In this document: one piece after another, positions 1 to 37,097 of the stretch
Numbering within the stretch: position 1 is the stretch's first letter
Layout of the letters: every line of letters begins with the position of its first letter
DNA from: a virus
Length of the DNA: 37,097 bases
Virus record (IMG/VR): IMGVR_UViG_3300042691_014954
Coordinates: 1-37,097 of that record
Reading direction: 5' to 3' (one strand)
Translations under genes and position numbers: made by a program
The notes under the pieces: model-generated
The model's database searches: none
What the model saw: only the letters and a program-made list of their open reading frames with translations
What the model was told of the DNA's origin: nothing

Positions 1-769
1 CTGTACCTAAGAAGTGCATCCAGTTCCTATCATCTAAGAGTTTTTCGTCTCTAAGAATAATAAGGCGTTTCAATGCGATTTCCATATCGCACATATTTTT
101 ACCACCCATCGCCCAACCTTCAGTTGGCAGATGTTTAACCGCTTCATACCAAGCCTGTGCTGTTTCCCAATCGCTGCCTTGTAGCACGTTTAAGAACTTG
201 GTTTGCCCTAATCGATTACGAATGAAATAATCATTATTGTGTAAAGTTTTATCTAAGCAATCATTAAAACTTTTTAAACCAGTTTTTGGACTATGAATAT
301 GATCACACGCCCACGTAGGCACGTCTAACAACATCGACCAGTCGGCAGTTAATTCTAACCAGTTAAGGATATTATCTCGAACTTTATTTGCAGCGGCACC
401 TTCAAAGTTTTGCCAATCAAATTTAAGAACACCTTTACCAATCTGATAACCACCGGAATCACCTACAATCACTGTATTAGCACGATCTCGATCTTGTATC
501 ATAGCATCCTGTGTTATGGTTTTATTTAGATCTAACTGTGCGTGACCTGCTGAATACAGTCCGTACTTGTAAGTAAAGTATCCTTCTTCCGGATTTAAAA
601 AGTTCATACCTTCGATGCCTCGATCAAAGCCTTTGGGAATTCGATCATCTGGAACAAATTTATCAAATCTTTGTTTGCTGACGTAGGTGCTAAAAAAGCA
701 GCTAATGGCTGGCAGATATACTGCGTAATCTTTTTGTAAAGGTGTTAAATTAACTGGTGGCTGTTTCAT
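1..769 (-). CDS. TGT/DpdA-like base-exchange protein, 3' end cut by window
   Basis: The first 256 codons of a gene that runs off the window. The start is ATG at 769, read by eye from the minus strand. The protein carries tRNA-guanine transglycosylase signatures in order: GDSGGYQ at residues 103-109 (family SDSGGFQ, with the base-binding Asp), LLDVP around 147-151, LNVLQG at 193-198, and GWAMGG at 218-223. The missing C-terminal part should hold the second catalytic Asp and any zinc site. Phage members of this superfamily are often DpdA proteins that insert 7-deazaguanines into DNA rather than tRNA. No preQ0 synthesis genes lie in this window, so DNA modification is an inference. It overlaps the upstream gene (750-1118) by about 20 bases, which implies cotranscription. 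Superfamily placement is fairly confident; the substrate is not. Confidence 0.72.
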   Translation of the reverse strand, partial: MKQPPVNLTPLQKDYAVYLPAISCFFSTYVSKQRFDKFVPDDRIPKGFDRGIEGMNFLNPEEGYFTYKYGLYSAGHAQLDLNKTITQDAMIQDRDRANTVIVGDSGGYQIGKGVLKFDWQNFEGAAANKVRDNILNWLELTADWSMLLDVPTWACDHIHSPKTGLKSFNDCLDKTLHNNDYFIRNRLGQTKFLNVLQGSDWETAQAWYEAVKHLPTEGWAMGGKNMCDMEIALKRLIILRDEKLLDDRNWMHFLGT

Positions 770-1118
770 GTTCTCTCGCTAAAATTGTTGTAAGTTCTAA
801 TCTAGTCTTTGCCTGTTCTAATTGATCTAATGCTATACGAACTGCTTCGTTGCTAGAAGCCAGCTTGTACCATTCATTTTCTTGAGCACGTTTCTTACGT
901 GCCCATTGAACTATATCTAATACGTCTTGATCTAGGCCTACAGTAGCATAACTGGTACTCATGTTGATCCATGAGTTGCCGTCAAACACCTGCATATCAT
1001 TACCCCATACACGGAGCATACCTTGTATAGGATTGTTGTTGTTTTGATTAATGTACGGCATACTGGTGTTACCACCAGTTACCGTTAACCCGCTAATACC
1101 TTGTAGACCTTTAATCAT
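750..1118 (-). CDS. conserved-looking phage protein of unknown function
   Basis: Unrecognised 122-residue protein. The N-terminal half is Gly/Asn-rich with the stretch MLRVWGNDMQVFDGNSWINM, which looks like a small beta fold seen in structural proteins. The C-terminal half is helical and charged (about residues 65-118). The ATG at 1118 overlaps the clamp gene's stop as TAATG, and the 3' end overlaps the DpdA-like gene by about 20 bases. It is therefore translated as part of the clamp transcript. No catalytic motif, membrane segment or signal peptide is visible. The location suggests early or middle expression, while the N-terminal sequence looks structural; I cannot decide between them. Confidence 0.7.
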   Translation of the reverse strand: MIKGLQGISGLTVTGGNTSMPYINQNNNNPIQGMLRVWGNDMQVFDGNSWINMSTSYATVGLDQDVLDIVQWARKKRAQENEWYKLASSNEAVRIALDQLEQAKTRLELTTILAREHETATS

Positions 1119-1855
1119 TATTGTTGCTGTGCTGGAATAATGTATTTGTAAGTAGCAAGTCCGCTGTCTAAAGTGATTTGGATAGCACCTTCATTACTTA
1201 AAGCCATTTTAGTATTGTTAACATCAGCAGCTTTTAAGATACTTAGAATTGGAAGTACTGGCCATGTCCATCCGCGATCAAGTTTACCTACTACATTCTG
1301 TGCGAATACAAATTCGCCGCCGTGTGTTGAAGCATCGCCAAATATAAACTTTAGATTATTGCCATCTGTTTTTGCCAAGAATGTTGGATGTTCACTATGA
1401 GCACCTGCCTGAAAGTTAAAACGTGTAACAGAAGCTACACTTGGCTCAAGCTCTACATCCCACTTAACACCACGGAACTTAACTGTTTTCATCTTTTCGT
1501 TGATGATTTCTTGATTCATAAAACGATAATCGTTCTTAAAGTCGCCATCTTTGTTTTCAAAGTGAATACCAACAGGAATAGTTTCTCCGTTACGTTCTGC
1601 TGTAGTAATGTTTATCTTAGCATCCTCTTTGTATTCTGGACCGTCTATTAGATATTTTAATTTCTGTAGTTGCGGCATTCCAAATGTACCAATCATATCT
1701 GGATATGGATTGTGTGTGCTAGCTTCCATAATTACTGAACGGTCATCAGCCATTGAGAAGATGCTTGTGCCTTCTTCTGTGCCTGTGACCTTAACTGTGG
1801 TTAAGAAGCCTAGGTTTTGCGTATGTGATACGATGTCTTGTAAAATATCTTTCAT
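1118..1855 (-). CDS. 45: DNA polymerase sliding clamp (gp45-like)
   Basis: The 245-residue protein is close to T4 gp45 (228 aa) in length and is the second gene downstream of a T4-type DNA polymerase. Its C-terminal region, with FVFAQNVVGKLDRGWTWPVL followed by a strand-rich segment ending YKYIIPA, resembles the last clamp domain of gp45 proteins. Clamps form a ring around DNA that tethers the polymerase; in T4 gp45 also activates late transcription, which fits the late promoters here. The start ATG at 1855 has GGAG nine bases upstream. It has its own sigma70-type promoter (1881-1909). Sequence similarity across clamps is low, so the call rests on length, C-terminal pattern and context. Confidence 0.75.
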   Translation of the reverse strand: MKDILQDIVSHTQNLGFLTTVKVTGTEEGTSIFSMADDRSVIMEASTHNPYPDMIGTFGMPQLQKLKYLIDGPEYKEDAKINITTAERNGETIPVGIHFENKDGDFKNDYRFMNQEIINEKMKTVKFRGVKWDVELEPSVASVTRFNFQAGAHSEHPTFLAKTDGNNLKFIFGDASTHGGEFVFAQNVVGKLDRGWTWPVLPILSILKAADVNNTKMALSNEGAIQITLDSGLATYKYIIPAQQQ

Positions 1856-1880
1856 TTAGAGAGTCTCCATGTATATTAAG

Positions 1881-1909
1881 ATTATATTTAGATCTTGAGA
1901 AAAAATCAA
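1881..1909 (-). promoter_or_regulatory. sigma70-type promoter before the sliding clamp gene
   Basis: On the minus strand, TTGATT (1904-1909) and TATAAT (1881-1886) are separated by exactly 17 bases. A start site near 1874 would leave a very short leader before the GGAG ribosome site (1865-1868) of the clamp gene. The promoter gives the clamp, and the two genes after it, an expression source independent of the polymerase gene upstream. Confidence 0.65.
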
Positions 1910-1917
1910 CCTAGAAA

Positions 1918-4584
1918 TCACTCAAAATCAAACAATTTGCTGAATGTATTATCCGACCTAGTTGAACTGATGTCCCATTCCAAAACACCAATTAGGTTTT
2001 CTAACTTTTCATCGATAACTGTGGTTTCCATTTCACCGTCGGCGAAAGGCAAGTCTTTGAACCATTGAGGAAGTCTAAGCTCGTCAACAGGATAAGCTAC
2101 ACTAGTATAGCCCATTGGATTATCTTTGATCTTACATACAATGACTTTAGCACCATCAGTGATACTCATGCTGTATTTGTCATCATTCATGCGTTTCAAA
2201 GTATTCCAATTTAAGCTAGCTCGAACATGTCCTGGCATGTTTGCTTTGCCTTGTTTCTTTTCTTTGGCCTGATACTCAGTGATATTGTTGGCTCGTTTAG
2301 GAGAACCTTTTTCCCAACCCGGCCGTGTTTTAAATTCAGTTCTAAAATTAGTAATGTATTCTAGGACTTCTTCTTTAGGCACACCGTTTAGGACTTGTTC
2401 TAGCACTTGACTTAAGAAATCTTGAATAACAACTGGAGTGTCTGAACGTTTAAGATCTAGACCCATAGCCTTGATCTTTCCCGGTTTACCATTTACATCT
2501 GCTCGTTTACCTTCTTTATCATAATAAAGAACAGCATAGCGTTTCTTAGTAATAAACAGACCTTTTGAAGCTACTAGTTCTCTTCCTGCTTTGATAACTT
2601 CGCCGCGAGTTTTAGGACAATGAAACTTATCTTGCATCATTTTAGGAAAGCTGGCATTTACCTCATCTGCTATTTGGTCGTAGAGTTGGACTACAGTTTC
2701 TTTATTCCAAGGTAACTGACCGCTTTCAATTTCTTTTTTCAACACAGGGTAAGCGGAAAAATAACAAGAGTCTGTGTCGCCGTAGATTACAGCTTTTCCT
2801 TTGTAATCATATTCGCCTGTGGCTATTTCATTTATTTTACCAGCCATGTGTCTAACAATCTGTCTACCACTAAGTGTAGTACTTTGACCAATCCTGTTAT
2901 CAAAGAATCTACAGCCGGGATTAAGAATAGCACCATACAGGCTGTTTAGGTTAATCTTTTTAACTAATTGACGCTTGTCCCAGTATTCTTCTTCTACTTT
3001 ATTTCCGGCAGCAATACACTCTTTGAGTTTGGCCTGCATCTCTTTACGTTCAGCGTACCAGCGTTTTAACAATCCGGGAATAACACCTTCTTTTTCGTAA
3101 GTGAAAATTGTACCGTTAGCAGAAATCATCCAAGGTTGATTACTTTCGAAGATAAGGTCATAGATTTGAGCACCACTTAGGGTATCGCTACCCCCACCTT
3201 CCCAATCAATTGTAATTTCTTTGGCAATATTTCTTTCCATCACGAATTCGTATTCAAGACTACCAAATATACCTTCCCAAGCAGCAGCAAATGATTTTCC
3301 CTTGCCCATTTCCTGTTCAATGTAATTTTTTGTATAGTCTTGACGTAATTGTCCAACAATAGTCTCTGGACCCATATTCAAAGCACGAATCGCTGACGGA
3401 TACAGCGAGTTAATATCAACTGAACCGATCCATTCGTGGATACCTTTCTTTGGATACGCAACATACGCACCCGCAGCCGGCTCTGAACCAGGTTCTCTTC
3501 GGATCCTATTAGGAACAATCATTCCTCTTCGATGAGCTTCGTTAATAATAGCCTGTTCAGTAACAGCTACAGCACCCATAGTTGTCTGTAATAATACAGT
3601 ACATTCATGTGCTAGTTTGTTAGCAAGATCTAAAAACTTTAGTTTTTTGTCTAATTTATCTAACAAGGCCGTGTCTTGTCTATTGTATTCAATGAACTTA
3701 CGGAAATCGTTGTTATACAGTTGATCCAACGTACCTTCGTAGACAGTCTTGTTCTCACCTATCTCCATTTCTCCAATAGCATCAAGTCTGTATGTGTGGC
3801 GTTCTTCATAGGTATATTTGCGGTACAACTCGAGACTGTCCAGATGAACACGACCAACAAGGTCATAAGTAACAGCTTGCCTTCCATACTTCTCATACTC
3901 TCGTTTCTTTGGATATTGATCCCACAGACAGAATCTACGTGTGTCGTCTTTGCTTAATACCTTGGTTACACGATTAACAGTATAAGGAATATCAAAGCCT
4001 TCTGAGTTCCATCCGCTTAATACATCGGCGTCTTGGATTAAATTTAGGAAGTTGTCTAACAGCTCTGCTTCTGTTTCAAAAATATAAGTATTAGGAAATT
4101 CTGCTACTGCTTGTTTAGCTTCTTCTACGGTGAGAGTTTTTGGAGGTATAGCTAAACATACTAGAGTATCTAACCATTGTAAGTGTACAGCAATAGCAGT
4201 TATAGGCATAAACGCATCTTCTGGTGATGCGTAGCCACGCTCAGGATCAAAGTCTACTTCAATGTCAAAGAATGCTACATGTAATTTGGGGGAGTCTTGA
4301 TTTAGATAATTGTCTTCTAGACATCGATAAATTGGATTTATATCCGATTCATACAGCTTCATACCGCTGTGTATTTTAAGTTCTTTATGTAGGTCTTTGA
4401 GATTTTTACAAGTTACACGGCTAAGTGGTTCGCCGTTAGTACTAGTATATTTGCCCTTAGGGTCTTGAAAGTAAAAGATATGTCGAGCAGGATATTCTTT
4501 AAAATGTCTATGGCCATTATCGTCTCGTTCAACGATGTGGATAGTATCCTGATCGCGATTATAGAATGCGTCAACGTAACTCAA
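1918..4584 (-). CDS. 43: DNA polymerase, family B (T4 gp43-like)
   Basis: Replicative polymerase with 3'-5' proofreading, 888 residues (T4 gp43 is 898). Exonuclease motifs are FFDIEV (105-110, Asp107/Glu109), SGWNSEGFD (190-198) and YNRQD (300-304). Polymerase motifs are A, SVDINSLYPSAI (388-399); B, KKINLNSLYGA (542-552); and C, YGDTDS (601-606). All catalytic acidic residues are present. The C-terminus, SKLFDFE, resembles the clamp-binding tail of T4-type polymerases. The start codon is TTG at 4584, supported by AGGAG six bases upstream and by two hairpins just before it (4597-4641) that may be an autogenous operator. It follows the membrane-protein gene and precedes the clamp. Confidence 0.97.
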   Translation of the reverse strand: MSYVDAFYNRDQDTIHIVERDDNGHRHFKEYPARHIFYFQDPKGKYTSTNGEPLSRVTCKNLKDLHKELKIHSGMKLYESDINPIYRCLEDNYLNQDSPKLHVAFFDIEVDFDPERGYASPEDAFMPITAIAVHLQWLDTLVCLAIPPKTLTVEEAKQAVAEFPNTYIFETEAELLDNFLNLIQDADVLSGWNSEGFDIPYTVNRVTKVLSKDDTRRFCLWDQYPKKREYEKYGRQAVTYDLVGRVHLDSLELYRKYTYEERHTYRLDAIGEMEIGENKTVYEGTLDQLYNNDFRKFIEYNRQDTALLDKLDKKLKFLDLANKLAHECTVLLQTTMGAVAVTEQAIINEAHRRGMIVPNRIRREPGSEPAAGAYVAYPKKGIHEWIGSVDINSLYPSAIRALNMGPETIVGQLRQDYTKNYIEQEMGKGKSFAAAWEGIFGSLEYEFVMERNIAKEITIDWEGGGSDTLSGAQIYDLIFESNQPWMISANGTIFTYEKEGVIPGLLKRWYAERKEMQAKLKECIAAGNKVEEEYWDKRQLVKKINLNSLYGAILNPGCRFFDNRIGQSTTLSGRQIVRHMAGKINEIATGEYDYKGKAVIYGDTDSCYFSAYPVLKKEIESGQLPWNKETVVQLYDQIADEVNASFPKMMQDKFHCPKTRGEVIKAGRELVASKGLFITKKRYAVLYYDKEGKRADVNGKPGKIKAMGLDLKRSDTPVVIQDFLSQVLEQVLNGVPKEEVLEYITNFRTEFKTRPGWEKGSPKRANNITEYQAKEKKQGKANMPGHVRASLNWNTLKRMNDDKYSMSITDGAKVIVCKIKDNPMGYTSVAYPVDELRLPQWFKDLPFADGEMETTVIDEKLENLIGVLEWDISSTRSDNTFSKLFDFE

Positions 4585-4596
4585 ATTTTTCTCCTA

Positions 4597-4641
4597 TGCC
4601 ATTTGCGGCTGGCAAACCAAACAGATCATTTATGGCTGATC
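4597..4641 (-). promoter_or_regulatory. tandem hairpins before DNA polymerase: candidate translational operator
   Basis: Two hairpins on the minus strand, 27 bases apart, each preceded by GGTT. Hairpin A (4624-4641) is GATCA-GCCATAAA-TGATC. Hairpin B (4597-4614) is TGCCA-GCCGCAAA-TGGCA. Each has a 5-bp stem and an 8-nt loop of pattern GCCRYAAA; the stems differ but remain paired, whereas the loop is conserved. Hairpin B ends one base before the AGGAG Shine-Dalgarno (4591-4595) of the polymerase gene. T4 gp43 represses its own translation by binding a hairpin of the same size (5-bp stem, 8-nt loop) near its ribosome site. The same role here is inferred; the loop sequence differs from T4's. Confidence 0.6.
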
Positions 4642-4652
4642 AAACCTTATTC

Positions 4653-4943
4653 TTAAGTACTTAGCATCCTAACTAACCCTACTGAGTCAATTGTGACCAA
4701 CAATAGGTAATTAGCCAGCATCCCAAAGGAACCACGACTATAAGCACACCCAGCGTATATAGCACAACCAGTAATCCAAATTGGGTAAAGTATAATGAGA
4801 GGTGGTGTTGGAACGGTGAGTGCCATAGTGATAGAACAGCCAATGCTAATAGCCCAAGCAACGACCTCAAGACAAAAACGAACTCCATTGCTCGAATAGT
4901 CTTGTTTGATCCATGTAGCTGTTCCATTTAAAATATCTATCAT
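4653..4943 (-). CDS. small three-helix membrane protein, unknown function
   Basis: 96 residues, mostly hydrophobic, with about three membrane segments (roughly 21-44, 47-66 and 74-93) and a short N-terminal soluble part. The ATG at 4943 overlaps the TGA of dsbA (ATGA), so it is translationally coupled to it. A second open frame in the same stretch (4679-4927) is treated as a shadow, because this frame has the coupled start. It lies between dsbA and the polymerase in an early-looking transcript, so it is probably not a lysis holin, though three-helix topology would allow that. It may be an inner-membrane host-takeover protein; no family was recognised. Confidence 0.7.
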   Translation of the reverse strand: MIDILNGTATWIKQDYSSNGVRFCLEVVAWAISIGCSITMALTVPTPPLIILYPIWITGCAIYAGCAYSRGSFGMLANYLLLVTIDSVGLVRMLST

Positions 4944-5200
4944 TCGGGTAATCTTTTTGTAACACCTAAGATCATTTCAATTTCGTCCCACTCTTCTTCA
5001 TGGGATTTCCAATTATCTTTATGTGCGATTTTAATTGCTTTGTTAATAATACTAGGTTTTACTTGTAATTCTTCTGCGACTGCTTTTACAGTTTCTTTAA
5101 GACCTTCACTTAAATCTTCAATTTCACGAAGTACATTACCACCTTCGTTAATCAATCTTTCTAATTTTGCTTTTTCTTCAGGTCCGTACATTTTTGCCAT
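4940..5200 (-). CDS. dsbA: DsbA-like double-stranded DNA-binding protein
   Basis: An 86-residue protein when started at ATG 5200, which has GGAG seven bases upstream; a longer reading from 5254 would run across the promoter. T4 DsbA (89 aa) is a small dsDNA-binding protein that promotes late transcription. Shared features are an N-terminal MAK start, a helical body with ISEL-like charged segments, and the C-terminal pattern NKAIKIAHKDNW, matching T4's NRLLALYHKDN. The first gene of the transcript reading into the polymerase, it is served by a near-consensus sigma70-type promoter (5226-5254). The T4 gene should not be confused with bacterial disulfide-bond DsbA. Confidence 0.72.
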   Translation of the reverse strand: MAKMYGPEEKAKLERLINEGGNVLREIEDLSEGLKETVKAVAEELQVKPSIINKAIKIAHKDNWKSHEEEWDEIEMILGVTKRLPE

Positions 5201-5225
5201 TTGTAAACTCCAAGTAATAATGTAT

Positions 5226-5254
5226 ATTATATAGTCATAAAAAAAGCCAGTCAA
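5226..5254 (-). promoter_or_regulatory. near-consensus sigma70-type promoter overlapping a terminator
   Basis: On the minus strand, TTGACT (5249-5254) and TATAAT (5226-5231) are 17 bases apart, one mismatch from the sigma70 consensus. The -35 hexamer lies in the 3' arm of the terminator hairpin that ends the upstream operon, so the two signals share bases. The start site would be near 5219, giving a leader of roughly 20 bases containing the GGAG of dsbA. Confidence 0.75.
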
Positions 5255-5270
5255 GTAATGACTGGCTTTT
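5239..5270 (-). terminator. intrinsic terminator of the 11301-5287 late operon
   Basis: A 12-bp inverted repeat (5242-5253 with 5259-5270; core GCCAGTCA/TGACTGGC, 5-nt loop) followed in the minus direction by seven T residues (5239-5245). It begins 16 bases after the stop of the Lys-rich protein gene. Part of its 3' arm is also the -35 element of the dsbA promoter. Confidence 0.85.
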
Positions 5271-5286
5271 GTTTACCAAAAGAAAT

Positions 5287-6240
5287 TTATTCTTTGATAA
5301 TTTTATGTAGGTTCCATTCGCCGCCCATTCTTTCATAGGTAGCAGCAGCAAATGCCTGTGCTTGAACAGATTCGTTAAATTTGCTCTTACCTACACGCTC
5401 TGCCCATGACCATAAATCTTTGTCCATAGGATCAATTTGAAATTGGCCTCTACTTTCTCTAACTACTTGAAGTGCTGTAGCAAAGGATAATGATTCTTTA
5501 GCTTTCTTTTTGCCAAAGAATTTTTCTTGCTTGGCTGACATGCCTTTCTTAGCACCGTCTTTGGCAGCAGGTGTTTTACCTTTTCCTAGGTCCTTAGGAC
5601 CTTTTCCGTCTTGTGCGTAATCCGGAATGCCGTCTTTGTTAGCGTCTGGCTTGGCACCTTCTTTAACAGATTCGTCTTTTTTACGATTGTCAAATTTTTC
5701 GCCGTCTTTCATACCCCAGGTCTTAGCACTCTTTGGAGATTGTTTTTGTTTTGGAGCACGATCTTTCTTTTCCGCTGCTGACATTGACTTAGCATGGCTC
5801 TTTTTACCCTTGCCTGACTTCTCTTCGCTGTCCCCGCCATCGTCGTAGCTTTCTGGATCACGTTCGTGTTTGATACCAGTTGCTGTTTTAGTAATTGTGC
5901 CACCGGAAGCTGATTTCTTTTTGTCGCCAACTTTCATTTCTTCTTTAACAGCTTCGGTTGTCTTTTTAGCTGTTGCTGTAGCAATAGCCATCTTTTTAGA
6001 TTTTTTCATGCTAGGGTCGTCTTTTTCGATTGCCTTAGCAACTTCTTCTTTCTTTTTCTTTTCGGCTGCTGTTAATTTCTTTTCAGCAATAACAGATTCA
6101 GTTAGTTTTGTAACACCAGCTAGAACACGTAATTCTGTGCCTTCGTCTAATCTAATAGGATCGGCTTGTTTTGGTGCTTGAACTCCCTTTGGAGGAGCAG
6201 ACAAATTGTCTAGTTTGTTAATTATAGATTTAAAATCCAT
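5287..6240 (-). CDS. Lys-rich, low-complexity late protein with Ca-loop-like motif
   Basis: No family was recognised. Start ATG 6240 (MDFKSI) is chosen because AAGGA lies just upstream; an open frame continues to 6294 without a ribosome site. The product is 317 residues. Most of it (about 75-240) is Lys/Ala/Glu-rich and probably disordered, with blocks such as TAAEKKKKEEV and SAAEKKDRAPKQK. A DANKDGIPDYAQD motif around residues 203-215 resembles a dockerin or EF-hand calcium loop. The C-terminal 60 residues look folded and contain RGQFQIDPMDKDLWSWAERV. It is the last gene of a late operon, right before the terminator. A virion-internal or DNA-condensing role is plausible from charge and late context, but unproven. 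Confidence 0.72.
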   Translation of the reverse strand: MDFKSIINKLDNLSAPPKGVQAPKQADPIRLDEGTELRVLAGVTKLTESVIAEKKLTAAEKKKKEEVAKAIEKDDPSMKKSKKMAIATATAKKTTEAVKEEMKVGDKKKSASGGTITKTATGIKHERDPESYDDGGDSEEKSGKGKKSHAKSMSAAEKKDRAPKQKQSPKSAKTWGMKDGEKFDNRKKDESVKEGAKPDANKDGIPDYAQDGKGPKDLGKGKTPAAKDGAKKGMSAKQEKFFGKKKAKESLSFATALQVVRESRGQFQIDPMDKDLWSWAERVGKSKFNESVQAQAFAAATYERMGGEWNLHKIIKE

Positions 6241-6244
6241 GTTC

Positions 6245-6583
6245 TTATCCTTGTGTCTTAAATTTTTTCCATTGATCTGTGAGGTTTTCAGCAACTTCAG
6301 CAGTTAATGATTCGTCTGGTTCAGAGTCCAACGACATTTCGTCATCCATTTTAGGTTCTTCGAATTTCTTTTGATATTCCATATAATGTGCTACAGAATC
6401 TAGATAATCAGCTGCTTTAGTGATCTTAGCAGCTACCCATCCTTCTAAATTATCGCCGGGCTTGATCATATGGAAGATCTTAATAGCATATTCAGCAGAC
6501 TTGTATAGTTCTGCTCTAGCCATAGAAGCTTCGTGGTCTTGAGGACCTAGATCGTTATCTTCATTAAACACATTGTTTTTCAT
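6245..6583 (-). CDS. small acidic late protein, unknown
   Basis: 112 residues, mainly helical and acidic, unrecognised. A central block (ELYKSAEYAIKIFHMIKPGD, then EGWVAAKITKAADYLDSVAHY) looks like a compact helical domain of the kind widely shared by environmental T4-like phages; the rest is Glu/Asp-rich. The ATG at 6583 lies a few bases after a GATAAATA sequence (6589-6596), but that is too close to act as a normal promoter. It sits four bases upstream of the Lys-rich protein gene in the same operon. No signal peptide, membrane helix or catalytic motif. Confidence 0.65.
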   Translation of the reverse strand: MKNNVFNEDNDLGPQDHEASMARAELYKSAEYAIKIFHMIKPGDNLEGWVAAKITKAADYLDSVAHYMEYQKKFEEPKMDDEMSLDSEPDESLTAEVAENLTDQWKKFKTQG

Positions 6584-6591
6584 AGTAGTAT

Positions 6592-6783
6592 TTATCTTTT
6601 TACCAAAGAGCCGCCTGAAAGCAGGTTTCCGCCTTTTAGATCTAATGCGTTAGGAGCAGTACCGTCTTTTCGTTTTTTAGGCTGCTTTCCTTTGACATTA
6701 GGGTAAGCTACCCCTACGGAAACATTAGCTGCTGATGTAGCACCTGCTGTAGCTGTTTCTTGAATAATATCTTTAATTTTCAT
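6592..6783 (-). CDS. 63-residue late protein with MKIKDI N-terminus
   Basis: Small unrecognised protein. The N-terminus MKIKDIIQE fits the short [KR]-x-[KE]-[ED]-hydrophobic leader shared by several proteins of this operon and resembling T4 internal-protein targeting peptides. The rest is Gly/Ala/Ser-rich, then basic, ending GGSLVKR. The ATG overlaps the stop of the upstream gene as ATGA (6780-6783), so translation is coupled. At this size and composition, a packaged peptide is as plausible as any other idea. Confidence 0.55.
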   Translation of the reverse strand: MKIKDIIQETATAGATSAANVSVGVAYPNVKGKQPKKRKDGTAPNALDLKGGNLLSGGSLVKR

Positions 6784-6965
6784 TTAATTTCTCTAACATT
6801 GCTAACTAGGGCAGTTTTTCCATACTGTGCTTTGATTAATCTACGGGCCATTTCTTGATTCTTAGCAGTAATAGTAGTATCTATAACTTGGCTATAGCCG
6901 GTCTGCTTGACTCGTACTTTAGCAGCAAAGAATTTAAACTGACCTGTGATCTCTTCAATCTTCAT
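6780..6965 (-). CDS. 61-residue late protein with MKIEEI N-terminus
   Basis: Unrecognised. After MKIEEI the sequence forms a probable beta-beta-alpha unit (FKFFAAKVRVKQTGYSQVID, then TITAKNQEMARRLIKAQYG). Such a layout suggests a small folded domain rather than a disordered peptide. The ATG at 6965 lies four bases after the end of the HAD-domain gene, and its stop overlaps the next start as ATGA. It is part of the 12-gene late operon. Confidence 0.6.
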   Translation of the reverse strand: MKIEEITGQFKFFAAKVRVKQTGYSQVIDTTITAKNQEMARRLIKAQYGKTALVSNVREIK

Positions 6966-6968
6966 AGC

Positions 6969-8141
6969 TTATTTACCGCTTTTCATATTGGCACACCAAT
7001 GATACATTTTAGCCTTTTCGCCGGAAGCATTCTTGGCTTTTTTTCTTAAATCAGTTACTGATCCATCACAACTAGCACCGGCACGTTTTACACGCCCTGG
7101 CCTACTTTTGCCTTTGACTTTGCCATCGGCAAAATTTTCTACGTTGTACCTAGGATCAGTTTTTTGACGCTTCATTCCCTTAGGTTGTTTAGGATCAACC
7201 GGATCAATATCAGTAGTAGTTAATCCTGTTTTTTCTAAATCTTGAATATACTTGTGTTCTTCTTCTTCGTCACCAAACGATAAAATAGTACTTGGAGGCC
7301 CTTGGCCAAAATCGTGCTTGCCTAATCCCTTAAGATTAGCAATATGCATTCCTAGTTTATACCAATCGTAGACATCACTGACATCAACTTTTACTGTACC
7401 TTTTGGCATAGTAGGTTTAGCTTCCGGACCATATGGCTCATCATTAACGTGTCGATCTTCACCACCAGCACCGTCCCCGCCGATACCACCATCACCGCTG
7501 TACCCTACTGCTGTACCGTAATAGCCATATGGTCCTGGACCATAAGCAGCCCACCGACTACGTTTCTTTTTTCTTCTAGCTTCGTCTATGTTTTCAGTTG
7601 GCGTATTAGATAAAATTTCTTTAGCATCACGTAACCCGTCTAATACTTTTTTAAGACTGTCTTCATCTGCTTGATATTTGATAGCAATCCCGCCAGCAGC
7701 CTGCCACTTTCTAATGTTTACACCATAGTCGTCAATTAGTATATTAGGTACACCATTGGTATTAGCATACATTTGTTTTTCATGTTCAAACACCCACGCA
7801 TCGGCAGGCACGTTGATATGTTTTGCTAACCACTCTTTCTTGCCTTTGATACTACCTGCTTTGTCAAAGTTTAATGGACTACTTAAGATTTTGTATCCGC
7901 CAGCAAAGTTTTTAACAATGCTTAATAATTTATTAGCGGTAGGAAATGCTGGAAGTCCTTTAAAAAGTTCGTAGGCATTTGAATCTTTAAAAAACGTTTC
8001 CCATTGATCCTGAGTCATCTTGTTGTAATGTTCTACATCGTGTAATCCGCCAACGTGATTAAACAAGTCAGCAAGAACACCGTCCATGTCAACGTAGACT
8101 GTAACACCTTTAGGTAACTGATTTAATTCTTTAGCTCGCAT
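6969..8141 (-). CDS. HAD-type 5' nucleotidase-like protein with Gly- and Cys-containing tail
   Basis: 390 residues from ATG 8141; the open frame extends one codon to a TTG, but the ATG overlaps the preceding mini-gene's stop as TGATG. After an MRAKEL leader, residues 13-24 hold VTVYVDMDGVLA, the HAD nucleophile loop (Asp18, Asp20). ILSSPLNFDK and a following Lys, then ILIDDYGVN, fit the remaining HAD motifs. The domain covers about 1-175 and looks like 5'(3')-deoxyribonucleotidases. A Tyr/Gly-rich linker follows (GPGPYGYYGTAVGY). The C-terminus has a Cys-pair module, GASCDGSVTDLRKKAK then MYHWCANM. It may hydrolyse nucleotides; the late position and leader peptide suggest it could be carried in the virion. 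Confidence 0.78.
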   Translation of the reverse strand: MRAKELNQLPKGVTVYVDMDGVLADLFNHVGGLHDVEHYNKMTQDQWETFFKDSNAYELFKGLPAFPTANKLLSIVKNFAGGYKILSSPLNFDKAGSIKGKKEWLAKHINVPADAWVFEHEKQMYANTNGVPNILIDDYGVNIRKWQAAGGIAIKYQADEDSLKKVLDGLRDAKEILSNTPTENIDEARRKKKRSRWAAYGPGPYGYYGTAVGYSGDGGIGGDGAGGEDRHVNDEPYGPEAKPTMPKGTVKVDVSDVYDWYKLGMHIANLKGLGKHDFGQGPPSTILSFGDEEEEHKYIQDLEKTGLTTTDIDPVDPKQPKGMKRQKTDPRYNVENFADGKVKGKSRPGRVKRAGASCDGSVTDLRKKAKNASGEKAKMYHWCANMKSGK

Positions 8142-8215
8142 CAATGATCACCGTAAGGATTTATTGGACGATCTTCTTCGCTCTGTTGTTCGGGGTATAC
8201 TGGATATTTGTTCAT
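8141..8215 (-). CDS. 24-residue mini-gene between iscA-like and HAD genes
   Basis: A tiny reading frame I found by eye: ATG 8215 to TGA 8141, product [20 protein letters not shown] plus YGDH. Its start overlaps the stop of the IscA-like gene as ATGA, and its stop overlaps the start of the HAD gene as TGATG, so it joins its neighbours exactly. That double coupling argues it is translated. It could be a functional micropeptide or simply a bridge that carries ribosomes across the 70-base gap. No family known. Confidence 0.5.
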
Positions 8216-8538
8216 ATTGAAAAACTGCTTCCGCAACCGCAAGTTGTTTGTGCGTTGGGATTTTTAATAGTAAATTGACTGCCATTAATGTCGTCTGTAT
8301 AATCTATCTGAGCACCAGTTAGATACTGCATACTCATAGCATCAATAACAACTTTCCAGCGATCACTAAGTGCTATCTCAAAGTCGTCATCGTTTTGTGC
8401 TTCGTCAAAAGTAAAACCGTAACTAAATCCTGAGCACCCACCTCCCTGAACAAATGTGCGTAACATTAGCTCTGGATTATTTTCTTCGTTTAGTAGATCA
8501 ATTACTTTAGCTTTAGCTGATTCTGTTATCTCGACCAT
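8212..8538 (-). CDS. A-type iron-sulfur carrier (IscA/ErpA-like)
   Basis: 108 residues, typical of the HesB/IscA family. The three conserved cysteines are present: Cys35 in [11 protein letters not shown] and Cys100/Cys102 in TTCGCGSSF at the C-terminus. Family members bind an Fe-S cluster or iron between subunits and deliver it to apoproteins. The start at 8538 overlaps the upstream gene by 13 bases, and its stop overlaps the mini-gene (ATGA). Its position in a late operon is odd for a metabolic helper: it may mature a phage Fe-S protein or bind iron in the virion (tail iron is known in some phages). Family confidence is high; role is open. Confidence 0.92.
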
Positions 8539-8744
8539 TGATCATCTCCTACAGGTTTTTCGCCAGTCATATAAGGTAAACTGAACCATAGTTTAAACCA
8601 TTCTGGTGTTCCGGGTTTTATATTGTGTTTCTTTTCTAATTGTCTTTTTTCTGTACCAGTGATGCTGATATTACTACCACCATAGGGTTGGTAGCCTTTA
8701 AATTCTTTAATACCGGCTAAACGTTTAAGATCTTCTATGTTCAT
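8526..8744 (-). CDS. small late protein, unknown (MNIEDL N-terminus)
   Basis: 72 residues. The N-terminus [15 protein letters not shown] is helical and resembles the leader pattern of neighbouring proteins. The rest contains [20 protein letters not shown] and a Trp/Phe-rich tail, [18 protein letters not shown]. No motif with known function is seen. The ATG at 8744 overlaps the upstream stop as TAATG, and the 3' end overlaps the IscA-like gene by 13 bases. Confidence 0.65.
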
Positions 8745-9541
8745 TATTCTGTTGCTGGTTCACCAGTGATAGAAACTTCCCACTTTTTACCAGTGGCGGC
8801 AGTTTTTTTAGCAGCCCAATCTTTTAACTGGTAGTAGTGTTGTCTTTCACGCTCGTCGTCTGCGTAATATCCACGGCCTTTAAATACTTTCCATTTCTTG
8901 CCGTTGATATAAACAGCAAAGTTATTTGGAGGTTCAGTATTGCCTTCGTCCCAATCTTCTGGATCTCTTGCTTCCATATTTGCCTCTTCGGGGAACACAC
9001 GTTTTGCCACACCGCCCATATGAGATATTCTAGGATGCTGTGTATAGGTAAATCTTTCGTTAGGGTGTTTAGCTTTTAATTGTTCAAACGCTTCTTTAGC
9101 TTCTTCATATGTAGCGTATGCAGGACCAACAGCGTCCCATGCCTTAGGTGGCATTTCTAATTCAATATCTCGTTTGGTTTGATGACGCACTCTAAAGTAA
9201 TGTGGATCTTCACCGGGATTAAGCTCTACGGTGCTTTCGGCCATGGCTTGATCTATATCTTGAATATTCACAGTGGTCAATTCACCGTTTGATGCTTTGA
9301 CTGTGACAGTGTTGCCCTCTACTGAGATCACAGTTCCGTATTGGGTTTTCATCCCAGGTTTGATTTGTGGGTCTCCATGGTCTTCCGCCACACCTTGTTC
9401 AAACTGTTTAGCTTTATGTTTTACATCACCTTGTTTGGCTGCTTTCTTTTTATCTTTGTGGGCACCGGCCCCTGCAGTTTTTTGATTCTTAGCTACAAAG
9501 TTACGTGGCTTACTTGTTGGTATAAATTCTTTTGCTTTCAT
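8744..9541 (-). CDS. modular late protein with MKAKEF leader, unknown
   Basis: 265 residues, unrecognised but visibly modular. Residues 1-6 are MKAKEF; 10-50 are Lys/Ala/Gly-rich and probably disordered. About 60-100 form a small beta domain (GTVISVEGNTVTVKASNGEL). About 105-175 carry a mixed domain (HYFRVRHQTKRDIELEMPPK). About 205-265 hold a C-terminal module beginning NNFAVYINGKKWKVFKGRG and ending KKWEVSITGEP, a strand-helix-strand arrangement. The ATG at 9541 overlaps the upstream TGA (ATGA) and the stop overlaps the next ATG (TAATG). Disorder, basic charge and late expression fit a packaged or head-associated protein; this is inference. Confidence 0.7.
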   Translation of the reverse strand: MKAKEFIPTSKPRNFVAKNQKTAGAGAHKDKKKAAKQGDVKHKAKQFEQGVAEDHGDPQIKPGMKTQYGTVISVEGNTVTVKASNGELTTVNIQDIDQAMAESTVELNPGEDPHYFRVRHQTKRDIELEMPPKAWDAVGPAYATYEEAKEAFEQLKAKHPNERFTYTQHPRISHMGGVAKRVFPEEANMEARDPEDWDEGNTEPPNNFAVYINGKKWKVFKGRGYYADDERERQHYYQLKDWAAKKTAATGKKWEVSITGEPATE

Positions 9542-10224
9542 GATGATCTCTTTTGTTTAGGACCTTTACGAGTTTTCCATTTCTTATCAGTTGAGCACCA
9601 GTAGCGACCGTAGCTTTCTGAAACCCCTTCTGATATCCAAGGTTGTAATCCTTCTCTAACAGCAGAAAATACTGCTTCAACATCGCCCTGTAATCCAGTA
9701 GCTAGTCCTGATTTAAATTTTTCAACGTCATTATCTATAGCAGCCTGTCTCATCTTAGTACCGCTCATGCCTTCTGCTCCCGGGGAGTCTGGATCTCTCA
9801 TGCCGCTAGACTGTATTTTTAAATTCTTAATATTATAATCACTACCGTTTCGATCATTTAGCAGCTGAGTGAATTCGGGCACTCGATCTGAACCGCAGAC
9901 CATGATTACTGTTTCGTAGCCTTTATCTTCTAGATACTTCATCATTTCTATAACTGTCTTAACAGATGTGTCACCTATAGGAATATTAGGAAATGCTTTT
10001 TGTATAAAATGTAGTTTTGTATCAAATGGCAACGGATTTTCAAATCTTGTTTTGTTCTTTCCCGTAGGCTTATGAGTATGTGACACAAATAAGAAATGAG
10101 CATCTGCTGGTTGATCCATTACAGCTTTGATTAATTTTTCGTGACCAATAGTAGGAGGATTGAGTCTGCCAAAGGCAACTGCTACAGTTTTGTCTACTTG
10201 TTCAAAAAGTTCTTTAAGTCTCAT
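9538..10224 (-). CDS. nucleotidyltransferase with HIGH-type motif, MRLKELF leader
   Basis: 228 residues of the cytidylyltransferase-like (Rossmann, HxGH) superfamily. After MRLKELF, residues 13-28 hold VAVAFGRLNPPTIGHE with the nucleotide-binding TxGH. SGTKMRQAA around 150-158 resembles the family's second (ISSTxxR-type) motif. Similar domains are nicotinamide- or pantetheine-phosphate adenylyltransferases, so NAD metabolism is one possibility, but the substrate is not set by the sequence. The C-terminal tail is basic and aromatic: GRYWCSTDKKWKTRKG. It is coupled to both neighbours by overlap. An N-terminal leader ahead of an intact enzyme domain recalls T4 Alt, an enzyme packaged in the head. 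Confidence 0.8.
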   Translation of the reverse strand: MRLKELFEQVDKTVAVAFGRLNPPTIGHEKLIKAVMDQPADAHFLFVSHTHKPTGKNKTRFENPLPFDTKLHFIQKAFPNIPIGDTSVKTVIEMMKYLEDKGYETVIMVCGSDRVPEFTQLLNDRNGSDYNIKNLKIQSSGMRDPDSPGAEGMSGTKMRQAAIDNDVEKFKSGLATGLQGDVEAVFSAVREGLQPWISEGVSESYGRYWCSTDKKWKTRKGPKQKRSS

Positions 10225-10561
10225 AATCGCCGCGTTCTAAATAATTACATTGCTCTTCGGCAAATCTTTTACAAACTGCTTCAATAACTTCATTGGTAAA
10301 AATGTCTTCTTCCACATCAGACATTTCGTATTCTGCACAGTATTTGGGAATTGCTGATTTTACAGCATTGAGATAAACATGATATTGCCCAGGTTCTCCA
10401 CCTAATGCCTTGTGTTTCTTAATAGCTGGAAATAAACTTTGACTTACTAGATCGTTGTCATTGTCTATAAAAAATTTTAAATCAGATACATAATCAATAT
10501 CTGAATTTAATCTTTCGTCTTTGTTTTCTGACTCAGGGCCAAACAGTTCAAATAATCTCAT
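10214..10561 (-). CDS. small acidic late protein with MRLFELF leader, unknown
   Basis: 115 residues from ATG 10561, which overlaps the upstream stop as TAATG; the open frame continues two codons to a TTG without a ribosome site. The N-terminus MRLFELFGPESE is close to the MRLKELFE of the next gene. The body is helical and acidic with two or three Cys (KYCAEYEM, AVCKRFAEEQCN). No known domain was recognised. The end overlaps the nucleotidyltransferase start by 11 bases. Confidence 0.62.
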   Translation of the reverse strand: MRLFELFGPESENKDERLNSDIDYVSDLKFFIDNDNDLVSQSLFPAIKKHKALGGEPGQYHVYLNAVKSAIPKYCAEYEMSDVEEDIFTNEVIEAVCKRFAEEQCNYLERGDYET

Positions 10562-11301
10562 TACCAACTCCTACAAGACCAGTATCTCGCTTTCCAACGT
10601 GGTCCTGGATTTTTACAATTATGTCTAGCACGGAATGATTTTCTACGTGCTGGATTTGATTTTTTAATACGCATTTTCTTATCGCCAAAGTTTACTTTGA
10701 CAATATTACCATTAGGCTTGCGTACATATACTTTTGATTTTTTAACATCGCCGGCCATCTTTTTACCTAACGGTACTTCACGGCCTTGATACTTAGCTTC
10801 GTCTGTTTGATCTTCTTCTATATCTTCGCCCATCTTAACGCAGTTATCTACAGTCTTGCCGCCTTTCTGTTTGGTGCCCATACGCTTGTAGCCTTTCCAA
10901 CAAGCCTTGCCATCAACACCTTTTTGTTTTTCTTCGTTGACTACTTCGCCTTCTAAGAATGTTAAACCTTCGTTGGTCAGCATATCTAAAGCAGTGTCAT
11001 CTAGTTCAATTACAATACCATCTTCTAGGATATCTACAATTTCTGTAGCAATTTCGTGATCTTCAGAAAAGCTAATACCAAACCCGTCACCTATCTCTAA
11101 AGATTCTGAAAATCCTTTAGATTTAGCTTCTCGTTCAAGATCTGCTTTACGTTGCTCTATAGCAGATGAAATTTCAGGGTCGGATGATGCTACAGGATCT
11201 GCTTCTAGATCAGCTAGGGCTTTGCGTTTAGCTTCTAGATCTCCCTGATCTTTGAGGGAAGATTCGTTGATTACGTTTAATTTATTAAGAATATCTCGCA
11301 T
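10561..11301 (-). CDS. first gene of late operon; protein with Cys-pair modules, unknown
   Basis: 246 residues, unrecognised as a whole. The N-terminal third is acidic and helical (ISSAIEQRKADLEREAKSKG). The middle has IGDGFGISFSEDHEIATEIV. Around 128-155 is a module with paired cysteines (GKACWKGYKRMG then KTVDNCVKMGE). The C-terminus is strongly basic and aromatic (ARRKSFRARHNCKNPGPRWK, then RYWSCRSW). It starts at ATG 11301, about 26 bases downstream of a GATAAATA late promoter. The basic, Cys/Trp-rich end suggests nucleic-acid or virion binding. Similar short Cys/Trp tails end other proteins of this operon. Confidence 0.68.
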   Translation of the reverse strand: MRDILNKLNVINESSLKDQGDLEAKRKALADLEADPVASSDPEISSAIEQRKADLEREAKSKGFSESLEIGDGFGISFSEDHEIATEIVDILEDGIVIELDDTALDMLTNEGLTFLEGEVVNEEKQKGVDGKACWKGYKRMGTKQKGGKTVDNCVKMGEDIEEDQTDEAKYQGREVPLGKKMAGDVKKSKVYVRKPNGNIVKVNFGDKKMRIKKSNPARRKSFRARHNCKNPGPRWKARYWSCRSW

Positions 11302-11327
11302 AGTATCTCTCTTTGAAGATGATACTA

Positions 11328-11335
11328 TATTTATC
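11328..11335 (-). promoter_or_regulatory. T4-type late promoter GATAAATA
   Basis: GATAAATA on the minus strand, preceded by TCTGC, about 26 bases upstream of the first gene of the 11301-5287 operon. T4 late promoters are defined almost solely by TATAAATA at -10, recognised by gp55; several T4 relatives use NATAAATA. The same 13 bases, TCTGCGATAAATA, recur before the lysis operon at 18906. Confidence 0.72.
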
Positions 11336-11362
11336 GCAGACTAGAATTGATAAGAAATTGTA

Positions 11363-12001
11363 TTAGTCCTGTATAATCAGGTTATAAACTGTGCCAACCA
11401 CGTTAGAATTCTTTAATTTCAGCATTAGCAGCGTCTTTTCGCTATCTACAAGAATATATCTACGATCCCAGTTCCAGTGAGTAGTTATAAACCACTGCGA
11501 TACAGCGTCAGAAATAGAAACTCCATTAACGCTTTTTAACCATTTAATATACTGCGGTTTTTCACTAACATCCATTTTATGAGGTTTCATGTATACTCGC
11601 ATAGTAAACTTATCTTGAGGATACTTTTTTACAAGAATGGTATGTTTGTCAGATAGTTGCTGCTCGGGTTTTTGTGCGAATCGTATTTTTTCGGGTAACA
11701 GGCATAGCATTGTGTTAAAAAATGCTTCGTCGCTAGTATAAACATCAATGATATTTGTTTCTATTCTAATATCATAGGAATTTCCAGGAACTTTTTTTAA
11801 TAAGCCAGTGAGATGTACTAAATCATCCTTGCTATTGATAATTTTGCGATTATAGGTACTGTTAGGCACAAGTTTTTCAATAGTATTCTCAATACCGTCA
11901 AAAGACTTATGCCTTATGAATGAACAGCCGTCAATGTTATAGCTGACTTTGTAAAGCCATTTACCGTAGAATAACTTTTTAGTTGGCTTGTATTGTATCA
12001 T
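11363..12001 (-). CDS. unknown protein downstream of clpA
   Basis: 212 residues, unrecognised. Rich in aromatic and basic residues, with alternating strand-like stretches (KLFYGKWLYKVSYNIDG, KFTMRVYMKPHKM) and a Trp cluster (WFITTHWNWDRRYILVD). No membrane segment or signal peptide. It starts at ATG 12001 inside the end of clpA (23-base overlap), so it is cotranscribed with the chaperone genes and not with the late operon that begins after it. Predicted strand content suggests a globular beta-rich protein; it could be an adaptor or an accessory replication protein, but nothing in the sequence settles this. Confidence 0.68.
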   Translation of the reverse strand: MIQYKPTKKLFYGKWLYKVSYNIDGCSFIRHKSFDGIENTIEKLVPNSTYNRKIINSKDDLVHLTGLLKKVPGNSYDIRIETNIIDVYTSDEAFFNTMLCLLPEKIRFAQKPEQQLSDKHTILVKKYPQDKFTMRVYMKPHKMDVSEKPQYIKWLKSVNGVSISDAVSQWFITTHWNWDRRYILVDSEKTLLMLKLKNSNVVGTVYNLIIQD

Positions 12002-14321
12002 CTTTTATCAATGGAGCACCGTCTAGAATCCTTCTATGGTGCTTAAAAGCACGTTTTTCGTACTTGTCTAGCTCGTCCTCTTGTAATTTTACAACAAACT
12101 CTAGTTTATTGTCAACCACATTAACAAATACCTTGCCTCCATTTTTCAATTCACCGAATAGTATTTTTCTACTAACAGGTGATTTGATTTCGTTATCAAT
12201 TAGTCTGTTTAGAGGTCTAGCACCTAATTTGACATTATAACCATTCTTAGCTAGCCAATTTCTAGAATCATCTGTGAGTACAATTTCTACACCCTTGTCT
12301 TTGATCTGATGATTTAATTCACGCATAAACTTGTCTACGATAACTTTGACAGTATCCATTGATAATCCGCCAAATTTAACAATAGCATCTAAACGATTAC
12401 GGAACTCAGGAGCAAAGAATTTCTTAACCGCTTTATCATCTTCGCCGTCTTTGTTTAAATCGCCAAACCCAATAGTGTTTCTTTCATTGTCCGCCGCACC
12501 TAAGTTTGATGTCATAATAAGAATGCTGTTACGGCCATCTGCTTGTTTACCATTACTGCCTGTTACAAAACCATTATCCATGAACTGTAACAAGATATTA
12601 GAAACATCTGGATGAGCTTTTTCAATTTCATCAAGCAATAAAACACAGTTTGGTGTTTCTTGAAGTTTAGTAATCAGTTGTCCGGCATTATCTTCAAAAC
12701 CTACATAGCCCGGAGGAGCACCGATCAGTCTTGCTACACTGTGTTTTTCTTGATATTCGCTCATATCAAATCTTACCAATGGCATTGTCATCTTTTCAGA
12801 CAATGCTTTAGCAGTTTCGGTTTTGCCACAACCAGTTGGACCCACAAACAAGAAACATCCAATGGGCTTATTGGGTACTTTCATACCTGCTTGTGCTACA
12901 AAGATTTTATCGAGCAAGTTAGAGATTGCTGATTCCTGACCAAACACAGAATTTTTTAAATTGGCTTCTAAGTCTGACAGATTTTTAGATTCCTTTTCGC
13001 TAACTGCTTCAAACGGCATATTGGTCATTTTACTGACTTCAAACATAACCTGTTCAATGTCAACAATACTTACAGCAGTTTCGACATCATTATCTTTGAT
13101 TTTATATCTAGCCGCAGAGCAATCGATAATGTCAATGGCCTTATCTGGTAATTTCTTATCGGGCATGTATTTGATACTCATTTTTACAGCCTGTTCGATA
13201 GCAGCATCGGTAATTTTAACACCGTGAAACTGCTCGTAATACTTGCGAATGCCTTTGATAATCTTAACTGACAGTTCCGGTGTAGGCTCATCAACTGTAA
13301 CACGCTGGAATCGACGCATCAAAGCACGATCCTTTTCAAAGTGTTTACGATATTCTTCCCATGTAGTTGACGCAATGACTTTCATTGTACCTTTGGTCAA
13401 CATTGGCTTGAGGATGTTAGCCAAATCGTTAGCTGACCCATTAGCGGCACCAGCACCATTCATCATATGTGCTTCGTCGATGAACAGAATAATTTTTCCT
13501 TTTTTCTCCAAGGCTGTTAGAACTGCTTTAATTCGTTCTTCAAAGTCGCCTCTATATTTGCTGCCTGCTAGCAACGCAGAGATATCTAATGTATAGACAC
13601 TATGGTCTAATATAAATTTAGGAACTTTCTTTTCAAATATTTTACGAGCTAGCCCTTCTGCTATAGCAGTTTTACCAACTCCGGGTTCGCCAACTAATAA
13701 AACGTTGCTCTTTGTCCTACGTGCTAGAATAAGTTGTATTTTTTCTAACTCGTCATCTCTGCCTATTACTGGATCAATCTTACGTTGTTTTGCCAAGAGG
13801 CTTAGATTACTACAGAATTGATTGAGAATTTTATCCAATTGGTTATGATTTAGTCTAGGATTTTGTTCGTCTACTTCGATATCGTTTTCAAATTTGGATT
13901 GGAAGTATTCGATTAGTTTTTCTTTAGTAATACCAGCTTTGGTCATATAATAAAAACTAAAGCTCTTTCTTTCTCCGATAATGGCAATTAACACATCTTC
14001 TACTTCAATAACTTGTCGCCCACTGAATAAGGCCTGTGTAAATGCTCTGTTTAGCACACGCTCAACTGAAGTAGTTCTTTTTGGTTTGTGTTTATCAGTA
14101 CCAGTTCTAATATCATCTAATTTTGTTTTAAGAAAATGATCTAAATTAACTTTGAGGTACTCGCTAGCAAATCCGGATTTCTGTAAACCATTAAATGTTT
14201 CCTCATCTAACATAATAGAAAAGGTTAAATGTTCAATAGTAATGTATTCGTGTTCTAGTCTTTGAGCAACATCGATCGCTTTTTCAAAGACTGCTTGGAG
14301 TTTTTTACTTGGTTCTAGCAT
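11979..14321 (-). CDS. clpA: ClpA-type AAA+ unfoldase with ClpP-docking loop
   Basis: 780 residues (E. coli ClpA is 758). An N-terminal Clp repeat domain (about 1-140) is followed by AAA+ D1 with GEPGVGKT (211-218) and IDEAH (281-285), then D2 with GPTGCGKT (494-501) and LLDEIEKAH around 562-570. There is no long ClpB-type middle coiled coil between D1 and D2. An IGF tripeptide at 617-619, between two D2 segments and before FFAPEFRNRLD, matches the IGL/IGF loop by which ClpA and ClpX dock ClpP. It should therefore feed substrates to ClpP, presumably the host's because none is encoded here. It follows peptide deformylase and DnaJ, and overlaps the next gene by 23 bases. Confidence 0.95.
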   Translation of the reverse strand: MLEPSKKLQAVFEKAIDVAQRLEHEYITIEHLTFSIMLDEETFNGLQKSGFASEYLKVNLDHFLKTKLDDIRTGTDKHKPKRTTSVERVLNRAFTQALFSGRQVIEVEDVLIAIIGERKSFSFYYMTKAGITKEKLIEYFQSKFENDIEVDEQNPRLNHNQLDKILNQFCSNLSLLAKQRKIDPVIGRDDELEKIQLILARRTKSNVLLVGEPGVGKTAIAEGLARKIFEKKVPKFILDHSVYTLDISALLAGSKYRGDFEERIKAVLTALEKKGKIILFIDEAHMMNGAGAANGSANDLANILKPMLTKGTMKVIASTTWEEYRKHFEKDRALMRRFQRVTVDEPTPELSVKIIKGIRKYYEQFHGVKITDAAIEQAVKMSIKYMPDKKLPDKAIDIIDCSAARYKIKDNDVETAVSIVDIEQVMFEVSKMTNMPFEAVSEKESKNLSDLEANLKNSVFGQESAISNLLDKIFVAQAGMKVPNKPIGCFLFVGPTGCGKTETAKALSEKMTMPLVRFDMSEYQEKHSVARLIGAPPGYVGFEDNAGQLITKLQETPNCVLLLDEIEKAHPDVSNILLQFMDNGFVTGSNGKQADGRNSILIMTSNLGAADNERNTIGFGDLNKDGEDDKAVKKFFAPEFRNRLDAIVKFGGLSMDTVKVIVDKFMRELNHQIKDKGVEIVLTDDSRNWLAKNGYNVKLGARPLNRLIDNEIKSPVSRKILFGELKNGGKVFVNVVDNKLEFVVKLQEDELDKYEKRAFKHHRRILDGAPLIKDDTIQAN

Positions 14322-14324
14322 TGA

Positions 14325-14816
14325 TTATTTTCTCTTATTAATTTTTTTAATAGCTAATTGTAGCTTCATCTGAGATACTCTGTCAACAAAACATATTCCC
14401 TTTAGGTGATCAAACTCGTGTTGAAAACATCTAGCAATTAGCCCGTCCATCTCAGCAGTGACAATGTCTCCTTTGCTATTTTGAAACTCTGCGATAATAG
14501 CTTTGGGTCGTTTAATAGTTAACCATAAATCAGGATAACTCAAACATCCTTCTTTAAAAAGGTCTGTGTCTTTGCTTACTTCTAAAATTTTAGGATTAAA
14601 CACAGCCATAGGTTCGTATCCTGAAATATTTTTACTACCTATCACAAAAACATTTTTTGTAAATCCTATTTGATTAGCAGCTAGCCCTATGCCGTTATTA
14701 TCTAACATAAAGTCTATCATTTGTTTTTCTAGATCCTCTGCGTTTTTATCAACAGAAAAATCCCAGTCCAAGCTAACCTGTGTTAACGCATCATGTGGGC
14801 CGAGTTCAAATGCCAT
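14325..14816 (-). CDS. def: peptide deformylase
   Basis: Removes the N-formyl group from new proteins in the cytoplasm. All three family motifs are present: GIGLAANQ (42-49), EGCLS (89-93, metal-binding Cys) and QHEFDH (132-137, metal-binding His and catalytic Glu). The 163-residue length is near the bacterial norm (about 168) and longer than the trimmed versions of some cyanophages. The start at 14816 overlaps the end of the DnaJ-like gene by 11 bases, and the stop is four bases before clpA. A phage enzyme would keep deformylation up with the burst of phage translation, especially for short-lived or membrane proteins; that role is inferred. Confidence 0.96.
   Translation of the reverse strand: MAFELGPHDALTQVSLDWDFSVDKNAEDLEKQMIDFMLDNNGIGLAANQIGFTKNVFVIGSKNISGYEPMAVFNPKILEVSKDTDLFKEGCLSYPDLWLTIKRPKAIIAEFQNSKGDIVTAEMDGLIARCFQHEFDHLKGICFVDRVSQMKLQLAIKKINKRK
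14357..14386 (-). promoter_or_regulatory. possible sigma70-type promoter before clpA
   Basis: Inside the 3' end of the deformylase gene, minus strand TTGACA (14381-14386) and TACAAT (14357-14362) are 18 bases apart. A start site near 14350 would serve clpA (ATG 14321). As it lies in coding sequence it may be chance. Confidence 0.35.
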
Positions 14817-15615
14817 TGCGTAAATCCTCTATAAGTTTTTTTGCCTGCTCAGAAAGTATCTTTGGTATGTTAACTTTAACTTTAATTAAAATTGCTCCAC
14901 GCACTCCTGATCGAGGGTGTGGTAGGCCTTCTCCTTTGCAGCTAAACACTGTCCCAGGTTGTGTTCCAGCTGGTACTGTTATGCTTAGAGTTTTCTTTTC
15001 TAAAGTTTCAAAAGTTACTTCAGTTCCTAGTAGTGCTTCCCAAACATCTATATCTTTTTCTAACAATAGATTAGAGTGCTCTCTACGCCATATTGGATGA
15101 GGTATTACTCTAACAGTTACAATAAGGTCGCCGGGGTGAAGTTTGGGAATACTGTGATCTCCCATTCCTGGATATCTGATCTGTACATTATCTTCAATAC
15201 CTGCTGGTATGTTTATAGAAACTAGTTTTTTCTGACCGTTTCTAAAGCTGATCTCAGCATCTATGGTTTTACCAGTCAACACATCTTCTAGAGTAATTGT
15301 GACATTGGCACCTATGTTAGTATTTCTTTGTTGCTGTTGGAAACCAAATCCAAAAGGACTACCTCCACCAAAAAATGTTGTGAAGATATCATCGCCCATA
15401 TTGCTGGTATTAAACTGGTATTGGTTAGGATTGTCGTATTGAAATCTTTTTTCATCGTCGCTGAGTGTACGATATGCTTCTTCAATTTCTTTAAATTTAT
15501 TAGCGTCACCGCCGCGGTCAGGATGATGCTTCATAGCCAAGCTACGATATGCTTTTTTAATTTCGTCCTGTGTAGCAGATTTTCCTACACCTAAAGTTTT
15601 ATAATAATCTATCAT
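14806..15615 (-). CDS. DnaJ-family co-chaperone, zinc-finger-less (CbpA-like)
   Basis: 269 residues. An N-terminal J domain (1-62) contains the HPD tripeptide at 31-33, which stimulates the ATPase of host DnaK. A Gly/Phe-rich linker follows (FFGGGSPFGFGFQQQQ, about 78-95), then two beta-sandwich substrate-binding domains as in CbpA (PAGIEDNVQIRYPGMGDH; PAGTQPGTVFSCKGEGLPHP). There is no CxxCxGxG zinc finger, so it is type B. The sequence before ATG 15615 is T-rich with no Shine-Dalgarno, unusual in this window; its promoter overlaps the terminator at 15621-15656. It heads an operon with deformylase and ClpA. Confidence 0.93.
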   Translation of the reverse strand: MIDYYKTLGVGKSATQDEIKKAYRSLAMKHHPDRGGDANKFKEIEEAYRTLSDDEKRFQYDNPNQYQFNTSNMGDDIFTTFFGGGSPFGFGFQQQQRNTNIGANVTITLEDVLTGKTIDAEISFRNGQKKLVSINIPAGIEDNVQIRYPGMGDHSIPKLHPGDLIVTVRVIPHPIWRREHSNLLLEKDIDVWEALLGTEVTFETLEKKTLSITVPAGTQPGTVFSCKGEGLPHPRSGVRGAILIKVKVNIPKILSEQAKKLIEDLRNGI

Positions 15616-15620
15616 AGAGT

Positions 15621-15656
15621 AAAAAAGGGTATAGTAGTAATTATACTATACCCTTT
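15621..15656 (-). terminator. intrinsic terminator ending the lysis operon
   Basis: A perfect 13-bp inverted repeat (15624-15636 with 15644-15656, core GGGTATAGTA/TACTATACCC, 7-nt loop) with a run of six T in the minus direction (15621-15626). It lies 20 bases after the stop of the 75-residue secreted protein gene and overlaps the promoter of the DnaJ operon. Confidence 0.85.
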
Positions 15657-15668
15657 GATAAAAGTCAA
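15640..15668 (-). promoter_or_regulatory. sigma70-type promoter of the DnaJ-deformylase-ClpA operon, embedded in a terminator
   Basis: On the minus strand, TTGACT (15663-15668) and TATAAT (15640-15645) are exactly 17 bases apart. The -10 box lies in the hairpin loop and upstream arm of the terminator, so transcripts starting near 15633 would lack the 5' arm of the hairpin and escape termination. Confidence 0.72.
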
Positions 15669-15676
15669 AAACAGAA

Positions 15677-15904
15677 TTATTTCTTTGCGTCAGGTACTTT
15701 GGTGCCTTCATGCTTTTGATGTTTCTTAACTGTTTTACACTCTTGTTTTGGTTTTTTGGTTTTTGGATCAATAACAGGTTTACCGTCTTTACCCTGTACA
15801 TCGACGCAAACTTTAGCAGTTTCTGCCTCTTTCTTTTCTTCAGCGGCATACACTGGACCAGCAGCTAAAAAGCCTGCCATTAACATTGTTAAAAATAATT
15901 TCAT
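15677..15904 (-). CDS. small exported protein, unknown
   Basis: 75 residues with a classic signal peptide (MKLFLTMLMAGFLAAGPVYA, likely cut after the last Ala). The mature part is about 55 residues, very Lys-rich, with two cysteines (KVCVDV and KQECKTV) that could form a disulfide in the periplasm. AGGAG lies seven bases before ATG 15904. It is the last gene of the lysis operon, before the terminator, so it may act in the periplasm late in infection. No family recognised. Confidence 0.7.
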   Translation of the reverse strand: MKLFLTMLMAGFLAAGPVYAAEEKKEAETAKVCVDVQGKDGKPVIDPKTKKPKQECKTVKKHQKHEGTKVPDAKK

Positions 15905-15923
15905 TTAAATCTCCTTGATTAAA

Positions 15924-16241
15924 TTATTTTCTGCTCATCCAGGCTGTTACACCCATATAAGCACCTACTACACCGGCTTGAGCAATATAGAACATTCCTA
16001 AAAGATCAGCCAAGGCCTTTACACGTTCAACTTCAATTATTGGTAAAAATAAAAATCCGCTGAAGATGATCATTGAAACCATTGCAACCCATGCCATTCT
16101 TCTATGAGCATCTGCCTTTTCTTCTCGAAGCTCAATTTCTAAAATTTCATTAGCGTTGTTGATTTCTTCGTCACTAACAGTACCATCACTGTCCATATCG
16201 TATCTATTATATCTTGAATTTTTTTCTAGTATTTTTGCCAT
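15924..16241 (-). CDS. EF-hand membrane protein in the lysis operon (holin candidate)
   Basis: 105 residues from ATG 16241, which has an AGGAG-type site (CAGGAGC) five bases upstream; the open frame extends to a TTG at 16256. Residues 15-26 form a complete EF-hand loop: Asp15, Asp17, Asp19, Gly20, Val22 and Glu26 (DMDSDGTVSDEE). An acidic helix follows, then two membrane segments (about 50-67 and 80-101). It sits directly after the spanin-like and endolysin genes. Two membrane helices, small size and location make it a holin candidate, but a calcium-binding domain on a holin would be unusual. Its function is unknown. Confidence 0.75.
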   Translation of the reverse strand: MAKILEKNSRYNRYDMDSDGTVSDEEINNANEILEIELREEKADAHRRMAWVAMVSMIIFSGFLFLPIIEVERVKALADLLGMFYIAQAGVVGAYMGVTAWMSRK

Positions 16242-16260
16242 GTGCCGCTCCTGCAAAAAC

Positions 16261-16533
16261 TTATTTTACTTCGTCAAAGATTTTTTTCTGTGACTCGTAC
16301 CATAGTATCCAATTATCAACTTTTAACTTACACTCGTGATATTGAGTATAATTTTCTGTAACAACTGTAAGTACTTTGCTCAAAGATTCTGTGCCCTTAT
16401 CTACTTTTTTAAGATTTGGACACGCTGCTATTAGTTCAGCAGGTACATCTGGAAAGTTACGTTTTACTGGAGCAGTAGTAGTGAAGCAACCAGTTAATAG
16501 AAAAGCAGGTATTAATAAGATTAAGAATTTCAT
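16261..16533 (-). CDS. outer-membrane spanin-like lipoprotein
   Basis: 90 residues. The N-terminus is a lipoprotein signal with a lipobox, LLTGC, so Cys16 would be lipid-modified and anchored in the outer membrane. The mature part carries FPDVPAELIAACPNL and a conserved-looking C-terminal helix (NYTQYHECKLKVDNWILWYE). Its position next to a membrane-anchored coiled-coil protein and an endolysin fits an o-spanin (Rz1-type) role: fusing the two membranes at the end of lysis. The gene overlaps the upstream i-spanin-like gene by four bases. Lipoprotein nature is clear; spanin function is inferred. Confidence 0.78.
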   Translation of the reverse strand: MKFLILLIPAFLLTGCFTTTAPVKRNFPDVPAELIAACPNLKKVDKGTESLSKVLTVVTENYTQYHECKLKVDNWILWYESQKKIFDEVK

Positions 16534-16997
16534 TTCTTTTCTCCTTCAGGTACACCTGCAGCACTTTCGTTAAGAATATCTAAAGCTTCTTGCGGAACCT
16601 TACATTGTGCGTCAATAATTTTTTCTTTTTCTACTATAACTTCCTTGATACGATCTTGGAACACTTTAATTTCCTTGACTTTGGTTATAATTTTTTCTTT
16701 GATAATCGTATTAGTTTCTTTAGATTTTTGTTCTGCTATAGCTACTTTAGATTCTAATTCTCTAACACGTTCACGCCATACCATTTCGGTACCGTAACTA
16801 CCAAATACATAAGCTCCTACAGTTAATATTAGAACTCCTAATATTTCAGCAGGAAATTTGTACTGACTTATTATTGGAAGCCATTTTACTATCTTACTGA
16901 GAACATATAGTCCTACACCTATGCCTATCAGTGCGTAGGACACCCAGAGAAAGAAGCTGTCTGGTATAAAGCTCAGCATCCACCCTGTTAGCCACAT
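16530..16997 (-). CDS. inner-membrane spanin-like protein
   Basis: 155 residues with two membrane segments (about 15-35 and 50-66), then a long charged coiled coil (about 72-130) of the type that spans the periplasm. The end, CKVPQEALDILNESAAGVPEG, resembles the C-terminus of Rz-type i-spanins (CxVPxxAxxxL). T4 and lambda i-spanins have only one membrane helix, so the second helix is unusual; a fused holin-spanin would be a speculative alternative. It lies directly between the endolysin (16999-17628) and the o-spanin-like lipoprotein. Confidence 0.72.
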   Translation of the reverse strand: MWLTGWMLSFIPDSFFLWVSYALIGIGVGLYVLSKIVKWLPIISQYKFPAEILGVLILTVGAYVFGSYGTEMVWRERVRELESKVAIAEQKSKETNTIIKEKIITKVKEIKVFQDRIKEVIVEKEKIIDAQCKVPQEALDILNESAAGVPEGEKK

Positions 16998-16998
16998 A

Positions 16999-17628
16999 TT
17001 AGTGAACTCCTAACACATGCTTGGCATGTTCGAAGTGCTTGATACGATCGTCTAATCCAATAGTACCACCGTTAATACGTTTAGTCAACGTTAGAATATC
17101 ACCTTTGTCTGCCCATTGATTGAGATTGTTTTGTTCCCAGAAGAAACAAGCTGACTGGACAGCACCCTCAAAAGTTCCTAGATATTCTGGAACATCCTCA
17201 ACTTTCATGTCTAAGCTGGCAGCAAAAAATGTATAATTGTTTTTGCCAGTTAACTGAATAAGACCGCGACCGCAATAACGCCAGCCATCACCAGATGCTT
17301 CATCGCCGTTGCCCATGCGACTAGCATAAACTCTGTTGGCAATTTTTTCTTGTTTATTAGCATACTCGGCAGCAATAGCATCATCTGGAAAATACTTAGG
17401 AAATACTTTACGCAGGCTAGGTGCTTTGTAATTTAAATTTTCTTTTAAGAATTTAAATCCACCACTCTCGTGAGCACACTGAGCAATAAATGCCGCTACA
17501 CGCTCTTTGGTATTAATTTCATACTCTGGAAGAATTTCACATAAAGCATGATGCCAATTATCCAAGTAAGGATTATTACCGATCATTTCTTTTAGATGTG
17601 CTTTTGTAAATTCAAAATCAAAACTCAT
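16999..17628 (-). CDS. endolysin, GH19 chitinase-like lysozyme
   Basis: 209 residues of the glycoside hydrolase 19 fold used by many phage endolysins to cut peptidoglycan. Motifs are AAFIAQCAHESGGFK (45-59, catalytic Glu54), LKENLNY (61-67, second acidic candidate) and GDGWRYCGRGLIQLTGKNNY, the GRG(L/F)IQLTG signature. There is no signal peptide, so export would need a holin. The start ATG at 17628 overlaps the upstream stop (TAATG). Followed by two spanin-like genes and the EF-hand membrane protein. T4's own lysozyme is a different family (GH24). Confidence 0.94.
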   Translation of the reverse strand: MSFDFEFTKAHLKEMIGNNPYLDNWHHALCEILPEYEINTKERVAAFIAQCAHESGGFKFLKENLNYKAPSLRKVFPKYFPDDAIAAEYANKQEKIANRVYASRMGNGDEASGDGWRYCGRGLIQLTGKNNYTFFAASLDMKVEDVPEYLGTFEGAVQSACFFWEQNNLNQWADKGDILTLTKRINGGTIGLDDRIKHFEHAKHVLGVH

Positions 17629-18368
17629 TATTGCTCCTCCATTTTAATTATCATGGATTTCTTTCCGTCTTCTAGGACGAATTGATCACCATACTTCGTA
17701 ATATTAAAGTCTCCCAAGACTTTAGTAAGCCACATGACTTCTGCCATGCTTTTAGTATCAATTTTTACTGTTTCAGTGATTTTCACTTGTAAATCATCTG
17801 CTTGACCAAATTCTACTAGATTAAAAGTAAATCTAGATCCGAAAGGTTTAATAACAGTGATTTTGTTTCCTTCTATAATTAATTCATTTTTAAATGTCTT
17901 AGAAAAGAAACGTTTAATGCTTTCCACCCTAATAGTTTCAACCATCATGTCGTAGGCGTCTGGGGTACCAGGAACTGCTGATTTTAAAGCCTGTTCATCT
18001 AAACTCTGGTATCTATTACCTTTATGGTATTTAAATTTCCATTCGTTGATAGCTGTTAATCTCTTAACGCCATCTATTAATTCGTTAATTTGATCGTATA
18101 AAGCTGGGGTTCTTTTTAACTCAATAAAAATATGATAAAGACCGTGCTTGTCTTCGCCGGAACTTACATCGGCGTCAAGTACAAACGCATAACCTTTTTC
18201 AATGAACTCCATCATGTCTTTAGCTGGACCACGTTCTCTAGCTTTGAACGACACTACGCAAACATCTCTATCTTCTCCCATCTTACTTTGGAAAGAATCA
18301 ATTTCGATGCTGTCGAAAACCATATCGGCTAGATCGTTAGGTCGAAGACCTTCTTGTAATTGTGTCAT
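17628..18368 (-). CDS. late protein, unknown
   Basis: 246 residues, unrecognised. A soluble, mixed alpha/beta protein with no signal or membrane segment. Features seen are an acidic start (MTQLQEGLRPNDLADMVFDS), a middle with FVLDADVSSGEDKHGLYHIF, and a C-terminal half with regular strands (NELIIEGNKITVIKPFGSRF). It overlaps the endolysin start by one base (TAATG) and the upstream gene in the same way (18368), so all three are made from the late promoter at 18906. A structural or assembly role is likely from the late timing, but no homology is claimed. Confidence 0.72.
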   Translation of the reverse strand: MTQLQEGLRPNDLADMVFDSIEIDSFQSKMGEDRDVCVVSFKARERGPAKDMMEFIEKGYAFVLDADVSSGEDKHGLYHIFIELKRTPALYDQINELIDGVKRLTAINEWKFKYHKGNRYQSLDEQALKSAVPGTPDAYDMMVETIRVESIKRFFSKTFKNELIIEGNKITVIKPFGSRFTFNLVEFGQADDLQVKITETVKIDTKSMAEVMWLTKVLGDFNITKYGDQFVLEDGKKSMIIKMEEQ

Positions 18369-18886
18369 TATTGTGTTGCCCCTTCTACAGGTTCAGCCTG
18401 ACTTTGTTGCGATGGAGGTACAGCGGTAATAACACCAGCCATAGGACTTTCTACTTTATTTTTAGTAAGTTTTCTATAACCTTTATCAACATCAAACATT
18501 AATTTCTTAGGCATACGTATTTCCACAATCCATACAGACTTGTGATCTATCTTACCTTGTTTAGTACCAGGACGAATATCGTCTGGAGTTTTAATCTTTC
18601 TTACTTCAGCCATTTCATCTTGTTCAAAGAATACTCTACAGCCGTAGTCTAGTAATCTCATGCCTCCCTTAGGATTAGGCATTTTCTTTTCTGGCCACAT
18701 AAATTTACAACTGATAAAATATCTAGATTCTTTAGGACCTTCTAACAGCTCGCCGTCGATCCAGTTTTCATAAACATAAAGATCTAACTCGTCAAGCACA
18801 CGCTCGAAGTCTTTTAGTAATTTTAAGCTGTTGTTTGAACCATAGATATTTTCTATGTTTTGTAGTATTTCGCGGGTATCACGCAT
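18368..18886 (-). CDS. first gene of the lysis operon, unknown late protein
   Basis: 172 residues, unrecognised. N-terminal helices (REILQNIENIYGSNNSLKLL), a Trp/Tyr-containing middle (YFISCKFMWPEKKM), and a Pro/Ser/Gln-rich C-terminal tail that is probably flexible (VPPSQQSQAEPVEG). ATG 18886 has GGAG ten bases upstream and a GATAAATA late promoter 20 bases upstream. It is paired with the gene at 17628-18368 by a TAATG junction, so the two may form a complex. Confidence 0.7.
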   Translation of the reverse strand: MRDTREILQNIENIYGSNNSLKLLKDFERVLDELDLYVYENWIDGELLEGPKESRYFISCKFMWPEKKMPNPKGGMRLLDYGCRVFFEQDEMAEVRKIKTPDDIRPGTKQGKIDHKSVWIVEIRMPKKLMFDVDKGYRKLTKNKVESPMAGVITAVPPSQQSQAEPVEGATQ

Positions 18887-18905
18887 AGCTTTTAATCTCC
18901 AATAG

Positions 18906-18913
18906 TATTTATC
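18906..18913 (-). promoter_or_regulatory. T4-type late promoter GATAAATA before the lysis operon
   Basis: GATAAATA on the minus strand, preceded by TCTGC, identical over 13 bases to the promoter at 11328. It lies 20 bases upstream of the 18886 start codon. It would give the endolysin and spanins late timing. This is also the divergent side of the phoH intergenic region. Confidence 0.75.
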
Positions 18914-18966
18914 GCAGAAAAATTATCTTAAGTTATTATTTTTTGACTCAGGTATTAAATACTGAT

Positions 18967-19011
18967 GTGTTCGGTCACGGACACAACGGTTGAAAGGTCC
19001 GTGCCGCTCAC
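18967..19011 (+). promoter_or_regulatory. long hairpin in the phoH leader
   Basis: Plus-strand hairpin: GTG (18967-18969), TT/CT internal mismatch, CGG, a bulged T, then CACGGAC (18976-18982), a 14-nt loop, and the matching GTCCGTG (18997-19003), CCG and CAC (19009-19011). That is 13 base pairs, with no T run, so it is not a terminator. It ends seven bases before the AGGAGG Shine-Dalgarno of phoH. Upstream are TTGACT (18943-18948) and a small palindrome, GTATT-A-AATAC (18952-18962), but no convincing -10 box. I could not match it to a known riboswitch. Confidence 0.55.
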
Positions 19012-19030
19012 TTAATTAGGAGGCTATCCT

Positions 19031-19771
19031 TTGAGAAAACAAAGAAAATCAGTCAAAAATCTAGCTGTACAAGAGCAAGATAACGTAGTTCAAATAAATA
19101 AATTCCTTCCAAAAAAGAAAAATAGGGTACTGATATATCCTAAAAACCTCAATCAAGAGAATTATCTCTTAAAACTCCAAGAAGAACAGAAAAACATAGT
19201 ATTTGCTATTGGGCCTGCGGGAACCGGTAAAACTATGCTAGCCTGCCAGTGGGCAGTAAAGCTGTTTCAAGAGGGAGAGATCGATAAGATCGTGGTTACT
19301 CGTCCAGCTGTAAGCGTGGATGAGCAGCATGGATTCCTACCAGGAACTCTACAGCAAAAGATGGAACCTTGGACACGCCCTATTTTTGACGTATTCGAAG
19401 AATACTATTATGCTAAAGAAATAGAAAATTTTATCAAAGAGGGGGTGATTGAGATCAGTCCTTTAGCATATATGAGAGGACGTACATTTAAAAAGAGCTT
19501 TATCATTGCCGATGAGATGCAAAACGCAACCCCTAGTCAGATGAAAATGTTGTTGACTAGATTGGGTGACGGCTCTAGGATGGTAGTAACAGGAGATTTA
19601 CAACAAGCAGACAGACCAGCATCAAATGGACTTCTTGAATTTTTAAAATTATATAATAATTTTGAAAACCACAAACACGTTGATATTTGCCAGTTTAGTG
19701 TCGAGGATGTAGAACGACACAAAGCGGTTAAAGAAATATTAGCTATCTACGGAGATTATGACGGGAGGTAA
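19031..19771 (+). CDS. phoH: PhoH-like P-loop ATPase
   Basis: 246 residues, the only plus-strand gene in the window. GPAGTGKT (61-68) is the Walker A motif, and IIADEMQN (158-165) is the Walker B-type motif typical of PhoH. TRPAVSVDEQHGFLPG (90-105) and TGDLQQAD are further family signatures. PhoH proteins are common in marine phages; the bacterial family is linked to phosphate starvation and RNA metabolism, but the phage role is unknown. Start is TTG at 19031, supported by a perfect AGGAGG seven bases upstream. A structured leader precedes it. The 3' end overlaps the convergent gene 19756-19995 by 16 bases. Confidence 0.95.
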   Translation: MRKQRKSVKNLAVQEQDNVVQINKFLPKKKNRVLIYPKNLNQENYLLKLQEEQKNIVFAIGPAGTGKTMLACQWAVKLFQEGEIDKIVVTRPAVSVDEQHGFLPGTLQQKMEPWTRPIFDVFEEYYYAKEIENFIKEGVIEISPLAYMRGRTFKKSFIIADEMQNATPSQMKMLLTRLGDGSRMVVTGDLQQADRPASNGLLEFLKLYNNFENHKHVDICQFSVEDVERHKAVKEILAIYGDYDGR

Positions 19772-19995
19772 TCGAGTAAAGTAGAACCAATAACTTTCTT
19801 ATAGAACTCCAACATATCGTTAAATGATGCGTTGGAGTTTAACTCGTTTTTAAGGATAGTTTTTTTCTTAAGGTCTAAGATGACCTTAGCACGATGTCTG
19901 TTTTTGAATTTTAAACTGTTTTTAAACTCGGTAAGTTCATTATATTTTCCATCATCTCTTTGATGATAGGAGACTAACATATATCTGTATTTCAA
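19756..19995 (-). CDS. small basic protein, unknown, convergent with phoH
   Basis: 79 residues, unrecognised. Basic and helical, with KNSLKFKNRHRAKVILDLKK in the centre and a Leu-rich end. The start is TTG at 19995: AGGTGGA lies just upstream, the codon overlaps the deaminase stop (TTGA), and the first in-frame ATG (19980) has no ribosome site. It is the last gene of the long replication operon. Its 3' end overlaps the tail of phoH on the opposite strand by 16 bases, so the two transcripts may interfere or pair. Confidence 0.6.
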   Translation of the reverse strand: MKYRYMLVSYHQRDDGKYNELTEFKNSLKFKNRHRAKVILDLKKKTILKNELNSNASFNDMLEFYKKVIGSTLLDYLPS

Positions 19996-20504
19996 AATTC
20001 CACCTGTTCTACTTTGACTCCCGATTTTTCAAGAAACTCAACACCACTAGTATCCCTATAAGAGTTCCGATATAAAACACTGCCAATACCACTTTGGAAT
20101 ATAAGTTTGGCACACTCCATACATGGAGCATGGGTAATAAACATAGTAGCACCCACACCGCTGTTGTTAGACTTAGCCAGTTTTGCGATCGCATTAGATT
20201 CTGCATGTAACACCTCTGGTTTTGTTTTTAATCCATATCTGACATTACGTTCTGCTTCTGAATGCCATTCTTCATAGGGATATTTGATTTCAATCTCTTC
20301 TGGACTCAACCATCCACCGGCTCCGGGATCAAATACCTTATCCTCGCAGTTGTTATCCCAACCAGCAGGCATACCGTTGTATCCATAACTGATAACACTA
20401 TCGTCTTTGACAATAACAGCACCAACTTGTAATCGCATAGCATGACTAAGTTTTGAACAGCGTTCGGCCCAATCCATATACAGGCTAATAAATTTCTGTT
20501 TCAT
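19992..20504 (-). CDS. cd: dCMP deaminase
   Basis: Converts dCMP to dUMP for thymidylate synthesis; a zinc enzyme, 170 residues (T4 Cd is 193). The zinc site and catalytic residues are HAE (100-102) and PCMEC (127-131). The N-terminal region, CSKLSHAMRLQVGAVIVKDD, is typical of deoxycytidylate deaminases. A long insert between residues 50 and 98 (GAGGWLSPEEIEIKYPYEEW) is longer than in the minimal fold, as in other dCMP deaminases. It overlaps the gp44-like gene by four bases at its start. No thymidylate synthase lies in this window, so the product presumably feeds one encoded elsewhere or in the host. Confidence 0.93.
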   Translation of the reverse strand: MKQKFISLYMDWAERCSKLSHAMRLQVGAVIVKDDSVISYGYNGMPAGWDNNCEDKVFDPGAGGWLSPEEIEIKYPYEEWHSEAERNVRYGLKTKPEVLHAESNAIAKLAKSNNSGVGATMFITHAPCMECAKLIFQSGIGSVLYRNSYRDTSGVEFLEKSGVKVEQVEF

Positions 20505-21421
20505 AATTTAAGTTTAGCTAATTTAACTAGTGTAGCAGAAAGATTAATTTCAGGATCAGAAATTAATGTATGATCTACCAGTCCTTGCTTGATGATCAAT
20601 ATAGCGTTGTCTTGTTTTGCTTCTTCACCAAATATAGCGATATTATCGTAAAGCCAACGGTACACTTCTTCCATTTCTTCTGCTCTTAATTTACCGCAGA
20701 GCAGTTTACGTGCTTCGTTGAGTTTACCTGCGTTGAAAAGTTCAACCATATCAAATTTCCAGTCAGCGGTACCTTCATCGCCTTTGTTTGGCGGTAAGAG
20801 TTTTCCTTCTTGTACATTTTGTTGAACAAGATTAATACACTTACGTAGATCTGGATATGTTACTTTAACATAATTGTCTAGCGTCTCAAGATCGAAATCC
20901 ACAGCCTCTTCAACAAGAATAGTAGCAACACGAGCGGTAAACTCAGTAAAATCCGTTCGCTCAACGTGAAATCCTTGACATCGTGAATGTAAAGCAGGGA
21001 TAATGCGATTAGGGTAGTTACAGGTGAGGATGAAACGAGCAGTTGAATGATACTCCTCCATGACCCCACGTAACGCTGCTTGAGCATTCGGACTAAGATA
21101 ATCAGCTTCATCTAACAGTACCACCTTAAAAGGTCCAAACGGAATCATTTGGACGAAGTTTGTAATTTTGTCTCTAACATCATCGACAGAGTTTGTGCGA
21201 CTTGCGTTAATTTCTAGAATATCATAATCTTCGATACCAATTTCGTTGATAAGAATTTTTGCTAACGTCGTCTTACCGATGCCAGCATTACCGCTTAACA
21301 GTAAATGCGGAATGCTTTTATCTTTGATCCAAGTTTCTACTTGTTTCCGTTGATGGGCATCTCTAAAAACATAACCATCTATGCTCTTAGGTCGATACTT
21401 TTCTACCCATAATTCTCTCAT
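20501..21421 (-). CDS. 44: clamp loader ATPase subunit (gp44-like)
   Basis: 306 residues (T4 gp44 is 319). An AAA+ protein that opens the sliding clamp and loads it on primed DNA. Motifs are VEKYRPKSIDGYVF (N-terminal clamp-loader signature), GNAGIGKT (44-51, Walker A), LLDEADYLS (102-110, Walker B) and SRC (146-148, arginine finger). The remaining C-terminal half is the helical collar. In T4 the partner is gp62; no clear gp62 was found in the window, and the small downstream unknown (19756-19995) is too short and unlike it to call. Overlaps both neighbours by four bases. Confidence 0.95.
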   Translation of the reverse strand: MRELWVEKYRPKSIDGYVFRDAHQRKQVETWIKDKSIPHLLLSGNAGIGKTTLAKILINEIGIEDYDILEINASRTNSVDDVRDKITNFVQMIPFGPFKVVLLDEADYLSPNAQAALRGVMEEYHSTARFILTCNYPNRIIPALHSRCQGFHVERTDFTEFTARVATILVEEAVDFDLETLDNYVKVTYPDLRKCINLVQQNVQEGKLLPPNKGDEGTADWKFDMVELFNAGKLNEARKLLCGKLRAEEMEEVYRWLYDNIAIFGEEAKQDNAILIIKQGLVDHTLISDPEINLSATLVKLAKLKL

Positions 21422-21621
21422 TTTTTGTCCTTGTTTATTTGATCTAATTCGTGCGGTTCTGCAAATCTAACATTTGGATCTATCATTTTATACAACTGAA
21501 AAGGTTTCCAGTACTTATGAAGAAGATTGTTTATAACGAGAATAACTGCAAATACAACAATAAACCCGAGTCCTGCTAAAATGCTACTTGCTAAAAAAAT
21601 TGCTGCTTGATCCATCGTCAT
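21418..21621 (-). CDS. small single-span membrane protein
   Basis: 67 residues with one long hydrophobic helix (about 8-35) and a cytoplasmic-looking charged C-terminus (HELDQINKDKK). Overlaps the cytidylyltransferase gene and the gp44-like gene by four bases each, so it is translated with them. No family recognised. Coupling to a replication gene is notable but may only reflect tight packing. Confidence 0.65.
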   Translation of the reverse strand: MTMDQAAIFLASSILAGLGFIVVFAVILVINNLLHKYWKPFQLYKMIDPNVRFAEPHELDQINKDKK

Positions 21622-22052
21622 GTTTTTAATCCTTTGTTTATTTCAGCAGCAATTACTCGTTGCCGTAATTCACTGGTTGAGAAATTGTGTTCTCGTTTAT
21701 TAAAATAGAACTCAATGCTACGGGCAGTACACTCAAATCTACCTGTAAAGTCTTGATGTTCATACTCTTGTCCTAATATTCTAACATCTATAGGATAAGA
21801 AAGCAAGATGTTTACAAGATCTTGTTCTGTTTCATAGACGAGGATTTCGTCAATATACTTACAGGCTTTGAGTTGTTCGTAGCGTTCAAAAACACTTTGG
21901 ACAGGTTTGTTTTTAATACCAGGACGATCAATAGTAGGGTCAGTTTGTAATCCTACTATCAAGTGATCGCATTGTGTCTTAGCTTCCTTGAGCATCATAA
22001 TATGCCCAGCATGGAAGAGATCAAAAGTTGAGCAAGTAAAACCAATTTTCAT
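21618..22052 (-). CDS. glycerol-3-phosphate cytidylyltransferase-like protein
   Basis: 144 residues of the cytidylyltransferase-like superfamily. GFTCSTFDLFHAGHIMML (4-21) holds the nucleotide-binding HxGH (14-17). DRPGIKNKPVQSVFERYEQL matches the family's variable arm, and FSTSELRQRV near the end is the second signature. Related enzymes attach CMP to glycerol-3-phosphate or to sugars and alcohols for cell-envelope precursors. Its neighbour is a periplasmic DD-peptidase, so an envelope role is conceivable, but the substrate cannot be read from the sequence. Overlaps both neighbours by four bases. Confidence 0.85.
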   Translation of the reverse strand: MKIGFTCSTFDLFHAGHIMMLKEAKTQCDHLIVGLQTDPTIDRPGIKNKPVQSVFERYEQLKACKYIDEILVYETEQDLVNILLSYPIDVRILGQEYEHQDFTGRFECTARSIEFYFNKREHNFSTSELRQRVIAAEINKGLKT

Positions 22053-22807
22053 TCAGATACCATATTAATTAGGTTCCTGGCACGATATAATCTATCGCCA
22101 GATGTTTTTTCTCCTAATATAATTATAGCATATTTCTTTTGATTTTTCTCAACTATTATTACCAAACAGCGGCCTGCTGGATCAGTATATCCAGTTTTAC
22201 TCAAAGTAATATTATCAAAAATTTTTAATAAATGACTATTGGTATTACCCACTGTCATGTATGTGATTTTTTTCTTGTTTTTGATTTCTACTTTAAAGAA
22301 TTTTGATGCTGAGGTATTACTGATTTCTGGATGTTCGTGTGTTTTTGAAACTAATATGACCAAATCTTTGGCGGTACTAATATTGTGTCTTCCTAGACCG
22401 CTTGGATCTTCAAAGCCAGTATTGAGCATTCCTAGCGATTTAGCACGTGAGTTCATGACATTTATAAACACTTCTCGCCCGCCGGGGTACGAATTTGCCA
22501 ATGCTTCTGCGGCTTGATTATCACTCTTTATTAGCAATGATTCTAACAAATCTGATCTTGATACTTTTTTATTTCTCCAAATGCCACCTTTATAGTCAAC
22601 AGCTTCGCTCATGGATAACTTTGACTCCACTATAACTAGAGCAGTCATTAATTTTGTAATTGACGCAATGGGGCGTACTTTATCTTCATTACTAGAAGAT
22701 ATAGTTTCTTTTTTTGAAATATCTAGGACTAAATGAGAAGGCCGGTCAACAGCATAGACTTTGTTGATCATCAGTACTGATATTGCTATCAGTAATGAGC
22801 GTTTCAT
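22049..22807 (-). CDS. penicillin-binding-protein-type DD-peptidase (S11), exported
   Basis: 252 residues. A signal peptide (about 1-19, ending VYA) is followed by a serine DD-peptidase domain. All three active-site motifs are present: SITK (49-52), SDN (95-97) and KTG (204-206). Family S11 (PBP5/PBP7-like) removes the terminal D-Ala or cuts D,D-crosslinks in peptidoglycan. There is no C-terminal membrane anchor, so it would be free in the periplasm, like PBP7. Overlaps both neighbours by four bases. It lies in the replication operon, not with the lysis genes, which suggests action before lysis. Confidence 0.92.
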   Translation of the reverse strand: MKRSLLIAISVLMINKVYAVDRPSHLVLDISKKETISSSNEDKVRPIASITKLMTALVIVESKLSMSEAVDYKGGIWRNKKVSRSDLLESLLIKSDNQAAEALANSYPGGREVFINVMNSRAKSLGMLNTGFEDPSGLGRHNISTAKDLVILVSKTHEHPEISNTSASKFFKVEIKNKKKITYMTVGNTNSHLLKIFDNITLSKTGYTDPAGRCLVIIVEKNQKKYAIIILGEKTSGDRLYRARNLINMVSE

Positions 22808-23169
22808 TTAACGAATGGTTTTAGATCCGGGGGTGTCCAACCTAAAGGTTTTAGAACTTTACCATCTTCACGCTTACGCACCTTGCCAGTTTCTTTGTCG
22901 ATCTTAGCTAAGTTAGTACGCATGACTTCTTTCCAACCATCCTCTCCGTCGTATCCGCCAGAATGAATGGCACCTATGGTTACTACAATAAAATCTAACA
23001 AGGCATCTAGCGTTTCTAATCTGTCATTGTTATCAATGGCTACTTTTAGTTCTTTCCATTCTTCTTCCATTAATTTAAGATACAAATTAAATTGATCTAA
23101 ATTAAAATTATCTACTGATTGATCGCAGGCTCGCATAAAACGTTCCTGATCTCTAAATGGATTAGTCAT
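22804..23169 (-). CDS. MazG-like nucleotide pyrophosphohydrolase
   Basis: 121 residues with the all-alpha NTP pyrophosphatase pattern: LMEEEWKEL (33-41) and LDALLDFIVVTIGA (54-67) supply the metal-binding ExxxE/ExxD-type acidic residues. The C-terminal KVLKPLGWTPPDL motif is typical of the phage MazG-like/HisE-like subset. These hydrolyse nucleoside triphosphates, possibly (d)NTPs, affecting nucleotide pools or stringent signalling. Overlaps the PBP-type gene and the upstream gene by four bases each. The family is fairly certain; substrate is not. Confidence 0.85.
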   Translation of the reverse strand: MTNPFRDQERFMRACDQSVDNFNLDQFNLYLKLMEEEWKELKVAIDNNDRLETLDALLDFIVVTIGAIHSGGYDGEDGWKEVMRTNLAKIDKETGKVRKREDGKVLKPLGWTPPDLKPFVK

Positions 23170-23411
23170 TGTTTCTCCTTGAGGATCCTAAGTATTTTTT
23201 TCTGTTCTTGCTCTTTTAACCAACGGTGCTCTAGTTCACCAAAGTCGGGAGCATCGGCTAATGCTTCTTCTACTATGTATTTGATAAGATAAAGATCTTT
23301 TTTACATTCGAAAGCAGTGAAGCCGTCGTTATAAGCACTAGCACATTCCCTTGATAGAGAACGCAGCTGATTGGCTATATCGGCAGCATCCCAACTTTTT
23401 CTAAAACCCAT
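23166..23411 (-). CDS. small helical protein, unknown
   Basis: 81 residues, almost entirely helical and charged: KSWDAADIANQLRSLSRECA, then DLYLIKYIVEEALADAP and a basic end. No domain recognised. Overlaps the GroES-like gene by one base at 23411 (TAATG) and the MazG-like gene by four bases. Its position between a co-chaperonin and a nucleotide enzyme says little about function. Confidence 0.65.
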   Translation of the reverse strand: MGFRKSWDAADIANQLRSLSRECASAYNDGFTAFECKKDLYLIKYIVEEALADAPDFGELEHRWLKEQEQKKILRILKEKQ

Positions 23412-23770
23412 TAAGAATTTACCAGAGGTATAAAATTATCGTCTGATGTTGGTGGGTCGTTTGAAATAGCTAACATACATTTAATGTCAACTTTACGTAC
23501 AGTTTTTATTCCGTCGCCGTCGTCTATCTCCATGCCCCTAGTCCAACGACCGTGTTCGACTAAAACCCATTGACCTTCTTTGACGTCTTTTTGCTCTGGG
23601 CCTATTTTGTATACCTTGCCCCAACGTGGTTTAATACCATGTACCTTACCATCGTCGGATTTTAAAATGATACCGGAACTGGTTTTCTTTTCTCCAAATT
23701 CCATATCAATAATTAAAACGTCGGCATGGATTGCCCTAATTTTTAATTTCTTTGGTTCGTAAGCAGCCAT
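23411..23770 (-). CDS. 31: GroES-like co-chaperonin (gp31-like)
   Basis: 119 residues (T4 gp31 is 111, GroES 97). The order of features fits a Cpn10 fold: KKLKIRAIHADVLIIDM, then the mobile-loop-like segment KTSSGIILKSDD that would contact the chaperonin, then RWGKVYKIGPEQKDVKEGQW (the conserved GxVxxVGP/GD strand pair), and VRKVDIKCMLAI near the end. It would replace host GroES so that GroEL can fold phage proteins, as gp31 does for the T4 capsid protein. Overlaps the downstream gene by one base; its start is one base after the next upstream gene. Confidence 0.88.
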   Translation of the reverse strand: MAAYEPKKLKIRAIHADVLIIDMEFGEKKTSSGIILKSDDGKVHGIKPRWGKVYKIGPEQKDVKEGQWVLVEHGRWTRGMEIDDGDGIKTVRKVDIKCMLAISNDPPTSDDNFIPLVNS

Positions 23771-23771
23771 T

Positions 23772-23993
23772 TTATTCCTGAGCTTTCTTTTCCGATTTTA
23801 CACTCTTAGGATTTTTTTCATAATAATCAGAAACGATATCTTCACGCTTTCTAATAATTTGTCCGCCAGGCCCCAATTCATCCCCGCGAGCATTAACTCT
23901 AGCATTTCCTACTGCCGGAGTTAGTTCATTTAATAGGGCTAGTTTTTCCATGTCGATCTCTTTGCCCTGCATTGTTCTATAAGTCTTTCCCAT
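23772..23993 (-). CDS. small conserved-looking protein, unknown
   Basis: 73 residues from ATG 23993 (MGKTYRT), which has AAAGGAG six bases upstream; a longer open frame to 24041 lies within the upstream gene and lacks a site. The core, TPAVGNARVNARGDELGPGG, looks highly conserved in style: Gly- and Asn-rich turns with few hydrophobics. The C-terminus is charged (KNPKSVKSEKK). No function recognised. It sits between the DnaE-like fragment and GroES. Confidence 0.68.
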   Translation of the reverse strand: MGKTYRTMQGKEIDMEKLALLNELTPAVGNARVNARGDELGPGGQIIRKREDIVSDYYEKNPKSVKSEKKAQE

Positions 23994-23994
23994 T

Positions 23995-24468
23995 TTATTC
24001 TCCTTTAAAGAAGTCCGATATAGGTAATCTATATTTAACACTATCTATCTTATGTATACCTATAAGATACAAACAGTAGCTAGAAACGGAACTTCCCCTA
24101 CCTACTCCCCAGACTATGTTATTTTTTCTTAGTGTATCTACAAGATATTTCATAACTTTTAACACATCTAACATATTGTGTTTTTTGTATAGATTTAGTT
24201 CTTCGACTAATCTATCATAATTTTCTTTTGGACATTGATTTACCAAAAATTCTTCTATATCCATTTCCTTATACTCTTTAGGAATAAACCATTTTCGTCC
24301 CTGTGGTTCCTCAATCAAAGGAAAAGGATAAGGGAGTTTTTCATCACTTATCCTTTGGATATAATTTTCAATATTTGGATTGTCTGTGTCTACAAGGCAG
24401 TGCTCCAAAATATTCGGACCGTGCTTTAAGATACCTTGTAATAGATTTTCGTCTGTATTAATCGACAT
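23995..24468 (-). CDS. short protein resembling part of the DnaE (Pol III alpha) palm
   Basis: 157 residues. Residues 118-147 contain IVWGVGRGSSVSSYCLYLIG then IHKIDSVKYRL, which matches the DnaE/PolC palm segment (GxGRGSxxxSLVAYxLGITxxDPxKY). In DnaE the DxD catalytic motif follows roughly 25 residues later; here the protein ends first, so it cannot polymerise on its own. The N-terminal 110 residues have no recognised domain. Overlaps the upstream gene by 11 bases. Other T4-like phages carry proteins annotated as Pol III alpha-like; this may be an exapted palm fragment with a regulatory or binding role. Confidence 0.7.
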   Translation of the reverse strand: MSINTDENLLQGILKHGPNILEHCLVDTDNPNIENYIQRISDEKLPYPFPLIEEPQGRKWFIPKEYKEMDIEEFLVNQCPKENYDRLVEELNLYKKHNMLDVLKVMKYLVDTLRKNNIVWGVGRGSSVSSYCLYLIGIHKIDSVKYRLPISDFFKGE

Positions 24469-24700
24469 TAATAAGTTGACCCAAGTCTTCGTTCGTTACG
24501 TTGTTGTTCATAGATAATGATTTAGCTTGTCGTTTACGCATTTCATCTCTATATATTGTAACAAATGTTGACAGTTGTGTCAATAGTTCTTGGCTTCCTA
24601 AACGGGATGCTTGATAATGTTTTTTAGTCAATTCTTGTAATTTAGATTCTACTTCTGAATCTTTAAGTTTACTAAGATCGCCTTCAAGCGGATGGAACAT
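24458..24700 (-). CDS. small helical protein, unknown, hosting an internal promoter
   Basis: 80 residues, helical and charged (DLSKLKDSEVESKLQELTKK, then a Gln/Arg-rich helix, ending NEDLGQLINVD). No domain recognised. ATG 24700 overlaps the upstream structural gene's stop (TAATG). It marks the junction between the late structural genes and the replication operon, and contains a sigma70-type promoter (24555-24583). Confidence 0.65.
   Translation of the reverse strand: MFHPLEGDLSKLKDSEVESKLQELTKKHYQASRLGSQELLTQLSTFVTIYRDEMRKRQAKSLSMNNNVTNEDLGQLINVD
24555..24583 (-). promoter_or_regulatory. internal sigma70-type promoter for the replication operon
   Basis: Minus strand TTGACA (24578-24583, perfect -35) and TACAAT (24555-24560) separated by 17 bases, inside the 80-residue gene. 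The -35 is half of an inverted repeat, TTGACA-CAAC-TGTCAA (24568-24583), a possible operator. It would transcribe the DnaE-like, GroES, MazG-like, gp44 and dCMP deaminase genes without the late genes upstream. Being in coding sequence, chance is not excluded. Confidence 0.55.
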
Positions 24701-25290
24701 TATGAAAATTGTCCTAAATAGTTAAGGAAAATAACTCTACCCAAAGAACCTGGATCTTGACTTTTGGCTCTAGTTATTATTTCAATTAAAATTGGATTAG
24801 ATGTGCTGGACACAGCTAACGATGTTGGAAAATTGCTGCTTTTTTTGATAGGATACGCACCGTCTGTAAAAAAAGATACATTATAAGTTCCGCCATCGGA
24901 TAATAATTCTACTGTAACTTTGTTTACGTTATCAGTTGAAAATCCTTCAAACTCAAAAGTTACATCATCATCTAGTCGATAAACTTGATAATCTGCATTT
25001 CCAAAATTTATATCGATTCTATTACTTACACCGGAACCAGTTCCGTAATTATTAAGACTATGTTGATTTTGTTTTAATACCGCATTTGATAAGACTTTGT
25101 TGTTATAGCTATTGTCACGATCAAGTCTAGCAGTATAATTTAGTAATTCATCTATTTCTGTTTTGGCAGTGTTTAACGCAGTCTTGATATATGAGAAGTT
25201 ATCTCTAAAGCCTTGTGTATCATTATCCACACCAGCAACAGGATAGGCCTCGTCAATGGCTGTTGCGTTAATATTACTGTTTGTTGGCAT
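24700..25290 (-). CDS. small structural protein (fibre or adapter), unknown
   Basis: 196 residues. The N-terminus carries NDTQGFRDNFSYIKTAL, a helix pattern (xFRDNFxxIKxAL) also seen in two other proteins here (29283-30002 and 31685-32590), probably a trimerising or attachment helix. The C-terminal two thirds is beta-rich (EFEGFSTDNVNKVTVELLSD, then YNVSFFTDG). GGTGGAG precedes ATG 25290, with a late promoter-like AATAAATA just upstream. Placement next to fibre genes supports a tail or baseplate role. Confidence 0.72.
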   Translation of the reverse strand: MPTNSNINATAIDEAYPVAGVDNDTQGFRDNFSYIKTALNTAKTEIDELLNYTARLDRDNSYNNKVLSNAVLKQNQHSLNNYGTGSGVSNRIDINFGNADYQVYRLDDDVTFEFEGFSTDNVNKVTVELLSDGGTYNVSFFTDGAYPIKKSSNFPTSLAVSSTSNPILIEIITRAKSQDPGSLGRVIFLNYLGQFS

Positions 25291-25311
25291 CTTTTATCTC
25301 CACCTTATAGG

Positions 25312-25319
25312 TATTTATT
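25312..25319 (-). promoter_or_regulatory. T4-type late promoter AATAAATA
   Basis: AATAAATA on the minus strand, 22 bases before ATG 25290, overlapping the stop codon of the Ig-like fibre gene. Matches the NATAAATA form of T4-type late promoters and would boost the small structural gene at 24700-25290. Confidence 0.55.
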
Positions 25320-27888
25320 GTCTAAATTTCTCTGCTTCAAATGTTGGAAATGCGAGATATTTATCCTCTATTTCTCCGTCTAAAGCATCTATGATATAGC
25401 GATCTACTTCAAAGTCTAAAACTTTGAAATCAAATTGACTGTTTTTAATGTTTAGTATAATATCATCTGCTTGCCCGGGTTTAACGTAGCACAGCGGAAT
25501 CATACTTACAAATCCTGGTTCTGCAAATTGATCTTCTTGAATACTTCTCATCCATAACGGTAAGTATGACCTATCTCTATCTCCGGTCTGCTTAAGTCGC
25601 TTACGCATATTTTTAATAGAGTTTGGAAATATCCGTTGGTGATCTTCATCGCTGGCTAAGGGAATATCGCTGCTGACATTTATTCTTGTGTTATTAATCA
25701 AAAATGGACTGTTGATAGTATCTGATAATGCTATTAAACTAGATATACTCTTTCCGTTCTTAACTAAAGGATCGACTATTTCTACATATACTACTTCATA
25801 TATTACATTTTGAGTAGATGTATCTTTGGCTACTGCTTTTTTTACACTACCAAAATTTAGTCTTTTGAAGTAATGATTTCTACTCATTGCCTGTACAAAG
25901 GTTTCGGCGTTGTTGCTTTCGATACCAGCAAACATCAGCATTTTAATTTCGTCCTGGACGCCAAACGCAGGATCGCCGTAACGATAGATTTTTTCTGGAA
26001 TAAAAATAGAAAAATCTGAAATAAAATTATTCCAAACTTCTCTCTTTGATTTTTTCTGATAGGCTTTAAAATATAAGTTACTATAGACTATGTCAGCTTG
26101 TGTTTCTATTTTTATCTGAAAAGTTTTAGCACTTTCTGTATAGTTTAAGATATCTCTGGCTTCAACAATAAATGTATAGACTCTATCAAAAGATGTTAAG
26201 TTACTGTCATATGTTGTTGAGGTATAATCTCTAGCACTGCTGCCATCCCAATTATAAAATCTAGTTATGCCTTCTACTAACTCTGTACCTATTTGATTAA
26301 CCTTACCGTATATTTCACCTGACGGTAACAATTTTAATCCCGGAGGTAGATGTCCTGATCTTAGTTGATAAAATACATTTCCGCCGTTTATTTTAGACTG
26401 TGCTTCTACAAATAACATACTGTCTTTATTAGGACTGATAGTACCTAGCTCTCTATCTGATATCCATACAATACCGCTTTCAATTTCGCCCAATACTCTT
26501 AGATTGAACGTTCTAGCCGTTGAAGCAGATACGCCGTTGTCGTATGTGTTTACAGCACTTACTGTAAATTTGTAATCTGTTGTTATTCTTGGTTGATAAG
26601 GTAAACTACCTACTAGTTCTCCTGTTATTGTATCGAGATCTAACCCTGGAGGAAATACACTGTCGTTGCCAAATATTATCTCAGCATCTTGAATTACTCT
26701 TTCACCTAGACTAGGATTAAACGTAATTCCATACCTAGCAGTATATCCATCAATTTTTTCTACTTGTAAAATTGTGTAGGTTCCAAGGGAACTGTCTAGA
26801 TAATTGTAAACATTAGCAACAGCAAACTTTTGATTTCTTCTAGGTAAGCCAGTTACGCCTTTAGGGTCTGGAACTATGTCTACTTCAATATAATCTGTTT
26901 CGTCTCTAAATATTCTAACAGATTTTCCGCTAAATTCGGGATTGATTGTTTCTGATCTATATGAAATATAACCAGGCATTGATGGCGGATTATATACATC
27001 TAAATAAACTGTTACATAATTATTAGCACGTCTAATTCCCAGATCTGATTCAGTTAACCATATTGGTCTTCTTACATAGGTATTATCCGCTCTAAATATA
27101 CCTGTGCCTACTTGCATTATAGTATTGTCAGATCTTAGGAAATCTTCGCTGACAACATAAATTTGGAAAGTTCGACGGTCTTCAAATAATCCGTCTGTGG
27201 CAACTACTGTAAATTGATAGTAGCGTGTTAATCGTCTTGGAAATCCTGTTTCGTCAAAGTAGTCAAAGGTTCTTGAATCAAAATCAAAACTGTCAAAGCC
27301 ATTAATGGGTCTAGTACCTAGATCATAAGGTTCAGAATCAAATAAATTTAAATCAAAATTACCGCTGTATATCTTGTAGTCTAAGGCAAAAATAGGATCG
27401 GTGAACCCTGTAATACGTCCGCCTCTTGATAATGTTAATCCTGGAGGAAGTTCCCCGCCGTTGTAAGGAATGTAGTATTCTATAGTGTCCCCGGCAGGCA
27501 TATCGGGATCCATAGCTATTAATTGAAAATCTACTTTATCGTTGTCAAGAACAAAAAATGTTGAATTAGGACCTACTGGTAATAGGCCTCCTGTAGTTAC
27601 CCATCGAGGTTCGTCGTACCCTCCTACAGATATACTAAATGTTCTATCTTTATTTTCTACACCATCGCTGGCTCGTATAACAAACCGTGAAGTAGTAGGT
27701 TTAGAAACTTCAAACGGAGTTCCTAGAATGTTATTATTTTCTAATCTAAGACCTCTAGGCAAGGATCCTGCCTGTATAGAAAAGGTCACTGGCCCTTGAG
27801 TTGATGTGGCAAGTATTGTTATATCTTGCCTATCTCTCTCATTTATGCTCCCTAGAGACCCAGGGGGTGTTATCCAAGACAGTGACAT
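25315..27888 (-). CDS. large structural protein with Ig-like (putative cadherin-like) repeats
   Basis: 857 residues. At least three repeats of the putative-Ig/cadherin type are visible: SLPRGLRLENNNILGTPFE (about 43-61), ELPPGLTLSRGGRITGFTD (about 146-164) and HLPPGLKLLPSGEIYGKV, each with the LPxGLxL...GxIxG signature, plus FPPGLDLDTITGELVG. Such domains decorate fibres and bind surfaces. The C-terminal 250 residues form a different domain (KMLMFAGIESNNAETFVQAM). No signal peptide or membrane segment. The start at 27888 is close to the upstream fibre gene. A virion tail or baseplate protein; the attachment site is not known. Confidence 0.8.
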   Translation of the reverse strand: MSLSWITPPGSLGSINERDRQDITILATSTQGPVTFSIQAGSLPRGLRLENNNILGTPFEVSKPTTSRFVIRASDGVENKDRTFSISVGGYDEPRWVTTGGLLPVGPNSTFFVLDNDKVDFQLIAMDPDMPAGDTIEYYIPYNGGELPPGLTLSRGGRITGFTDPIFALDYKIYSGNFDLNLFDSEPYDLGTRPINGFDSFDFDSRTFDYFDETGFPRRLTRYYQFTVVATDGLFEDRRTFQIYVVSEDFLRSDNTIMQVGTGIFRADNTYVRRPIWLTESDLGIRRANNYVTVYLDVYNPPSMPGYISYRSETINPEFSGKSVRIFRDETDYIEVDIVPDPKGVTGLPRRNQKFAVANVYNYLDSSLGTYTILQVEKIDGYTARYGITFNPSLGERVIQDAEIIFGNDSVFPPGLDLDTITGELVGSLPYQPRITTDYKFTVSAVNTYDNGVSASTARTFNLRVLGEIESGIVWISDRELGTISPNKDSMLFVEAQSKINGGNVFYQLRSGHLPPGLKLLPSGEIYGKVNQIGTELVEGITRFYNWDGSSARDYTSTTYDSNLTSFDRVYTFIVEARDILNYTESAKTFQIKIETQADIVYSNLYFKAYQKKSKREVWNNFISDFSIFIPEKIYRYGDPAFGVQDEIKMLMFAGIESNNAETFVQAMSRNHYFKRLNFGSVKKAVAKDTSTQNVIYEVVYVEIVDPLVKNGKSISSLIALSDTINSPFLINNTRINVSSDIPLASDEDHQRIFPNSIKNMRKRLKQTGDRDRSYLPLWMRSIQEDQFAEPGFVSMIPLCYVKPGQADDIILNIKNSQFDFKVLDFEVDRYIIDALDGEIEDKYLAFPTFEAEKFRQ

Positions 27889-27898
27889 TCATGATTCC

Positions 27899-29269
27899 TT
27901 AGAATGTGGCTAAAATAACAGGAGTTCTAATCCATATGTCAGCAACACCATCCCACGGTGCTATGCAGAAATAAATGTAATTGGCGTTTGCGTATATCAT
28001 ACCTGGCATATCACCGTTAAGACCTTTTGATGTAGCAGGAACAACATCTCTAAATGTAGCAAGCGGTGTACTAGTAGATGGATTAAAGAACCTTACAGTC
28101 TGCCCGCTTACGTTCCCTGAAGGAGTAAAAGTGCCAGTGGTTGTTACAGTACTACCTACGACGCTCTGAACTTCTAATTCTGAAGTACCACTTAGATAGA
28201 ATTTAGCCCCATTTTTAATACCAGAACCAGATGTAACTGTAAAGTTAGTAGTTGAAACACCGTCGGGGATAGTAGCACTGAGCGTAGTAGTTACTTCTAC
28301 GTTACTGTTGATTCCGCCCCAAGCAGATAAGTTATCACCATCTAGTGTTAGATGTCTATCAGCAATGTTCAATCCGTTTTGGAAATAACCTGTGGTAAAT
28401 CTATATTCTCTATTACCTACTCTTGAAGTGTCGTTAACCGCAGGAATAACTTCATCAACAGTTCCATTAGCATTAATACGTGATTCAACTCCATCAACAA
28501 GCCTTGTAGAGTCATTGCCATAAACAGAGCCAAATACATCACCTAAAAGATTTGCTGGTAGTGTAATATCTCCGCTTAATCTAGTGTCAAACAGAACATC
28601 ACCTCCAGGAGTTTGTACAGCACCAATAAATGATCCAGTAACAACACCAGCTACGTTTCCGTTGACATCACCAAGAACATTACCTATAACGTTTCCAGTA
28701 TGAGTTCCTGCGGTATTACCAGTGACATTAGCAAACACGGGACCAACTATTCTTCCTGATGTAGCATCAACTAATAACGTTGAATTATCTGCAAATATAG
28801 ATCCAGTAACGTCTCCAGTATGATATCCCTCAGTGTTTCCATTGACAGTAGTAGCATCTACAATGTTAGCATAAACTGTATTCCATTTTTTAAGTGGAGC
28901 ACCTAAGTCGTATGAATTATTTGTATCTGGAACAATATTAGAAATTATTTCTGCTTTAAATTCTACTTCGTCTGCGTCATTATTACCAAGTGTAATAGTT
29001 CCGTCTGATGTTATATTACCTGTAGCATGTATGTTACCAGTTACATCGATATCACCAGTTATGTCAATATTGCCTGTACCGGTAATGTCATTTCCGTTTA
29101 GAACAATATCATCAATAATTGTTCCGCCACTAGCTAATAGTTTTCCGCCGGCTAAGGCTCCGTCTCCTATATAGATCGCTTTTTGATCCGTGTCATAAAC
29201 CAACTCTCCATTGAGTGGAGTGTAAGTTAATCTTTCAGCTGTGGTTCCTCTTTTTAATCTTAGAGCCAT
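27899..29269 (-). CDS. tail fibre with MTD-type N-terminus and beta-repeat shaft
   Basis: 456 residues. The N-terminus LRLKRGTTAERLTYTPLNGE with LVYDTDQKAIYIGDGA is the hallmark of a widespread phage fibre head domain related to major-tropism-determinant N-termini. A shaft of TGNI/TGDI-type repeats follows (IDITGDIDVTGNIHATGNIT), then GNTAGTHTGNVIGNVLGDV, consistent with a beta-solenoid. The last 170 residues are a globular domain ending PWDGVADIWIRTPV. GGAG precedes ATG 29269. It probably helps bind the host surface. Confidence 0.85.
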   Translation of the reverse strand: MALRLKRGTTAERLTYTPLNGELVYDTDQKAIYIGDGALAGGKLLASGGTIIDDIVLNGNDITGTGNIDITGDIDVTGNIHATGNITSDGTITLGNNDADEVEFKAEIISNIVPDTNNSYDLGAPLKKWNTVYANIVDATTVNGNTEGYHTGDVTGSIFADNSTLLVDATSGRIVGPVFANVTGNTAGTHTGNVIGNVLGDVNGNVAGVVTGSFIGAVQTPGGDVLFDTRLSGDITLPANLLGDVFGSVYGNDSTRLVDGVESRINANGTVDEVIPAVNDTSRVGNREYRFTTGYFQNGLNIADRHLTLDGDNLSAWGGINSNVEVTTTLSATIPDGVSTTNFTVTSGSGIKNGAKFYLSGTSELEVQSVVGSTVTTTGTFTPSGNVSGQTVRFFNPSTSTPLATFRDVVPATSKGLNGDMPGMIYANANYIYFCIAPWDGVADIWIRTPVILATF

Positions 29270-29282
29270 TTATAATTCTCCG

Positions 29283-30002
29283 TTAAAACGTTCCGAGATC
29301 TATTTCTAGATCGGTTGGGACTATTATAGTTCCCATGTCAAAGTCACTGTTGGAAACAAGAAATTGTAGAGCATTGTTGAATACATTTGTATAAGTTCCA
29401 AAATCAAAAGAATACAACGCACTCACTGATTCAAAACCATTGTAGCCCCAAAGATCTCCATTAAAATTGTTAGCAGTAATGTTCCCGTTAATTGTTATAT
29501 TACCAGTACCGATAATATTATTTGTGTTTAAATCTAGATTCTGTAATAAAAGATTTCCTACAGGATCAGTATTAATTGTTATTGTTTTACCGTTAACTTC
29601 TAGATTAGTGTTAACCCCGCCTACAAAAGTTAGGGTTGTATCAGAAGTATCAGCACCAATTATTATACTAGCTTCTGGTACCGAAACTTTAGTAAAAACA
29701 TTTTGTAACGGAGTAGAAATAGTAATATCGTTGGAATTTTCTGTAACTGTTATGTTAGCAGAACCTTTTATAGACCTAAATTCTAACCTATCTGACTCCG
29801 TTTCCGGAGCAATAGTTGCGTCGCCGTTAGCGTTTGATTTTCTTTTGTATACAGCAGCACCGTCGCCTAAACTGCGTCCTGCTAGAACTAACTCGCTGTT
29901 TAACGATAAAAGGCTATTATTAACCTTTTGAAAAGCCGTGCGTAGATCGTCACCGAGCCCGTCGTTAACTAAATTTCCTATGTTTACTGTTTCTATAGCC
30001 AT
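29283..30002 (-). CDS. short fibre-type structural protein
   Basis: 239 residues. The N-terminus includes VNDGLGDDLRTAFQKVNNSL, the same helix type as in 24700-25290 and 31685-32590. A middle beta region has VGGVNTNLEVNGKTITINTD, and the repeat-like LNTNNIIGTGNITINGNITA is close in style to the MTD-type fibre downstream. No catalytic motif. A GATAAATA late promoter lies about 20 bases upstream of ATG 30002. Likely a tail-fibre or adapter subunit made in quantity. Confidence 0.75.
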   Translation of the reverse strand: MAIETVNIGNLVNDGLGDDLRTAFQKVNNSLLSLNSELVLAGRSLGDGAAVYKRKSNANGDATIAPETESDRLEFRSIKGSANITVTENSNDITISTPLQNVFTKVSVPEASIIIGADTSDTTLTFVGGVNTNLEVNGKTITINTDPVGNLLLQNLDLNTNNIIGTGNITINGNITANNFNGDLWGYNGFESVSALYSFDFGTYTNVFNNALQFLVSNSDFDMGTIIVPTDLEIDLGTF

Positions 30003-30021
30003 AATTATTGTTTCTATCTAA

Positions 30022-30029
30022 TATTTATC
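30022..30029 (-). promoter_or_regulatory. T4-type late promoter GATAAATA
   Basis: GATAAATA on the minus strand, about 20 bases before ATG 30002 and overlapping the stop of the subtilase gene. It would start late transcription of the fibre genes from 30002 onward. Confidence 0.6.
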
Positions 30030-31683
30030 CGCGTCTTCTAATACGTAGGCGTGGATATATGTTACCTGCAGCTGGGCGTTGATCGTAACTAACATCTGGA
30101 AAAGCTGAGCCTTGCTGTGCTCTTTCTATTGGAAAATATAGATATCTGTTTTTACTATCTCTAAGATTGGTAAAATCTCCGTAGTTTCCGTTAGTAGTTC
30201 CTATTTGCCCTGTTTTACATTTTTCAATTAGGTAATCGTATAATTCTTCAGGAGTAAAATTAGGATATCTACTCATAATACAAGCAATTACTCCTGCTAC
30301 TTGCGGCCCAGACATACTAGTTCCTGATATTGAACCTAGTTTAAAAGTAGAGTTTCTTGGATCATCAGCTAAGGTAACTCCAAATTCACTGGCCGCTGTG
30401 GAATTGTAAACTGCTGATATTATATTTTGTCCAGGAGCCCATATATCTATTCTGTCACCGTAATTACTAAAATTTGTTTTATATTCTTGCGTAGAAGTAC
30501 TTAATGCTCCTACACAAATAACTCCTGCGGCTGCTCCTGGGCTAGATCCATTAGAATGGTATAATACCCCGCCATTGTCTGTAATGCTATTATTATAATC
30601 TGGATGAGTAGGGTCGTCAGTAACGTACCAATAACTATTTCCAGCCGAAGCTACGACAATGATTCCATCATCAATAGCATCAGCAATGTCTGCCTCCATA
30701 GCAGGATATCTTGCCGGAGTTCTATAAAGAAAAGTTCCTGCAGGTACAGGAACACCGTTGTTTTCTAACACAACTCTTTTGGCCGCGGTAGTTTGTCCAA
30801 CTACATTAGTTGTACTGCCGCGATATGTAACTTCGTTTATACTTGAAAGTGATATACTGCCGTAGCTATAACCCCAACTGTTATTTGTGACAGTAGGATT
30901 TCTACGTCCAGTAACTGGATTAATTGGTTTACTGTTATGCCATGCTCTAAGAAAATCAAATAGGTACAACACCCAACCTTGAGGTTGACTCCAACTAGGA
31001 TAATCAAATTCCATATAATAGATATTAGACTTTCTAGCCCAGCCTTGAGTATTACCTGCTGTTGTGCCTGCGGTATGTGTTCCGTGATTACTACTAAAGG
31101 AAGCGTAGCTATATGTTCCTAAACCACTTAATCCTACTTCTGCTTGATGTTGAAACCAATCGTATTGAATAACTCTGGTACCGCCCGAGCCGTCTTCATT
31201 ACGAGCAAACTCGGGATGAGCAGGATTTATATGGGCATCAATGATCACAACATCTACATGTTCACCTGCAGAATCTGTAGATATAGCAGTTTGTAATTCG
31301 TTGAATAATCCATTAGTACCCCAATCGTTAGTTTGAATCCCGTTTACAATTCTAGCTAACCCCCAATTTTTATCAGTAGATTGAATAGCTGTGCTTTTTT
31401 CAAATTTTCCAGTCTGCTTCCAGAAGGGAGTTGGCTCCATACCAAGATCTTTGGGTAATCTAGAAACTCCCGCTACACGAGGATCATTTTTTAATAAATC
31501 TGCTTCTTGGTTGGTAAGATAGTAATGAGTATTTCTGCTAATGTGTCTTCTACTGGCTACCGTTACAGATCGATCTGGAATATATAGATCGCCGCCAGGA
31601 GTTTCCATATCGTTATAGAATTGAGGCAAGTCCTCTTTATTTTTAAGAGTTACTATATATTCGTAACGATCTATTTCAGACAT
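30025..31683 (-). CDS. subtilisin-like serine protease within the tail cluster
   Basis: 552 residues, family S8. Catalytic residues are Asp149 (VVIIDAHIN), His200 (NHGTHTAGT) and Ser456 (GTSMSGPQVAG), with oxyanion Asn349 (VASAGNS). Residues 8-75 (EYIVTLKNKEDLPQFYNDME through ADLLKNDPRVAGVSRL) resemble the I9 propeptide that folds and inhibits subtilisins, so it may be made as a zymogen. There is no signal peptide, so it would stay inside the cell or join the virion. The C-terminus is basic (RLRIRRRG). It sits between fibre genes, pointing to virion assembly, maturation of fibres, or attack on host surface proteins. The protease call is firm; the target is unknown. Confidence 0.93.
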   Translation of the reverse strand: MSEIDRYEYIVTLKNKEDLPQFYNDMETPGGDLYIPDRSVTVASRRHISRNTHYYLTNQEADLLKNDPRVAGVSRLPKDLGMEPTPFWKQTGKFEKSTAIQSTDKNWGLARIVNGIQTNDWGTNGLFNELQTAISTDSAGEHVDVVIIDAHINPAHPEFARNEDGSGGTRVIQYDWFQHQAEVGLSGLGTYSYASFSSNHGTHTAGTTAGNTQGWARKSNIYYMEFDYPSWSQPQGWVLYLFDFLRAWHNSKPINPVTGRRNPTVTNNSWGYSYGSISLSSINEVTYRGSTTNVVGQTTAAKRVVLENNGVPVPAGTFLYRTPARYPAMEADIADAIDDGIIVVASAGNSYWYVTDDPTHPDYNNSITDNGGVLYHSNGSSPGAAAGVICVGALSTSTQEYKTNFSNYGDRIDIWAPGQNIISAVYNSTAASEFGVTLADDPRNSTFKLGSISGTSMSGPQVAGVIACIMSRYPNFTPEELYDYLIEKCKTGQIGTTNGNYGDFTNLRDSKNRYLYFPIERAQQGSAFPDVSYDQRPAAGNIYPRLRIRRRG

Positions 31684-31684
31684 T

Positions 31685-32590
31685 TTAAACCTCTAATTTT
31701 ATTAAAGATAACGTCACTGTTACAGTTCCAGTAACAGCGTCAGTATTAGTTACTCTCACATACACGTCGGTAGTAGGAACAGTTTCATCATTGAATCCAA
31801 TAATACTTGGCGATATTAAAACTGGGTTGGTACCGTCAGTGATTGCTTCAGCTATAACTCCGGACCCCGGCAACGGATCGTCGGTGATTAGTCTTGAAGT
31901 ATCGGCAAACCTAGCAGCCTGTGATGTATATACTCGAACCCATGCTGCTCTGTTTGTTAATATTTTTAACAATGCATAACTCTTAAATCCCACTAAATCT
32001 AAATTTTCTGAGGCATTAGTTGCTAAACTTCCACTAGTGCCAACAGCAGTTGTTCTACTTTCCAACCCAGCACTAAGCAAATTGCCAACATCAGACAATT
32101 GATTAATGTCTGTAGGTATTTGATTATCGACGTATGTTTTTACAGCTAGTTTAGTAGCTAATGTAGAATTATCGTTGTCAACGGCAAATGTGGTATCTGT
32201 ACTAATATTATCAACTAATACTCCAGAATCTAATTCTATAGAAGTAACTGATAGGACACTAGGAATAGCTGGAGTAATACCGCCAATAGTTGAACCTAAT
32301 GGTAAATCTACAATACTGCCCGAAGAAGTAATTACCGCAGTCCCGATGTGTAATCCGGTTGAACTTACATAGATATTGTCCCATTTCTTACTGCTAGATC
32401 CTAGATCATGATCTTCGTCAAAATCTGGTATTAAACTCGATCCAAGAGATGTTAAGTCAACACCGGACCCACCAATACTAAGATATAACTCAGTAAAGTT
32501 ATCGTTGATCTTGGCAAATATTGATTCAGTCTCTCCACCAAATTTTTCCCAAGTCAGCGGGGGTGTTATTGATATTGTTCTCTGTGCCAT
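31685..32590 (-). CDS. structural fibre or adapter protein
   Basis: 301 residues. The N-terminus WEKFGGETESIFAKINDNFT has the adapter-type helix shared with two other small structural proteins. FDEDHDLGSSSKKWDNIYVS matches a common fibre motif (LGxxxKxWxxxY), also present in the MTD-type fibre (YDLGAPLKKWNTVY). The C-terminal 130 residues form a beta domain (ALLKILTNRAAWVRVYTSQA). It directly follows the giant fibre gene and precedes the subtilase, two bases apart. No enzyme motif. Confidence 0.75.
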   Translation of the reverse strand: MAQRTISITPPLTWEKFGGETESIFAKINDNFTELYLSIGGSGVDLTSLGSSLIPDFDEDHDLGSSSKKWDNIYVSSTGLHIGTAVITSSGSIVDLPLGSTIGGITPAIPSVLSVTSIELDSGVLVDNISTDTTFAVDNDNSTLATKLAVKTYVDNQIPTDINQLSDVGNLLSAGLESRTTAVGTSGSLATNASENLDLVGFKSYALLKILTNRAAWVRVYTSQAARFADTSRLITDDPLPGSGVIAEAITDGTNPVLISPSIIGFNDETVPTTDVYVRVTNTDAVTGTVTVTLSLIKLEV

Positions 32591-32592
32591 TC

Positions 32593-35500
32593 TTATAATC
32601 TCCCTACAGCAACTTCTATCAGGCCGATATAATCACTGTCATAGTTTTGTAATGCTTTTCCAATTATTGTACCAGGCTGAGCAACCTCGCCTGCCGAAAT
32701 AGCAACACCTGATATTGAACTTGCAATTATTAAATCGCCTTTGTAAACTTTTCCTACTACTTTACATGGCACACGTCCCTGTAAAGCTACGCAAGATCTA
32801 GTTCCTTGTAATCCCTGGTTCATTGTGTATGCTGGGTTAGTAGTTACTACACCGGCTACTCTGGTAGTTCCTTGTTTGGTTGAAGCACGTACTTCGGCAT
32901 CGCCACCAAATTCTAAAACAGTTCCTGGTTCGTATTCTTTGTCTGAACTATACCACTCTGCTAAGTCGGCCCATGTGGCTTGGAAAGTAGCCCCAATATC
33001 TAAGGTAAATGTACCTTGTACAGTGGCAGCACTACTACCTCCACCTGCTTTTAATATCCCCCCAGAAATATTTAAAATGCCACCGCCACCTGTAGAATTA
33101 TAGATTCTGTGTTCTTGAGCATAGTATTCTGTTCGTTTGTTAGCAGCACTATTGCCATCAACTAATACAATACCTAATCCACCGTTACCATTTCTTAGAA
33201 CAGTTTTAAAAGCATTGTCGCCTGTACTTTCAATAGCTCTTTGTAATATAGTTGCAGTTGTACTGCCAATAGTTGCTCTAATACCCTTAGGATTACTAAT
33301 ACTAGCAGTATCAGTGACTATAGTAATGTTGTCATTAGTTAAGATACCATTGGTAGTTATAAGGTTAGCTGAGAAATCACCGTTAGCATCTCTCTGTACT
33401 AGATCATTACTGCTGTTAGCAGAACCGTAGCCAATGGATGTGAAGCTGACGTCTGTAGGATCATTACTAAGGTCGGTTCGTACTATCACACCTTCTAACG
33501 GTACATCAAACTTAGATAATCCAAAACCGTCTCTTATAATAGTTCTAGCATCGATTGGTACAGGACTGCCTATTACGGAACCAGCAGTTGGTAAAGAACG
33601 TCTACCTAGTAGTTTAGTGCCGCCACCAGCATAGGTAGTTTCATCTGTAGCGTCATACACAGCAGGATCGATATAAGCAAGTTTGTCAAATGTAACACCC
33701 GTTGCTACACTGCTTGATGGTCTTAGTTGTAAGAAACCTGTGTTTGAAATTTGAAACTCTGTGGTCTTAGCACCGCTAAGAATACCGGGCTCTCTTACTT
33801 TAGCATTACCACTAAGCACACCAGTTAAGCCTGTAATAGGAATATCAAAAGTGTTTGTAGTAATGCTTACAGCCTTCCAGCGTTTGTTAATGCCTGACAG
33901 CGTTCCAGTAGTTTCGCCTAAGATCTCAATACTGTCATTTTCGCTAATACCATGTCCGTTAGCAGTAAATCTAGTAAAACCCGATGGAACTCCAGTAGTT
34001 GTATATGCTGTGATTGTAAATCCATCAGCAGCAGTATCGCGGATATAATTTAACTGAAGTTTATGTTGTAAAATTGCAGCATCGTAGTTTATGTCGTCGT
34101 TGACTATAACGTTATCGTTGATAGTTGAAACAACAAACGGATCAGTCGGTGTTGTTGTGTTTAAAGTAAATGTTAACGCACCAGTCATTGTAGCATGACT
34201 AAACTGACTGTCAGTGCCAGTAAATGCTAATATGTCTGCTCTCTGTATAGCATAAGTTGGCGTACCTAATGCCGGTCTCCAATAGTCTGGACCATCTTCT
34301 ACGTTACCTAGCTTCATGAAGAACTTAGGCACAGCTTCTGTGTCACCTACAGCTCCTCTTCTTGGAGCAGGTAAGTTACGTAGAGTGTTACCGTCCATTT
34401 CGATAGTACCTTTAACTGCCAGTGAACCATCTAAAGCTAGATAACCTGGACCTCTTAGACCGTCTGTAACTCTAACACCAAAGTGATTTAATCCTAATCG
34501 CTTGTCAATATAACTTCGAATAGCATATTCAGTTGGAACAGCCTGTGGGTCAGCCGCACCTTCGCCGCCCATAGTAATGTCGTTGGTAAATTCAAAAATT
34601 TCATTACCAGAGCGTAACTTGAGAGAGTCAATACCTTTCAAGTCGATCTTAGCATCAAGCGTAAGTTTACCAGTACCTTGGTCAACAGCAAAGAAGTCAC
34701 CAACTTTAAAGTTACCGTTTTGGTCAGTACTTACATAGAATACACGACCTGTAGTTACTTCAACTACCTGTGCTTCAACGTCCGGCTCGTTAGCTGGCTC
34801 ACCAAAGATATTACTTGGATAGTTAGTATCAGCATAAGAACCAGTACCAATGTCTAAGAAGTCATGACCAGTGGCTCGCATGGTTGAAATGTTAACAGTA
34901 ACAGTACCTGTAGCACCTGCTCTAATACCTGCGTCAAACGATACATTTGTACCGTTGGTTTCTAATGGAGAATATGTTAATCCACCTAACACTGTTAGGC
35001 TAGTAGCAACTCCTAGAGAACTAGAATTTACACCTAGAGTTAAATCTTCATCACTGTAAAGCTGAAGTTCCATCCTCACTGCTTTGGCTACACCTCTTGA
35101 AATAATAGCTTCTGTAATATCTCCGCTGCCGCCTACATCATTTACTGTAATAATAATATCGTTGGTAGGAGTAGCACCACCTAGGCTAGTACCTAAGATT
35201 CTTATAGTGTCTCCAATTTCATAGCCTGTGCCTGCCACACTAACTTGTATATTTTCGTAAACAATACTGTTAGTTCTTGTGATAATAAATGTAGCACCAA
35301 CACCGCCACCAGTAGCAGGCACTACATTAGTACCTCCAATAGGTCCGTGATTAACATTGCTTACAACATTCTTAACATAATAATTAGAGCTATTAATTTT
35401 AACTCTTCTGCCATCGGATAAGTTATGATCTGCTGTTAAGGCTAATTGAGCAGGTGAAGAACCTGTGACTGTAAAACTATATGTTCTAGAACTTTCAATT

Positions 35501-37097
35501 AATGGTTGAGTAACATTTCTAAAGGTAATGATACCAAATATATTATTTGGGTCTAGATTATTAACTTCATAATCTGTGATTTCATACATAGAGTCCTGGA
35601 AACCAAAGATCATACCACCTGTGCCAGTAGTTGATCCATCATAGATCATAGCACCAGTAGTTGGGAATACCACACGTTTAGAATCTCTAAAATTCAGAGC
35701 CTGGACGATTACACGATCATCACCTAGTTCTCCAAATCCCGCAGGAATATCAAACTCAGGAGTATCTTTTAAGATAGTGAGTTTAACATATTGATAGCCA
35801 TCTCTAGTAGTAATAATTTGATCGTCAACCAAAGCATCAATATCATCGTACTGGTTAAAGCTCAATAATCTAATCGCTGTGCCTGTATTCTCACTAAAGA
35901 TAAGAGCAGTTGAAGGACGTACAGCAACAACTTCCTCTTTGTCTGATAGAACAAATTCTTCGTTGCTTCTAACAATTAAATTTTTACCAGGAGCAACATA
36001 AACCGCTAGGCCGGCATTGGCCGCAACAGTGCTTAACTGTAATTGTGCTACACCTGTAGGAAGACCTGATATAGTAACAGTTTCGACAACATATGATCTT
36101 TGACCAATAGTTGTTAAAGTATAAATTGTGCCATCGCCGTTGCCTGTGTTGGCTGCTGTAAATTTATCGCCTACGGCATACACTATAGCACTAGTTCCAG
36201 CCGCAGCATTCCAATCTGTAGTTCCTAACGTTGCAATTTCATATTCAGTGCCTACCTGTAAAGAGGTAGCAGGATTAATAGTATCGGTTCTATCACCGGT
36301 ATGATCTATGTCAACAATACATCCTGCTCTAGGTAGATATGAATAATTAGTTACCCAGATAGTATCGCCATTCCTTACATTTTCGATTTCTAAAGCTACA
36401 TTTTCATAGGCCTGTGCTATCTGTATCATTGGGAATTTCAATACTACAGAATCTGGTATTTCGTTAGGATCAGCACCTTCAGCTTTAAGACCAAATACTC
36501 CGTGAGCTGATGAACCGTTCAGTGATCGAATCTGAGCTCCGTTGAGAGAATAGAAGGCTGTGTAGCAATAGTAAGTAAACACAGACACTTGCTCAGATAA
36601 ACCGTTATTGGTACAGAAGATACCATACCCCATGTCGTTAACTTGAGTAAAGTCATTGCCCAACATAGACTTATTACCAGCTGTGCTGAGTACTACTTTA
36701 CCGGTAACGTTTTCTAAGAACTCCAATACAGCAGTCTTGATTGTTTCTTTAGCAGCAATTACTTCAGTTCTAGCTGCTAACTTATTAGCATCTTGACCTA
36801 TAATAGTTGGTAATACTTCTGTAACCGGTGTGTCATAGTCGTCATCGGCAACATAGTCGATTAAGATATCTGTGAGGTTTTGTAAAGTAGTTCCCTCTGT
36901 GGCAGTAGCTGCAGGATTGCTAGTATCTTGTGTTAAGGTGTTACTAGATGATTTAGTCCATGAAACGGTATCGTTTTGTACAACATAGAATAACACTGTT
37001 CTTAATCTTGTGAAAGCAGACGCCGTAATTACTTCTTGATCTGGTACAAAACTTTCTCCATCTCTATAATATGTTTCACCATTGTTTTTAGTCTGAC
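32593..37097 (-). CDS. giant tail-fibre/baseplate structural protein, 5' end cut by window
   Basis: At least 1501 codons. The frame stays open to the window edge; the codon at 36996 is an internal GTG, and upstream residues such as NNGETYYRDGESFVPDQEVI continue the protein, so the true start lies outside. The visible part is a long mosaic of beta domains with Thr/Gly/Asn-rich sequence and no enzyme motif. The C-terminal 130 residues (ATWADLAEWYSSDKEYEPG, then RVAGVVTTNPAYTMN) form a separate domain typical of phage fibre ends. It ends two bases before the next structural gene. Probably a fibre or baseplate-attached protein that contacts the host; the exact T4 counterpart is unclear. Confidence 0.82.
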   Translation of the reverse strand, partial: QTKNNGETYYRDGESFVPDQEVITASAFTRLRTVLFYVVQNDTVSWTKSSSNTLTQDTSNPAATATEGTTLQNLTDILIDYVADDDYDTPVTEVLPTIIGQDANKLAARTEVIAAKETIKTAVLEFLENVTGKVVLSTAGNKSMLGNDFTQVNDMGYGIFCTNNGLSEQVSVFTYYCYTAFYSLNGAQIRSLNGSSAHGVFGLKAEGADPNEIPDSVVLKFPMIQIAQAYENVALEIENVRNGDTIWVTNYSYLPRAGCIVDIDHTGDRTDTINPATSLQVGTEYEIATLGTTDWNAAAGTSAIVYAVGDKFTAANTGNGDGTIYTLTTIGQRSYVVETVTISGLPTGVAQLQLSTVAANAGLAVYVAPGKNLIVRSNEEFVLSDKEEVVAVRPSTALIFSENTGTAIRLLSFNQYDDIDALVDDQIITTRDGYQYVKLTILKDTPEFDIPAGFGELGDDRVIVQALNFRDSKRVVFPTTGAMIYDGSTTGTGGMIFGFQDSMYEITDYEVNNLDPNNIFGIITFRNVTQPLIESSRTYSFTVTGSSPAQLALTADHNLSDGRRVKINSSNYYVKNVVSNVNHGPIGGTNVVPATGGGVGATFIITRTNSIVYENIQVSVAGTGYEIGDTIRILGTSLGGATPTNDIIITVNDVGGSGDITEAIISRGVAKAVRMELQLYSDEDLTLGVNSSSLGVATSLTVLGGLTYSPLETNGTNVSFDAGIRAGATGTVTVNISTMRATGHDFLDIGTGSYADTNYPSNIFGEPANEPDVEAQVVEVTTGRVFYVSTDQNGNFKVGDFFAVDQGTGKLTLDAKIDLKGIDSLKLRSGNEIFEFTNDITMGGEGAADPQAVPTEYAIRSYIDKRLGLNHFGVRVTDGLRGPGYLALDGSLAVKGTIEMDGNTLRNLPAPRRGAVGDTEAVPKFFMKLGNVEDGPDYWRPALGTPTYAIQRADILAFTGTDSQFSHATMTGALTFTLNTTTPTDPFVVSTINDNVIVNDDINYDAAILQHKLQLNYIRDTAADGFTITAYTTTGVPSGFTRFTANGHGISENDSIEILGETTGTLSGINKRWKAVSITTNTFDIPITGLTGVLSGNAKVREPGILSGAKTTEFQISNTGFLQLRPSSSVATGVTFDKLAYIDPAVYDATDETTYAGGGTKLLGRRSLPTAGSVIGSPVPIDARTIIRDGFGLSKFDVPLEGVIVRTDLSNDPTDVSFTSIGYGSANSSNDLVQRDANGDFSANLITTNGILTNDNITIVTDTASISNPKGIRATIGSTTATILQRAIESTGDNAFKTVLRNGNGGLGIVLVDGNSAANKRTEYYAQEHRIYNSTGGGGILNISGGILKAGGGSSAATVQGTFTLDIGATFQATWADLAEWYSSDKEYEPGTVLEFGGDAEVRASTKQGTTRVAGVVTTNPAYTMNQGLQGTRSCVALQGRVPCKVVGKVYKGDLIIASSISGVAISAGEVAQPGTIIGKALQNYDSDYIGLIEVAVGRL

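What the first reader, a model, noticed from the sequence alone, without database searches (positions are those of the whole stretch)
4597..4641. Twin hairpins with one conserved loop before the DNA polymerase gene: likely autogenous operator
Seen directly: two minus-strand hairpins 27 bases apart, each with a 5-bp stem and 8-nt loop. The loops are GCCATAAA and GCCGCAAA; the stems GATCA/TGATC and TGCCA/TGGCA differ but stay paired, the pattern left by selection on structure plus loop sequence. The lower hairpin touches the AGGAG of the polymerase gene, which starts with TTG. Known: T4 gp43 represses its own translation through a hairpin of the same geometry near its ribosome site. Inferred: this phage uses a duplicated operator with a new loop code (GCCRYAAA), perhaps for cooperative binding.
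Basis: partly seen in the sequence, partly recalled or inferred. Interest (0 to 1): 0.8.

Follow-up and report, generated by a model that had tools for sequence, protein, structure and literature searches.

The report
Twin RNA pseudoknots before phage polymerase
Just before the DNA-copying enzyme gene of a group of uncultured, probably giant, phages, the messenger RNA carries two small knotted folds beside the ribosome landing site; hundreds of relatives keep at least one of these knots while changing its letters in matched pairs, so it is very probably a switch by which the enzyme limits its own production.

Summary
Both hairpins are exactly where stated. Structured leaders recur in 285 of 392 related polymerase loci fetched: 170 of 170 with polymerase at least 70% identical to the window's, about half at 50-70%, none below 50%. 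Stem changes are compensatory: phylogeny-aware sign tests give 14/14, 13/13 and about 17/17 concordant changes for the three inner pairs (p about 1e-4 to 1e-5).

The reading needs correcting. GCC is not a loop code. It pairs with a GGY triplet 1-4 nt upstream of each stem, making each unit a compact H-type pseudoknot (GGY:GCC, short linker, 3-7 bp stem, NNAAA loop). Relatives swap both sides: AGY:GCU (25 leaders) and GGG:CCC (1); the triplets pair in 155 of 155 leaders. The window's clade has two units; more distant relatives keep the SD-proximal one, sometimes overlapping the Shine-Dalgarno.

In three records of 238-340 kb the polymerase leader is the only start-adjacent site, so autogenous repression by the polymerase is the likeliest function. 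Binding is untested. T4's gene 43 operator is a plain hairpin; pseudoknot autocontrol is known from T4 gene 32. I found no Rfam family, cultured phage or paper with this element.

The parts
4644..4646 (-). Unit 1, helix S1 5' strand: GGT, partner of the loop GCC
   Evidence: Sequence; GGT/GGC conserved before unit 1 in 89 of 93 distinct leaders
4642..4643 (-). Unit 1, linker L1 (TT)
   Evidence: Sequence
4637..4641 (-). Unit 1, stem S2 5' strand: GATCA
   Evidence: Sequence; covarying stems in relatives
4634..4636 (-). Unit 1, helix S1 3' strand: GCC (first three bases of the apparent 8-nt loop)
4629..4633 (-). Unit 1, A-rich loop L3: ATAAA
4624..4628 (-). Unit 1, stem S2 3' strand: TGATC
   Evidence: Sequence
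4616..4618 (-). Unit 2, helix S1 5' strand: GGT
   Evidence: Pairs with the loop triplet in 155 of 155 leaders, with joint changes to AGY:GCU and GGG:CCC
4615..4615 (-). Unit 2, linker L1 (T)
   Evidence: Sequence; L1 is 1-4 nt across relatives
4610..4614 (-). Unit 2, stem S2 5' strand: TGCCA
   Evidence: Covariation
4607..4609 (-). Unit 2, helix S1 3' strand: GCC
4602..4606 (-). Unit 2, A-rich loop L3: GCAAA
4597..4601 (-). Unit 2, stem S2 3' strand: TGGCA
   Evidence: Covariation
4591..4595 (-). Shine-Dalgarno AGGAG, one base after unit 2
   Evidence: Sequence; spacing from S2 to SD is mostly 0-3 nt, and the SD is inside or touching S2 in some relatives
1918..4584 (-). Family B DNA polymerase gene (888 aa, TTG start), the regulated gene and proposed repressor
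   Evidence: Pfam DNA_pol_B 1.1e-35 and exo1 1.2e-18; PHROG 262 DNA polymerase 3.8e-203; RB69 gp43 structures 5.9e-66

Best explanation
The 5' leader of the polymerase mRNA carries two tandem, small H-type RNA pseudoknots. In each, a GGY triplet pairs with the GCC that opens the hairpin loop (helix S1, 3 bp), the variable 5-bp stem is S2, a 1-2 nt linker crosses S2 and an A-rich NNAAA strand crosses S1. The SD-proximal unit ends one base before the Shine-Dalgarno. The likely working: polymerase not engaged in replication binds the pseudoknots (recognising shape, the invariant S1 G-C pair and the A-rich strand rather than stem sequence), blocks 30S access to AGGAG/UUG and so represses its own translation; when replication uses up free polymerase, translation resumes. 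Two units in this clade would raise occupancy or sharpen the response. Shown: the elements, their conservation, S2 covariation, joint change of the S1 triplets, position at the ribosome site, uniqueness to the polymerase leader in three large records. Inferred: pseudoknot folding in solution, the polymerase as ligand, repression, cooperativity.
For: Both units in all 80 closest relatives. SD-proximal S2: 110 of 110 distinct units pair at each of the three inner positions although bases vary, slid registers fall to 4-62; independent contrasts on the polymerase tree are concordant 14/14, 13/13 and about 17/17, p 1.2e-4, 2.4e-4, 1.5e-5. S1: 155 of 155 leaders pair, as GGU:GCC 104, GGC:GCC 25, AGU:GCU 22, AGC:GCU 3, GGG:CCC 1; three independent changes of pair 1, always on both sides. 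L295 (GGG:CCC) and its relatives L296/L297 (GGC:GCC), which share the same leader layout, differ on both sides of pair 3. No other loop triplet pairs with the upstream triplet (0 of 110). Single-unit leaders with joint changes show that the pairing is within a unit. Presence follows polymerase kinship: 170/170 at 70% identity or more. Genome scan: in records of 270, 238 and 340 kb the only start-adjacent site is the polymerase leader. Polymerase is a homologue of RB69 gp43, whose T4 relative represses its own translation from a leader hairpin (PMC3014915).
Against: No binding or expression data. S1 has only 3 bp with an invariant middle pair and few independent joint changes (3 at pair 1, which cannot reach 0.05 in a sign test, plus one at pair 3); the search for the triplets was limited to [AG]G[CGT] and [CG]C[CT], so part of the 155/155 is by construction. 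Some relatives at 50-70% polymerase identity lack the element. Records scanned may be incomplete, and the scan can miss units with 3-bp stems: it did not find the polymerase leader of G008 itself.
Confidence: 0.62

Rival explanations
1. Plain hairpin operator of the T4 gene 43 type: the polymerase reads an 8-nt loop and the upstream GGY is a separate single-stranded contact.
For: Stem of 5 bp with 8-nt loop as in T4; the minimum-energy fold without pseudoknots is exactly two hairpins. GGY and GCC are nearly invariant in the window's own clade.
Against: GGY and GCC change together in relatives (AGY:GCU, GGG:CCC) and never singly in a way that breaks pairing; the linker is short and stem length varies while the triplet stays just upstream.
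Confidence: 0.12
2. Operator for another trans-acting protein (a phage translational repressor or a host factor) that happens to control only the polymerase gene.
For: Nothing here shows which protein binds; T4 RegA controls many replication genes (PMC3014915).
Against: No other start-adjacent copy in three large records, unlike a regulon; no RegA family match (PF01818) in nine records, while T4 rings at 2.3e-75 in the same kind of search.
Confidence: 0.12
3. Ligand-free structural tuning of translation: the pseudoknots set initiation rate or respond to temperature, with no bound factor.
For: The unit touches the SD and in some relatives includes it (CCG-GCC-ACAAA-CGGAG).
Against: In the window the SD is outside the fold, and conserved S1 and A-rich loop against freely varying S2 suggest recognition; a second upstream unit would add little.
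Confidence: 0.09
4. A small-molecule riboswitch of the compact pseudoknot kind (preQ1, SAM-II or SAM/SAH-like).
For: Compact H-type pseudoknots near ribosome sites include riboswitches such as SAM/SAH (PMC7367207, abstract only).
Against: No Rfam match at gathering level or at E up to 2; too few conserved bases; linked to a polymerase gene only.
Confidence: 0.04

Closest known systems
Phage T4/RB69 gene 43 translational operator
   Same: Leader RNA hairpin with 5-bp stem and 8-nt loop next to the ribosome site of a homologous family B polymerase gene; proposed autogenous repression; A-rich loop (RB49 has UAAA in its loop, PMC3014915).
   Different: Here the first loop bases form a second helix with an upstream triplet, the element is duplicated, and stem sequence is free. 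The T4 leader AGCCU-AAUAACUC-GGGCU has no such triplet. Polymerases are 27% identical.
Phage T4/T2/RB69 gene 32 autoregulatory pseudoknot
   Same: H-type pseudoknot in the leader of a replication gene, used for autogenous translational repression (PMC3014915).
   Different: Different gene and protein class (ssDNA-binding protein); it lies about 67 nt upstream and nucleates cooperative binding over an A+U-rich stretch, whereas here the knot abuts the SD, is tandem and has a 3-bp S1.
rpsO (ribosomal protein S15) pseudoknot operator
   Same: Autogenous control by a pseudoknot at the translational operator (mentioned in PMC3014915).
   Different: Cellular ribosomal protein gene; different fold and no sequence relation detected (no Rfam match).

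Membership tests
H-type RNA pseudoknot | Crossing helices in the order a-b-a'-b' with complementary strands | tested here: met
   155 of 155 leaders have S1 and S2 in this order
H-type RNA pseudoknot | Covariation in the hairpin helix S2 | tested here: met
   Independent contrasts 14/14, 13/13, about 17/17
H-type RNA pseudoknot | Covariation in the second helix S1 | tested here: inconclusive
   Three joint changes at pair 1, one at pair 3, none breaking; too few for significance
H-type RNA pseudoknot | Folded in solution | not testable with these tools
   Needs SHAPE, NMR or crystallography
T4 gene 43 autogenous operator | Leader of a gp43-type family B polymerase gene near the ribosome site | tested here: met
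T4 gene 43 autogenous operator | Single hairpin with UAAC-type loop and no pseudoknot | tested here: not met
   Two units, GCC-NNAAA loops, paired upstream triplets
T4 gene 43 autogenous operator | Specific binding and repression by the polymerase | not testable with these tools
   No binding data
T4 gene 32 pseudoknot operator | Leader of the ssDNA-binding protein gene | tested here: not met
   The gene is a DNA polymerase
RegA regulon | A RegA (PF01818) gene in the genome | tested here: not met
   None in nine related records; T4 control positive; records may be incomplete
Any Rfam 15 family | Score at or above the gathering cut-off | tested here: not met
   No match in the window; none at E up to 2 in 4560-4700

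The most novel reading that the evidence does not exclude
A tandem pseudoknot operator in which two polymerase molecules bind cooperatively to their own mRNA, giving a switch-like replacement of the T4 gene 43 hairpin; an unrecognised, widespread class of viral pseudoknot autocontrol in uncultured phages.
Probability: 0.4. Interest if true: 0.78.

Novelty: new variant of a known kind. Interest (0 to 1): 0.63.

Why it matters
Autogenous control of a replicative polymerase is a textbook case built on T4 and RB69, and a 2010 review could name only T4-type gene 32 as a viral pseudoknot used for translational autocontrol (PMC3014915). Here a homologous polymerase gene in a large uncultured phage group carries a different, compact and often duplicated pseudoknot. 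Natural variation is large (free stems, three S1 types, one or two copies, loss in some lineages), which makes the question of how a DNA polymerase tells its own mRNA from DNA directly testable with short synthetic RNAs. The element is also a ready marker for annotating polymerase leaders in such contigs.

Tried and rejected
Loop motif alone as evidence: not enriched in the window. Rfam, both thresholds: nothing. Named phages: leaders of Phosso, Atu_ph07, Vibrio 2.275.O, 121Q, SCTP-2, MIJ3, XacN1, CBB, RaK2, XaC1 and CM1 show no such unit on inspection, and closer queries found no nearer cultured relative. Fixed-gap pattern in ten records: extra matches were chance or tail-like tandem repeats in G007; replaced by a stem-aware scan with shuffled controls. 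Polymerase residues that track the AGY:GCU type (e.g. K679, W78): they mainly mark one clade, so no contact residue is claimed. First regular expression for the other hairpin in distant leaders was wrong, corrected. The paper on T4/RB69 operator determinants is not held. No structure was predicted: a polymerase model would not show RNA specificity.

Full report
What is there. The window is a complete 37-kb IMG/VR virus record. On its minus strand lies a family B DNA polymerase gene (1918-4584, 888 aa, TTG start; Pfam DNA_pol_B and exonuclease domains; PHROG 262; matches RB69 gp43 structures). The next gene downstream (1118-1855) has clamp-annotated homologues in named phages and the gene two upstream (4940-5254) resembles DsbA just below the Pfam cut-off. 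The nearest named phages by polymerase are Sinorhizobium phage Phosso (469 kb) and Agrobacterium phage Atu_ph07 (490 kb) at about 47-51% identity; T4 gp43 is 27% identical. So this is a jumbo-phage-like lineage only distantly related to T4; the size of the window's own phage is not known.

Check of the observation. The two hairpins and their coordinates are right. The loop string GCCRYAAA by itself is no rarer than chance in the window. Plain folding gives exactly the two hairpins. The decisive test is comparative. All 80 closest viral-contig relatives keep two units in front of the polymerase gene, while the stems differ and still pair. The spacing of the two GCCs is 27-29 nt in nearly all twin leaders.

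Correction: pseudoknots, not plain hairpins. Every unit is preceded by GGT or GGC at a short distance from its stem. GGY is complementary to the GCC that opens the loop, in the order a-b-a'-b' of an H-type pseudoknot, with a short linker L1, no spacer between S2 and S1, and an A-rich strand (NNAAA) to close S2. More distant relatives show joint change: AGT or AGC with GCT (for example L139 AGC-AA-GCGTAG-GCT-CAAAG-CTATGC and L147 AGT-TA-GCCA-GCT-ATAAA-TGGC) and GGG with CCC (L295 GGG-TA-GTGA-CCC-ATAAG-TCAC, against relatives with the same leader layout, L296 and L297, GGC-TA-GTGG-GCC-ATAGA-CCAC). Counting on the SD-proximal unit: 155 of 155 leaders pair (GGT:GCC 104, GGC:GCC 25, AGT:GCT 22, AGC:GCT 3, GGG:CCC 1). 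On the polymerase tree pair 1 changed three times, each time on both sides. Other loop triplets never pair with the upstream triplet. Because triplets were sought within [AG]G[CGT] and [CG]C[CT], and because three events are few, I call S1 well supported but not statistically proven. S2 is proven: 110 of 110 distinct units pair at each of the three inner positions with four or five pair types each; slid registers and shuffles fall far below; independent contrasts are 14/14, 13/13 and about 17/17 concordant. Units were detected by requiring at least 3 bp, but the 80 closest leaders were read without selection and all comply.

Distribution. Of 392 relatives, 285 carry the element: 170 of 170 at 70% polymerase identity or more, about half at 50-70%, none of four below 50%. 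The twin form belongs to the window's clade. Elsewhere there is one unit: with 6-7 bp stems (L106 and L358 groups), with 4-6 bp stems and AGY:GCU (L116 and L147 groups), or with a 3-bp stem whose 3' strand runs into the SD (GGC-TTA-CCG-GCC-ACAAA-CGGAG, L124 group). In some twin leaders the first unit has a one-base bulge in the 5' strand of S2 (GCGTG, GCTGG or GCAGG against CCGC). No named phage leader examined has it.

Function. A stem-aware scan of three large records of the lineage (270, 238 and 340 kb) found the polymerase leader as the only site next to a start codon; shuffled sequence gives 0-1 per record. In a fourth record (G008), whose leader has a 3-bp S2, the threshold misses the polymerase site and returns only chance-like sites, so it is uninformative. 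RegA was not found, with a positive T4 control. A cis element confined to the polymerase gene, ending at its ribosome site, conserved with the polymerase lineage and homologous in place to the T4 gene 43 operator is best read as autogenous translational control. PMC3014915 records that gp43 binds a leader hairpin and represses its own translation when not replicating, that there is no evidence that this operator forms a pseudoknot, and that the gene 32 pseudoknot might be the only viral pseudoknot used for translational autocontrol. Binding, repression and cooperativity here are inferences.

Novelty. In kind it is a phage autogenous translational operator; as a variant (tandem compact pseudoknot for a DNA polymerase) I found no description in Rfam or in the open-access literature searched. 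Subscription papers could not be searched.

Noticed in passing
L116, L124, L147, L251, L295 and relatives, 40-70 nt upstream of the polymerase start: In distant leaders the first unit is replaced by another strongly covarying 4-bp hairpin, UC-GNNN-loop-NNNC-AUG, with ten stem types (GCUC/GAGC, GCCC/GGGC, GUUC/GAAC, GUAC/GUAC and others) in 54 distinct leaders. Function unknown; perhaps a second operator or a relic of unit 1.
   Followed up: partly
L361-L403 (for example L370, L373, L384), 20-60 nt upstream of the polymerase start: Relatives without the pseudoknot have a TTGACA/TATAAT-type promoter directly before the gene, with the -10 inside a palindrome (TACTGTATAATACAGTA), possibly a transcriptional operator instead.
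   Followed up: no
L122, L131, L132, L137, L145, L164: In other relatives without the pseudoknot the polymerase start abuts or overlaps the end of an upstream small membrane-protein-like gene (the homologue of window 4653-4943), suggesting translational coupling instead of an operator.
   Followed up: no
window 4653-4943, minus strand: 96-aa hydrophobic protein between the DsbA-like gene and the polymerase; no Pfam or PHROG match.
   Followed up: no
L041, L014, L021, L026 and others, unit 1: A one-base bulge in the 5' strand of S2 (GCGTG, GCTGG, GCAGG, GCGAG against CCGC), recurring at two positions, recalls bulged-base operators such as that of MS2 coat protein (resemblance from memory).
   Followed up: partly
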